A stretch of 64,000 nt of DNA from assembly GCA_018340805.1 (NCBI GenBank), contig JACMZG010001914.1:24839981-24903980 (forward strand), in the 5' to 3' direction. The DNA comes from Microvelia longipes. Taxonomy: Eukaryota; Arthropoda; Insecta; Hemiptera; Veliidae. This document shows positions 1 to 64,000 of this stretch, in pieces (the stretch's first letter is position 1; every line of letters starts with the position of its first letter). Below the pieces are notes generated by a model. The model saw only the letters and a list, made by a program, of their open reading frames with translations. It was not told where the DNA came from and did not search any database. A program made the translations under genes and the position numbers.

Positions 1-192
1 ATTCGGTCTCGGCTAGAACATCTAGTCGAGTACCGAAGGAAAAGGAAGCCCAAGACCGGCCAGAGCGCCTGGTACCGTGACTTGGGATGAGCTAGGAAAG
101 ATTCGGTCTCGGCTAGAACATCTAGTCGAATACCGAGGACAAGGAAACCCGGGGCCGGCCAGAACGCCTGGTACCGTGGCCCGGGACGGGAG
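1..192. repeat. Tandem repeat, about 100-bp unit
   Basis: Two head-to-tail units start at 1 and 101, each opening with ATTCGGTCTCGGCTAGAACA and ending in a GCCTGGTACCGTG-type segment. The units differ by scattered substitutions. They are far more GC-rich than the sequence after 540. The array is cut by the left window edge, so its real length is unknown. Confidence 0.85.
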
Positions 193-540
193 GTTGGCTC
201 GTCCAGGAACAGAGAGCCAGGATTGGGGAAGGAAGGAAAGAAGTTAAATGAATAACTACTCCATGAATTGAATTTTTAATACAACATGTATTAAAAATCT
301 CTATCCAGAGAGTAGTAAGGAAGGAGAGGAGTGGTTAGAGAGAAGCGACCAGTCTCAGAACATCTGAAAGACTGATGATTGATTTACTGACTCTAGGACT
401 GAGCTTCCCTCTAGCTCCTCCCAGTCCCCTCCAGGTAGAGCCCCCCACTACGCCACTGACACAGTGAGGCTATCTACCCTTATAGGTACTGGGATGTTCT
501 CCCCACTCCACCCACCACTCTCTGTATACAAGTTACTTTA
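193..540. other. GC-moderate unique stretch, no gene seen
   Basis: Purine-rich then C-rich sequence (CTCCTCCCAGTCCCCTCC near 415). No open frame of useful length. It could be the tail of the element whose repeats open the window, but nothing identifies it. Confidence 0.4.
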
Positions 541-815
541 CAATATATTAACATAAAACATATTTATATAACATATTCATGCTACATGTTTAATTTATTA
601 TTATTACTTATTTATTAATTTATTATATTAATTTAATTGCTATATTTATTTAATCTATTAAATTAAGGAATGTATCTATTTAATTGTTTAGTAATTTATT
701 TAATTAGTACATGTACTTTAAGTTATTATAATTACTACTTAATAAGTAATTACTACTTAGTAGTACTTTATATTTACAATAATTAAAAACTACATAGCTG
801 TGATATCTATAACTA
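541..815. other. Low-complexity AT-rich DNA
   Basis: Nearly pure A/T with runs of ATTTATTA and AATTA. No coding or RNA signal seen. Confidence 0.6.
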
Positions 816-1085
816 ATCAGGTACTTTGTTTTCTATGACTTATGTAACTATCTGAGCACTTTGTTCTCTATATCTATAACTAATTATATATTTTGTTGTC
901 TATAACTTTCTATAACTAATTAATAACTTTGTTGTATATAACTATCTATAAATAATTAGGTATTTTGTTGTCTACAACTATATATAAATAATCAGGTACT
1001 TTGTTGTCTATAACTTTCTATAACTAACTAGGTACTTTGTTGTCTATAACTAACTCTAACAAATAATTAGGAACTTTGTTGTCAA
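816..1085. repeat. Minisatellite, period about 36 bp
   Basis: About eight diverged units, each with a CTTTGTTGTCTATAACT-like core (near 822, 857, 889, 926, 960, 996, 1032 and 1070). Confidence 0.8.
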
Positions 1086-1669
1086 ATCGTGCGATAATTA
1101 TTACCAACACTTGATTATATAAACTCGGTCCTAAATGTTAATAAAATACAAACTCGCTTACGTTAGTTTAATAATTAATTATCTATGTTGTGTCATATCT
1201 TACTATGTGTCAATAATGAATTAGGCTCTTATTAGCTCTCTTCAACTCATTGAGTAATTCGTGGCCTTATTTACCCACTCTTGGAATCAAATGTCTTGGT
1301 AATTGCTTAATCAATTATTTGCGCTAAAGCAAAATCGTCTTTTAAAGCGTGGTGCAAAAGTTCTTGGAAAAAAACCTTGAACACTTTTGCTTGCATCATC
1401 GCGTATTCAAATATGAGGGGTAAATTAATAGGCATAGAGGCTGTACTTGCTAAGGCAAAGATAACTTAGTAAAATAGTTTCTTTTGTTGCTTATAATTAA
1501 AGCTATAAATAGTTCAGCATAAGCTTAAAAAGTAACTTAAAGGTTGATATTCAAGATTAGTGTATAAGTTTTTGTAGGACTTATTCTTATGTTAGTTAAT
1601 ATCATAGGAATAAACATCTTCTTAAACTTATGTTCATGTTCATACTCTATAAGCTTTAAATTGTTCTAA
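1086..1669. other. Intergenic, no gene; one imperfect hairpin
   Basis: No ORF or RNA gene recognised. An imperfect inverted repeat (GCAAAAGTTCTTGG against CCTTGAACACTTTTGC) spans about 1352-1392. Confidence 0.5.
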
Positions 1670-2104
1670 TAGATCACCATCATTATAAGATCGCATGAGT
1701 ATAAGTGGAAATAGCTATATATCTAGATCATTATGTCCTATTATAGATCGGATGAGTATAAGTGGAATAGCTACACTACTATATCTAGATCATTATGTCT
1801 ATTATAAGATCGGATGAGTATAAGTGGAAATAGCTACACTACTATATCTAGATCATTATGTCTATTATAAGATCGGATGAGTATAAGTGGAAATAGCTAC
1901 CTACATTCTAGATCATTATGTCTATTATAAGATCGGATGAGTATAAGTGGAGTATGTTCCTACCTATATCTAGATCATTATGTCTATTATAGATCAGAAT
2001 AGCTACACTACTATATCTGGATCATTATGTCTATTATAAGATCGCATGAGTATAAGTGGAAATAGCTACACTACTATATCTAGATCATTGTGTCTATTAT
2101 AAAA
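1670..2104. repeat. Tandem repeat, period about 61 bp
   Basis: Seven units around GATCATTATGTCTATTATA and ATGAGTATAAGTGG, spaced 61-63 bp with one 48-bp truncated unit near 1985-2030. The central units are nearly identical, suggesting recent expansion. Confidence 0.9.
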
Positions 2105-3112
2105 TTGTGAACTTATAGTTCAATTTACTTATATGTGGCAATAAGCTATTATTTATTAGTGTAGTGTGTTACTTATAAGGGTATCTTTTATGTCAATAAT
2201 CTCGACAGTAGAAAGTAAAGTAAATTCTTGCCCGCTGATATCCTCGTATTGATAAAAATTTGACTTGCAGTAGTAACTACATATTATTACTACATAAAAT
2301 AGTAATTTAATGATTTCTAGCAAAAAAATATATTTTTTTAAACAAATTTCTTTATTATTAACATTTTAGAATATCATACCCTACAATTTTTTGGATAATT
2401 CTAACTTTAGACGAGGACGCCTGTGCTGTAGGAGTTAAAAAGGTTTTATTTAAATACTAAAATTTAACTTGCTTGTCTTAGATCATCATCATTAAAATGC
2501 AATCATTAGAAAACTAATCTTTTGATGGAATTATATGTATTATTTAATATATAATATGAGAATTGTCAAGTACTCACGTCTATATGTTCCCTATAGCAGC
2601 TTTAGACTACAATCTGTTTTATTAACAACTTTTCAAGTGTTACCATAATAAACCTTATCTTTTTCAATTTATCTTCGTTTGCTATCTCAAATACGTTTAA
2701 AATGACGATCCATAACTTTACCCATGCGTTATTCACTTCGTTATAATATTATTCATAGAGTTATTTTAGTTGTAGAGTGCATTAAGTTGACGTAAGGTTA
2801 ACAAAAGATACTCTAAAACTAATGTTCGGTAAAACCTGAAATCACTACAATTCTGAGCTTTATTGTCAATAACTGACTCATAAAATATAAATTTTTATAT
2901 TTTATGAGTATAAAGTTCAACTGAATAGTACTTACGAGTAGAATACTTAATGAATACTTGCAGTAGTATTATTCTTTAGTAGTACTCAAGTAATTTTCAT
3001 TGATGTTTATTAAAAACTTTATTATACCGGCAATGAATCATTATTATATAAATAGTATTTTATAAATCATTATTTATAATGAGCAATTATTATACCACTG
3101 CTACTGAGCTAT
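2105..3112. other. Intergenic AT-rich DNA with a perfect palindrome
   Basis: No gene recognised. At 2877-2908 a 15-bp arm CTCATAAAATATAAA is followed after 2 bases by its exact reverse complement. Confidence 0.6.
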
Positions 3113-3450
3113 CGAGTCCGGTAGCTCAGTGGTAAAGCGCTCGTCTGTCTACCTGGAGGTCGAGGGTTCAAATCCGGCCAGGGAGGACCTTAATATGAGG
3201 TTATCCCTTGTATTGTACACTCGGCAGGTCTTAAATTCAAGGCCGGCCAACCCAGCCAGGGTTTTACGTGGTTTCTTTGACTGCTAATGACCAAATGCGA
3301 AGTTGGTTCCTGTTTCGTTCGAGACAAGTCTGGATCCACGTTTCCGTGGTCTCCAGCTCACTAAAAATTCAAGGTTCTGCGGACTGATGGAGGTGAAGGT
3401 CGGAAAGATATGTCAGATGGAGCCTTCGTATGTCCGAAAATTTAGTCAGT
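3113..3450 (+). mobile_element. tRNA-headed SINE
   Basis: Positions 3118-3187 resemble a tRNA: an A-box-like TAGCTCAGTGGTAAAGCG and a B-box-like GGTTCAAATCC about 30 bases later, which together would form an internal pol III promoter. The tRNA folding is imperfect, so this is a tRNA-derived SINE head rather than a tRNA gene. The body (about 3188-3450) contains CAGGGTTTTACGTGGTTT and AAATGCGAAGTTGGTTCC, which resembles a central segment common in arthropod SINEs (from memory, not searched). The 3' boundary is uncertain. Confidence 0.6.
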
Positions 3451-4600
3451 TAAAGTAAAGGCGCGGGCCACGAATAACGTAAGTGACTAGAAACGGATTG
3501 CTCGGTTCTTAAAGACAGACGTCTCCGTCTCCTAGTAGCACTGCGGAACTTTGACTTTCAGGTCAGGGCTAAAGAATGACACACGTGCATACTGACGTCG
3601 GGGTTGCTAGAGCTCTCAGTTGGATGGTGCTAGATTAGCTTGAGTGGTGACTCCTTCTAGAGTCTGGGGATGCTAGAGGAGCTGATGAGATTGGTGAGAC
3701 TGGTTAAAGGCCAAGTGAGATTAATGTGATCATAGAACCTATTTAGACTAGATGAACTAAGCTCACTGGAACTAATCATGGACACTAGCCAGAGCGGTGA
3801 GTTTGGATAGTCTAGTTGGGCTAGATGAACTAGGCACACCATGAACTAGTATTATTTACAAAGCAGGATCAAATACAGGCTTAGGATACATAAAACATAA
3901 TTATCAATATCTTTAGGCGAGGGCCACGAAGTGTATCGTGTCCAATCTGTTTGTGAACGTCCTCTAAGTCTAGTTACATTACAAGTAGTGCGTATAGTTA
4001 GAAAAATCGTACATTAGATTTGATAAATTGTTTAATCTACAGTATGTATGATACAGGAAGCCAATCGGAATCGATCCCCCTCCCCCACTTCCATCATCCT
4101 ACCAACCTCATAAGCGTAATTTTCATGATAAAAATTCGCTAAAGAAACTTCAATGTCAATTTATCAATTTTGATAGAACGGATATACGATTTCCAGGTCT
4201 TATTAGTTTGTCATTATTTAGATCTATATGATTCATACTTTTTCAAGTATGTCTCTAGTGTCATAGAATCACACATTAGCAAGTCTAAATATATCTACGT
4301 TTATGGAGTCACACCTTGTTTATACAAAGCAGTTATTCCTGTTATCAGTAGAATGATAAGATATTTTCCCCTAAAGTATGTATGGTTAATGTTTTCGCTT
4401 TTTAATAACCTTAACCTAATATGGGGACATTACTTTCAGCTAACTTTACTTAATTTGTTTTTTTCATTCATTTTCGGCCTACATATTTTTTTCACTTATT
4501 TGTCTATTGATACCTTCTCTTGACCTAAGAATCCATATACATACAGTTACACTTTATAAAAATTTGATCATAAAATTAAAACAACAAATTTAAAATACTA
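3451..4600. other. Intergenic, no convincing gene
   Basis: Short imperfect repeats of CTAGATGAACTA and neighbouring words lie at about 3635-3850. A 117-codon plus-strand frame at 4170-4523 is rich in Phe, Leu, Ile and Tyr as expected from AT-rich DNA. It has no splice, signal-peptide or family support, so it is not annotated as a gene. Confidence 0.5.
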
Positions 4601-5260
4601 ATTTCTCAATTTTTACACATCCTCACCTACTGTTGTGGGTATAAGGGAAAATATTACGTTCAAACAAAAGTTCCGAAATTATGGTTTCATCATAATTTCT
4701 GAAGTTTCAGGCACTTTGATGCAATTCTAAAAATTTTAAGTCTAGTTGTGCGACCGGGAAGATAAGATTTTTCAAACCAATCAAATCGAAGTCATCAAAA
4801 ATTGAAAAAATTGTTAAAAACGATACTTTGACCGATCGAGTTAGAATTTGACACAAATGTACAGTATATCTATAGGTACCAATCCATAAAATTTCATTGC
4901 CGCCATTTTAAAAATATTAACGATTAAATTTTAATGTCCTTTAAATTTAAAATCTTAAAGCGTTAAATTTTTAACGCTATAGACATAAATGAGTTCGTAG
5001 TGAAAATTTCACTACCTTTTATAGGGTAAAAAATTTCACTATTTTTATACCACCTCAAGCTTCGTGTAATCATGACATTCGGAGGACGAGAGAAGTAAGT
5101 CTGATGTCATAACACCTTAGATTTCGGAAAACCACTTCATTCTGAGGCCGAGTGCAGCGAGACCGATGTAATACCCTTTGGCTATACGATCCTTTGGACG
5201 AGCGAAACGAGTCCAAAGTTTTAAGGAAAAGTACTGAGGTACCCAGTACCTGATTTTTTA
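4601..5260 (+). repeat. Family A copy, diverged
   Basis: A degenerate copy of the main dispersed repeat. It retains the GACGAGCGAAACGAGTCC hairpin block near 5203 and the terminal GAGGTACCCAGTACCTGATT block near 5236. Compare the better copies at 25060-25290 and 55600-56110. Confidence 0.6.
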
Positions 5261-5311
5261 TTAAAACTTTAAAAAATAATATGATACTATTCAAAAGAGT
5301 ATACAACTTAA

Positions 5312-5472
5312 TTAGCTCTATAATAATTTACAGTATATTCTATTACAATAATTTACAGTATACCCTATTATAATAATTTACAGTATACTCTATTATAATA
5401 ATTTACAGTATACTCTATTATAATAATTTACAGTATACTCTATTATAATAATTTACAGTATACTCTATTCTA
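5312..5472. repeat. Tandem repeat, period 25 bp
   Basis: Six units of TAATAATTTACAGTATACTC plus CTATTA. The last four are essentially identical. Confidence 0.95.
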
Positions 5473-7032
5473 ATTTATATAATAGAGATTACTTCGATAA
5501 TTGCGATTACTTGTACAACAACCAAATTTTACCATACCCTTTATTTTGTCTTATTTTATAAAGTATGAGAGGAGAACGTCCTAAGTACCAACAAATAGAA
5601 TCACTGTTATTAATATTTGGACCTCAATTTTTTCCGCCTTCTTACTAACAACATGAAATAGATGTTTATATTTACCAATAGAAATTCGGTCCATATTTTC
5701 TTGACTCACTCACGTACTTACAAAGATCTCATAAGCTCATTCTTTGTTTTAAATTCCGTAAGAGAATATTAAAACTGATAGCTGTTTAAAGGAACAATGA
5801 ACTCTGTCTTTACTCAAAAACATTAATTCATTCAAGCGCTTTCAACCTAACATAAGGCCATATAATTATTAATTATAATAGTATTTAGGTTAATTATTTA
5901 ATGTTTTCATATTTTGCCCATTATCTCACGCACAGCTTATGGCAAATCATTCTGCGTGTCCCTTTATTAAACCATTTATGTTTATATATTTGAAACTTTA
6001 TGCAGAGTTGTATATAAAGTGAACACAAGATACAACATACAGAATTGTGTCAACTCTATATTTATTCTTATGCTCGTCTTCTTTGACATCGAGTTACTCA
6101 TGTTTATTAGTAACCTAGGTACTCATACTCTTTGGTATGTAGTAAGGATAAGCAGAATGTTGTGGAATATCCCAAATGTTGTGGAAGTTTCCTCAAAATA
6201 AAGGGTACGGGGTACCTCAAACATTTATCCGAGGTACCCCTTACCCGTTTATTAAATTAGAGGTTTTACAATGAATTCTGGACGTCCACTTATTGCAACT
6301 CTCTAGTACAAATTTCAATTTTTAATGCGCTACAAATAGCTTTCGGACAGCCTGCAATGCTTCTATATGTTCGTCTGGGCTATATTTCTTTTCAGACCCC
6401 CGGCAAGAACGAAGAAAACTAGGTTATTCCTCACGTAAAATGAATGTCGAAAGCTTTTCATAATAAGTGATATATTTAGTAATAATTAATTTTACTTAAT
6501 TTTGTTTCAGGTAAGTACAATCTCAATAGATTCAATTTAAAAATTGTGAGTTTGATAATTATTTAATAATTGTGATTTTTATTTAAATGTTATTGTCTGA
6601 AGATGATCTACATGGGTCCAAATATCCCAACATGTTAGAAATTTATAAGGTGATTCAATTCGATGTAAACAAACGAAACGCCTTCGGAGTTTGTAACCTG
6701 ATCTTTCTTATAAATGACGTGTGACGTCATTGCAGGAATCGGTGTAGGTGGTTAACATTGGAAATACGATATTTGTTCCTGTAATGACGTCAATGTATTA
6801 ATTACGTTCCTGTAATTCCAACATAAAAACTCTCCAGTTGAATCTTATCATAAGCTCTACCAGCTTGGTTCATGCGCCTAGTTGAACATTTTTAGCATAT
6901 TGTAAACAAAAGTTATGATGTTCTTCAAATCCCTGAAATGGACGATTAAGTTGAAATCTGTGTTTAGCATTTCTAAGATTAATACAATAATTTTGTAGGT
7001 GAGGATGAATAAACATTTTATTTTTATAAATT
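5473..7032. other. Intergenic, with one strong hairpin
   Basis: No gene recognised. At 6203-6246 GGGTACGGGGTACCTC and GAGGTACCCCTTACCC form an inverted repeat with one mismatch and a 12-base loop. The arms match the terminal GAGGTACCCCGTACC block of family A, so this looks like two family A ends face to face. Confidence 0.55.
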
Positions 7033-7038
7033 TTTATT
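7033..7038 (-). promoter_or_regulatory. Polyadenylation signal of gene 1
   Basis: AATAAA on the minus strand directly after the TAG stop of gene 1 (7039-7041). A second AATAAA lies at about 7017-7022. Confidence 0.6.
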
Positions 7039-7400
7039 CTACCTTAAAACTAACAATGTTAGTATGTAAGTAGAAAATGTTAATAATAAATTGTTTGATA
7101 ATAATAAACCGTTATTAGGGTCGTCTTTTGGTTCTAGATTATTATTATAATCATTTTGTAGGATATGCTCATTTAGAAGTACTGGCATTGGGTCTTCTCC
7201 TTCCAACGCGTTTTCGTGTCTAACAGCCTTTCCAAATCTGAAGCAACCGAGGTCTGTCGATGCCACACCGTGGTTGAATATGGCTGCTCCGAGCTGAAGA
7301 CAGACTCGAGTTGGTCCCAAATCTGTTTCGTAACCGTAGATTTTCACACAGATTTGATGAAATGTACCGTTGTTAAATATTTGACAGTCGGTTCCGTTAA
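7039..7400 (-). CDS. Gene 1, exon 3 (Cys domain end and hydrophobic tail)
   Basis: Begins with two bases completing a split codon after TTTGTTGTTTTTACAG. It carries four of the six cysteines (DCQIFNNGTFHQIC, CVKIYGYETDLGPTRVC and one more), then GEDPMPVLLNE, an Asn-rich linker and the hydrophobic C-terminus. It reads upstream of the GTG at 7347 without a stop as far as the acceptor. Confidence 0.75.
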
Positions 7401-10400
7401 CTGTAAAAACAACAAATAAAATAATGGTAATGGTTATGATAGTCTTTATGTAAAGATTTTTATGTAGTAGTGCTTACTCCTTTGGCATCTTTCTTGAATT
7501 TTTAAGAGATTACGGTATAGAATGTTAGGGATGAACTCGGTGCCGGCCTCTTGCAGCAGCTCTGAAACTATCCTCCTTAATGTAACATTTTTTCCCACTC
7601 TCTTTAATTATTAGTTTGAAATTTTCTCGTTCTGTTCTTAATTACTATTTTAACGACTCCGACTCCAGTATCTTTTTGAGGTTGGTCATTTATAATGTAA
7701 ATGTTTGAATAAATCAGCGTTGTGCCAAAGGAAGTTTGCGAATAACAAGATGACATTTTTCTAGTTAATGTAGTGAAACGTTTAAATTACATATACTAGC
7801 GCTCCTGTTAAATGGCTAAGGAACCAAAATTTTCTTGTCCGAAGTAATAAATCCAAGGAACAACATTCTTTTATTTGTAGTAACCTTATATATATTATTA
7901 TTCTAAGGTAGTAACTTAAATAAATATACCATGTTATCAATAACAAATAACCTTTTATTTACTTTTCCTCATTTATACTGTATAAATATAGGATAGGAAA
8001 AGTATTGTGTTTGCATTAAAATCGGAACCGGGATTTAACCTAAATTATTCGTTTCAGGCGCTTTAGGACCTCCTAAGTGAGATTAACCAAGTTGTCTGTC
8101 TCTATGTGTGTGTTCGTGTTTCTGTTACCTTCGCAGCTTCCAGTGTGTTAGTGTTAGAGAATTCAAAGTTTGCACAAAACCAATTTTTAGATCTTGTCGT
8201 ACTTTCCGAAAATAATTTTTATAAGCTGTCAATAACCTCCATTAATATTTAGATTTAGTCGTAAACTAATTTCTGTAAGCTGTCTATAGACAGCTTACAA
8301 AAATTGTTTTCGGATAGTACGACAAAATCTAAAAATTAATGGAGGTTATAACCTCCATTAATTTTTAGATCTTGTCGTACTTTCTGAAAACAATTTTTGT
8401 AAGCTGTCAATAACCTCCATTAATTTCAAAAATTCATAAAACTTGGGAAAATGCCTAGGATAATTTGAAATTTGATTTTACTTAATTTAAGATAAAATCG
8501 TCGAAAAATAATCTAATATTAACGTGAAAATGGAATTATTATGGAAAATCAAAAAATAATGCTACCAATGTACAGTTATCATTGTGTTATCCTACCCTAA
8601 TGACCCCTCTAGTAGTATAAGTCTTTTTGGGGGAACCACATTGTTAAACCCTAGTAAATAGTTCACTTATTTGGAATTCATCTGTCGACGGAGCAAGCGA
8701 AACAGGTACTGTCCTGATCGGGATTTGAACCCCGGTCAGAATAGGGGTTGCTGTTTTCAGAGAAGTAATAAGCGAAGCACCTTAAACCCCTACGCTATTT
8801 TGAGCCTTTAATGCCGAAATACTAATGAAAGTAGTCCAAGAAAATTTTCTGAAAATATACTATTAATTATGAAGGAAAAGAAAGCATAGTCTGCCTATCC
8901 AGAGTGGAGTCCTACTTATGAATGTGCTCGCTTAAAATATTAGAATTCGCACAAGTTTCAGTTTTCTTGTACTAAGTGGTTCCCTGTAGGTTCTCTTCAT
9001 GTGTGCAAAACATGAGAGAATTTTTTTGAAGCTGATAACATTTCCTATAAAACAAGCGTTTTTTCGTCAAAATTGGATAAATACAACAAAAGTTGGGACA
9101 TTTGTTAAATTCACATAAAGCCAATATTTTTACATTAAAATTCACTGACTTTGCATAAATTAACTATTTTTTAGTGTTTTTGAAAGAGCCATAACAGTGT
9201 TGCAGTTATCCGATTTAGATGATTTCTCTTTTTATAGAAAAGTTTGACCTTTAAAATATGTTCTCTTCATGTTTTGCACAGATCCACGGAAAACCACTTA
9301 TTTCAAGAACACTAAACTTTGTGCGACTTTATAAAATTTTGAGCATGCGCAATCATATGAAGGGCTCCACTCTGGATAGGCAGACTATGTTTTTTCTTTA
9401 CAATTTAAGTTATATTTTCAGAAATATTTGGTTTGAAGTAGTACAAAATGAGTCACATTTTTTCAGGTCCGGCTCTTGGACTATAAAATAAACACTTACG
9501 AGATTGATGCCGATAATTCACAAACGAAAAATTATAATAGCTTCAAATTGAAGAAATACCTTTATTGTAGAAGGAAACTCTAGGCTTATGTCCTCTTTCA
9601 TATGTTGATATGTTGATACCTTTCTTTCCTTGTGACTCAGCAAAATCGAACCAAACTACACAATAATAAATGAAACATTAAATACAATAATAGCAAACCT
9701 TATACTGACTGCATTGAAAACCAAATTCAATCCTAAGAATATAGAAACCAATACTTATTACTATTATATGACGATATAACTATAGGATGAAAATTTTAAC
9801 CAAGCTATTATAAGGCACATATTTGCCTCCGTAGCCGGCACCGAAGTCCAGTCTAACCAATCCCACTATCCCACTATGCTCTCAGTTTTTATGAATAGAA
9901 TTTGTTGTAAAAAGATTTCGCCAACTTAAGCTTTGCTTTGAGCATAGTAGATGTGACCCACCAAAGGTGGTTCCCGCAGGGCGAATACCCTGAAGGACCG
10001 AAAGGCCCCAAAACGGGCATTATTATATTATAAGGCACACATACAGTTATGTTTAAAACCTTAAGAAACTATTATTTTTAACAACCATCTACAATGTACG
10101 ACTGTGTCAAACTATAGCTTGGCCAATATCACTTTCAACTGATTGTTTCTCAAATACTACCATATTCATATGGTAGTAGTAATAGTAATTGGGGTTGAGG
10201 TGAGGATAACCTAATAATTAGGCCGCGCAGTTAGGTCATTCTAGCTAACTCTCTTAGAAGAAGATGTTCTACCTTGAAAGGTAAAAGATTTTGTTCTACA
10301 AAGAAAGAAAATGTTCGTCTTATCTTTGAAAAAGCCGTCACTTAACAATAAGCTTTCCACAAAGAAACTTAGCTATTAGAGGGAGACTATTGTAGTCTGA

Positions 10401-13400
10401 CCAGCTTACAAGCATATTGCATGATTTGTTCGCCAATAAAGGGGTATTTGGAGCTGGGGATTCTCTAGTCTGTTGTACTTAAAGGATTTATTGTGACGGT
10501 ACTCAATGGAAATAGTCACACTACCGGAATACTGTGCTTTACGACCAAAGTCCTCTCTCTAGATGTTTTTAACTTTATTGATTATTGTCTACAATAAATG
10601 TATTTGACATAGTGCTCATACTGGTTATGTCATAAAGTGACTTGGCAGTCTTGATAGGAGGAATCACCCAGTGGTGACACCCCTTGGCGTGGTAAGGAAA
10701 ATATTGATATTTTACTAATAATATAAAAATTTGGCTTGAACTAAATTAGTGGAATAGAAATGAATTGCATTTTCTGAAATGTTTTTACATTAAAATTAAT
10801 ATTGATTATAACAGAAGGTCGCGGCCACTGTCGTCGAAGGCGTCATGGAGGATGTGAAGGAATGGTTCTGGAATGCAGAGTTTGGACAAAAAGATTAGGA
10901 TGGGAAACTAATTTAGAATGAAAGGAATTGTATCGAGAGGAAACAATGTCTCTAACGAACGGAATTTTGCGGTTATTGTGAATGATTAAGTTGGATAAGA
11001 ACAAGGGAGCTTGAACTATTTTGCGGAGGGCCTTGTACTAAAGGACTTGAATGCGTTTCAAGTCCTTCAGTACTAGGCCTTGAAACGCAGTACAAGTATA
11101 CTTTTAAGTATGGAAGGTTTCGTGGAACCCCATACTTCAATACCGTATGACCATGATGGTTTTATTATTAAATTCCCAAAGATTTCAAAGGATAACGACT
11201 TTTAAATTGAGGATTAAATATAAAAATTTCAGTTATAGAAAGAGAAGTTGATGAGGCAATAAACTCACTCAAGTATATCATGCGCGATTAGTTTAGTAAT
11301 GTCATTTTTTATTAACTTACGTTTAGCATTCCATTTCGAATATTCAGCTGAACAAATTGCAGTTTTGTCGTCAAATCTACAAATTTGAACTATTTCTGTC
11401 TCGTTATCTCTTTTTGCCTCTGAAACTAAATTTTTAAACAAAAGTTATTAGAATTTGAGTTATTCTTCAAAATTGCAGTCAACTGATGATAAATATTTAT
11501 TACAAGTTTTAAAATAATTTAGTTAGAATATGAAATAAACTAGAGTGTTTTTAATATCTCATTTGTTCCCCATAATCAATTAAATTTAAATTAAAGTTTA
11601 TTTTTTTAAAAATAAACTTTAAAATGTTAATTAGGTTAAAAAATGTTAGTTTGAAAGTTATTTATTACCATTTTATGATACTATGCTGTGAAGTAAGTTT
11701 TTTGTATACCGCGGCAATGGTAATATGTTTCTTAACCACAACGAGACAGTCAGTATAATGTGTAAAACTATTAGCATTAAGATGTTAATTAAAACACATT
11801 TACTTATATTTAAGACTTTGCTATTTTATTATGAATAAAAAGCAATTAAGTGATGTTGATGATGATGATAATTTTATTATGAATTAAACACCACATTAAA
11901 CCACTTTATTCAACACAGACAATTAAAGAGTATATGTAATATATAATAATTAAAACTTATTTTAAATTCAGACAAAAGAATCAAAAAACGTGAAATTTTT
12001 TAAATTTACGTGAAATTGTAATTATTAGGAAAAATAAAAAAAATGACGCCACCAATGTAAAGTTACGGCCTAGCTATCCAAGGAATGATAAGAGCTGTTG
12101 TATCCTCCCTCTAAGTATCCTCCCCCAAAGTAGTCTCTTTGGCCATTTAAACCTATTTTTTCCGCTTCTATTTGAACGATTTTATTGATTTTTTTAATTA
12201 TTTTCAGTTCTATATGGCTCGTTCTTTAAGGATCTTCAACATTATTTATGTACCTGTAACCATTTTTACGCTACAGACCCTCAAAACCCCTACTCTGTTG
12301 CGTACAGTACATTATATACTGGCAGCTTAAGGAGGTTTTTATTGCCTTAACTGGGTATTTTAACCTTTCTTTTTGACTTGGCAGGACGGAACGCTGCAGC
12401 GTTCCTAAATAATGAGATGTATATACATAATACTCCAGTAACGGTACCGATTGCGATCTGTCCGGTGGTAGCGCTAATTTCAACCAGTGTTTCTTATAGG
12501 AGGTTCTTAAATAACTGGCGATAGCATTGCAGACTTAACAGCAGAGGTAGAGTAAACCATCAGAAATGGATCAGTGATAGCATTTGATTGATTTCAGAAC
12601 AACTTAAAGACCTGGCGCAAAAGATCGCTTTCCGTTTTCATAGCCTTTGAGTTTTTATATTTCCCACTTACGATATAGAGAAGAATAATGTTTTGTTGTG
12701 CTGTGTATTTAAATTTGTTTTGCGAGCACAGTACTTATCCTTTTACGGTATAAATGAGAAAAGGTAAAAAGTACACATCCATCCGTATAAATATCTAGAA
12801 TCTAGAGAACTGTGCCAGCCACTGATGTGGATGAGACCTCTTTGTACTCAAAAAACTTCAAAACGTCATTAGAGATGATGATCACATGATTTCTAAATGT
12901 TTATAGTGACGCCATTTTGATATGCCGTGTTTGAGTATAATCTCAAAATCTGATCAATCCTAACTGAGCCAAATTAGTATTCGATTTTTGAGATCTGTAG
13001 CTGCTGAAATGTAGATTTATGAAAAAAGTAAGTGTAATTTTTTTTTGCTTCTCCCTTTTTTTTAAGATTTAGGGAACTTCCTAAACTATTACCTAATTTT
13101 ACGTTAAAATTGTTGTTACCCCTCTATAGTACCACCATCGTCGCAAGCAAATGAGTTAGGTAGTGATGATAATATTGCAATACTTACCATGCTTCCAAGG
13201 AACACCTGTCCTTAACATCCACATACTCGGATTTAAATTTAAATCAATTTTATTCCTTTTGCTATTGTTACCGACTTGATTATTCCAAACCTCTGTATTT
13301 ATTCCAGATCCATTCAATCCCTTTATCAAATCTGGACTAAATAATGTTTTATTTGCAGCTCGACTTAAAAAATCCAAATTTTTCATTACTGCCGTCTGAT

Positions 13401-14157
13401 TATCAAAATTTAGGTTGTTAAAAGATGATTCTAACCTCTTTTTAGCATCAGGAATTTGATATGTCAGATTAGTCATTATCGATTTTAGTACTTCTGCTTT
13501 GTCACTTTGTTTTCTTCCAGTATTTGGATCGTTTGTAGATGTTCCATTTTTTCGGTTATTTGTAGCTGTTCCATTCTTTGGATTATTTGTGTTTGCTCCA
13601 TTTTTTAGATTATTTGCAGTTGTAATAGTATTTGAATTATTTGTAGCTGTTCCATTTTTTTGTTTATTCGAAACTGTTCCATTAGTTTCCTTATTTGTAG
13701 TTGTATCTTTTTGAGAAAGGGAAACTTTATCTAAAGACATGTGTAAAATCGATTCATTCGCCTTATTTTTGGCTGTTCCATTGAATTCATTATTTAATAC
13801 TGTTACGTTACTTTGAGGAAGAGGTAATTTATTTAAAGGCGTTGCAATCGTTTTATTGACTACCTTATTCGTTGTTGATTCATTATTTTGTGTTTTTGAA
13901 ACAATTAACAGCGTGTCAACTGTCGAAGTATTGACAAAATTTGGAATTGTAGTATTAATAGTCGTAGAATTCACAATATTTGGTACTGTAGTAATTTGGA
14001 TGTTTGACTCTGCTTCTTTGTTTATTATTGCTCCATTAGTTGTCGTTTCATTTAGACTGTCTAAAAGAATACTTCTACTTAACCTAATATAATTAGAATT
14101 ATCTGATTCAGCAGTTACTAATATTGAAAGAGATAAAAGAAAAGCTGTAAGTTTCAT
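7039..14157 (-). CDS. Gene 1: secreted Asn/Thr-rich, six-cysteine protein with GPI-like tail
   Basis: Three coding exons: 14157-13188, 11425-11321 and 7400-7039. Donors are G|GTAAGTATT and C|GTAAGTTAA; acceptors are TTTAG|TT and TTTTTACAG|TT. Both introns are phase 1, so the frame stays open into the terminal domain. The ATG at 14157 lies 5 bases after an acceptor (ATGTTACAG), implying a 5' untranslated exon. The product is about 478 residues. MKLTAFLLSLSILVTA is a signal peptide. Residues about 20-300 are Asn/Thr-rich with roughly 20 N-X-S/T sequons and a degenerate KNGTATNN repeat. Next is a C-x8-C-x15-C-x11-C-x15-C-x18-C domain, an acidic linker, and the tail LLLTFSTYILTLLVLR, which suggests GPI anchoring. 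I do not recognise the family. A heavily glycosylated cell-surface or secreted protein is inferred. Confidence 0.75.
7500..7885. repeat. Family D dispersed repeat, copy 1
   Basis: Shares order and many short words with 62220-62620, for example ACTATTTTAACGAC, a GTGGTCATTT/TTGGTCATTT block and CTAGCGCTCCT near the 3' end. Diverged. No coding capacity seen. It lies in an intron of gene 1. Confidence 0.6.
7955..8169 (+). repeat. Family A head
   Basis: Starts with a CTTTTCCTCATTTATACTG/GGAAAAGTATTGTGTTTGC hairpin block, then GGAACCGGGATT, a TGTGTGTG/TCTGTTACC block and TTAGAGAATTCAAAGTTTG. It matches the heads at 14290, 23448 and 31211. It is cut at 8170 by other repeats. Confidence 0.75.
8170..8430. 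repeat. Three-part inverted repeat
   Basis: A block of about 60 bp (TCTTGTCGTACTTTC, then AAGCTGTCAATAACCTCCAT) occurs forward at 8187-8245, inverted at about 8282-8350 and forward again at 8350-8420. The turn is a palindrome around AAGCTGTCTATAGACAGCTT near 8278-8297. Confidence 0.85.
8431..8700. repeat. Short dispersed repeat, also at 11960-12150
   Basis: ACGTGAAAATGGAATTATTA and the CACCAATGTAAAG/CTACCAATGTACAG block recur near 11980-12065. Function unknown. Intronic to gene 1. Confidence 0.5.
8701..8810 (-). mobile_element. tRNA-derived SINE fragment
   Basis: On the minus strand a B-box GGGTTCAAATCCC at about 8725 follows GCGTAGGGGTTTAAGGTGC, which resembles a tRNA A-box region. A short insertion lies between them. 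Too degraded to be a tRNA gene. Confidence 0.45.
8833..9488. mobile_element. Long terminal-inverted-repeat element, copy 1
   Basis: The arms are about 200 bp or more. GCATAGTCTGCCTATCCAGA near 8885 is mirrored by TCTGGATAGGCAGACTATG near 9372, and TTCTCTTCATG words face each other at about 8993 and 9260. The right end is GGCTCTTGGACTATAAA; the left end is partly deleted. It matches the fuller copy at 46478-47183. There is no transposase frame, so it is non-autonomous. Confidence 0.8.
9489..9824. other. Intronic, nothing recognised
   Basis: AT-rich sequence in the second intron of gene 1. No repeat or gene recognised. Confidence 0.4.
9825..10035 (+). mobile_element. SINE-2, copy 1
   Basis: Begins with the 5' part of a tRNA-like head (TTTGCCTCCGTAGCCGG, then CACCGAAGTCCAG). 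It continues through GTAGATGTGACCCACC to the diagnostic block GGTGGTTCCCGCAGGGCGAA, CCTGAAGG and AAAACGGGCATTATTATATT. Same body on the minus strand at 29235-29476 and, more diverged, at 63505-63705. Confidence 0.8.
10036..11320. other. Intronic (gene 1), with one hairpin
   Basis: No gene recognised. AAGGACTTGAA at 11041-11051 pairs exactly with TTCAAGTCCTT at 11057-11067. It lies within a larger imperfect palindrome bounded by GGCCTTGTACT and AGTACTAGGCC. Confidence 0.5.
11321..11425 (-). CDS. Gene 1, exon 2 (105-bp phase 1-1 exon)
   Basis: Encodes 34 whole codons including IVQICRFDDKTAICSAEYSK, which adds two cysteines. Flanked by a TTTAG acceptor and C|GTAAGTTAA donor. A second acceptor (TTTCAG) 6 bases in would drop two residues without changing frame. 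Confidence 0.7.
11426..13187. other. Intron 1 of gene 1
   Basis: Mostly AT-rich. The repeat shared with 8431-8700 lies at about 11960-12150, and a weak family A head remnant (CTTTTACGGTATAAATGAG) at about 12735-12770. Nothing coding recognised. Confidence 0.45.
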
Positions 14158-14161
14158 TTTC
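13188..14161 (-). CDS. Gene 1, exon 1 (signal peptide and Asn/Thr-rich region)
   Basis: The acceptor CTTATGTTACAG precedes GAAA then ATG at 14157, which is chosen over the upstream in-frame ATG at 14184 because that lies in the intron. The exon ends after PWKH plus one base at a consensus GTAAGTATT donor. The frame runs into stop soon after the donor, as expected of intron. Confidence 0.75.
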
Positions 14162-14289
14162 CTGTAACATAAGAAATAAGTCAAGAAAAAGTTAATTTTA
14201 TGAGAATTTTGTGTATTTTAAATGTTTGCATCTTTAATGCATTGCGAATTCCTATAATTTATTTTACTTTAAAAGTAACTGACGTGTAC

Positions 14290-14510
14290 TTATTAATACT
14301 TTTCCTCACCTACTAACGCATGTATGAGAAAAAGTATGGTGTTCGCTATAAAACCCTGAAAGCAAGTTTGATTATCCCTTTAAGACAATTTCATGAAGTT
14401 CTGAGTGGTATTCATCATGCTGTTTGTCTATCTGAGTGTCTGTGTCACACTTAACTCCCGCTAAGATTATGCTAGAGTGTTGTAAAACTCTGCACAATTT
14501 AGGCCATTTA
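14290..14510 (+). repeat. Family A head
   Basis: CTTTTCCTCACC, then GAGAAAAAGTATGGTGTTCGC, then the TCTGTGTCACACTTAACTCC and GCTAGAGTGTTG blocks. It lies directly upstream of gene 1's visible exon and could hold its untranslated exon or promoter. No TATA or initiator could be assigned. Confidence 0.6.
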
Positions 14511-14587
14511 GCGACTACAATAACCTCTTTTGCTGGGTCATCAAAAATTTTTAAATGTTTATCAATTAGTGATCAATCGATCGCTAA

Positions 14588-14639
14588 TATATATATATAT
14601 ATATAATATATATATATATAAATAAATAAATAAATATAT

Positions 14640-14691
<52 letters not shown>

Positions 14692-14722
14692 ATATAATAT
14701 TTATATTATATTATATATTATA

Positions 14723-14765
<43 letters not shown>
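14588..14765. repeat. AT microsatellite
   Basis: Interrupted (AT)n of about 175 bp with AATAAATAAATA interruptions. Confidence 0.95.
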
Positions 14766-14769
<4 letters not shown>

Positions 14770-15315
14770 ATGTACAGAAAATAAGACGTTACATGTCGCG
14801 TATGTATCAGTGTATGTCCGTGTATGCATTTAACATCGATGAACAGTTTTATTTGTCAAAGGTCTTGTGTTGAAGGAATATTAAAACTTAACTTCCACTT
14901 GTCCACAATATGCAATAAGGTATTGCTAATGAAATAGTAAAAAAATAAAATAAAAATTCTAAAGTGTTCTTAATAGTAAAATATATTTATTTTATCATTT
15001 TTGCTGAATACATACCTTAATATCTAAATGTAATAATAAACAATTTATTGATACTTATTGGCACACATATTGTATTACTCACTATACCTTGCACTGTCGT
15101 TTTGTAAATATGTTTAAATTTTATCAATATTAAGCTGGAGTGCCTAAGGCTTATCTACTGATAAGGAAATAAAACACGATTTCGTTGCTTTGTAATAAAT
15201 TCGATACTTTTTACGTCCGAAAGCTCTAATGGAACTCTGATGGTGGTGATTTTGTATATGTGATAGATGCTAGTTGTGGTCAGCCACTTTTTTCATTGTG
15301 TATATTAGTTTATAG
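14766..15315. other. Intergenic, nothing recognised
   Basis: AT-rich. No gene or repeat recognised. Confidence 0.45.
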
Positions 15316-15715
15316 TTTTATCTAACAAACGTAAACAAGAAGTTGGAAATTTGTGGTCTCTTATTGTTCTTATCTGCTTATAGTTTCGTCTATCAAACGT
15401 AAAGAAGAATTTAGAAATTCATGGTCTCTTATTGTTTCTATCTGCTCATAGTTCCATCCATCAAACATAAAGAAACATTTAGAAATTCGTGGTCTCTTAT
15501 TGTATCTATCTGCCTATAGTATTATCTATTGAACGTAAAAAATAATTAAGAAATTCGTGGTCTCTTATTGTATCTATCTGCTTATAGTTTCATCCATCAA
15601 ACGTAAAGAAACATTTAGAAATTCGTGGTGTCTTATTGTATCTATCTGCCTATAGTATTATCTATTGAACGTAAAAAATAATTAAGAAATTCATGTCTCT
15701 TATCGTGTCTATAAA
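15316..15715. repeat. Tandem repeat, period about 68 bp
   Basis: Six units with GTGGTCTCTTATTG and TCTATCTGC words at about 15355, 15423, 15490, 15557, 15628 and 15694. Confidence 0.9.
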
Positions 15716-15902
15716 ATTAAAATATATACTTTTATATTACTATTAGTATAAGTTTCAATAAAATACATCATATAATAAGAATATACACCTAAGTATGCAT
15801 GACGTAATTTATTTTATTATAAACTCTGATAAATTGTAAAGGGGTTTTTTGATGAGCAATTCTTAGTATTTTGAATTAAAACACTTTAGTTTAGCAATAT
15901 CT

Positions 15903-16340
15903 TTAATGTCTCCTATTGTATATACATAAAGGAGGCAATAGGAGACAATGGATGAAACAGCGTATGGTTTTATCCATTGTCTCCTATTGTATGTTTAGGA
16001 GGCAATAGAGACAATGGATGAAACAGCTTATGGTTTATCCATTGTCTCCTATTGTATGTATAGGAGGCAATAGGAGACAATAGATGAAACAGCTTATGGT
16101 TTTATCCATTGTCTCCTATTGTATGTATAGGAGGCAATAGAGACATGATGAAACAGCTTATGGATCCATTGTCTCCTATTGTATGTATATAACAATAGAT
16201 GAAACAGCTTATGTTTTATCCATTGTCTCCTATGTGTATAGGAGGCAATAGGAGACAATGGATGAAACAGCTTATGGTTTTATCCATTGTCTCCTATTGT
16301 ATGTATAGGAGGCAATAGGAGACAATGGATAAAACAGGTT
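15903..16340. repeat. Palindromic satellite, period about 66 bp
   Basis: Each unit contains AGGAGACAATGGAT, GAAACAGCTTATGGTTTT and then ATCCATTGTCTCCT, so it folds on itself. Neighbouring units also pair through TATGTATAGGAGGCAATAGG. About seven units, several shortened. Confidence 0.9.
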
Positions 16341-16439
16341 TATCCATCAACGTAAAGAATAAGTTAGTAATTCATAGTCTCTTATTAAAATATGTTGGCT
16401 ACTTGCTGCTCATTTTATTCTTTAATTAGCATTTAATTA

Positions 16440-16713
16440 GTTTTACTTTGTGTGTGTATGTCTGTTCTGTATTTGTGTTTGTGTCTCAGTGTATGTATAC
16501 TGGAGAATTAAAATTTGTTCAAAAATCGAGTAAGGAGTATCTCGGAACTATTCCTTATCACAAGTTTTAATTCTCTAGCATTAATGGGAGCTACGATGAT
16601 AACAGGCACACACACGCACCCATACATACACACACGCGCACATACAGACAGACAACATTGTGAAAACCACTTAGGAGGCCTTAAAAACACCTGAAACGGA
16701 TAATTCTGATGAT
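16440..16713 (-). repeat. Family A copy, distal part (split by a Penelope-like fragment)
   Basis: Reverse orientation: AATTCTCTAGCATTAATGGG, a CACACACGCACCC tract, CACTTAGGAGGCCTTAAAAA and CACCTGAAACGGATAATTC. It is interrupted after ATTCTGATGAT (16703-16713) and resumes at 17490. Confidence 0.75.
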
Positions 16714-17448
16714 ATGGGTGAAAGAAAGAGTCTCTCCACAAAAATATTTTTTATTGGCAAAGCGCTTTCAAACTAGCATGAGGCATCATCAGTGCCTGTA
16801 CAAACAAGTCAACAACTAAAACTAATCAATCAAATAAAACAAAAAAGTAACATAAGTACAAAACTAAATAAAAAGGTAGCAACAAAATAAATAAATAAAT
16901 AACAGAACAAGAAATAAAAATATAGGGAAATAATACGAATAAATAAAAACAGATAATTAAACAAAAAAAAATAATTAAATAAACAATAAAAAATTACCTT
17001 AAAATAAAGATGAAATTAATAAACCATGACACAAATAAAATTAAAAAACCACAAATAACTACTTCTTCTTTTTTTAGATGGTAAAAGCTCGGTGAGCCTG
17101 TAAGACTAACTTGAGTGGGGGAGGAACCTTCAGTAGAGTACGAAGAAGCGGCGAGCTGTCCCCTTAAGTTTAAATTTAAATCTCCTACATTTTGCTGACT
17201 GCGCAGTATTTCAAGTTTTTCAAGGAGTCCAGTTTCCGTCCCTTATCAACAAAATGTAAAAAACCGGCTACGTGAGGTCCTTCCTTATGTTCTTCCGAAC
17301 TTATATGTTGATAAAACCGACTGCTAGCGTGCTTAGTATGCTCTGCCAAACGGATGCTTAGGCTCCTCCCGGTCTGTCCTAAGTACTCAGGCTACAGTAC
17401 CGCATTAATTATGTATACGCCATTTCTCGTAAACATTCGCCATTTCTC

Positions 17449-17489
<41 letters not shown>
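16714..17489 (-). mobile_element. Penelope-like element fragment with GIY-YIG nuclease remnant
   Basis: A 776-bp insertion bounded by the 11-bp direct repeat ATTCTGATGAT (16703-16713 and 17490-17500) inside a family A copy. The minus strand, 5' to 3', has about 38 T, then a frame with GVYII, an in-frame stop, then EYLGQTGRSLSIRLAEH and later VDKGRKLDSLKNLKYC. These are the GIY, YIG and arginine motifs of the GIY-YIG nuclease that Penelope-like retroelements carry after their RT. An AT-rich tail follows, then CACTGATGATG, TTGAAAGCGC and CAATAAAAAATATTTTTGTG, which resembles Penelope-like 3' ends. It is 5'-truncated and broken, hence inactive. Confidence 0.75.
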
Positions 17490-17492
<3 letters not shown>

Positions 17493-17600
17493 CTGATGAT
17501 GTTCCGGTTTCGGGCTACTTTACAAACACAATACTTTTCCTATATACTGACGGTATAAATGAGGAAAATTAAAAATGTTTTGATGAAACAAAGCACGGTA
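17490..17600 (-). repeat. Family A copy, proximal part
   Basis: Continues the copy split at 16713: GATGTTCCGGTTTCGG, AAACACAATACTTTTCC and GGTATAAATGAGGAAAA. Confidence 0.75.
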
Positions 17601-18160
17601 TTTGACTAATAAATTTGAAAATTTGCTAATATTGTGGCAGTATACCCCTAACATAAACTACTTATGCGAAAACCTAATACAGAACACTAATGTAGTGAGA
17701 AGTGAACAAGAGGCCAAAGGCGAGTTTTAGTTGTGGAATAGACTTAATTCATTTTGATCATAGCGCCATCTCTTGGTATATATCTTAAACATCTCTTCTT
17801 ACAGTTGTAGCAGGGATCTTGAATAAAGGGGATGACGCACTAAGTCGATTTGTCATACAACAAAGTGACCCCATCAAAAACCAAAAAAATAGAGGGAATT
17901 CAACACGAAACACGTCAAAAACCAACTGCAAATGCTTGGTTCAAACTGCGCATGCTTACAATTCTTGTAAATGCGCAAGTTTTAAATTTAAGAGGCAAAT
18001 TTACCTCTCAATGGTTTTCCTATTGTTTATTGCTTGAGAATATTTTAACAACTGTTTTTACTTCATTTTTAAATTTCTATTTTTTGTTTCAGGTATGCTA
18101 TTGGAGTTATTAGTGAGTCTTCTCTTTATTATCTCCAATTATTTAATTTTAAAATCTGAT
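17601..18160. other. Intergenic, possible old transcribed sequence
   Basis: Holds TAATAAATTTGAAAATTTGC, also seen near 27826. Two overlapping frames of 72-87 codons at 17819-18113 show no family features. AACACGAAACACGTCAAAAA may be repeat-derived. Nothing assignable. Confidence 0.35.
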
Positions 18161-18515
18161 TTTTTTTTTTTTTTTATTTTATTTATTGAATAATACAACA
18201 ACAATTGTGATTGTTACAAGTATTAGAGATAGCATTTCGCGCGCCTGTGTTAAACACGTTAACATCGGCTCTCGCTATTTACGTTTTTAAACACACTTCC
18301 TTAAAAGTTTTAGTTTTTATTTCATACCGGATGGTTTCTTATTATTTATTCTTTTTATTATGTGAAGTTTAGTATAATTTAGAAGTTTATTTCGTTTTAT
18401 TTTATTCATTTAAGATCTACCGGTTTTTAACAAAAAAAGAAAGCTGTTTAATAGAAGTGCGCCAAGAGTTCACCTTATCACCCGGGGAAAACCCGAGCCA
18501 TCTAAAGGTAAACAA
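18161..18515 (+). other. T-tract and putative leader of the jockey-like LINE
   Basis: A run of about 18 T at 18161-18178 followed by TTATTTATTGAATAATAC, which looks like the reversed A-rich 3' end of another LINE. After that comes about 300 bp ahead of ORF1. The true 5' end of the plus-strand element is not visible. Confidence 0.4.
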
Positions 18516-19863
18516 ATGTTGAATACCTTTCAGATGACGAGAAAGGGGAAACGGCGTAGATCCACTACGTCTCCTCCTAAAACTATAAAGAAGCCTAACA
18601 TTGAATCTTCTGAAAAACGAAGAAATTCAATGCCATCTATGCAATCTAGCGGAATTTCCCAGAACAACTCTCCAAGCGAAGTCTCGTCCCCTGGCAGACC
18701 CGCGATGTTTCAAATAATCAAGGAGCAACTTTTGAAACGCCAAATAGTTTTGCAGTGTTAGCAAATGCAAATCAAGACAATCTCGATACCGAGCAGCAAA
18801 GTGGAGGACAATCACATCTAAAACCACCACCAATTTACGTACATGGCGTAACTAATTTTTCTAATCTAGTGGAAAAATTAAAAACTGTTCTCGGCAACGA
18901 TGAATTCACGTGCAAAGCCCGCACCAGTGACGTGGCAATTCAGTGTAAAACCCCCGAAGGTTATAGAGACCTTGTTCACGCTTTTAGGGCTGATAATGTG
19001 TCCTTCCATACTTATCAACCTAAAGAAGACAAACCATATAGAGTAGTTCTTCGCCACCTTCACCCCTCTACTCCTGTAGAGGCCATCAAATCTGAACTTG
19101 AACAACGCGGTTTTCAAGTAAGGAACATTGTCAACGTTAAAAAGGGTGAAGCAGCCCTTGCTTTATTTTTTGTTGACCTGGAACCTAATCCCTCAAATAA
19201 AGAGATTTTTAACGTCTCCACAATTTACCACTGCAAGGTTAAGGTAGAAGAGCCCTACAAACGCATATCAGTGGTACAGTGTACACGCTGTCAAAGTCTA
19301 GGTCATACTAAAAAATACTGTAACTTGAGCCCACGGTGCGTTAAGTGTGCAGAAAATCATTTTACACAAGAGTGTACAAAAACCGTGGATCAAGAGCCTA
19401 AATGTGCTTTGTGTAATGGTACCCACCCTGCCAGTTATCGAGGATGTACTGTACACAGAGAGCTTCAGAAAAAGTTGCGCAAACCTGAGGCACAACCACA
19501 GCTTACAGTACCACCAACTGTAAACCAAACACCTCTGCCACAGCTTGTACCTGCTACTCCAGCCACTCGACCTCATCAAAGCTACTCACAAGCAGCATCG
19601 CTAAGCCAGAACAACCAGCTGTAGAGCCTCCACCATTTTTCAACCCGCCTGCAATTAGTTATGCCTCTGCCACCTCGGGCACTCCTCTCCCAAAAAGACC
19701 CCGTTTACCTGCTTATATTCCACCAACTACCGGAACTGATATCTCTTTTTACTTTCAGTCCTTCCTAACTGAACTCCGCCAAATGCTTGAACCGCTTTTT
19801 ACAGCCTTAACAAGTCTCACAACTGCTTTAAGTTCAGCTCTTCCCGCCAGGGCGACGCCTTGA
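18516..19863 (+). pseudogene. Jockey-like LINE ORF1 (Gag-like, zinc knuckle), frameshifted
   Basis: Nucleic-acid-binding protein of a non-LTR retrotransposon. It starts in the frame of 18516 with the basic stretch MTRKGKRRRS. The reading moves to the frame of 18755 near 18700 (a one-base shift; SNNQGATFETPNSFAV is in the second frame) and shifts again near 19600. The second shift continues as EPPPFFNPPAISYASATS to the TGA at 19861-19863. Three CCHC-type knuckles stand in a row: CTRCQSLGHTKKYC, CVKCAENHFTQEC and CALCNGTHPASYRGC. The last, with its HPASYRGC signature, is typical of jockey and related clades. Two shifts make it non-functional, though otherwise the protein is well preserved. Confidence 0.85.
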
Positions 19864-22301
19864 CCTCTCCAACGTCCTGTTCTCTTATCATCCTTCTTTG
19901 GAACGCCAACGGTGCGACCCGACACCGGCAGGAACTAGACCTTATACTTCAGGACAGAAGGATCGACATTGCCCTCATCACAGAGACACATTTCACTTCA
20001 CGATCACATTTTAACATTGCTAATTACACAACATACAGAACAGATCACCCTGATGACACTGCACACGGGGGTAGTGCGATCCTAATACGTAATTCCCTTT
20101 CTCACTATACTATTCCTTCAACCTGCTCGGAAGCTATTCAGTGCACATCTATTTCTCTTAATCTCTCTCCTTTTAATTACACTATATCCTCTGTTTATTG
20201 TCCTCCTAGTCAGAGAGTTTCCAATCAAGATTTCCTGTCCTTATTCCAATCCTTGGGTCCTAAATTCATCGCTGGTGGGGATTATAATGCAAAGCACCGA
20301 ATGTTTGGATGTCGAGCTAGTAATCCTCGAGGCATCGTTCTACATGACGTAATTTCCTCCTCAAATTTCCAAATCCATTCTCCTAATGAGTACACGTACT
20401 TTCCCACAGATCAGAACCGTCTACCAGATCTTTTAGACTATTTTGTTTCATCTCCTATAACGCATCTCCACCCATCATCCTTAGTCCTTAACGATTTATC
20501 CTCTGATCACTCTCCAGTTCTCCTTACTCTAGATATTACTCCTCCCACGGTACCTCCAAAACCAAAACTAATAAACGGACGCATAAACTGGGACAACTTT
20601 CAGACCTTACTTGATCAGAGACTTGACTTAACTTTACCACTGAAAACAGCAATAGATATAGATAATGCAGTACAACTACTTACTCACTCCATACAGACAT
20701 CAATATAGGACTCAACTATTGACCTAGACTCAAAGCGATCCTACAAACTGACGACACTACCTAACGAAATACGCACTCTTATTACCGACAAAAGACGAGC
20801 TAGAGCACAGTGGAAAAGGACAAGATACCCCTCAGACAAAAGGATATTAAATACAATTAGCAGGACACTAACTAAACTAATAAGACAACATAATGACGCT
20901 AAATTCGAGAATTACACCGAACAACTGACAGACAGAGACAGATCTCTATGGAATGCAAGTCGACGGCTCCTATCTCACAAATTCACTCCCTCTCCTTTAA
21001 AAAGACCTGATGATACTTGGGCGAAGTCGGAAGCTGATAAAGTTGAAGTTTTTGCCCAGCATCTCAGTAATCTTTTCTCTCCCCATCCCGATATCCTAGA
21101 CCAAGACCACGAACATAAAATCAATAACGACCTTCTTATCCCCCTGCAAATGTCTCCTCCACCTAAAGCCTTTAACCCCTCTGATATTCAGCACACAATT
21201 AAACACCTCAAATCCCGAAAATCTCCTGGCTATGACCTAAATACACCTGAAATCCTAAAGCGCCTTCCGAAGAAGGGTATTCTTTTCCTTACCTACATAT
21301 GCAACGCTGTCCTTCGAACAACCCACTTCCCAACCCAATGGAAATTTGCTACTATTATCATGATTCCAAAACCCTCCAAACCAACTCATCTCCCTTCGTC
21401 CTACCGACCTATCAGTCTTCTTCCTGTCATGGGGAAAATCCTTGAAAAACTCCTCCTTCGCCGACTCCTTCCTTACCTTAAAGACAAAATTCCAAACCAC
21501 CAATTTGGTTTCCGCTCCCAGCATTCCACTGTCCAACAATGTCATCGGGTAGTCGATGTCATTGCCTCCAGCCTTGAGTCGAAAAAGTATTGTTCGGTGG
21601 TATTTCTTGATGAGGCACAAGCCTTTGATAGAGTATGGCATGCCGGACTGCTTTGGAAACTCAAGAAAATCCTTCCTTTTACCTATTATCTTGTCCTCAA
21701 ATCATTTCTCACTGATAGATTCTTCCAAGTTAGTTTAGGCTACTCACTCTCCTTAATCTATCCTGTAGGGGCTGGCGTCCCGCAAGGTAGTATCCTAGGT
21801 CCCATTCTTTACTCCTTCTATACTCATGATATTCCAGAACACCCGTCCACAATCCTTGGAACCTTTGCAGATGACAAGGCCATCCTATCTGTCCACAATA
21901 GCCATATAACCGCTTCCGACAATACCCAGAACCATCTTACCCTTCTTGAACCCTGGTTGAGGAAATGGAGGATAAAGATAAACGAACAGAAAAGTATTCA
22001 TGTCACTTTCGCTCTTCGTATAGACACTTGTCCTCCAGTCACCCTTAACCAAGTTCACATACCTCAATCCTCCAGTGTCCGATACCTGGGCCTTAACCTT
22101 GACAGACGTTTAAATTGGCAACATCACACTAAAACAAAACGGACTGACGTATCACGACGTTTCAAGTTCCTGTCACGTCTTTTAGATCGTAGGTCCAAAT
22201 TAACATTGAGCAACAAACTTAGGATCTATAACGTCATATTAAAACCATCATGGGCCTATGGTCTGGAAGTGTGGGGTTGCACCAAGCGTTCTAAAATCTG
22301 A
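19860..22301 (+). pseudogene. Jockey-like LINE ORF2 (endonuclease plus reverse transcriptase), one nonsense codon
   Basis: Starts at TTG within TTGA, overlapping the ORF1 stop, where jockey-type elements usually have ATGA. An apurinic-type endonuclease comes first: LLWNANGATRHRQEL, ALITETHF, GGDYNAKH and SDHSPV carry the expected N, E, D/N and SDH residues. An in-frame TAG at 20706-20708 follows QTSI, and the same frame then continues to the TGA at 22299. The RT domain has YRPISLLPVMGKILEKLL, NHQFGFRSQHSTVQQ, VVFLDEAQAFDRVW, GVPQGSILGPILY and the catalytic box FADD. The C-terminus breaks down after YGLEVWGC, with degraded sequence to about 22430. It would replicate by target-primed reverse transcription. 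It is nearly complete but dead. Confidence 0.9.
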
Positions 22302-22440
22302 TTTAAACATTTTTTAGTACAGTTCTTAAAGAAGATTAACATAGTAATATTAGTCCGGGTGCCCACGGCTTATTTTCTACCTCATAAAAGGTGTGAAAAG
22401 GTTATTGACGACATCAAAAATTTATTTTCCGGGTATAACA
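22302..22440 (+). other. Degraded 3' part of the jockey-like LINE
   Basis: Translates in pieces as a decayed continuation of ORF2. No A-tail is visible before family A sequence begins. Confidence 0.4.
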
Positions 22441-22690
22441 GCTTAACAAGCTAGCGAAGCTACGAGGACGACTGCCACACACACGTACTGACAAACTAAT
22501 TTTATTTCTAAAAACTACTCAGGTCTTAAAAACACGTGAATCTGATAATTCAGGTAAAATCCCGGTTTCACCTGAATTTTCAACCTGACCGTTTTTTTGC
22601 AAACTCAGTACATTTTCTATTTACTATGGTATAAAAGAATATAATTAAAAATTTTATAACATCAATTTTTTTTTATTTAACATGAAATTA
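22441..22690 (-). repeat. Family A head, reversed
   Basis: Contains CCACACACACGTACTGAC, ACTACTCAGGTCTTAAAAAC, GAATCTGATAATTCAGGT and a degraded GTATAAAAGAATATAATT hairpin. The order matches 35960-36180. Confidence 0.6.
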
Positions 22691-22694
22691 AAAT

Positions 22695-23405
22695 AAATTT
22701 TATTACAATTATAAACCTATAATGTTTCTGATGACCTGCCTTCTTGATCCTCTCCATATTCTAAATCCATCATCTACATATCTCTTATAGAACAACAGCT
22801 CTCCTTTAGTTATCACGGTCTCCTGTCTTTGACTAAATAAGTCATTCTCTAAATCATTCATAAATACCTCACTTAGTAGGGGCTTAGTGGGAATCCGATA
22901 GCTAGTCCATTATCTGTTTCAAAAAATTTTCCGTTGAGCTCAATAACGTTTTGATCAATACACATAATCATAATACTCAATAGTTCTTCTTATTCCTTCG
23001 GGTCCGCCTTACTATTGTCCAGTTCTTTTTTTAAAATAGATTTGACCTGGCCTGGAGGTATTGATGGGAAAAGACTAACTACATCAAATGATACCAATGT
23101 AATGTTTTCCATCCTAATCTGAATATTTTTAGGTCATGTAGACCATCCCTTTTTTTTATTCTAAACTTTGATCTAAAACCAGAGAGCTCAACAAATTTAA
23201 CAGCCGCAAATCTAGCTATTTCAGCACAGGGTACTTTTATGTAAGAAGCTACTGGTCTAATTGATTTGGATTTTTTGTGAAGTTTTACCAGTCCAGATAG
23301 TACCGGTGAGCTGGGATTCATCACAACCAACTTATTGTTTTCCGGAATTAAGTTGGGACAATTTTTCACTATGTTTTTATCCTGCAACTAATGTATCTCA
23401 GTCTT
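22695..23405 (-). pseudogene. Penelope-like element reverse transcriptase, broken
   Basis: Minus-strand RT core from about 23387. LSGLVKLHKKSKSIRPVAS is the PLE-type finger motif. A frameshift near 23090 is followed by ITLVSFDVVSLFPSIP (catalytic FD), a stop after NSKADPKE, then LAIGFPLSP and FYKRYVDDGF (the catalytic DD). Homology stops near 22720 just after this box, so thumb and GIY-YIG are missing. It has the same orientation as the GIY-YIG fragment at 16714-17489. That piece is separately bounded by its own target duplication, so the two are not one interrupted copy. Confidence 0.8.
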
Positions 23406-23439
23406 CTCTTTAACCTCTCTAAAGTGTCCCCCCTTAATA

Positions 23440-23673
23440 TAATATTTACTTTTCCTCATTTATACCGCAGGTATATAGGAAAAGTATTCCCTCTAACAAT
23501 GACGTATAAAACAACATGACATGACATATAATATAACAGAATTATAACGCCTCAAAAAGGTCTTAATTATTTCATTTAAACCGGTAAGACCACACCGTGT
23601 GTGTGTGTGTCTGTTATCATCGTAGCACCCAGTGTATTTATGCTAGAGATTTGAAACTTTGTACAAGTAAGAA
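23440..23673 (+). repeat. Family A copy, head part (split by Harbinger)
   Basis: TACTTTTCCTCATTTATACC, then GGTATATAGGAAAAGTATTC, the GTGTGTGTGTCTGTTATCAT block and GCTAGAGATTTGAAACTTTG, up to the insertion at 23674. It continues at 24710. Confidence 0.85.
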
Positions 23674-24709
23674 TTAGGCCCGTATTCAAAGACGTTTCCT
23701 AACATTTTCCTAACATTCTCCTAACTTTTTCCTAACATTTTCCTAACATTCTCCTATCGTGTTTTAAAAGTCTTTTAGAGGCTTCGCATTATCTTATTTA
23801 AGTAACCATTGTAAGTAACGTAATATATCGCAAAATATCAATGTTATTAACTTATTACCTGGATTTACGACACACTTTGTCATAAACAACAATGCGGCCT
23901 TGCTTTGGCGAATGTTAAATATATTAGAAACTTTATTTACATATGTTTTCAGTTAACAGTAGAGTTAATACAAATACAATGTTCAATTATTGTAACAGCT
24001 TTCATAAATAAAGCAGTATCAAGCGTTTCAAGTTTGAACGTAGACCAGGTTGTACGAATCCAAAGGTGTCTAAATGAAGACCTGTTAATCAGTGCAACAC
24101 TGTTATCATTTTGCTAAATCATTTACACAATTTTGTTTTTCGTATTTTGTCATCAAATTCATTTTTGTTTGTGTAAAATTTTTTTTGGTATAATAATGGC
24201 TGAATTATTCACACCGGACCAACTGAATTTCCTCTTTGAATCGATAGCCCGCCACAAACAGACCTTAGAAAATTAATAATCTGATTGTGTTAAAAGAATT
24301 TCAGGGTAAACTCCCTAATAGTAAGGTAAGTGGATTAATAGTAATTTATTTTATGTAAATTTATGTAGATAGTTATTAATACGACAAAGTGTGTCGTAAA
24401 TCCAGGTAATAAGTTAATAACATTGATATTTTGCGATATATTACGTTATTTACAATGGTATCTTTTGACTTAACTACCTTAGGTTCTTACTAAAAAAAAT
24501 CATGCGAAGCCTCTAAATGTCTTTTAAAACACGGGAACGATCATTTAAATTTCGTGGCTTAAAAACATTTCCCTTACCTAAACCTAAGGTGAGTGTTAGG
24601 AAAATGTTAGGAGAATGTTAGGAAAATGTTTGGAAAATGTTAGGAAAATGTTAGGAAAAAGTTAGGTGTTAGGAAAATGTTAGGAAAACGTCTTTGAATA
24701 CGGGCCTTA
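23674..24709. mobile_element. PIF/Harbinger-type DNA transposon, deleted, with TTA duplication
   Basis: Element 23677-24706 (1,030 bp) flanked by TTA at 23674-23676 and 24707-24709. The terminal inverted repeats start GGCCCGTATTCAAAGACGTT. Internal to them are arrays of CCTAACATTTT / AAAATGTTAGG, and a further inverted segment (TCAATGTTATTAACTTATTA at about 23841, mirrored near 24405). The three-base TWA duplication is the PIF/Harbinger hallmark. The only coding remnant is a Myb/SANT-like start at 24196. No DDE transposase is present. Confidence 0.8.
24196..24330 (+). pseudogene. Myb/SANT-like protein remnant inside the Harbinger element
   Basis: ATG at 24196 opens MAELFTPDQLNFLFESIARH followed by KQTLEN and a stop at 24274. 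A one-base shift reopens NNLIVLKE, which resembles the next helix of Myb/SANT-like domains. A donor-like AAG|GTAAGTGG lies near 24328. PIF/Harbinger elements encode a second, Myb-like DNA-binding protein that helps the transposase, so this fits. Confidence 0.6.
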
Positions 24710-25300
24710 GTCTACCGCTGTAGTTGTGCCATTCGGAAAATCATTTTTATTAACCCACAATAATGACTCAGCAAAAATTACGAAAAATCATAAAACGCGA
24801 AAAAATGATGCGATCGGATTGAGATTTAGCACGCATGTGACTATGTATAACACCAACATATGTGCTAAGTTTCATCTCATTATCGGCATTAGTTCAATTT
24901 TTATTGTATGACTTGTGTACGTTTTTTAAAAAATTAAAAAAAACGGTCCAATTGAGTTGAAATTTGGTACAAGTGTATATAATTACCTAATTAATAAGTA
25001 CACTAAGTTTTGTTTCAATACGACAAGTATATCTATGATTTTTGTTGAATCATAAAAATTAAGGAGCATTGAGCGTGGTCAGTGCTGTATGGGTGACTAC
25101 TGAGAATGATACGGATGCATTTAATATCTGAAGACGAGCAAATCGATTCCAAAGGCATGTTGCAGTATAAAGGCGAACTTTATTTCTGAGGACGAGCAAA
25201 GCGAGTCTAATGCAGGGAAGGATGAGCGTAGCGAATCCGATGTAATGAGGAAAAGTTCCGAGGTACCCCGTACCCGATTTTTTTCACTCTAATATTTTAC
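24710..25300 (+). repeat. Family A copy, tail part
   Basis: Resumes with GTCTACCGCTGTAGTTGTGC, then the GCGAAAAAATGATGCGAT and TTTAGCACGCATGTGACTAT blocks, the GAGCAAAGCGAGTC hairpin and the end block GAGGTACCCCGTACCCGATT. Together with 23440-23673 it gives a near-complete family A unit of about 825 bp. Confidence 0.85.
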
Positions 25301-25377
25301 ATGGTGTTCTTTTATATGACGCACATTAAGATAATACAATACATTTTTTTTAAATGCTTACATTTTTTTTTTTTTTT

Positions 25378-25383
25378 TTTATT
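25378..25383 (-). promoter_or_regulatory. Polyadenylation signal of gene 2
   Basis: AATAAA on the minus strand 20 bases after the TGA stop of gene 2, continuing directly into a genomic A-run (T-run at 25363-25380 on plus). Confidence 0.6.
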
Positions 25384-25403
25384 CTATAAAGTTGTTTTAT
25401 AAT

Positions 25404-26863
25404 TCAAATGTTTTTCAAAAATTTTTTTAGTAATAATATTGTACTCAAAAGTATTAAAGTTGTATTACTAACTGTTCTTTCACAGTAACTACTAGATATG
25501 TTTTTATCTTTGCCTAATAGGTTTGAGATATTGTTCGCTTCCTGTATTAGGTTCGAATTTTTAGAACTGAATCGATTTGGGTAATAATAATTTATTGTAT
25601 TATAATTTTTCAGTGGATTCTTATCGTTAGTGGATTTGTTATAGCTTAGAGTTTTAGAATCATTTGGTAATGAGAAATTTAAAGTATTATTTTTATTTAC
25701 ATTTGAATTATCTTGTAGTCTGTTTGTATTATTTAAGTATACATTATTAGACCGAGGAATAATTATATTTTGATTGCTCACATTCTTTAAATTTGTTCCA
25801 TTCTGATGTTTTAAATGGTGAGAATCAGGCTTACCACTAGTACTATTAAAATTTGTATTTTGATTATAATTATATTCATTATTGTTATATTTTCCTCCAG
25901 AATCTTTATTCCTGTTTGAATTCGTATTGTTTTTATCATTAATATTAGTTTTGTCTCCTATAATGTTATAATTATTCTTATTATTTGTATAATTTAAATA
26001 AGTTTCGTTTTTGGAATATTTTTTCTCCTTATTAATGATGTTAATATTTGGGATTCCTGGTGAAGGAGTATATTTATTTATTTTATCTTTGGAACTATTA
26101 TTTTGATTATTACTATGGTTTCTAAAATTTAATCCTTTATGATTTGTTTTATTCTTATTTGCATCAATGTATTCGTATTCTACCATAGTATCAATGTATT
26201 CGTCGTATGTATTCGTTTGTATTACATTATTATAATTATTCTCATCATTATTTATAGTTCTATTTACTTTTGTTTTATTATTTGTTGTATTACTATCTCT
26301 AGTCTGTATACTTTGCTTGCTATTATTTTGATATGCTTCTCTAGTAGTCTTGCTGGTTTCGTTATTTATTCCGTTAATTCCATATTTATTCGCATTTATT
26401 CCTTTATCGTGACTTTTAATTTCATTATTTTGTGAATCGAATTCATTTTTACACTCATAAGATTCTAATTTGTCAGAATTATTTATTTTTTGGAAATACG
26501 TATAGTTATCGATTATTCTTTCTCCGGATAAATTGATTTGATGTATAATTATCAATATATTTTGTCTTATTACTTTATTCGTGTTCATTTCATGTTGTAT
26601 GGTATTATTTTTTGTAGTGTTAGTTTCGCTTTGTGTTTTGTTATTGTTATCAAATAAATTTAAGTTAATATTATGTTTAATATTGGTATTATTCTTATAA
26701 ATTCTGGCTTGATTTAGTTCACTTCTTCCAAAATTTAAATTATCATTAGAGGTATTGAAAATATTTGTTTGATCTTTCCAATTAATATGTCTCACGTGTT
26801 TTCTTGTTTCGGTCCGGTCGTATGATGATGATACTGCTCCTTTCATGTTAGAGTTGCTCCATG
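25404..26863 (-). CDS. Gene 2, exon 2 (Asn-rich body, stop)
   Basis: Reads from the acceptor as two bases, then WSNSN before the internal Met at 26846. That Met is not the start, because the frame is open to the splice site and a signal-peptide exon lies upstream in matching phase. Confidence 0.75.
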
Positions 26864-27659
26864 CTGTAAAATAAATTATTGTATTGATAAAATTTAATAG
26901 TATTGATACACCAATATAGTATTGATATGGTAAGGATGGGCGGAAGATCTAATTTTTTTATTAGGAGTCCATCCTTTTTACACAATTTTTTCCTATTTTC
27001 AAAAATTGTACTTCGCATGTTATTTTTTTTGCCATTTTTGTTTTGTTTTTTTATTTGTAACTTAGTTTTTGTGTAAATAAACCATTTATTTATTTATTTA
27101 TACGTGATTAGTGTTATTATTAATCACGTTAATAATAACAAAGTTTGACATTTTGCTTAAAAGGTCCACTCAAATTTTTCTGCTTCAAAGGTCCACTCAA
27201 ATTTTTCTTCAGACAGATGTGATTATACATTTTTCTAACATATTCGGACTCTTGGCCGCTTCGCGGCATTGGCGCTGGGGACCTGTGGCCTTTTCGCGAT
27301 CACATGGTTGTTGTCCTGTATCAGTTTATCATATTACTAGTTTATTAGTGGTAAATTGCCACGATATAAGCGAATTTTCAATTTTATTAATAATAAAACG
27401 TGATTTGTTTACATTGCGTTATATATGTCTATCAATAAAACCGGAACTAATACAAATAATTAAATGAATCTTCGTTTTTAGTTATTCAATTTCATCTTGA
27501 TATAACGCTTTTTGAAGATTTGTGATTTTTTGTAATTTATGCAGTCATTCTTGTGGGTTAATGACGTCAGACATATTTCATAAACAAAAGGGTTCATTTC
27601 GATCCAAGGAAGCATTTGAAAGCAAAATCTCACTCACAAACACACAAAGAGATATATAT

Positions 27660-27711
<52 letters not shown>

Positions 27712-27720
27712 TGTGTGTGT

Positions 27721-27774
<54 letters not shown>

Positions 27775-28428
27775 TTAAATATTATGTCATTAATTGACAT
27801 AATGTAAAAGATAACGTTTTTCACTAATAAATTTGAAAATTCGCTTACATCAAGGCAATATACCATTTAAATGAACCGAACAAATAAAGTAAATTGACGA
27901 ACTGATGAAGTATAACAATTATGTTGCTGCGAAGCGGCCCCCAGCACCGACGCAGCGGAGCGGCAATGAAGCCGAAGACCTTTTGTTTCATATAATAAGA
28001 TGATCCTTGATTTTTCCTTTACACAGTATTTTCAGCTTTAACTATATGTTGAACATTAGCCGTATTGTTTTTTAGATTAATTGAAATTTACCCAGTATAA
28101 TCGTGCGTGAGACACCTTGGAAATATACATATAATACAATGCTACATCTGGGAACTGTTTCATCATTCGATATTCGTCATCATTGATGGCTCGACATAAT
28201 GTCATGTTTTGCAAAACTCGGTTGTATCAAATTATATATTTAATTGAAATTACTAATACCTTGGATAGTAGAACTTTCAATTTTAAATCCTGAGCTCTTT
28301 TTAAAAACATTATCCGATTTATGTTTAGGCGCTTTCAAATTATTATTTATTTTTCTAGGGTCTGCTGCGATGACAAAACTAAGTAGAAGTACGAGCATTA
28401 ACAATTTCAGTGTTATTTTTCCTCCCAT
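25404..28428 (-). CDS. Gene 2: secreted, extremely Asn-rich protein
   Basis: Two coding exons, 28428-28260 and 26863-25404. The donor is CCAAG|GTATTAGTA and the acceptor TTATTTTACAG|CATGG. The intron is phase 1, and the joined codon (G plus CA, Ala) gives [17 protein letters not shown]. The start ATG is one base after the acceptor TTGTTTTTTCAG, so an upstream untranslated exon exists. The product is about 542 residues. [21 protein letters not shown] is a signal peptide. A Lys-rich stretch follows, then about 440 residues dominated by Asn with many N-X-S/T sequons and no cysteine until SSSYCERTV near the end. The C-terminus [17 protein letters not shown] is hydrophobic with two lysine pairs, so membrane insertion or GPI processing is possible but uncertain. 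Family not recognised. Same strand, signal peptide, Asn bias and phase-1 intron as gene 1. Confidence 0.72.
26864..27230. other. Intron of gene 2, proximal part
   Basis: AT-rich. It includes a short direct repeat, AAGGTCCACTCAAATTTTTC, at about 27161 and 27189. No coding signal. Confidence 0.45.
27231..27640 (+). repeat. Family E repeat (GC-hairpin block), copy 1
   Basis: Opens with GGCCGCTTCGCGGCATTGGC and GTGGCCTTTTCGCGATCACA, then a TGGTTGTTGTCCTGTATCAG block, and near the end GGGTTAATGACGTCAGACAT and TTTCATAAACAAAAGGGTTC. The same order occurs at 40741-41000, and the first part at 54165-54260. Confidence 0.75.
27649..27771. repeat. AT microsatellite with GTGTGTGT core
   Basis: Two (AT)n blocks separated by AAGTGTGTGTGTATACAT. 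Confidence 0.95.
27800..27995 (-). repeat. Family E repeat, inverted copy 2
   Basis: The minus strand reads CCGAAGCGG-type hairpins (GCTGCGAAGCGGCCCC on plus near 27926) and then AATTGTTATACTTCATCAGT. Together with 27231-27640 it forms an inverted pair around the AT array. Confidence 0.6.
28085..28215 (+). repeat. One arm of the hammerhead-bearing inverted-repeat element
   Basis: ACATCTGGGAACTGTTTCAT, CATTCGATATTCGTC and GATGGCTCGACATAATGTC match the arm at 57418-57482. The central ribozyme-like part and the other arm are absent. Confidence 0.65.
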
Positions 28429-28429
28429 T
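28260..28429 (-). CDS. Gene 2, exon 1 (signal peptide)
   Basis: 56 codons plus one base. Hydrophobic core [14 protein letters not shown], then [15 protein letters not shown]. Bounded by the TTTTTTCAG acceptor and a GTATTAGTA donor. Confidence 0.72.
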
Positions 28430-28442
28430 CTGAAAAAACAAT

Positions 28443-28627
28443 ATAGCTTCTTATATTTTTAATATTTATATATAATATTATGTATTGGGGGACAAATGCC
28501 GTATTAGTGCGAGTATATAAAAAATCATATTTACGCCAATGCAAACCAGACAGACACTTGTGAGAGTTTACGATTTGAGCAAACTTTTATTAGATAATAA
28601 GGTTTTAAGAGGTAGGAATCGATTCCA
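28443..28627. other. Upstream of gene 2 exon 1
   Basis: Should contain the end of the intron that follows the 5' untranslated exon. No TATA box or untranslated exon could be assigned. Confidence 0.35.
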
Positions 28628-28643
28628 TTTGGTTATATATTTT

Positions 28644-28733
<90 letters not shown>

Positions 28734-28783
28734 ATTATATATATAATATATATATATATATATAATATATATATATATATACC
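28628..28783. repeat. AT microsatellite
   Basis: Interrupted (AT)n of about 150 bp. Confidence 0.95.
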
Positions 28784-29234
28784 AGAGAGAGAAAAATTTA
28801 AATGCACTATCAATAACTTTATGCAGTTATGGGAAATGAGACTTTTGAAAACGATTTTGAAGTTCATATGTAACATTATATTTTTATAATTATTACTCAA
28901 ATTGCCATAGTTTTTGATAATTTTGAAGAGGTAAATTACAGCATAGCAATGAGATTGACTCATGATAACTCTCTATGCCTTTTTAATTGAAACGTGACTT
29001 GGCATATGGCATATGACTTGGCATAGCTGTTGAGGCTATTAAGGAACATATTGTAAATAAAACTTAAATAATTATGTGGGTTGAGCCTGCAGTTTGTTAC
29101 TTATGCTTAACATGAAATGTATGACTATAGTGAACATGAAGTATAATTTCATGACTAAAGGCTCAGACTACTGAAACGACAATGTCAAATCTAAATTTTG
29201 GACATAATAACTTAATATGCAATAAACTATAATA
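28784..29234. other. Intergenic, nothing recognised
   Basis: A small imperfect repeat of GACTTGGCATATGGCATATG lies near 28992. Nothing else. Confidence 0.4.
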
Positions 29235-29476
29235 ATAATAATAATGCCCGTTTTAGGGCCTTTTGGCCCTTCAGGGTGTTTGCCCTGCGGGAACCACCTC
29301 GTTTGGGTCACATCTACTATTATCAAAGTAAAGCTAAAGTTGGCGAATTCTTTTTAGATCAAATTCTATTCATAAAAACTAAGAGCTGTGAACCCCATAG
29401 CCCGGGCTGTGAACCCCGGACCTCCGGTGCCGAAGTCCAGTACTATACGACCGAAACTACGGAGGCAAATCAATAA
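29235..29476 (-). mobile_element. SINE-2, copy 2
   Basis: The minus strand starts with the tRNA-like head (TTGCCTCCGTAGTTTCGGTC, then a B-box-like GGGGTTCACAGCCCGG), then GTAGATGTGACCCAA, GGTGGTTCCCGCAGGG, GGGCCAAAAGGCCCTAAAAC and a (TTA)n tail. The best preserved copy of this family in the window. Confidence 0.85.
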
Positions 29477-29678
29477 TGTTTAATTCATTAAACGCGAAAA
29501 ATGTAGGCATCAAATTGAGATTTGGCACGCATGTAGCCATGTATAAGACTAACACATCTCATTATCAGCATTAGTTTAATCAAATGACTTGTGAATGTTT
29601 TTAAAAAATCGGAAAAAAATCCATTTCAGTTGAAATACGGTGGAAGTGAACCTTTACGTAGTAAATAATTATACTTAG
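29477..29678 (+). repeat. Family A tail, part 1 (split by SINE-1)
   Basis: Contains AAACGCGAAAAATGTAGGC, GATTTGGCACGCATGTAGCC and TTTACGTAGTAAATAA, then the insertion. It resumes at 30189. Confidence 0.75.
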
Positions 29679-30188
29679 AAGTAGGTAGACACCACCAGGC
29701 AAGTAGACCACGTTGTTGGGCCCTTTTTGCCAGCTCCCTAAGATAGTGTTCTAGTCCTATTAATTTCAAGAGTAGGCATATTTCATCTAATCTAGACAGA
29801 AGAGCCGTGGATTTTATGGTTCCTCTCATGCTTTTTTCAAGCAATCATACATATTTTCACTGACTCTTATAGCCTAGTGAAGACTAGGAACAACACGTGC
29901 CCTCGCTGTTAAACCAAACCTCCATACACATTAAACTACAAGGCAGACACACTATAGTATTATAATGAATCTACTATGAGAGTCCTAAATTTTGCCTATA
30001 CCCAGTTTCATTTAGGGTAAGGGATCTTTAACGAGTACCTGACAACCCACTGGCTCGAGACCACCGGCTTTACGTCCCTATTAAAGGACGTGGTACGCAG
30101 AATTTTTATCCCTCTCATAAAAATCCCAGAGCCATTCATTCTGTGTATTGGCCGCGTACCTTAACCACTACACCACGGGTGACTCCTT
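29679..30188 (-). mobile_element. SINE-1, copy 1, with 14-bp target duplication
   Basis: A 510-bp insertion between ATAATTATACTTAG (29665-29678) and ATAATTACACTTAG (30189-30202). The minus strand reads CACCCGTGGTGTAGTGGTTA (A-box-like) and a long body containing GTAAAGCCGGTGGTCTCGAG, GTTTGGTTTAACAGCGAGG and GAAAAAAGCATGAGAGGAAC. The tRNA B-box seen in copy 2 is deleted here. Homologous along its length to 58074-58628. Confidence 0.88.
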
Positions 30189-30480
30189 ATAATTACACTT
30201 AGTTTCGTTATAATACAAGCCTATCAATGATTTTTGTTGGATCGTAAAATTTAAGTTGCATAGAACGTGGTCAGTGCTTAGAAAGGTGACCGCTAGTAAC
30301 GAAACGGATAAATTTACTATCCGAGGAAAGCGAAGCAAGTCCGAAGACGTGTTGCAGTGTAAATTTAACGACTTGTATATTTTGAGAACGAGCGAAGCGA
30401 CTCTGAAGTAGGCAGGATGAGCGTAACGAATCCGATGTGATAAGGAAAAGTTCCGAGGTACCCCGTACCAATTTTTTTTA
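30189..30480 (+). repeat. Family A tail, part 2
   Basis: Resumes with TTCGTTATAATACAAGCC, then GAGGAAAGCGAAGCAAGTCC, AACGAGCGAAGCGACTC and the end block GAGGTACCCCGTACC. Confidence 0.8.
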
Positions 30481-30639
30481 TTGTTAACTTTCTATATCAT
30501 CTATTTCTATTATCAAAGTTTTGTTTATTTTATTCGTATTTATATATTAATAATGAAAGGTTTTCAAATAATTATTTGATTATTCACAAATTAACGGATA
30601 GGGTCCCTCTAGTATCAATATTTCTAAGCCCCAAATCCC

Positions 30640-30885
30640 TATGCCTGTGCTTATAATAATTTGCTTAATGCATTAATTAAAACATACTTAAGGTTAGAAA
30701 TGCTTAATGTATTACTTAAAACATACCTAAGGTTAGAATTTGCTTAATGTATTACTTAAAACATACCTAAGGTTAGAATTTGCTTAATGTAAGGTTTTTA
30801 TTTGCTTAATGTATTATTAAAACATACCTAAGGTTTTAATTTGCTTAATGTATTACTTAAAACATACCTAAGGTTATAATTGAAT
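30640..30885. repeat. Tandem repeat, period about 35-48 bp
   Basis: Six units of TTGCTTAATGTATT plus AAAACATACCTAAGGTT. One unit is shortened near 30785-30800. Confidence 0.9.
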
Positions 30886-31210
30886 CTCATGCCACCTATC
30901 AACTAACGCTACTCAACATATACTAGGTACTATTATCAAAAAAGGTTGATTTCATAGGTCTTATCACTATAATATCGCATATTGTTTCATTTGATAAAGT
31001 TAACTATTAAAAATAGCTTAGATTGTTGTAATACTATCGTGTTCTTAAATGTATTGGACCACTAGTAGCAGTGTGTGAAACATTATTTTATCTGCTCATA
31101 ATTGAGGAAATTAAAATTTCCTGTATAGTTATTAAGGAAGGTTGCGATTTTCTATACTAGCGATGTGACTGGAGCCAATATTGATTATCTTTAGATGTGC
31201 TAATATGTCT
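30886..31210. other. Intergenic, nothing recognised
   Basis: AT-rich. No gene or repeat recognised. Confidence 0.4.
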
Positions 31211-31643
31211 CTTTTTACTTTTCCTCATTTATACCGTAGGTATATAGGAAAAGTATTGTGTTTGCGAAAAAATTCGAAACAGGGATGAAAACGGAATTGT
31301 GCGTTTCAGCCGTTTTAAAGGCCTCTTGAGTGGTTTCCCAAAGTTGTCTGTATGTGTGTGTGTGTGTGTGTGTCTGTTATCATTGTAGCGCCCAGTGTAT
31401 TTATGCTAGAGAGTTGAAAATTTGTTGAAAAATCAGTATACCGCTGTGTTTGTGCTAATAATTCTTTATGACGTCATTAACCCGCAATAATGATTCAGCA
31501 AGAATTTCGAAGAATCACGAAACACGGAAAATGATGCGATTGGATTAAGATCTTAATCTCAATCACGCATGTAGCTATGTATGTGCTACTGACATATTTG
31601 CTAAGTACTAACCATCTGATTGAAATTTGGCACGCATGTAGAT

Positions 31644-31704
<61 letters not shown>

Positions 31705-31769
31705 CTAACATATGTGCCAAGTTTCATCTCTTTATCAGCATTAGTTTACTGTTTATCGAATGATTGTAA
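31211..31769 (+). repeat. Family A copy, head and middle, with AT expansion
   Basis: One of the cleanest heads: CTTTTCCTCATTTATACCGT, GGTATATAGGAAAAGTATTG, AAACAGGGATGAAAACGG, a (GT)n tract and GCTAGAGAGTTGAAAATTTG. It is interrupted by (AT)n at 31643-31701, then continues AACATATGTGCCAAGTTTCA and merges into the 18-bp minisatellite. Confidence 0.85.
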
Positions 31770-31987
31770 GCTTTATTGCTTATCAGCTTTATGGCTTTAT
31801 CAGCTTTATTGCTTCATTGGCTTTATCTGCTTTATTGGCTTTATCAGCTTTACTGGCTTTATCAGCATTATTGGCTTTATCATCTTTATCGGCTTTATCA
31901 GCTTTATTGGCTTTATCAGCTTTATTGGCGTTATCAGCTTTATCGGCTTTATCAGCTTTATTGGCTTTATCAGCTTTATTGGCTTGC
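31770..31987. repeat. Minisatellite, period 18 bp
   Basis: About twelve units of CTTTATCAGCTTTATTGG. Because 18 is divisible by three, all six frames stay open and give artefactual repeat peptides. Not annotated as genes. Confidence 0.95.
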
Positions 31988-32512
31988 AATAATCAAAGAA
32001 GTGGTGTTGTATGGTTATTATAGAATCTGTTATTTATTTAAAGCTGTTTACTGTATTAGCATCATGTTTCTTTGCTGCAAATTTTCTAAACAAAATTAGG
32101 TTTTATTTAAAAAAAAAATACGAATTGATTTTTTTCTGTTTATTTAACATTATATACAAATTAGTATAAAAAAATTAAAAAAGGTATTGATTTATTACTT
32201 TTTTACACATATTTATTTATTTTAAACCGTTAATAAAACATAATAATAATCTTTAAATCTTAATCATTAAATACCTTAAATATTATCGTTTTTATGCATG
32301 AAATTTCAAATTACGAACAATCCTGCTCAAAGCTGTATCAATAAAATAATAGTTATTTATGTTATTAACCAGGAAAATGTAATTTCACTTATTAGTTATA
32401 AATTTAGCTCCCGACCCGAGGGGGGGGGGGGATATTTTAAAAGTTGTCTGCTGGGGCAAAGACAAGAAAAATAAAAATGCATGTATCACTGATGTTTCCT
32501 TTCCTGCCTTGT
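31988..32512. other. Intergenic with a G-run
   Basis: AT-rich. GAGGGGGGGGGGGG lies at about 32418-32431. No gene recognised. Confidence 0.45.
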
Positions 32513-32574
<62 letters not shown>

Positions 32575-32582
32575 ATATATAC
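32513..32582. repeat. AT microsatellite
   Basis: (AT)n of about 68 bp. A second G-run (about 11 G) lies at 32636-32646. Confidence 0.95.
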
Positions 32583-32659
32583 TTTGCCCAATATTTATCT
32601 TCTCACTTCTATTAGAAATAGTTATTTACACGACAGGGGGGGGGGGGAGAAGAAAGTTT

Positions 32660-32830
32660 TACAGCTTAAGGCCAAGTTTTCGCATAAGGCGAAGCCGTAA
32701 GTTTACGGCACTCGAGGCCGTAAAGGCCGTGCGAGGTAAACAAGTTAGCACCCGAGGCTTTGCCGAGGAAGATAATAAAATTAACTCCCGAGGTCTTGCA
32801 GAGAGAGACAATACGAGAGCTAAAGTTCTT
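32660..32830. repeat. GC-rich hairpin block
   Basis: A CpG-rich islet in AT-rich DNA with self-pairing words: GGCGAAGCCGTAAG, CCGTAAGTTTACGG and GAGGCCGTAAAGGCCGTGC. Style like families A and E, but no full copy. Confidence 0.6.
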
Positions 32831-33019
32831 TGATCCTATCGTGTATTAAATTTTATCTAAGACTCAGATGATAAGTGAAATATATTTCTTATTAATTTTT
32901 AAAATATCTTAATGATGATGGGGATGAGAAGTTACAATTTAAAGGTTTTTTTAACAACGATTCCAGGTAGAAAGTTTTCATTTATTTGTACACATTCTCT
33001 TTTTCATTCCCTACATTAT

Positions 33020-33166
33020 TTAGAATTTGTTCTGTAACTTTGATTTTATTTGGCATAGATGTCTCTTTAAAGTTGTCATTGATGCACCTGCATTGGCAAG
33101 AAGGGTCGCTGACGTTCCACGCAGGCAATAGTCTGCGTATAATTTAGGATCGGGGAGATTTAAATT
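33020..33166 (-). pseudogene. Tyrosine recombinase fragment (Crypton-like)
   Basis: Short minus-strand frame reading LPDPKLYADYCLRGTSATLL then ANAGASMTTLKRHLCQ, ending in TAA. The layout matches the catalytic C-terminal block of eukaryotic tyrosine recombinases, normally YTGHCFRRSSATLLA...LKRHGGW from memory. The H of the HxxR motif is replaced by Tyr and the second Arg by Gly, and the RHGGW end is corrupted, so it is dead. Too short to decide between Crypton and a related domesticated family. Confidence 0.6.
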
Positions 33167-33175
33167 GATTTTAGA

Positions 33176-33300
33176 ATTATTGCGTCCTTAGGGACGTAAA
33201 AATGTGTTTTACGTCTCTAGAGAAGTAAATATGTATTTTACGTCTCTAGAAATAAATTTATGTTTTACGTCCCTTGGGACGTAAAATACGTTTACGGTGC
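33176..33300. repeat. Run of ACGTCTCTAGAGA-type palindromes
   Basis: CGTCCTTAGGGACGTAAAA, TTTTACGTCTCTAGAGAAGT, TTTTACGTCTCTAGAAAT and TTTTACGTCCCTTGGGACGT follow each other. Each is a palindrome around CTAG, TTAGG or TTGG. Confidence 0.8.
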
Positions 33301-34250
33301 CAGGTACATATGCAAAACTGATTTACAACTTAACTCGTGGGTAAAAAATAATTACAAATCACAACACACATAAGTAATCTAGAATTTTCAATTTGTTAAA
33401 ATAATAACTAACAAACTATAAGTTTTAGTAAATCTTCGATGTACGGAACCCCCTGTTATCAATTCTGAATAATCAATAATTCATATATCAATAAAAAGAG
33501 AATTAATAAAAAGAGTTAATAAAAAATGAACCAACAAAAATAATGAACTTAGTTAATAAAATACAAGTTACACGTCAATGTTTTCTCAAAATTAGTTTTT
33601 TCCTTGACAAAGATTTACTTTATTTATTTATTTTTATTTTATTCATACAGCCTTAGCAATTAGTATATAAATTAAATAATGGCAGCATAAAATATAATGG
33701 CCTCCTACCATTCAAGTATTATTTATTTTTGTTTATTCATTAATAAATTTATCAATAGAGTAATAAATTATTATTTTGTTTGTATTGCTTATTTTTATTT
33801 GTCTCGTTTACAATTAATGTAATTATGAGTGAGCACATATTTTTTCTGCTTTTCTTTCAATATTATATGATTATATTGTAACAATCATATTATATTGTCT
33901 ATAGCCTTAATTTTATAAGATTTATTTTTAATTTTTATGTTTATATTTTTTTTTTTTTTCTTAGCGTAAATAATATTATTCTCTAATAAATGTATTTATA
34001 TGTTTACAGTGGACATTTTATTATTATTTACACATGTACATTTTATATTAAAGTGAGCGTTCTTCATTTTAATAAAACCAGAGTAAGACAAAATGTCATT
34101 TTGAGAATATTATATTTGTTTTGAAGCTGGTTGATATATTGGTATAAAATTTATCTATTCCCAAAATAACATTGTAGAAGTAGAGTTTAGAATTAAACAA
34201 TATATGTTATTAATACATCTGAATAAAATGTATTGCACTATAATGACTTA
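33301..34250. other. Intergenic AT-rich DNA
   Basis: Long AT-rich stretch with T-runs near 33948. No gene recognised. Confidence 0.5.
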
Positions 34251-34645
34251 TATTTAAACAAATCAGTTTAATCAAAGAACCAAATTTCAAACAATTCAAT
34301 AACCTGTTCTTTTATTACAATAATTCATGGTTTATTAAATCGGCTGAATCAAAGGATTAAATTATAAACAATGTATAGGACTGTTCTTGTGTTATAATGA
34401 TTCATAGTTTATTAAATCGGCTGAATCAAAGGATTAAATTGTAAACAATTTAATAACCTGTTCATCAGCTGAATCAAAGGATTAAATTATAAACAATTTA
34501 ATAACCTGTTCTTTTATTACAATAATTTATGGTTCATTAAATCGGCCGAATTAAAAGATTAAATTATAAACAATTCAATGACCTGTTCTTTTATTACTAT
34601 AATTTATAGTTTATTAAATCGAGTTCTTTAAATAAAATACTTATG
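34251..34645. repeat. Tandem repeat, period about 78 bp
   Basis: Five units, one shortened, built from TTAAATCGGCTGAATCAAAG, GATTAAATTATAAACAAT and AACCTGTTCTTTTATTAC. Confidence 0.9.
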
Positions 34646-34924
34646 AATAGGAAGACTAATTGATATCAATTAAATTTTAATTTATATAACTATATTGCTT
34701 ATTGATTTTTTAAAACCCTCTTCTAGTTAATCCCTAATCATTGATCTAGCACCCTGTCATAACGTTTTAAAGTTTAGTCATTGCGAAAGAATTTATTCTT
34801 GCAAAATTATAATCATAAAAATATTTCCAATCTAGCAATTTTGTTTCGTTTTGTGATTAGTTTGGTTTATAATTAAAAATTCTAAAAATGTAATATTTTT
34901 ATACGCTGTGGAATGTCTTAATGA

Positions 34925-35150
34925 AAACCCATCAACTTCATCTTTTCCACAAAATTTTCTTTATTTGGGCAGAACCGGCTTTCAGCTTACGCCATCATCA
35001 GTGCCACACTTATTTAGTAATCGTCTTCAAACTCTTAACAGAGGTCCTGAACAGGTGACGGCTCGTCATCTCTGGGGCACTGATAATGGCGGAAGCTGAA
35101 AGCCGGTTCTGCTTTAATAAAGCGAATTTTGTGGAAAAGACGGAGTTAAT
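34925..35150. mobile_element. Foldback made of two Penelope-like ends
   Basis: The left arm (34928-35005) contains CTTTTCCACAAAATTTTCTT, GGGCAGAACCGGCTTTCAGC and CCATCATCAGTGCCAC. The right arm (about 35075-35149) is its inverse with AAGCTGAAAGCCGGTTCTGC and GAATTTTGTGGAAAAGACGG. The spacer is about 70 bp. The arm layout (CACTGATGATGG, short stem, TGAAAGC, AATAAAG, TTTTGTGGA) is the same as the 3' end of the fragment at 16714. Confidence 0.75.
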
Positions 35151-35254
35151 GGACTTTTTCACTATAAATTTAATTTTATGCCACTTTTAGCAAATATTGT
35201 TTAAAAAATTGCTTATGAGATGTTAAGTCTTCTGTGATTCAACGATACATGGAA

Positions 35255-35491
35255 TCATAGATAATGGATATGCCTATTAAGGTCTGGAACACTTTCCCAT
35301 TTGTGTCTATGTCGGTAATCCTGTTTGTGATGGTGTGCTGTAGATAGGCTGTCCATGCTCATTACTGATACTAAATTGTGGTTGTGTATGGCTCCAATTG
35401 GTCTGGTACGTATTCTCTCCCTGTCTCGTTGGCTTTCCCTTCGTCTGTTGTCTTTCACTGGTAGGATTGGCTTCTCCTGTATTATATCATT
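35255..35491 (-). CDS. Putative terminal exon of an unrecognised gene
   Basis: The acceptor TTCTTCTTGGTTTCAG precedes AATGATATAATACAGGAG, open in phase 0 only. It encodes NDIIQEKPILPVKD, an Arg-rich stretch RRRESQRDRERIRTRPIGAI, then HNHNLVSVMSMDSLST, a His-rich stretch and a final RHIHYL before TGA. Codon use and composition are unlike the surrounding AT-rich DNA, so I think it is real. It looks like a basic, disordered C-terminal tail, for example of a membrane protein, but nothing identifies the family. The exon at 58803-58949 ends in phase 1, so it cannot splice directly to this one; an intermediate exon would be needed if they belong together. Confidence 0.5.
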   Translation of the reverse strand, partial: NDIIQEKPILPVKDNRRRESQRDRERIRTRPIGAIHNHNLVSVMSMDSLSTAHHHKQDYRHRHKWESVPDLNRHIHYL

Positions 35492-35512
35492 CTGAAACCA
35501 AGAAGAAATCAT

Positions 35513-35940
35513 TTTAAACGAAGTTTAAAACGAGGGTTAGGAACGATTGCCGTGAACCTTTTTTTAAAAGAAAAAAAATTAGTCGAAATACAAAATGCTG
35601 AGGAATACTTGTGATTTATAATCAGGGATCCAAATAAAAATTATAATTCTTATTTATTACGCGATTCAGTTGTACCAAATGTCAAATCAACTGAATTATT
35701 AAAAAAAAACTTTATTAAAAGTCATTTGATAAAAATTGAATTAATGCTGATAATATACATGCTTGTAGCCGTTTATCAATTAATATCGATTTTTGACTAA
35801 ATTTCTGAATAAATATCAAAACAATTTTTTTAAATTTAAACAAACTAAACTTAGCATCGAAGAAAACATTTTCCGCGTTTCATGAGTCTTAAAAATTCTC
35901 GTTGAGTTATAATTGCTAGTTAATGACGTCAAAAGATATT
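35513..35940. other. Upstream of the 35.3-kb exon, no gene seen
   Basis: AT-rich, probably intronic to the minus-strand gene. Includes weak family A middle blocks near 35720-35900. Confidence 0.4.
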
Positions 35941-36190
35941 TTTTGCGTTGGACAACGACACCTTAAGATTGATTTTCGTATAAGTTTCAATTCTCTAGCA
36001 TGAACACTTTGGGTGATACGATGATACACACACACACGTACAGACAATTAACTTAGTAAAAACTACTTAGGAGGTCTTAAAAACACCTAAAACGGATTCA
36101 GGTAAACTACCGGTTCCAGATTTTTTTTTTGGAAACACAATGCTTTTCTCATATACCTAAGGTACAAATGTGGAAACGGTACAATGCAAA
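35941..36190 (-). repeat. Family A head, reversed
   Basis: AGTTTCAATTCTCTAGCATG, a CACACACACACGTACAGAC block, ACTACTTAGGAGGTCTTAAA, AGGTAAACTACCGGTTCC and ACACAATGCTTTTCTCATAT. Confidence 0.8.
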
Positions 36191-38290
36191 CTATACTGAC
36201 CTAACCAATACGCAGTCTTGATATCTATATCAAGACTCTGAGCATAAATTAAAATATTGATAGTAAAATTTCTATATTTATTGAGTTTTTAACTTATTGA
36301 TCAGATTTACTGATAAGTTCATTCATGCAATCAATTTCTTAATTTAATTCGTACTGATCTATCGACTAAAACTAATTGCATGCGAAACAAAAATAATTTG
36401 TCGCTTGACATATCTTGTTGTTTATGTTTACGTCCATGTAGGCCTTAAAGAGGCCATAGCGAGCTTCATGCCCACTTCGCGGGCATTTGAGGCAAGGCGA
36501 TGAAAATTGCTGAATACATGGCAAAACAGCGTGTTACATCTAATAATAATTTATCAAAAAATGATAAAAACAACAATATTGTGGCTTAAAGGTGGGTCAA
36601 AGGCCCTTATTTTTCAATGAAATCATTTTATACTTTTCCTGATAAGTAATTATAGAAATTTATAATACAATAATTATAGTAACTACACAAATTGTTTTGA
36701 CGCAATACGTTTATGTATTGTGCATTTAATCTAACTTTTGAATATCAGGATTACATTTATTTCTAATCTTGTATCAAGTTTAATACAGTTAATTTTGTAT
36801 CTTGCCATGCGATTTACGAAATTTCCTTGCAATGTGCAAGGAAATTTTTATTTACTTTTAGAATAAATGTGTAAAAAAAACATTACCCGTTCATGTATAT
36901 AAATTAATAAATAAAAGTAAATGAAAAAAAATGAAAATGTCCTTAATGTTGGCAACAGTGATAAATCGAAAACACTCGAAGTTTTTACTATTTTTGCCGC
37001 TTTTTATTTAATTAAAGTAAAACAAATTAATTTAATGTAATATTCCATCGTATACGTTTTTATAAAAGTGCATTTGAGGTAATACAGTAATATGTATAGA
37101 AAATAATATGTTAGTAGTTAATTGCATCTGAAAAAGAAATTTCGGATGTTCGCCTTTTTTTTATTGTGAGTAATTTTCGTGTGTTATGTGTAGTTGTGTT
37201 TTTTCGAATGAGAATCTATTTTTTAAATTTATTTTTTAATAATACGTTATTAAAAATTAAGAGACTTTAAGGATAGACTTGCATTTTTTCTTAAATTAAT
37301 ATTATTTATTAATAAATAATTTAAATGATTATTTTAAATATAAATAATAATTATAAATTAAAATTTTTAATAGTCTTGCACTGTTCAGATGACGTCGGAT
37401 TTTATACAAACAAACAGATTAAGCCTAAGAAAATAACTTAAGTGTGGAGAGACAAACTCAGTTTATTTATAAGCTCTTTCGACATCTTAGTAATTTTTAA
37501 ATATGGCCTCGTCCAGTATGCCGTACGATTTACTTCCGATTTAAACCTTTTTTGGAATTTAAAAAAATATTTTTCGGGTTTAAATATTATACCTGTGCTC
37601 TGTAATTATGTTAATTCAACGTAATATTAATGTTCAATTAATATTACAAATAATGTTTAATAACATTATATTATAAATAATGTTATTATTTTATAATATT
37701 TAAGTTCGATTTTACGTACCAAATCGAACTTAAATTCATTAAAATTAATATAGTTTCACTTCGTTGGTATTTTCAAAGCTGGATTTAACTTCGTTTAAGT
37801 CAACGTAATGTGTTGTTAAAACATTTTCGTGTTGTTATGTTGGTGTCACTAATTTTTTTTTGTTTTGATTTTATAACCGATGTTTTTAGTTTCCATTCCC
37901 TCCGGTTCTTTTAACATTTCTTATCTAAATAACTTGGCGAATCTACTAAACTGCAGATTAAACTTGATTCGACAGTAGAACTACGTTGGTGAATATCATT
38001 TCTGGTTTAAATGATTGAGATCAAATTGATATTTAGTGTTAGATATTCGAATTCTATTATTGAATTCAATTAGATGGTAAATGATAATCGTTGTGTTAAA
38101 AGTTAACGAATATCAATTAAAAACTACGCCTGTATAGTGATCGCATTGAAGGAAATGCCGTAAGGTAGCTATTGAAATTTTATATACGTTCCACTTCTAG
38201 ATAGTTGGATCTGTTCTCGCTATACTTAAGTGTAGTATAGTATGTGACGCTATAGTGTAGTATATTGTGTGTGAAGTTGGTTTAAGGGAA
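36191..38290. other. Intergenic or intronic, with two perfect palindromes
   Basis: A GC-hairpin remnant lies at 36440-36490. AAATTTCCTTGCA (36819-36831) and its exact inverse (36835-36847) enclose ATG. TTTAAGTTCGATTT (37699-37712) and its exact inverse (37721-37734) enclose 8 bases. The AT-rich stretch 37200-37690 has no coding signal. 38150-38290 could be the 5' leader of the exon that follows. Confidence 0.5.
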
Positions 38291-38292
38291 AA

Positions 38293-38335
38293 ATGTGTGC
38301 GGCGTGTAAACACTGCGAAGAGAATTTGATGCTTA
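38293..38335 (+). CDS. Putative first coding exon of a plus-strand gene
   Basis: ATG at 38293 in AAAAATGTG context encodes MCAACKHCEENLML plus one base, then a consensus donor A|GTAAGTATAG. The leader upstream is moderately GC-rich for this window. The C-x2-C-x2-C start could be the beginning of a zinc-binding module, but 14 residues do not allow a family call. It leaves a phase-1 end. The downstream exon at 40509 needs a phase-2 donor, so at least one more exon would be required to link them. Confidence 0.4.
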
Positions 38336-40508
38336 GTAAGTATAGAACTTATGTTTTCAAAATAAACATTAGTTCATTTTTCATTTGGAAATTCGCTTGG
38401 AATCATTCATTTTAGTGATTGTATTGAGTTGTGTCAGAATATATATCAAGTAATAAAAACAACAGTATTGCTACTGTTGTTTTCATTAACCATAAATAGT
38501 CACATTAAGTGTTGCTTTTACTGTTGATAATAACGTAGTGTGCCCCTGATTTTAGATGTTTAGATTAAATCGGCAATGCGCACGTGTATTGCTTTAAGGA
38601 ATATCCATCATAAAGACAGTTCTGGCCTAGTCAGATTAAACTTGATTGGTTTATTGTAAAGGATAGAAAAGGCCTACTATGATATTAAAGTCTTAATAAA
38701 ATCTACTTTTAATTACTATTAAACCCTTAATTTATCATTTTTTTAATCATTTATTAACTTGAGACCTGTAGTTATTCATAAAATGTCAAACCCTATATTC
38801 AGCAACATGGATAAACGATTTCACGCTTCTACTATAAGAGTGTACTACTAATTCCTTCTGCATAACGTCAATTATTTTATTTTAAAATTGTTTAATTGGT
38901 TCGTTTATTTTACTATTGTTTATCTTTGTGAGGAACCTAAAAAAAATACTTAGCTAGTGCTAAGCTGACTACGGATTAGGTAGTCTTTTCTGTCAACTTC
39001 TCGTTCCATTAATGTACTCAGAACAGCAAATAATGTACTCACAATAATAAAATAAGTCTCCCTATTGATGTTAATGTATAGTATGATTGGACTTCAATCC
39101 TCATAAGGTCATCATCAGTGTCGGGGAGATGTTAGGAAGCCTAGTTTTGGATCTTTTTTTACTGTTGACTCTGGAGAGACTTATTATTATTATTCTGATT
39201 ATGATGAACTCCTCATGTTTTGAATCCTAAAAGTTTAGTGATTATTTGATCCATTTAGCTTAAACCGAATAAGCCAATTTATTTTGGCTCCCTGATGTTA
39301 AGGCCAGATGGTCTGATGTTACAGATTGAAAAATATTTCCCTATAGTCCCTTTGTATTCTGGAAATGACTACAGCGTGTACCCCGAACTCAGTTTACTTT
39401 GTGTAGTTTTTTAATGCTTCCTTTATTTTTTCCATAAAGTAGACACTTTATGGACTGAAAGGCTTAAAGTGTACTGCTTAAAGAGACTACTGAGAGCAGT
39501 AATCTCAGGAAGATATTGATGACCTGAAGGGATACAGTTAATGTGTGGTAAAATATTAACCATACATTCATTAACTTATTTAATGAAGCATGAATAAACA
39601 TTTGTTATGAACTTTTACCATTTTATAAAATCCTGGGGGGGGGGGTTAACATACAAAAGTGAACATAACAGTTATTTAATTGTTGGAAAAAAATATTTAT
39701 TTCCCCACTGGATGTATTTAATTAAAATGAGTTTATATATCAGCAGTATATCTATTAATTTTAGAATTAAACTTAAAAAAAAATTAAGTTACAAAAAATA
39801 TTTATTTTTATTTATTAACCTGTTTGTATTTCTTATTCTAGCTAATATTTTGTGCATTTAATTAAAGATCCCTCCTTTTCACAGCTTTTTGAGAAACACA
39901 CAAGTTGAAAATTACCTAAGATGCGTGAAACCATTTTGTATAACATATTTGTTTTAACTTAATTTACATATAATAGAAAATTTTAAGACAGTGATTTGTG
40001 AGTATTAAGTCCGTTTGACTTATTGAAGTTCTTATTATTGCTTATTGTAACCAGACAATCGTGTGTTTCTTCATCCTATTGTTAACTTTAAAACGCTGTG
40101 AAAGATCTTAGATTCGCTTGTACCGTACTTACTTATAGTCAGAACTTACAAATTTCGTATTTTACTGATTTTTATTTAAAATATGCATTGTACCTATAGT
40201 GTAGACCAGAATCCCCTCATCTTAAAATTTGAATCATTAGACATAAATTATTATTTGTAAAGAAATATAATATTTTAAATATTCATATATTTTCAGTTAC
40301 ATTTTCATATGAAATGTGATATGTATAAAATAAGCATATAAGATCTTTGTGTCATGCCTGGCAGAGAGCTGTTTTTATGCGCATACTTGTTTGAGGTATT
40401 TTGTTTCATTTTCCTAAGATGGGAAGGGGTAGCACTGCAATTGTAACAAATTAGTGACTTTTTTAAAATAAAAATTAAGCAAACTTAAGTTCACTTCATT
40501 GTTATTAG
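38336..40508. other. Presumed intron, with a Penelope-like end fragment
   Basis: AT-rich. At about 39085-39120 GACTTCAATCCTCATAAGGT then CATCATCAGTGTC resembles the inverted Penelope-like 3' motif at 16714 and 34925. A G-run (about 10 G) lies at 39636-39645. A frame of 84 codons at 39607-39861 is AT-driven and not supported. Confidence 0.4.
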
Positions 40509-40701
40509 ATGTACCTTGCTTGATTTGCTGAGCTGGGGAGATTTAGATAAATCATTGTTAGAGAAAAACTCAAAATCAGAGTTAGCTTGTGTTGTGGCCG
40601 AACAGGCTGATTTGGCAGAAAGACTGGCGTACAGGGGATCTTCCTCGCATCCTATCCACTGCCACCTTCCTCCTCCTCCTCCTCCTGCAAAAAAAATATA
40701 A
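40509..40701 (+). CDS. Putative exon of an unrecognised plus-strand gene
   Basis: After the acceptor CATTGTTATTAG the frame reads CTLLDLLSWGDLDKSLLEKN, then SKSELACVVAEQADLAERLA, YRGSSSHPIHCHL, six prolines and AKKI before TAA. The Leu/Glu/Lys pattern in the first half would suit a short coiled coil, and LLEKN occurs in such proteins. There is no upstream in-frame ATG within the exon, so it is internal or terminal. If terminal it ends at 40701; an earlier donor (GC|GTACAG near 40628) is possible. Entry phase is 2. Product unknown. Confidence 0.45.
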
Positions 40702-40740
40702 TTAAATTAACTAAAACAGACACAGTTAAAAAGAAACAAT

Positions 40741-41059
40741 AAGCCTTTTTGCCGCTACGCGGCGTTGGCACTTAGGACCGCTTCGCGGCCTCCGCGCATC
40801 CTTGTAGCCATTTTGCGGCCACATGGTTATTGTACTTTATCAGTTTGTCATACTACTGGCCCAATCTATATGTGATTTTTTTAAATGTTTGTAAAATAAT
40901 TTTTGTAGGTTAATGACTTCACACTTATTTCATAAACAATAGGGTTCTGGACATTAACAAGCTTGATTTTTGTACCAGGTTTTATTTCGATTCGAGAAAA
41001 CGTTCGAACGGTATCGTGTCCCATAGAAACGTCTTAGACACAAAAATCTCGTACATACA

Positions 41060-41060
<1 letters not shown>
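40741..41060 (+). repeat. Family E repeat, copy 3
   Basis: GCCGCTACGCGGCGTTGGC, GGACCGCTTCGCGGCCTCCG and CCATTTTGCGGCCACATGG, then a TTTATCAGTTTGTCATACTA block and TTTCATAAACAATAGGGTTC. Same order as 27231-27640. Confidence 0.75.
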
Positions 41061-41158
<98 letters not shown>

Positions 41159-41237
41159 TATATATTGTATGTATGTACGAGATTTTTGTGTCTAAGACGT
41201 TTCTATATTTCTCTATTCTTATATAGTATTCTATATA

Positions 41238-41300
<63 letters not shown>
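41021..41300. repeat. 40-bp inverted repeat around AT arrays
   Basis: ATAGAAACGTCTTAGACACA and the following AAAATCTCGTACATACATAC (41023-41062) are mirrored at 41163-41205, enclosing (AT)n. A second (AT)n follows at 41235-41300. The whole could extrude as one long cruciform. Confidence 0.85.
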
Positions 41301-41419
41301 GTATGTATAAATGACAGAATATATCATTTTAGAATCGAGAGGCGATGCGGAATCAATCCCTTTCACTCCTCTCCACTTGCGTCATTGGAATGGCCTCTCG
41401 TAATTTTCTGATGCAGTTC

Positions 41420-41710
41420 GCTAAGGTTTACTGAAATCAGGTAAAAAGCCCTTCAGAACTTCTCACAATTTCGGACTTGCTTTGCTCGTTCACGGAATAT
41501 CATGACTACCCCAACGTTGGATTATTTCAGTCTTATAATACGCTCGATCTCAGTATTAAAATATCAATCTAAAGTTTATGTTGTTATAACTTTGTGTTCG
41601 CTTCGCTCGTTCCAAAATGTCATAATTACTTGAAGCTTACGGCTATTACTTCGATCTTGCTACGTTCGACGTCTCAATTATATTGTGTTAAGTGAATGAT
41701 TAAATATGTG
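41420..41710 (-). repeat. Family A tail, reversed and diverged
   Basis: CGGACTTGCTTTGCTCGTTC and GTGTTCGCTTCGCTCGTTCC blocks, each followed by CATGACTACC / CATAATTACTTG, are characteristic of the reversed tail. Confidence 0.6.
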
Positions 41711-42600
41711 CGAGCACAAAGTACAAACACACTAACATTTATCTGTAGCTTATTGCCTAGTATGTGAGGTATCAACAAACATAACTAAATTAAAAAAAAA
41801 CCGTGTTAAAAACCTAATTTTTAAGACAGCGCAAGTTTAATTTAAACCAGGATCTTGGATGATTGAGGAATACGAAAAAACGTCTTCCTTTTAATTTCAC
41901 ATGAGATTTTACAATGTAAGCTACATAAATGAGATCTATAATTATAAAGAACTTCATTTCACTTATGGTTTATAATTAAGATGTTAATTTTTGTTACTTC
42001 TGGCTTTGATGATGATAGGAAAAAGGAAGGTAAAGAAACGAGAACATTGACCTAGTCCGAACATCACTGTATGATTGAAAAACGAAAATCTATTGATAAG
42101 TGGGACTTCTTAATCTATTTTACTGAATAGATAATATTTACTTTATAATTTATATTAAAAATATTAAACTCCTTCTCTTAAATGTTTTAGTTTAATTTTC
42201 TCCTACTATGTCTTGTTCTATACTGCCAAAGTAGTAATGTATGTATCAACCACTTTTATTTTATTAGGAGACATATATAACTGCACGATTTTAAGTTTGA
42301 GAGCGAGATGACACCGTTACAATGGCTTTACATATCTGGTGTAAAGCAGCTTTACACATCTGGTGTAAAGCTGCTTTCGGTTTATTGGCATTAAATGATA
42401 TCGTGATTAATAAAAGAATCTAAATGGTTTACTTTCACTAAAATCGTATGTTTTTCATTTAATGGATTGATTATGATAATCTTATATTTGTATAATTCGT
42501 AAACTCTGCTTATTACCCATTATAGTCTAAACCTTAGTTATATTTGAAAAGTGATGTGTTGTGAGAGCAATTCATGTTTTGCAAAGTATATAGTTATGGG
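41711..42600. other. Intergenic, nothing coding
   Basis: A short direct repeat TTACATATCTGGTGTAAAGC / TTACACATCTGGTGTAAAGC with self-pairing GCAGCTTTAC lies at about 42326-42375. No gene recognised. Confidence 0.45.
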
Positions 42601-42830
42601 TGTTTCGCTAGCCAAGCATTATGTCTGTTTAAGAGTGAGTTCAGGCTCTGTCGGCGCCCTGATGAGTTAGACGTAACGAAACAGAGTGGGACATGACAAT
42701 ATGTCGAGCCATTAATGATGACGAATGACAAATGATGGAACAGTTCCCAGATGTAGCATCGCGATTAGCTTGTTTCATTTCCTAGGTGTCTCTCGCACAA
42801 TTAGATTGTGTCAACTTTGTAACAAATGCT
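42600..42830 (+). mobile_element. Hammerhead-bearing inverted-repeat element, copy 1
   Basis: The right arm (42688-42827) carries CATGACAATATGTCGAGCCA, GGAACAGTTCCCAGATGTAG and GTCTCTCGCACAATTAGATT. All are shared with both arms of 57400-57645 and with 28085-28215. The left arm is mostly replaced. The ribozyme-like core sits at the turn. Confidence 0.7.
42646..42686 (+). ncRNA. Candidate hammerhead ribozyme
   Basis: Stem III is CTCTGT (42646-42651) paired with ACAGAG (42681-42686). The cleavage triplet is GTC with C at 42652. Stem I is GGCGCC (42653-42658). The core CTGATGA (42659-42665) is followed by stem II GTTA/TAAC with loop GACG, whose first pair is the favoured G-C, then GAAA (42678-42681). 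All invariant hammerhead bases are present. The weak point is stem I: six self-complementary bases leave no loop, so cleavage in cis is unlikely. Two copies pairing through GGCGCC could form a dimeric hammerhead. Activity is inferred from sequence only. Confidence 0.6.
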
Positions 42831-42959
42831 TTGAAAAAAATAAGTAGTGTCAAATGTTATTAAGGATTGTATTAGTGGTGTACAGAGACATAAATTGTCT
42901 TATGGTCGTGGCTTTGCCTCCTTAACTTATGTGATTGCTCCTAATGGAAAGGAATATGT

Positions 42960-43440
42960 TTGAAGAGTAATAACAAACTTCCGTTATTAGTAATAAACAA
43001 GGTCTTATAAATATGTTGTAATAAACATGTTTGTTATGACTTATTAACGATCTTTTATTGTTCTATCAGCATGTTTGTTATGACTTATTAACATGTTCGT
43101 TATTAGTAATAAACAAGATCTTTTAAATATGTTCTAATAAACATGTGTGTTCTGACTTATTAACATGTTCGTTATTAGTAATAAACAAGTTCATATAAGT
43201 ATGGTGTGATTAACATATTCGATGTTACTAATAAACAAGATCTTTTAAATATGTTCTAATAAACATGTTTGTTATGACTTATTAACATGTTCGTTATTAG
43301 TGATAAACAAGTTCTTTTAAATATGTTCTAATAAGTTTGTTTAAACAATTATTAACATGTTCGTTATTAGTAATAAACAAGTTCCTTTAAATATGTTCTA
43401 TAAGTTCTTTATTACTAATAAACATGTTTGAATGTATATA
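42960..43440. repeat. Tandem repeat, period about 72 bp
   Basis: About six units of TTAACATGTTCGTTATTAGT plus AATAAACAAGTTCTTTTAAA plus TATGTTCTAATAAACATG. Confidence 0.9.
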
Positions 43441-43484
43441 AAATAATCTACAAACATGATATATTTTTCTAATATAGGTGAGAC

Positions 43485-45300
43485 TTTGGCCTCTCAGATA
43501 CCTGACTCCCAACTTCCCCCGTATTGCTTTGATGATAGTTCATGTGATTCTAACTTCACATTCAACAAATCAGTGAAACACAGTATCTATCATCGGTACT
43601 TTGAAAGGTGGATCTGGTCCGGGCTTTGACGGTCTCCGTTCTAGTACTATCAAGGATATTAAAAGCTTTATATTGTTGCCCTTAACTTACTTGATAAATC
43701 TTAGTCTACGTTCAGGTCAATTTCCTAATATTTATAAAACAACTATCATTTCCGATATTTAAAGCTGGGAATAAACAACTAAGCAACTATAGACCATTTC
43801 ATTAACATCCAACATAGCTAACATTTTGAAAAAGTGGTTAAGGGCAACTTAGAATCAAATAATTTAATTTCGATAAACCAGTTTGGTTTTCGTGAGGGCC
43901 TTGGAACGGAGGACGCCATTGCCAGGCTCACTCAAATAATTTATGAGAAACTTGACAAGTCTAAAAAGTGTTTAGTTATATTTCTGATATGACTAAGGCT
44001 TTTGACAGAATTTCCTTAGTTAGACTTGGTTTTAAAAATGAAACTCTGTCTTGGTTCTCTTCTTATCTTAAAAATCGGAAACAACAAGTTAAAATATATA
44101 GTAACTTAAGTGAAGCCCTAACTTTCAAGTATGGAGTGCCCCAAGGCACTGTAATTGGTCCAATACTGTTTTACTGTATGTAATTGCTTGACTTTATATC
44201 ATATCCGATGACATGTCTTTGTTTTAGAGGGGGATAGTTTGAGGTGTCCGAGAGGTCAATATCTGTTTTCATATAAATAACTGGCTCGACTTTATTATCA
44301 TTAAATAAAAAGAAATCATTTTATGTACCTTTTGCCATTAAAGAATCACTTCCATTCCAATCATGTAATCAAAAATTCCATAGCACCTCTATACATCATG
44401 ATTGTAAAAACTGTTATGTATTGGAGACAAGAGAGTTGCTTCTTACCTGGGAGTCACTATTGACCACTCTTTGAAAATGGATATAACCACATTATCAGTG
44501 CGTTGTAAACTAAGGAAATTTATTTTTATATTTTTAATTTAAGAAGGTTTTAAATCAGAGTATGCTGAGGTCTTTATTTGCATTGGTTCAATCAAAATTA
44601 CAGTATGGGCATTGTTGGTTGGGGAGGGGCGAATATCACTCATCTCCAACCATTAATTAATACACAGAAAAGAATTATAAAAATATTTAAATTATTCCTC
44701 CATACTCTCATTTAAGAATCTAAATTTGCAAATCAAAGAGCTGCCACTTTTGTTTGTTTTTAAACTTTAAGCCAAAAAGAACTTACGGGCCATGATACAA
44801 GAACAATTCAAGAGAAAAATTTGTTATCCCTAATTTTTCAACTAGTTTTTGGCCAGAAGTGCTATTGTATATCAGAATCCCTCTGAATTCAGATCAAAAC
44901 CTGAACTACTAGGTTTTTGCTTTGAAAATGCATTATTATAATAATTTATAACACATTATCTTACTTCTAGTTACTTATTTTCGCTGCTTTATTTCCATAT
45001 ATACCTATAGTAAACATAACACAAATCATTCTTCTAAAAGACTCGTATCTCTACTTAAATATTTATACATTTCTTTTTACTTATTCCTTGACCACTATTA
45101 CAATTTTACTGGCACTTATAATACTTTACTTATTAAAATTTATTTTTATTTATCACCTTTATTTTATATTTTTTTATTTAGTTTTGAACAAGGATAATTT
45201 CTTTTTTATACTTATAAAATTAAATAAATGTTCTTAAACTCTGTTCCCAAGCTCCAGCTTGCTGTTTTGGGGGAGTATTGATCTTACACCTGTATGTACT
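43485..45300 (+). pseudogene. Second LINE relic: reverse transcriptase, many breaks
   Basis: Reads in alternating frames as a non-LTR RT: SGPGFDGLRSSTIKDIK, AGNKQLSNYRP, NQFGFREGLGTEDAIARLTQ, MTKAFDRI and FKYGVPQGTVIGPILF, which gives the only sizeable open frame (43968-44183). Further on come LTYLGVTIDHSLKMD (after a shift) and VQSKLQYG, typical of the RT C-terminal part. The active-site box is ruined. The clade differs from the jockey-like copy at 18.5 kb; I cannot say more. The 3' part to about 45300 is inferred. Confidence 0.75.
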
Positions 45301-46477
45301 ACTTTGTTGTTTACTTTGAATTTGAATTTGATTGTTTTCCATAATTTATTCACAATAGTGAAAACGAGAGACCAATTAATTTATTTCAAACTTATACAAG
45401 GAATAAATTTAATTTTTAGTAACCGCTTCTTAAGTAGTCTTCTTAATAACGTCAGTTACTGTTAAACCCAGAACGTCAGCAGTTAAAAATTAGGGGAAAA
45501 TTGGGGGGGCAATACCAGAGGGGGGCACTTTTAGGGACTTCCGTGAAACGACTCGTCAGAGAGGCGACATTTCTTCGACGGTTAGTTCTCCCCTATCTTC
45601 GAGCCTGGATGAACTGATCAATTATACTGATTTACTTAGTGTTTTGAGGTATTTTATCTCTACTGGAGTCTATATTATTCAGCAGAATAATTTGAAAGAA
45701 TGCACCTTTCAAATAAAGTTGAGCACTTTCTTATTCTTTATTATATGCAAAGTCATTTGAATGAATTCAGGTAGTTAAGATATAAAAGTCGGGCACCCAC
45801 AATACATTCTTCTTAATAAAGTTTAGAAAATTTTTATAAAAAGGGCTTTTTTTAAAATCTTGTATTGGCTCTCTTCCTGGTTACTTTTAAACTAAACTAA
45901 TAGACACTTTAGGCCTCCTACTTCATTAGTATTTGTAGGAAATAAAATATCAACTTGGATCCTCAAAATGGATCTATATTAAATGTGCTAGATTTTAGGT
46001 ATTATTTAAAATGACTTTAATTTAGCCTATATGTTATGTAATACGAACTAAGTAATGTTATAATTTTATAGTTGATATTTATTAAAAAAGGTTTATTTAC
46101 AACTAAAAATGCCTCACGATTTAGAAACCAATCCTTATAATTGTTTTGCAAATTAGTAGTATGCAAGGGGTAGTTTGCATATAGTAGTACTGAAGTAGTA
46201 ATGCAAATTGCCAGGTAGTATGTCCAGGTAGAGGGTAAGTTAGCATTGTACTGATAGTAGTGTAAAGTAGTAGTGATTAGAGTAATAACACTCGGTACGG
46301 TAGTTGCATTACTACTTAATGCAACTATCCAGGGGTGTTGCAGTATGCAGTAATAATCCGAATATATTACATTCGCAAAGGAGGGACTTATTTTAACCTA
46401 TTTATTTGATTGCTTGTATTCTTATAATGTACTCATTATTTTTGTGTTAAATGAAATCATTTATTTTCTTTCTTATA
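45301..46477. other. Intergenic, nothing coding
   Basis: Holds GGGGGGGCAATACC and CCGTGAAACGACTCGTCAGA near 45500-45560, and a TAGTAGT-rich simple stretch at about 46155-46330. Confidence 0.4.
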
Positions 46478-47183
46478 GTCCAAGAGCCGAACCTGAAAAT
46501 ATGACTCATTTTTTACTTACAATTTTCTGAAAATATACCTTAAATTATGAAGAAAAAACACAGTCTGTCTATCCAGAGTGGAGCCCTTCATATGATTGCG
46601 CATGCTCAAAATTTTATATAATCGCACAAATTTCAGTTTTCTTGAAATAAGTGAGATTCCCTGTGGGTCGTGTGCAAAACATGAAGAGAACATTTTTTAA
46701 AGCTGATAAAATACGACTTTTGTAAAAAGAGTGTTCAATCATCAAAATCGGATAAATACAAACCAAGTTATAGCTCTTTCAAAAGCATCAAAACATTTAT
46801 CAAATTTATGCAAAGTCAGCGAATTTCTTTGAAAAAATATTAACTTGTTGGGCATTTTTTTGGCCATTTAACAAACGTCATAACTTTAGTAGTAGTTATG
46901 CGATTTTGACGAAAAAACACTTGTTTTATAGCACATTTTATCAGCTTTGAAAATTGTTCTCTTCATGTTTTGCACACGACCTACAGGGACCACTTAATGC
47001 AAGAAAACTGGAATTTGTGCGATTTTATAATATTTTGAGTGAGCCCATTCATATGAAGGGCTCCACTCTGGATAAGCAGACTATGCTTTTACTTCATAAT
47101 TTCAGATATATTTTCAGAAATATTTGGTTTGAAGTAGTACAAAATGAGTCAAATTTTTTAGGCCTGGCTCATGGACTAATAAC
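46478..47183. mobile_element. Long terminal-inverted-repeat element, copy 2
   Basis: The ends TAGTCCAAGAGCCGAACCTG and GGCCTGGCTCATGGACTA are imperfect inverses. The arms run inward for over 200 bp through CAGTCTGTCTATCCAGAGTG and its inverse CACTCTGGATAAGCAGACT, up to facing TGTGCAAAACATGAAGAGAA / TTCTCTTCATGTTTTGCACA words. The flanks suggest a TA duplication. There is no transposase; a non-autonomous element, same family as 8833-9488. Confidence 0.85.
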
Positions 47184-47688
47184 TTTAAAGTTACAACAAA
47201 AACTTATTTTCTTATTTTACACTGTTCAGTGGGGGGGGGGGGCTTAGTAAATAATTATAGTGATATAAAAATTTTAACACCTTTCTTCATTATTTAACCA
47301 AATAGATGGTGCGTGAAAGTTATATTACAGTATAATCTTTTATACTCCATGTAATATTCGTAATAACTATTATATAGTATTATGTATATTGTGTCCATAA
47401 ATATTCTGTTTACTTTCTTTTTAGTTAATAAGGATTAGAAAAACGAATTCTTTTCTTTAGAGAGTGCCCTCAGCAGTTAAAGAAAGTATTTTTTATGTAA
47501 TTAGTTCATTAATCACGATAAAAATTGCATTATAGTAAAACTTTTATTGTAGTCTACAATTATTATATTAATAATTGAGATTTTCAAGTTTAATTATTTA
47601 AATTACAGTGGTGAAATGTTACATATTTTAAATAACTAAAGACTTAAATGGACAGTGATTGAACGTTATTGTTTTGCATAGTCTTCAT
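47184..47688. other. Intergenic with a G-run
   Basis: About 12 G at 47230-47241. No gene recognised. Confidence 0.4.
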
Positions 47689-47704
47689 ATATATAATATA
47701 TATT

Positions 47705-47736
<32 letters not shown>

Positions 47737-47790
47737 ATTATATATATATATATAATATATTATATATATATATATATTATATATATGTAT
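47689..47790. repeat. AT microsatellite
   Basis: Interrupted (AT)n followed by GTATGTATGTATG. Confidence 0.95.
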
Positions 47791-48454
47791 GTATGTATGT
47801 AATAGTTTCACCCACATATGTATGTGTGTGTATTAATGGAATTGGTCAGACTGTTGGTGTCGTAGAGCCAATGTGTGGTTTTATGTTTTAGCATGATAGA
47901 GTAATAAAATAAAACTTATGCTTTTTGTTATCTATCAAAGGAAAGAAAATATTTTAGGAAAATATGACGAAAGAAAGGAATAAAACGAACGAGAAATGGC
48001 GATATAGCTGACACGGTGGAACTAATTTAGTTGTACCATAACTCCCGGGTGGTGAACAGAACTTGTCAAATATGACGAATAATGTAGATATAGATAGAGG
48101 TTTATGTCTAGCCGTAAATGTTGTTAACGAAGAATTCGTTTGTTTCTATTTTGACGTTTTAAAGAGTTATAAAACGTTGAACAATAAAGTTAAATTGACT
48201 CTTTTATCCACCTCTGTGTCTGTCTAGTCCGGGGGGTTTGTTGGTGAATTTTCAAAAAAAGTTAAGGAGCTAAATAACAATTGTACAACTGTCCTTTCTG
48301 ACAAAATAACGCCGGTATGTTAAGAGAAATGTGGATATGGCTCTATCAGCACCCTGATGAGTTAGTCAAGTACTATGAAAATGAATAATCCTGGTACCGT
48401 TGATGACCAAAAGTCAGATCTTACTTCAAAAGAATAAGATAGCATTAATAGAAG
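47791..48454. other. Intergenic, with a decayed hammerhead-like core
   Basis: At 48341-48383 CTCTATCAGCACCCTGATGA then GTTAG aligns with 42646-42670, but stem III no longer pairs and stem II is altered. No gene recognised elsewhere. Confidence 0.5.
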
Positions 48455-48560
48455 ATAAAATAATTCTGGTGCGGATTCGCTACGCTGAGGATAAGCGTTG
48501 CGAATTCGATGTGATGAGGGAATGTTTCGAGGTACCCCATACCCGATTTATTTTAAATAT
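48455..48560 (+). repeat. Family A tail end
   Basis: GGATTCGCTACGCTGAGGAT, AATTCGATGTGATGAGGGAA and GAGGTACCCCATACCCGATT. Confidence 0.75.
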
Positions 48561-48808
48561 TTAACTACTAATAAAATCTACTCCTCCCTGTGAGTATAGA
48601 GTAAGTGAGGTAGAGTAGTGGGTGGGTGCACCTTGGAATTTGTTATTTCTTTATGTAAGTTAACACCACTTATTTGATGATGCGTGAAGAAAATTTCAAG
48701 TGTATCAATATTATATGTGTAGTATATTATATGGATATCGAAATTCTTTATAAAAGTCATTATAAAGATATAATTTATATCGATATCCTGATTTATCCTT
48801 GGCCCTAA

Positions 48809-48814
<6 letters not shown>

Positions 48815-48852
<38 letters not shown>

Positions 48853-48856
48853 AAAT
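48815..48856. repeat. AT microsatellite
   Basis: Short (AT)n. Confidence 0.9.
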
Positions 48857-49330
48857 GATTAAATCGTTATGTACTAAAACATTTGATCGTACATTAACAT
48901 GTGGTAGTGGTATATGCGAGAATTTCAATAGATCATTGATATTTTAGCACAATAGAATTGTGATAGAGACATAGTTTACATAAAAATTAAAAATATAATC
49001 GATTTTTGGAAAGCTATCAGAGATAGTTCATGAGTAGTCCACACAGGTCCGCCGCAGCCCTGATTTCTAGCAGCTTGCGATAATCGAATTCAAACTTTTG
49101 CTTATTTAAGTTAAAACAAAAAATCTTTGGTACAAATGGATACAATTTTGTCAAAGGATGCCGCAAATGTTTATGCTATCTGATTATGCTTAATCTGATG
49201 TATTGTTCTCTTTGGTAATTTTTTTTTCAACTTAAAATTATAGATAAATTAAACTTAGGTGTATAAAATAAAGGGGTCATAGAGGAGGGAGTTAGTTTTC
49301 TGAGGTAGTTCAAATTTCTAGGTGGTTAAT
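48857..49330. other. Intergenic, nothing recognised
   Basis: A slightly GC-richer stretch with CCACACAGGTCCGCCGCAGC lies at about 49038. No open frame. Confidence 0.35.
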
Positions 49331-49505
49331 GAATTTTCGAATTATTTCGAGTTAATGAAGTTCACTTCGTGAAAACTATTCAGAAGGTCTTAAAAACACT
49401 TGATACGGATAATTCAGGTCAAATCTTGGTTTTGGATTTTTTTGGCAAACACAATACTTTTCACTACATACCTATGGTATAAATAAGGAAATGTAAAAAG
49501 AAAAT
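49331..49505 (-). repeat. Family A head, reversed
   Basis: TTCAGAAGGTCTTAAAAACA, CGGATAATTCAGGTCAAATC, AACACAATACTTTTCAC and GGTATAAATAAGGAAA. Confidence 0.75.
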
Positions 49506-49869
49506 ACTTTTAAAATGACAGCCCACCCTAGAGATAATTAATTATATTAATTGCATTCTATTGAGATCTAACTAAATCTTGCTTCGGAACGTAGACTTGC
49601 AATAGACTAAATAAACCTAGCAATAACTTTTAAATAAGCTGTAAGAAATAATAATACCTCAAGATTTACAATAGAGGTAGATATTAAAATAAACGAAGTT
49701 ACTTTATAACCTTCAATAAATTTATAACTATTTATTTTTTATAACTTTGAACTTGAAAGTTAATAAAACTTCAACGACATAAAAGAAAGAAAAGGTTAAG
49801 GCACTCTTATAATAATTTCATAAGAGATATTATTATTTTTATGGTTTTAAAATAAATGTTTGATTGTTA
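49506..49869. other. Intergenic, nothing recognised
   Basis: AT-rich. No gene seen. Confidence 0.4.
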
Positions 49870-50412
49870 TAATTATAAAACATCGGGTATTGGGTATCTC
49901 AAAACTTTTCATCACCATATGGGGTTCGCAACGTTTATTCTCATTACTTCGGACTTGCTTCGCTCGTCATGTAAATATGGAAAATCACTTAATTTGTTTT
50001 GTAGTTTGTCTTGGGACTCTCTTCGTTCATCCTTAAAGAGTAAAAATAGCCTTTTAATTTCCTGCGGTCAACCATCCTGGCACTAATGGACCGCTTTATT
50101 CTTCGCTTGATGCTGGTAAATTGCTAATAACACAGATATACTAGGCTTATTCAAATGAAACTTGTTATACCTTTTAATCTCTTAAAGAGGTACATTTCAG
50201 CTAAAGTTCAACTTACAGTATTTGTTGATTTTTAGGAATTTTTTTTAAGAACGTTTGCAGGTCATTCGATAAAAATTAAATTAATGCTAATAATGAGATG
50301 GAACTTAAAACATTTGTAGTTCATATATGAATAATTTTAAATGCGACCAGAGCTGTATTTTTGAGTCAGGTTATTCCATATTAAATTCATATGGAAAATA
50401 ATTTCAGGTACA
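49870..50412 (-). repeat. Family A tail and middle, reversed
   Basis: GGACTTGCTTCGCTCGTCAT, GGGACTCTCTTCGTTCATCC, the GCGGTCAACCATCCTGGCAC block, then TTAATGCTAATAATGAGATG. The last 185 bp (50228-50412) recur at 51431-51612. Confidence 0.8.
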
Positions 50413-51430
50413 AAGTCAGGTAGTAATAGTAGAGGTGGGGAGGCCAAGCCTAGTGAGTAGACCTTCCTTTTGGATCCTTTTCACCCACCCCGAAATCGTC
50501 CACCCACCACTACACCACCGTTACCTTATCCTCATCAAACCTTCTGCTACGATGAATGAAGGTGAGAAAGTCTTGCCATCATAGAGACTCCAGTTCCTCT
50601 TCTCGTAGATCCCCTGTTCCAAAAAGTTGAAACCTGAGCCTTCCTAATCCTTCACAAACTCCTAAGTAGTGATAAGCTGTTCCCTCCTCATCGTCATCAC
50701 ATATTGGACTTATGGGATTCTCGACTACCTTCATTAATGCTAGATGTCTATTGAGTCTACAGTGTCCTGTCAGGATTTCCACCATAAGCTTGAGACTGGA
50801 CCTTCCAAGATCGATAAGCCATCTAGATTTCCTCCTGTTCAATGCTGGCAGAGTTATTTTTTATTGCCTACATCCATTATTGTTTTCTCATATGAGTTCA
50901 GCCTTTTTCCAAATCAAATTTTTGACGAGTGATTTGGCCTGTCTTCTCGACCAGTCTATTGCAGGTTCTGTTCCACAGAAGTGAGTAGAAGCTCCTTCTT
51001 TGGCTATTTCGTCAGCCTTTTCATTTCCTGTTATACCTGAGTGACCGTGGACCCACATTACCCTAACTAGCTATTTCTTGGATAAGCCTTTTAAAGCTTC
51101 CCAGCATTCTAGAACTAAGGCGGGTCTCTTTCGAGCAGATGGGAGGCATGAACAAGGCATGCAGTGGCATTCCTCTGAGATATGAAGATATGAGCAGGCC
51201 GGAGTAGTGGACGCGGGATGGCTTCTTGTCACTGCCTTTGATAGGGAGACCAGGGACAGGACCTTGGAGCATTGGATACCCCCAACTAGAGAGGTGTCCT
51301 CATTCAAGGTCCTCTCCAGTGCTGATGCTCCTTAGCCAACTAGGGTCGGTATCTTTATCAGGGAGGATAAGCCTGACCTTAGCGAGATCCGCTTCGAGTT
51401 GCATCAACGCATAGTTAAATAACTTTAACT
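50413..51430 (-). pseudogene. LINE 3' relic with RNase H domain
   Basis: The minus strand, reading down from about 51420, passes LILPDKDTDPSWLRSIST and later VMWVHGHSGITGNEKADEIA with KEGA, the HxHSGxxGNExAD block of RNase H. It then reads LTGHCRLNRHLALMKVVENP and CDDDEEGTAYHYLGVCEG, a C-terminal Cys/His block common after RNase H in I- and R1-like LINEs. Stops and shifts interrupt it. The open frame at 50579-50842 holds the last part. The element sits between 185-bp direct copies of family A sequence. Confidence 0.75.
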
Positions 51431-51735
51431 GATTTTTAGGAATTTTTTAAAGAAGGTTTGCAGGCCATTTGATAAAAATTAAACTAATGCTAATAATGAG
51501 ATGGAACTTAAAACATTTGTAGTTCATATATGAATAATTTCAAATGCGGTCAGAGATGTATTTTTGAGTCAGGTTATTCCATATTAAATTCATATGGAAA
51601 ACAACTCCAGGTACGAATTCAGGTAAAAACTCATGATATCTCCAATTTGAATAAAAGTTGGCTAATTTGGTTGACACTAATAAAAATTTTTATCTTATTT
51701 AATGCAGCCATATTGTTACAGTAACGTGATAAATC
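51431..51735 (-). repeat. Family A middle, duplicated copy
   Basis: About 90% identical by eye to 50228-50412 (GTTATTCCATATTAAATTCA in both), then continues into sequence not present in the first. Confidence 0.8.
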
Positions 51736-52585
51736 ATCCAAAATATGTTATTTTTCGACATTCCCTTTACTACAAAATTGGCTTAATTAGGATTTTATTT
51801 ATATTGGAAAGATGTAAAAGCTGAAACTTGATGCTTTCAATTGGATTCAACGTATTTTTGGATAACATAATTATTACTCCATTTTAAAAATTAAATCATA
51901 ATTAATATTGTATAAGAACAATCCAGACAGACGGCTTTGGGCATGCCTTATTGTGTATTTTTTATGTATAGATTGTTCATTGTAAGAATTTAAGAATACA
52001 TATATAATAACTTGCTTACTCTTGGATAATGTGTAAGGAGTTTTAATAACAAGCGAATACTTCTAAATAATATGTAAACATACTTATAACTATGTTTCAT
52101 CCTATAATTATAAGGATATAGGAAAGCACAAATAGACCAAGTTTTTTTTCAGAAACTTAAGTTCTATTCTTACTAGATATATTTAAATTCTTAAAATTCA
52201 AAATATTTAAACTTTTCTTGAGTGTAATAATATTTCTCAATTATATTTTCCTTGACATTTCATAGCTATTACTGTAAATCAAGACTGTACACTGCTATTA
52301 TTTTATTATCTGAAGTTCATTATAGTTTATTTTTATACTTTCATTATAGTTCATTAAGTAACTTTGACTTTACACGATTTTCTAGCATGTTGAGATTTTA
52401 AATAATTCTTCATTTTAAACTTGAAATATTTTTTTAATAGAGTTTATTTATATACTGAAGATGGGAAATGTCCCAAAACGCGTCTGCATAAATTGTGTTA
52501 ATATTGTGATATATTTACATAATATATCACATTACATGTTAATATATGATACATTTTAGCGAATTTCTTTTGGAAATTCGCCTAA
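51736..52585. other. Intergenic, with one palindrome
   Basis: AT-rich. GTGATATATTTACATAATAT then ATCAC near 52507-52532 is an imperfect palindrome. No gene recognised. Confidence 0.45.
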
Positions 52586-52660
52586 TGGGATAGGGGTCAT
52601 GGCGGAATTCGAACCTCGGACCACGACACAAATCCGTTTCAGAGGTCCCTAATGACGAAA
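52586..52660 (-). mobile_element. tRNA-like SINE remnant
   Basis: Minus-strand GTCCGAGGTTCGAATTCCGC is B-box-like, after ACCTCTGAAACGGATTTGTG. No matching A-box could be placed with confidence. Confidence 0.35.
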
Positions 52661-52681
52661 AAATACGTTTTGCGAGACTTT

Positions 52682-52927
<246 letters not shown>

Positions 52928-52933
<6 letters not shown>

Positions 52934-53520
52934 TTCTAGACACTTTCTTGTAAACACTCTATCTTTCGAACGGATTAATATTATTTAATCAAACTTGGTA
53001 CAAAAATCAACCTTCGGGAGGACACGAACCCTATTGAAAACCAGGTTTTTGTGACGTCATTAACCTGGTTTGCTGAGTCAGCAAAATTTTCAAAAAATCG
53101 GCAAAATTCAAGGTTAATATTTTTTGCCGCCAAAAAGGTCAACAGTTGTGTTTTTTGAGACGCTGAATCGAATGAAACCGGTTCAAAGTCGATACGACCA
53201 CTCTATGTGACCTAAAAGTCGAAAAAACCATTGTAAATTACCAAAAATCAAAATTTAGGTCGATAAAAAATAAATTTCGAGTAGGGTGTCAATTTCTATG
53301 TAATTTTGGGCGCTGAATCGAATGAAACCGGTCCAAAGTCGATACGACCACTTTAAGTTAACAAAAAGTCGAAAAACCCACAAAAGTTATAGAAAACCAA
53401 AATTACGGTCGTTGAAAATTTAATTTCGATTAGGGTGTCGTTTTTGATGTTTTTTGGGCCTCTGAGTTGAATGCCAGTGGTCCGAAGTCAATACGACCAC
53501 TCAAACTCAGGGTACCTGGG
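52928..53520 (-). repeat. Family C repeat, copy 1
   Basis: GTATTTCTAGACACTTTCTT, AACACTCTATCTTTCGAACG, GAGGACACGAACCCTATTGA, GCTGAATCGAATGAAACCGG repeated about every 150 bp, and AAATTTCGAGTAGGGTGTC. Nearly the same text at 56633-57170. Both copies begin at an (AT)n array. It contains internal repeats but no reading frame. Confidence 0.85.
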
Positions 53521-54160
53521 TTCACATCCTGGAAGGAACGATAAATTTTTATAGTTTTTTTACTTAATATAAGTTTACAGGTTGTCTGTATTTTACAAAG
53601 GAAATGCGCTAAAACCTTTAAACATAACTGACTAAGCTTAAAGATAAGTAACTAAGCTTTAAACTAGTGCAAATAATAGTGCGTACTTCTAATTTTAGAG
53701 GCAGTTTTGTACAACTGGATGGTTATGCGCATTTCCTTTGTAAAATACAGACAAAATGAGTTACGAGCAGTGCTTGACAATTGAGTAACTGCTTAGGTTC
53801 TAAAGCATGAACCTGAACCACGCAATGGGCATGGTTCTTGCATAAGCAAGAAATGGGTTGTTTAGCACGGAAACACGCATTCTAAATGAAATTCGCCCGA
53901 CAGCGGACCACCGCGCCGGAATTATTTATGTAGTAGTTGTAAACTTAATATAGACGAAGTATAATAATTTTTTTTAAAAAAATATTGTGTTATATTAATT
54001 ATATAAAATGCAATTATCACAAAATACAAAAAATGTTAATATTTTTTGTGTATTTGGTAGAATCCATGAATCAGATTTAACATTGTTTATCAATTGTAAA
54101 GAAACTGTTAGACTAGTCTGACAACTTATCTCTCGTAGAATGAAGCAATCGGCCACTTGA
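53521..54160. other. Intergenic with a perfect 26-bp inverted repeat
   Basis: GTCTGTATTTTACAAAGGAA plus ATGCGC (53584-53609) is exactly inverted at 53727-53752, about 117 bp apart. The spacer holds AACTAAGCTT-type repeats. A tRNA-like GGGTTCACATCC lies at about 53518. Confidence 0.7.
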
Positions 54161-54265
54161 CTGCTTCGTGGTGTCAGAGCCGGGGGCCGCTTCGCGGCCA
54201 GAAGGTTGTTGTCCTATATTACTTCGCCATATAACTGGTCATTAAAGTAATATATAAACAAAGTA
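54161..54265 (+). repeat. Family E GC-hairpin block, copy 4
   Basis: GGGGGCCGCTTCGCGGCCAG, then GGTTGTTGTCCTATATTACT. Confidence 0.65.
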
Positions 54266-54934
54266 GGGAAACTCCTATACTAACCCGTGTAAAAAAATTC
54301 AGACATGCGTGATCAGCTGATTGCTAGCTCAAAAATAAAAAAAAGCTAAGATTGGAATAACTGCGCATGATTCTTTTAGGTTTTAGGTTTTTTTATTTAA
54401 TTTTATTGGCAACACTGATAACATAAGGGAGATTTACTTTTTATCGTGTTTTCGTGCTTTAATATGTACGTGTTAATTTAATGATTTAGCATTAAATTCC
54501 GTGAAATTATTGTTACAATAATTTATTTAAAGAAAAAGAGAAACTATAGTGAAGGTAAACCTTTGAAGAACGTAGAGATGACAGGGTAGTGCCTTAAATA
54601 TAACTTGAAATTACGATTGCTTTAATTATATTCAAAACTTTTAGGTTAAAGTAGTTAAATTACAATCAATATCAGAAGGGAGAAAACAAATATCACTCGC
54701 AAAAATGTAATAAGTTAAGTAGTGCACCTGAAACAAGTTAATTAGCCGCTCATTTAAGTTAATTTAAACCAACCTAGTATTTAAAGATTCGCTCTTAACC
54801 CTCTATCGGATGCGACAAAACGTATTCCTTTCACAAATAAACATTTTAAACTAAAATGTACAAAGAAATGCAATAAAAACAAAAAACGTTGAGTTCCGTA
54901 AATAGTTTGTTTACATTTACTAGGGTAAAACAAA
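54266..54934. other. Intergenic, nothing assigned
   Basis: AT-rich with TTTATTGGCAACACTGATAA near 54400. No gene recognised. Confidence 0.35.
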
Positions 54935-55036
54935 ATGGCCGCAGAAAAATTAGAGCCAACTCCCTGGTGGACAAAATGTAAACTACATGCCAGGTCTGAC
55001 ATAAATCGCATTTGTTTTCCTACTTGGTTTCTATAA
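54935..55036 (+). CDS. Possible short ORF or first exon (33 codons)
   Basis: ATG in a favourable ACAAAATGG context opens MAAEKLEPTPWWTKCKLHAR then SDINRICFPTWFL and TAA. Its composition is less AT-driven than its surroundings. A donor-like CAG|GTCTGA lies inside it. No homology or upstream promoter recognised; could be chance. Confidence 0.2.
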   Translation: MAAEKLEPTPWWTKCKLHARSDINRICFPTWFL

Positions 55037-55560
55037 TACTTTACCGGTCATATTTTATTTTCAGAGGGAACTTACAGATTAAAAAGAGTGTACCATTAAC
55101 TTGCCCTTATTTTAAGGTATTTATAATCACGAATGCTGCTATATTTTGGGAAATAGGAACCCTGCAATTTTAAATTTCAAAATATAATGATTTTTTTGTG
55201 CTTAAGCCAAACACATAAAGGCTATGTTACTCTTAACAAATTTTTTGTTATTGTTAATACTAAAGCTTCGATTTTAAGTTAAAATCTCCAAAATTGTATA
55301 CTTAAAGCCAAAGCACTCATTCATGCTCTTAGACCAAAATAACGGTGTAAGACAATACTGCGTGAGGCACAAAACGTTTTGTAATTATAGCTAGGACATA
55401 AAGGCCCAATAAAAGTTAACCTTCGAATTTTCTTTTATCTTTTTATTCGCGAAATCTAGTGTTGTACTTCTATATGATAGCAAATCTTGCGGATAAGACT
55501 GATCCGAAATTTACACCACCAAAATGAAGTAAAAAACAGTACCACTACTTTCATTAATTT
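55037..55560. other. Intergenic, nothing recognised
   Basis: AT-rich. No gene seen. Confidence 0.4.
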
Positions 55561-56112
55561 ATGTCTTACGAGAGTTACAACTTTGTACAAAAATCGGTCT
55601 ATATGTGTAATTGTGCTATCCGGAAAATAATTATTTGACGACAATAACTCGCAATAATGACAAAATAAAATTCGAAAAAATTATAAACCGCGGAAAAATG
55701 TGTGAAATTTGTCATACATGTAGCTATGTATAAGACAAACATATGTGCCAAGTTTCATGCCATTATCAGCTTAAATTCAATTTTTATTAGGTGACTTGTA
55801 TACGTTTTTTTTAAATTGAAAAAGAAAATTAATTTGAAATTTAGTACAAGTGTATGCCTTTACGTAGTAAATAAGTACACCAAGTTTTGTATCAATGAAT
55901 ACGACAAGTATATCCATGATTGGTGTTGAGTCATAAAAGTATTGGTGTTGTTAGTGCCGAAGTATACTGCAAAAGACGTGTTGCAGTATATATTTGGGAA
56001 AAGGTATATTCTGAGGACGAGCGAAGCGAGTCCGAAGATGGGAGGATGAGGGTAGCGAATCCGATGTGATGAGGAAAAGTTTCGAGGTACCCCGTACCTG
56101 ATTTTTAATATT
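55561..56112 (+). repeat. Family A copy, middle and tail
   Basis: Best preserved tail: GTCTATATGTGTAATTGTGC, AAATTTGTCATACATGTAGC, ACATATGTGCCAAGTTTCAT, TTTACGTAGTAAATAAGTAC (the empty equivalent of the SINE-1 target at 29665), GACGAGCGAAGCGAGTCCGA and GAGGTACCCCGTACC. Confidence 0.85.
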
Positions 56113-57170
<1,058 letters not shown>

Positions 57171-57399
57171 CGGAGGACCATAAAAGTGACCATAAAAAAA
57201 GAACGGGTGACCATAAAAAATTTATATTGGTCATTTTTTACTCACCATAGATATGGGTATCAATAGCAAAATAATTATCAAAATCTATTTTTTTAGAGCA
57301 CCCAAGTCTGGGACACTTGATATGGATTGACCCAGCTATGAAAAGAATATTATTTGGACCAGAACCTACTCAGGATTAGAGTTAAAGAACTAGGAAATG
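57171..57399. other. Intergenic, nothing recognised
   Basis: Short repeat GACCATAAAA near 57176 and 57209. Nothing else. Confidence 0.4.
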
Positions 57400-57645
57400 T
57401 AACAAGGAAATGCAATGTTAGATCTGGGAACTGTTTCATCATTCGACATTCTTCATTATCATTGATGGCTCGACATAATATCATATCTCACTTTGTTTCA
57501 TTATGTCTAACTCATTAGGGCGCCACAAAGCCTGAACATCATTCATGTCGAGTCATCAATGATGAATGTCGAATAATGGAACAGTTCCCAGATGTAACAT
57601 TGCATTTGCTTGGTACATATCCTAGGAATCTCTCGCACAATTATA
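57400..57645 (-). mobile_element. Hammerhead-bearing inverted-repeat element, copy 2
   Basis: Two arms of about 85 bp pair almost throughout: ACATCTGGGAACTGTT / AACAGTTCCCAGAT and CATTGATGGCTCGACATAAT / GTCGAGTCATCAATGATG. The turn is the ribozyme-like core on the minus strand. The outer right end reads CTCTCGCACAATTATATTGT, shared with 42805. Confidence 0.8.
57491..57530 (-). ncRNA. Decayed hammerhead core with compensated stem III
   Basis: The minus strand has CTTTGT, GGCGCC, CTAATGA, GTTA-GACA-TAAT, GAAA and ACAAAG. Compared with 42646-42686, stem III changed on both sides (C to T and G to A) and still pairs. Stem II closes with a G-T wobble. The essential G of CTGATGA is A, and the base at the cleavage site is missing, so this copy should be inactive. 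Confidence 0.55.
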
Positions 57646-57739
57646 TTGTGTCAACGTTTTCTTCTATTACTAAATTGTTCTTGGTTTGTTTATTGTTCAG
57701 TAGTATCAAATGATATAACTCTGTCATGCTCTATGCATG

Positions 57740-58059
57740 GTACAGTCCCGTAGCAAGCCTGAAGTTGTTGGTGGGGGGACCAAACCAATCCGAGTAAGGA
57801 CGATATTTTACACACCTTTAAGGACTTCTGATAAAGAAAATCTTCGTCTGAGGGGGCAACGCCCCTCCGGCTACTCCTTAGATACGCATTTCATGGTATC
57901 CATAAACCCTATGCATTTCTTTCGAGGTTGAGTGTATCGAGACCAAAGGAATTTCAACCTATAAATAGGTTAACTATTGATCCTGAGATCAAGCGCAACG
58001 AGACCGAAGTATTATGACCTTTAGTTACTAACTCTGAAGACGAGCGAAGTCATTTGATG
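57740..58059 (+). repeat. GC-hairpin block and family A tail
   Basis: GGGGGCAACGCCCCTCCGGC near 57853 is a self-pairing block. From about 57920 GAGTGTATCGAGACCAAAGG, GATCAAGCGCAACGAGACCG and GACGAGCGAAGTCATTTGAT form a family A tail that ends at the SINE-1 target. Confidence 0.65.
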
Positions 58060-58073
58060 TATCCAGTACCCGA

Positions 58074-58628
58074 GAGTCACCCGTGGTGTAGTGGTTAAGG
58101 TACGCGGCCAATACACAGAATGAACGGACTTAAGTCATGGGTTCAATCCCACCACGGGCCTCTAGGATTTTTATGAGAGGGATAAAAATTCTGCGTACCA
58201 CCTTCCTTCAGAAGGGACGTAAAGCCGGTGGTCTCGAGCCTGTGCGTTGTCAGGTACTCGTTAAAGATCCCTTACCCTAAATAAAACTGGGGGTATAGGA
58301 CAAATTTAGGACCCTTAGAGTACATTTATTATAATACTACACTGTTTCTGCCTTGTAGTTTAAAGTGTGTGGAGGTTTGGTTTAACAGTGAGAGCACGTG
58401 TTGTTCCCAGTTTTAACTAGACTATAAGAGTCATTGAAATTATGTATGATTGCTTGAAAAAGCATGAGAGGAACCATATTCACGGCTATTCTGTTTAGAT
58501 TAGATGAAATATACCTACACTTGAAATTAAAAGGAGTCGAACACTATCTTAGGGAGCTGGCAAAAAGAGACCAACAACGTGGCCTACTTGCCTGGTAGTT
58601 ACTACCACTCCCCCCATATTACTATCAC
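58074..58628 (+). mobile_element. SINE-1, copy 2, with perfect 14-bp target duplication
   Basis: A 555-bp insertion between two TATCCAGTACCCGA copies (58060-58073 and 58629-58642). The tRNA-like head has CCCGTGG (58081-58087) and CCACGGG able to pair as an acceptor stem, TGTAGTGGTTAAGGTAC as A-box and GGGTTCAATCCC as B-box. The body has GTAAAGCCGGTGGTCTCGAG and AAAGATCCCTTACCCTAAAT, and the 3' part has TTGCTTGAAAAAGCATGAGA and CTATCTTAGGGAGCTGGCAA. It should be pol III transcribed and mobilised by a LINE in trans (family knowledge). Confidence 0.9.
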
Positions 58629-58642
58629 TATCCAGTACCCGA

Positions 58643-58802
58643 CATTTATTAAGAAATACAACAATTATTTATACTATTATTAGAGATAATTCAGTTTTAG
58701 TTGCTTGAAGGCTGGTGAGTAAACAATCTAGTGATTTTAATCCGGCAATGAAGTCTGACATTGTTTGATACTAGGCCCATAAAAGGTTAATGATAACGGT
58801 AC
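58643..58802. other. Intron downstream of the 58.8-kb exon
   Basis: No feature recognised. Confidence 0.35.
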
Positions 58803-58949
58803 CTTTAAATCGTCTCTGTATGGGTGGTAGCCTTCCATCTAAGCTAGCGAATAAAGAACCATTAGTTATCGGGAACCTTAATGGTGGAGTTTGATGTTCT
58901 CGTCCTCCTTGTATTATTGATGATCGAGGCATAAATTTTCCATACGGGC
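58803..58949 (-). CDS. Putative internal exon (phase 1-1) of an unrecognised gene
   Basis: The acceptor TTTCTTTATCTGTTACAG precedes GCCCGTATGG. The exon is 147 bp and ends AAAG|GTACCG. Between split codons it encodes PYGKFMPRSSIIQGGREHQT and PPLRFPITNGSLFASLDGRL, then PPIQRRFK. Both ends are phase 1, so it could be skipped without a frame change. Pro, Arg and Gly content is clearly above what this AT-rich DNA gives by chance. The polypyrimidine tract and acceptor are good; the donor is weak. It may belong to the same gene as the terminal exon at 35255-35491, but no linking exon was found. Family not recognised. Confidence 0.5.
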
Positions 58950-59765
58950 CTGTAACAGATAAAGAAATTATTAATTTAAAAGTTCTGTTTGAATTCAAAA
59001 AGTTATTTGGAAGAAATAATATTAACAATTTCAATACATTCTTACAATGATATTTTATTCAGTTTAAGCATTTTTCGTTTTAACGATAAGGAAACATATT
59101 TGGTACCAAAATGATATTTTGAGTATTTAGTATGCTACATACAGGATGTTTTTGAGTATTTAGTTACAGAATCCAATTTTAAAGTTAACTGTTGTAAGTT
59201 AAGTGCGCCCCATTGGGGCGCTGCGCCTAAATGGTTAATACCAAAAAATAATCTTCAGTAACCATAATACAGATCCTTTAAGTTTCAAAAATGTATCTTA
59301 CACGTTTGAAACATTAAGAGGGGGAAATTTTTGCCACTGTGTATGTACTACTGACTTTCAGATTTAGTCATCGAGAGTTGTGATAATTACACTGCCGGTT
59401 ATAATTTTTGCATGCAACTATGTTTACTTTAGGCCTAAAGTAGACAGTGATAAAATTAAATTGTGCTCACATGAAACAGCTATCTTCCCCAAATGAGAAG
59501 CTGAAGAGGAGCACTGCTACTTTTTGACTATGGCTGCTCTTACGGCAGTAGGCGGTCAATGGCTTAACTTAAGCTATTGTTAAGTTGTATAGTTATTCCT
59601 ATCTCACTAATTATATTCTTATTATACATTTAATGATGTATTTTTTTTGTTACAGGTAAATAGAAATTTGGAATAATAATAAAGAACAATCCGTGTATTT
59701 GTAAGTTTAATAATCTGTTATTACTATCAGTGAGTTGTTCAGTAAAATAAAATAAAATTAAATTA
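58950..59765. other. Intergenic or intronic
   Basis: A perfect small hairpin GCGCCCC-ATT-GGGGCGC lies at 59205-59221. Nothing coding recognised. Confidence 0.45.
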
Positions 59766-60597
59766 ATCGGGTACAGAGTGTCTTCGAACATTTTCTCGAC
59801 ACATGAGATTCGCTACGCTCATTCGCTTTGCTCGTCCTCAGAATACATAATTCGCCAAATTTATACTGCCACACGTTTTCGGATTTGTTTCCCTCGTACT
59901 TAAATAGTAATTACATTAGATTTATTCCAAGCGGTCAACCATCCAAGCACTGACTTCGCTCGATGCTGCTCAACATCCATGATGCAACCAAAACCATAGA
60001 TACGAGTATACTTGCCTTAGTATAGAAATGAAACTTAGTATACTTATTTATTACGTAAAGGGATACACTTGCACCAAATTTTAACTCAATTGGATTATTT
60101 CTCGAGTTCTTGTAATGTTTTTAATACGTATTGGATTCAATAGATAAAAAATAAACTAATGCTAATAATGCGATGAAACTTAGCTTATATGTTGATCTTT
60201 TATATGACTACATGCATGCCAAATCTCTTTCCGATTGATAAAGTTTTCCACGTTTTATGAATTTTTGAAATATTTGCTAAATCATTATTGCAGTTTAATA
60301 GCATCATAAAAAATTATTTGTCGGATAGCACAACTAGACCTGAAGATTGAGTTATAACTTAGTGGGATTGACTTATAACTCAATTCCACTGAGATCTCTC
60401 AATGAGATTGATTTATAACTCAGTAAGGTTGAGTTAAAACTCAGTGAGATTGCGTTATAAAAGAAGTTTCAACTCTCTAGCATAAATACGCTGGGACATC
60501 ACTATGATAACAGTCACACACATACAGATAACTTTTTAAAAACCACTCAGTAGCTCTTAAAAACACCTGAAACGGATAATTCTTGTTGAGATTTTGC
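59766..60597 (-). repeat. Family A copy, nearly complete, reversed
   Basis: Reads in reverse order through the tail (CGCTACGCTCATTCGCTTTG, GCGGTCAACCATCCAAGCAC), middle (AAACTAATGCTAATAATGCG, CATGCATGCCAAATCTCT) and head (AACTCTCTAGCATAAATACG, CTCTTAAAAACACCTGAAAC). A local expansion of TTATAACTCAGTGAGATTG lies at 60345-60465. The hairpin end is replaced by the AT array. Confidence 0.8.
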
Positions 60598-60600
60598 ATA

Positions 60601-60657
<57 letters not shown>
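60597..60657. repeat. AT microsatellite
   Basis: (AT)n of about 58 bp, then TGTGTGTGTGT. Confidence 0.95.
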
Positions 60658-60658
<1 letters not shown>

Positions 60659-60737
60659 GTGTGTGTGTACCATATCTATTAATTTATATGGTAAATGATA
60701 ACTCTCGAAAATGAGGAAAGTTAAAATCATATAGATC

Positions 60738-61152
60738 AAGAGCCCAGGGGTGTTTTGTTAATAAAAAGTGTAATGGCTGGAACCGGTCTCAATTTTTCGT
60801 AAATACCTTCTTGAACAAAGATCTGCAATTCTGCCGACTCGTATCGGATGTGTCCCAGGCAGAACGCACTTTAGGGGTCAAATTTACCACCCAAGTTAAT
60901 AAAAAGTGTAATGGCTGGAACCGGTCTCAATTTTTCGTAAATACCTTCTTGAACAAGGATCTGCAATTCTCCCGACTCGTATCGGATGGGTGTCCCAGGC
61001 AGAACCTTTGACCCCTAAGTGCGTTCTGCCTGGGACACCCATCCGATACGAGTCGGCAGAATTGCAGATCCTTGTTCAGGAAGGTATTTACGAAAAATTG
61101 AGACCGGTTCTAGCCATTACATTTTTTATTAACAAAAACCCCTCGCTCTTGG
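60738..61152. mobile_element. Foldback element with a triplicated 110-120-bp unit
   Basis: The unit (AAAAAGTGTAATGGCTGGAA, CGGTCTCAATTTTTCGTAAA, CCGACTCGTATCGGATG, CCCAGGCAGAACG) occurs forward at about 60763, forward at about 60900 and inverted at 61015-61130. The ends CAAGAGCCCAGGGGTGTTTT and AAAACCCCTCGCTCTTGG are near-inverses. No transposase frame. Confidence 0.85.
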
Positions 61153-61319
61153 TCTAATACAAAAAAAATCTATGAGAAAATGCTGACAATTGAATTTTTA
61201 AATACAATAAACAAGAAATTTTTTAAATTGATACTTTTTTGCTACAATTTACATTTAAGCTTATTATTCTTATATATATTTTATTCTTATATATGGTTTT
61301 GTTTAATCACTGATGTTAA
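61153..61319. other. Intergenic, nothing recognised
   Basis: AT-rich. Confidence 0.35.
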
Positions 61320-61465
61320 GTAGCAACGAACGAAATCAGTACCTTGATGGGTGACTGCTGGAAATAAAATAGACGTTTTTATTATCTGGAGACTACCATA
61401 CGAGTCTTAAGATGTTCTGCAGTATAAATTAGATGCTTTTTATATTCTCAGGAGGAGCGAAGCAT
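61320..61465 (+). repeat. Family A tail fragment
   Basis: AAATCAGTACCTTGATGGGT, AAGATGTTCTGCAGTATAAA and AGGAGGAGCGAAGCATTTTC. Confidence 0.65.
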
Positions 61466-62219
61466 TTTCGTCACTTTTTTTGTCAAATGTGTTATTATTA
61501 ATGTTGAGCTTTGTGGTGAATTTAATTAATAATGGACTAATTAATAAATCCGCTTGAGTAATGAAAAAACTATAATTATTTCAATTTTATTCGATTAGCT
61601 TATAATAATCTTTTGAACTATTTTAGGAGAGTAATCAATCAAGTAGTTTATTCTGTCGATAATTTTAAATATAACAGCAATAAACTCATCTTAGTTTAAC
61701 TGAAATCGTGATGCTAAAATCTCCAATAATATCGAACATCTTTCTGTCATTATTGACAGTTTCTTTTACACCGAATTCTTTCAAAATTGGTCCAATTAAC
61801 CTGAAATTATAGTTCTTATTTTTTATCAAATTTCGTGTCATCCTTGTTCTTAAAAGGTATTTTCAGAGGGAGTTATTTTGTTAAATGTTTAGCACAGGTG
61901 TTGGAATTTTGTAAAAAGTTTCAAATTATGATGTAATATTGTTACTGTCTTTTTAATAGTGAAGGTGCCTTGTTAGTTTTCAAGTTTTTCTCATGAAATA
62001 CTGTTTAGTTTTTTCTGTATTTTCATACAGTTTTGGCTTCCGCGGATTTTTTGTTTTATTTTGGAATAATAGAATAATTTTTAAAGCATTGCAGCTTGTG
62101 AAGTCTTGAATATTCATGAAATTTATAAATGACTTACGCTATAAAATAAAGTTGTTGCTGTAGTGACTCGGGAAACTATAAGTGTTTAGGTTCTGCAATT
62201 AACCATTGTTTTTTGGTAA
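61466..62219. other. Intergenic, nothing assigned
   Basis: A possible minus-strand untranslated exon (acceptor TTAATTGCAG near 62200, donor GC|GTAAGTC near 62138) was seen but is too weak to call. Confidence 0.35.
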
Positions 62220-62620
62220 CTATTACCTAAGATTATGATAGTTATAGAATGTTGGAGGGTATACGATGGATTCAGATTTAAGGCGTTGGTAAACTTGGTG
62301 CTGGCATCTAGCGGCACGTTTGAAACTAACTGTCTAAGCCATAGCATTCTTCCCACTTTGCTAAGTTAGCATTATGAAATCATCTCGATTTTTATTACTA
62401 TTTTAACGACACTAGTATCTACTCAAAAGTGGTCATTTTTATATGAAGCAAATATTTGGAATAATCAGTTTTATGCCAGAAGTAATTTGCTGAAAATAAG
62501 ACGATAGTGGTGTATTGTCGTGGTTGGCATGGTTAAACTACCAAATTACTCGCTAGCGCTCCTATTAACTGGCTATGGAACTAAACTTTTCTTGTCTGAA
62601 ATGATAGAATCCCAAGACCA
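62220..62620. repeat. Family D dispersed repeat, copy 2
   Basis: Parallels 7500-7885: TATAGAATGTTGGAGGG, ACTATTTTAACGACACTAG, AAAAGTGGTCATTT, GCGCTCCTATTAACTGGCTA and TTTTCTTGTCTGAA. Confidence 0.6.
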
Positions 62621-63045
62621 TCTTTGTTTTTTCTGTATATTATTTGACTATTACCTAAATCTGGTTATTTTGTTACCACTTTTAGTAATTAGTACACACT
62701 TATAGACTTAACAGGGGTGAGTCCCATTTGCACATTCGGAACTTGGTATGTAGAGGCACACCAAGGTGTGTCTTTAGTGGTGCTTTAGGGGTGTGTGTGC
62801 TTTAGGAGTGCTCACCTAAAGTCTGGTTTAAGTTTCACATTTTAGTATTATTTTGGCTTTGGTCAAAATAAAGTGTATTGTGTAAGTTGATATTACTTTA
62901 TCGTTAAGTGGTGAAAGGGGGAGGCTGAGCCTGGTAAACCCTCTTTCTCACTCTCCTGAATTATTTAAAAGCAGAATATTTTAGTATGTATTTATGTGAT
63001 ATTCTCATCAAATTCTTAAGTTATAATCTTTTCAATAAAGAACGT
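62621..63045. other. Intergenic, nothing recognised
   Basis: GCTTTAGGGGTGTGTGTGCT near 62783. No gene seen. Confidence 0.4.
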
Positions 63046-63255
63046 TCTTGTCTTTAAACGTTTAAATACTCTTACGCAAGATCACATGAACGTTTAGATC
63101 TTTGAGCGTTCAGTATTTCTCACGCAAGATCACCCGACCGTTTTGATTTTTGATCGTTCAAAATCTCTTACGCAGGATAACATAATGTTTTGACCTTTGA
63201 ACGTTTAAAACCACTTACGCAAAATCACACGAACGTTTGGCGATGATTCTGACGT
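63046..63255. repeat. Tandem repeat, period about 49 bp
   Basis: Four units with CTTACGCAAGATCACATGAA and TTTGAACGTTTAAAA, then two short GATTCTGACGTTTT copies. Confidence 0.85.
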
Positions 63256-63379
63256 TTTGATAATTCTGACGTTTTTACAGATTAGTTAGATCATCATAGT
63301 TCATACTATGTGTGTTTAGCCTTATCTAAGGCACATCAGTTCTCATGATGAGGGCATTGTGAGAACTAGCGGCTAGCGT

Positions 63380-63465
63380 TTGCCATGCCTCAAACGCGTT
63401 ATAAATGTACATTTATAACGCTTGATATTTATAACGATCATGGGACATTTATAACGCTAGGCAAA
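63380..63465. repeat. Short ATTTATAACG repeats
   Basis: GCGTTATAAATGTACATTTA then TAACGC is a palindrome at about 63397-63421. Two more ATTTATAACG copies follow. Confidence 0.75.
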
Positions 63466-63504
63466 ATAGCAATGAAATCTAGAACTGAACTAGTCGAACT
63501 AGTT

Positions 63505-63708
63505 TATTATAATAATAACAATAATGCCCGTTTAGAGCATCGGGTGGTAGTAGCAACCGTTTCGCTCAAAGTGTATTCTAAAGTTGGCGATAATTTATCT
63601 AAACAATAATCTTCTAGGAACTGAGAGTGTAACCTGGGATGCGAACCCCAGACCTCCGGGGGTGTCAAAGATTAACGCCTTAACGACCTCGGCCACGTAG
63701 GCGACTCT
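63505..63708 (-). mobile_element. SINE-2-like element, copy 3
   Basis: The minus strand starts with GTCGCCTACGTGGCCGAGGT and CGTTAAGGCGTTAATC (A-box region), then GGTCTGGGGTTCGCATCCCA (B-box). The 3' tail has AAACGGGCATTATTG and TTATTATAAT. The body is diverged or deleted relative to the other two copies. Confidence 0.7.
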
Positions 63709-64000
63709 AGTTTAGTTCGGCAAATAAACTATAAGAATGTATACAATTAAAAGCATTGTGTCTTTATTTTAAAAAACTAGACTTCTAATACAGTTCTTAT
63801 TTTCTATTCAAAATCTTACAAACAAATCTGATAAAAGTATCTATGGGAGAGTTACGAAAAATCATATTCCACCTTTTACTAAAAAAAACTTTTGAAACTC
63901 CTTACAAAAAAACTTCTTAAAACAAATACAGTGGGTTGAAGAGTGAAATGTGGGCCGGCGCTGGATCCAAGATCAATACCTCGCACCAATTTCCTTTCAT
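63709..64000. other. Intergenic to window end, nothing recognised
   Basis: AT-rich, then GTGGGCCGGCGCTGGATCC near 63950. No gene seen before the window edge. Confidence 0.4.

Follow-up and report, generated by a model that had tools for sequence, protein, structure and literature searches.

A 64-kb stretch of the Microvelia longipes genome (contig JACMZG010001914.1, positions 24,839,981 to 24,903,980 of the forward strand; hereafter the window) contains a motif that an earlier note, made from the letters alone, described as a complete hammerhead ribozyme core at the turn of an inverted-repeat element. The locus raises two questions: what kind of element carries the motif, and what machinery has moved it? 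We have searched the 664.6-Mb assembly containing the window for copies of the element and analysed their arrangement, their variability and the ends of their insertions.

The hammerhead motif and its 315-bp unit

The core is complete, with all parts at the positions given in the earlier note and in a type III layout (Table 1). With cmscan run under loose filters on a 601-nt stretch, RF00008 (Hammerhead_3, the type III model of Rfam) was matched with 37.0 bits (E-value 2.3e-6), the alignment spanning the whole model with a stem I loop of zero length. In a standard scan nothing in the 64-kb window reached the Rfam gathering score (48.5 for RF00008); the Infernal comparison suggested in the note has given a type III match, though one under the gathering cut-off. 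Since the commonest hammerhead of the family is a sequence scoring under this cut-off, routine annotation would miss the family. Of the features of the type III class, the invariant core, A15.1-U16.1, stems II and III and the open stem III are present at 42646-42686; stem I, being a GGCGCC without a loop, does not close in cis.

Table 1. Parts of the hammerhead and copies of the repeat unit in the window
Feature	Position	Strand	Evidence or remark
Type III hammerhead, complete motif	42646..42686	+	sequence; RF00008, 37.0 bits; 2,916 exact genomic copies
Stem III of hammerhead, 6 bp	CTCTGT 42646-42651 / ACAGAG 42681-42686	+	
C17, predicted cleavage site	42652	+	
Stem I, GGCGCC	42653-42658	+	self-complementary, loopless
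Core CTGATGA	42659-42665	+	
Stem II, GTTA/GACG/TAAC	42666-42677	+	
GAAA	42678-42681	+	
Copy A, partial direct tandem of the 315-nt unit	42559..42860	+	alignment to the unit of locus L046
Head-to-head copy (28.1 kb)	28087..28239 (about; BLAST minus match 28084-28207)	.	unit mapping, BLAST
Head-to-head copy (57.5 kb)	57390..57655 (about; BLAST plus match 57545-57658)	.	BLAST, unit mapping
Relic of hammerhead core, 27 nt, 24/27 identical	48339..48365	+	BLAST E 2e-4 against window

The motif is part of a large family. The 41-nt hammerhead was found at 6,423 genomic places with at most three mismatches, 2,916 of them exact, and a 41-nt stretch from the body of the unit at 3,484 exact places; the reversed controls gave 0 in both searches. 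The unit is ~315 bp long, non-coding, present in many copies and arranged head-to-tail with one hammerhead each (spacing of 314-316 bp in L046); an element of such short units with a hammerhead, found head-to-tail, is therefore retrozyme-like. At 315 nt the unit is too short to encode a reverse transcriptase and a GIY-YIG nuclease, and the longest frames across arrays of units have 111-115 aa (L035, L042). Exact-pattern searches found no relatives in viral or prokaryotic sequence collections; the phage collection gave one match only, at chance level (E 8), and a generic hammerhead core pattern had one match elsewhere. Judged by its sequence, the motif is a convincing hammerhead ribozyme within a 315-base mobile repeat.

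A DNA search with 42639-42818 returned at least 43 matches at 94-100%, the window included, 40 of 2,337 candidates having been scored. The 30 loci analysed are the best matches to copy A, the 42.6-kb copy of the window; with overlapping loci still counted, 92 of their 117 hammerheads are identical to copy A over 56 nt. The earlier note had asked for the genomic copies and named a lack of conservation of CTGATGA, GAAA and GTC among them as counter-evidence; this outcome was not seen. For each of two patterns we also listed 100 exact places, with no ranking by likeness to copy A. In these lists the spacing between same-strand neighbours is close to a whole multiple of 315.5 bp, and neighbours on opposite strands always come minus first and then plus, hence head-to-head (9/9 and 11/11, the two lists sharing loci).

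Counting unit positions from the predicted cleavage site (position 1), copy A consists of unit 154-227, a gap and about 295-315 followed by 1-203, ending at the ~204 start site described below. The flank upstream of its motif (42559-42623) aligns directly with unit 154-227, a match that 0 of 1000 letter shuffles equalled in score, and of the 102 inverted pairs in 41600-43600 none of the 25 longest spans 42646-42686 as a turn. Of the turn postulated in the note, inversion has stood as a frequent feature of the family, but the 42.6-kb copy itself is a partial direct tandem. The idea that stem III continues into an extended hairpin holds for the inverted 57.5-kb copy alone.

The two other copies in the window are head-to-head. 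At 28.1 kb the minus arm (28087-28207) has its outer end at unit 162 and the plus arm (28202-28239) at unit 205, with a 12-bp exact direct repeat, TTAATTGAAATT, at both ends. At 57.5 kb the minus arm (57390-57537) bears a decayed hammerhead and ends early, at unit 133, while the plus arm (about 57540-57655) has its outer end at unit 163; a direct repeat was looked for at the ends of this copy and none was found. The hammerhead lies at the turn here and its core is broken (one C missing, CTAATGA); in stem III a paired C-G to T-A change separates it from copy A, the remaining differences in the motif being non-compensatory.

A sample of 200 kb from the same contig, taken as 20 stretches of 10 kb at even spacing, had hammerhead-bearing copies in L005, L007, L019 and L022 and fragments in L015 and L018. 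The window and this sample together contain five older hammerheads visible from end to end, those of copy A, the 57.5-kb copy, L005, L007 and L022; only copy A combines an intact core with GGCGCC. The core of L005 is intact with a stem I hexamer GGCCTT; those of the 57.5-kb copy, L007 and L022 are mutated, L022 having the hexamer GGCACT.

Variability of the hammerhead and the dimer question

Variability was counted with the best-matching unit of each locus left out, as this unit had been selected for likeness to copy A, and with the duplicates L023, L039, L050 and L051 as well as L045 excluded. Substitutions numbered 8 in 3,786 cells of the hammerhead and 193 in 25,474 cells elsewhere in the unit when two subfamily sites (64 and 152) were set to zero; they are thus ~3.6-fold rarer in the hammerhead (Fisher 3e-5, cells within one array being non-independent). 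When each distinct variant is counted once, there are 7 in the 47 sites of the hammerhead and 121 in the 266 others (p 5e-4). The ten least variable 47-nt segments printed all overlap the hammerhead, which itself ranks 17 of 315. Deletions are not rarer there (0.76% versus 0.93% elsewhere). In older copies the contrast in substitutions is small (7.5% versus 10.8%), as one expects of copies that are dead on arrival. Stem I showed one substitution in about 80 young units outside the selection, and a base is deleted in some of them. Separately, unit 164-204 has more deletions in young arrays (2.5%, versus 0.8% in the hammerhead and 0.6% in the body), which a T run may explain.

Our best inference remains that a hammerhead with a loopless GGCGCC would work only as a dimer; the single stem I substitution in young units agrees with this, the stem I deletions and the other hexamers of L005 and L022 less so. 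The nearest-neighbour model, which ignores the tertiary structure of the core, favours other folds: the monomer hammerhead fold has -6.1 kcal/mol versus -13.3 for the preferred fold, and the double hammerhead -27.7 versus -36.2 kcal/mol for the best dimer; the unit is not unusually structured (z -1.26). In the double form stems I and III both lie between the two hammerheads. By analogy with the amphibian dimeric hammerheads (PMC7229834), such a ribozyme may cleave multimers while sparing circles.

One could argue that the hammerhead is an inherited, functionless relic and that copies have spread from tandem transcripts without any cleavage. A six-base loopless stem I, unable to close in cis, is what such a relic might look like; deletions are as common in the hammerhead as elsewhere in the unit, inner ends of insertions do not pile up at the cleavage site (see below), and hammerhead mutants had no effect on insertion by the Anolis Penelope protein in vitro (PMC11167929). 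Yet the scarcity of substitutions, by either way of counting, and the 2,916 exact copies among 6,423 speak against this, and we regard the relic as an unlikely explanation.

Insertion ends and the moving machinery

Outer 3' ends of the insertions concentrate at two sites: 46 of 52 lie at unit 150-170 or 196-214, i.e. at ~163 and ~204, ~41 nt apart, these end classes having been defined after the ends had been seen. The remaining six all come from older copies in the window or the 200-kb sample. Among 19 two-ended loci, 16 have one end of each class and three have one class end and an end elsewhere; the same class occurred twice at none of the 19. The duplicates L023, L039, L050 and L051 were excluded from these and from the junction counts, and 38 ends, entered by hand, were used in a Rayleigh test of the outer ends.

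The inner ends behave differently. At the 21 head-to-head junctions the 42 inner ends are spread round the unit (Rayleigh p 0.17) with no pile-up at the cleavage site, 1 of 42 being within 5 nt of it versus 1.5 expected. Plain tandems also exist among the loci (e.g. L042 and L046), and in the head-to-head loci L035 and L036 both arms are full tandem arrays. A side observation concerns unit 287-309, just upstream of the hammerhead, where 8 of 42 inner ends fall versus about 3 expected (in L024, L026, L031, L038, L043, L048 and the 57.5-kb copy of the window); as a post hoc hint, reverse transcription may pause there.

Of 24 loci compared at their two flanks, 16 lie between exact direct repeats of 11-18 bp; one of the 24 is incomplete on one side, so that a duplication could not show there. 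Among mismatched flank pairs 0.4% reached 10 bp. The other eight loci, including the 42.6-kb and 57.5-kb copies, have direct repeats of 3-6 bp. All these lengths are upper values, because bases shared with the element ends may be included. At L041, where a non-inverted copy breaks off at unit 69, a direct repeat of 12 bp is present too. Both start sites sit 3' of small palindromes, CACAATTAGATTGTG and TATCAAATGATA (unit 140-215), which can be read as putative hairpins.

Head-to-head inversion, a tail on one end and a short target duplication are features of Penelope-type insertions, and all three are found here. Among published Penelope insertions are inverted head-to-head pLTRs with duplications of 8-10 bp, one inverted pLTR carrying a tail of 31 bp at its 3' end (PMC3846280). 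A purified Penelope-like protein cuts both strands and extends them, starting at two neighbouring internal sites; the interval between these makes the tail (PMC11167929). In that Anolis assay start sites were alike on both strands and hammerhead mutants had no effect on insertion in vitro, so that the assay implies neither the one-of-each rule nor a requirement for cleavage (PMC11167929). GIY-YIG domains are frequent in the M. longipes genome, with at least 63 matches over the cut-off, 150 of 843 candidates having been scored; inspection by eye and a rough motif scan recognised no Penelope ORF in the stretches retrieved.

The insertion pattern of the copies points to Penelope-type retrotransposons as the moving machinery. 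We consider it probable that the element is a retrozyme with a loopless-stem-I type III hammerhead, likely to be active only as a dimer, and that it is inserted from both sides of the target by such machinery. The genomic copies document the unit and its number, the tandems, the head-to-head rule, the two end sites, the flanking repeats and the low variability of the hammerhead; from them we infer transcription, dimeric cleavage, RNA circles and Penelope as the enzyme. Tandem copies of this non-autonomous element would be transcribed as multimers, in which two hammerheads would pair in trans via GGCGCC and stem III and cleave after GUC; the ~315-nt RNAs released would be ligated into circles. 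Since stem I has no loop, a lone circle could not re-cleave itself. A Penelope-type protein (GIY-YIG nuclease and reverse transcriptase) would then make a cut with a ~12-bp stagger in the target, and both DNA ends would prime reverse transcription of circular or multimeric RNA, starting at unit ~163 on one end and at ~204 on the other, each beside its small palindrome. Copying beyond one unit length would give tandem units, and two cDNAs meeting head-to-head at variable junctions would give palindromes. That the tandem arrays are long and that ends are missing from the cleavage site suggests a circular or a multimeric template.

Alternatively, the retrozyme-like element could have been moved by a LINE through ordinary target-primed reverse transcription, with inversions arising by twin priming on multimeric RNA. 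Twin priming also yields copies whose 5' part is inverted and whose 3' part is direct, and LINEs are at hand: window 18650-22298 (+) holds a non-LTR retrotransposon, which we take to be Jockey-like, whose several frames contain PRE_C2HC, endonuclease and reverse transcriptase domains. The authors of the retrozyme work left both LINEs and Penelope-like elements possible (PMC7229834). Nevertheless, twin priming gives no reason for two fixed start sites ~41 nt apart, each used once at 16 of 19 two-ended loci; full tandem arrays occur on both arms of L035 and L036, and the combination of features is the one described for Penelope elements (PMC3846280, PMC11167929). On balance we find a LINE quite unlikely to be the mover.

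The earlier note had envisaged a palindromic element with the ribozyme at its turn. Frequent head-to-head copies flanked by direct repeats could indeed suggest a DNA transposon of palindromic form, a foldback or MITE, with a ribozyme in it. A fixed palindrome has been rejected, however, as inner junctions occur at positions throughout the unit and plain tandems make up many of the loci; in addition, outer ends at 163 on one side and 204 on the other do not match as terminal repeats, so that fixed terminal inverted repeats are lacking, and the non-inverted, truncated L041 has its 12-bp repeat all the same. Such a transposon is highly improbable. Chance resemblance to a hammerhead, to which the score under the Rfam cut-off might be thought to point, was rejected as scarcely credible in view of the E-value of 2.3e-6, the 2 matches of a loose type III descriptor per 800 Mb of simulated sequence (one strand, the window's composition), the 6,423 genomic copies and the low variability of precisely the hammerhead stretch.

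Returning to insertion by Penelope-type machinery, the enzyme that mobilises animal retrozymes has been left open in the papers cited here, with Penelope-like elements as a strong candidate whose role was suggested and not shown (PMC7229834, PMC7761336, PMC8969392). The many young copies that keep both insertion ends follow one plain pattern: one end at ~163 and the other at ~204, a head-to-head arrangement and direct repeats of ~12 bp. This pattern is directly testable by Penelope biochemistry. A more general model, plausible though tentative, is that animal retrozymes are satellites of Penelope: circular RNA would be primed two-endedly at two fixed sites, one each, rolling copying would produce head-to-head tandem palindromes, and a type III, dimer-only ribozyme, the mirror image of the newt type, would keep the released circles closed.

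Known relatives and further features of the window

The element resembles metazoan non-LTR retrozymes, which are short, non-coding, AT-rich tandem units with one hammerhead each and thousands of copies (PMC7229834, PMC7761336). Target duplications of >4 bp and a proposed rolling reverse transcription of RNA circles are shared as well. Metazoan retrozymes as described have type I hammerheads, whereas the hammerhead here is type III with a loopless stem I; for them RNA circles have been shown and the enzyme is not established, while for our element circles are predicted, and its paired ends and direct repeats carry a Penelope-like signature (PMC7229834, PMC7761336). Direct tandems, head-to-head inversions, a 30-40 nt tail at one end, short target duplications and an internal start of reverse transcription are known from insertions of Penelope-like elements and their pLTRs (PMC3846280, PMC11167929, PMC8969392). 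Unlike Penelope-like elements, the unit has 315 nt and no protein-coding capacity was seen in it, and Penelope hammerheads are minimal type I variants (PMC7761336).

As in the dimeric hammerheads of newt, axolotl and Penelope, a helix is too short to close alone and two ribozymes are expected to act as a pair; the short helix is III in those type I ribozymes but I in the type III ribozyme described here (PMC7229834). Type III motifs in insect genomes have precedents in the termite and toad HDV-like RNAs and in hammerheads of fly genomes; these have an extended, looped helix I and, in termite genomes, are isolated motifs (PMC7936874), whereas the present motif has a loopless helix I and belongs to a tandem mobile repeat. 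Plant LTR retrozymes likewise combine a type III hammerhead with a non-coding retroelement and direct repeats; they differ in their 4-bp duplications, ~350-bp repeats, ribozymes 600-1000 bp apart and looped helix I (PMC7761336). The literature searched, with most subscription papers outside it and hence as weak evidence of absence, contained neither a type III animal retrozyme nor a two-ended head-to-head retrozyme insertion.

Some further features of the window may be recorded. Copy A is adjoined at 42960-43428 by a degenerate array of AACATGTTCGTTATTAGTAATAAACAAG-like repeats in both orientations, and a small palindrome around CTTTACACATCTGGTGTAAAG at 42325-42377 matches a microRNA-precursor model far under its cut-off on both strands. 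An asparagine-rich open frame of 480 aa without a Pfam match occupies 25404-26846 (-). A long palindrome with imperfect arms (723 aligned bp, 76%) occupies 46476-47178 and, by mapping, has no relation to the 315-nt unit; another such palindrome lies near 8842-9429.
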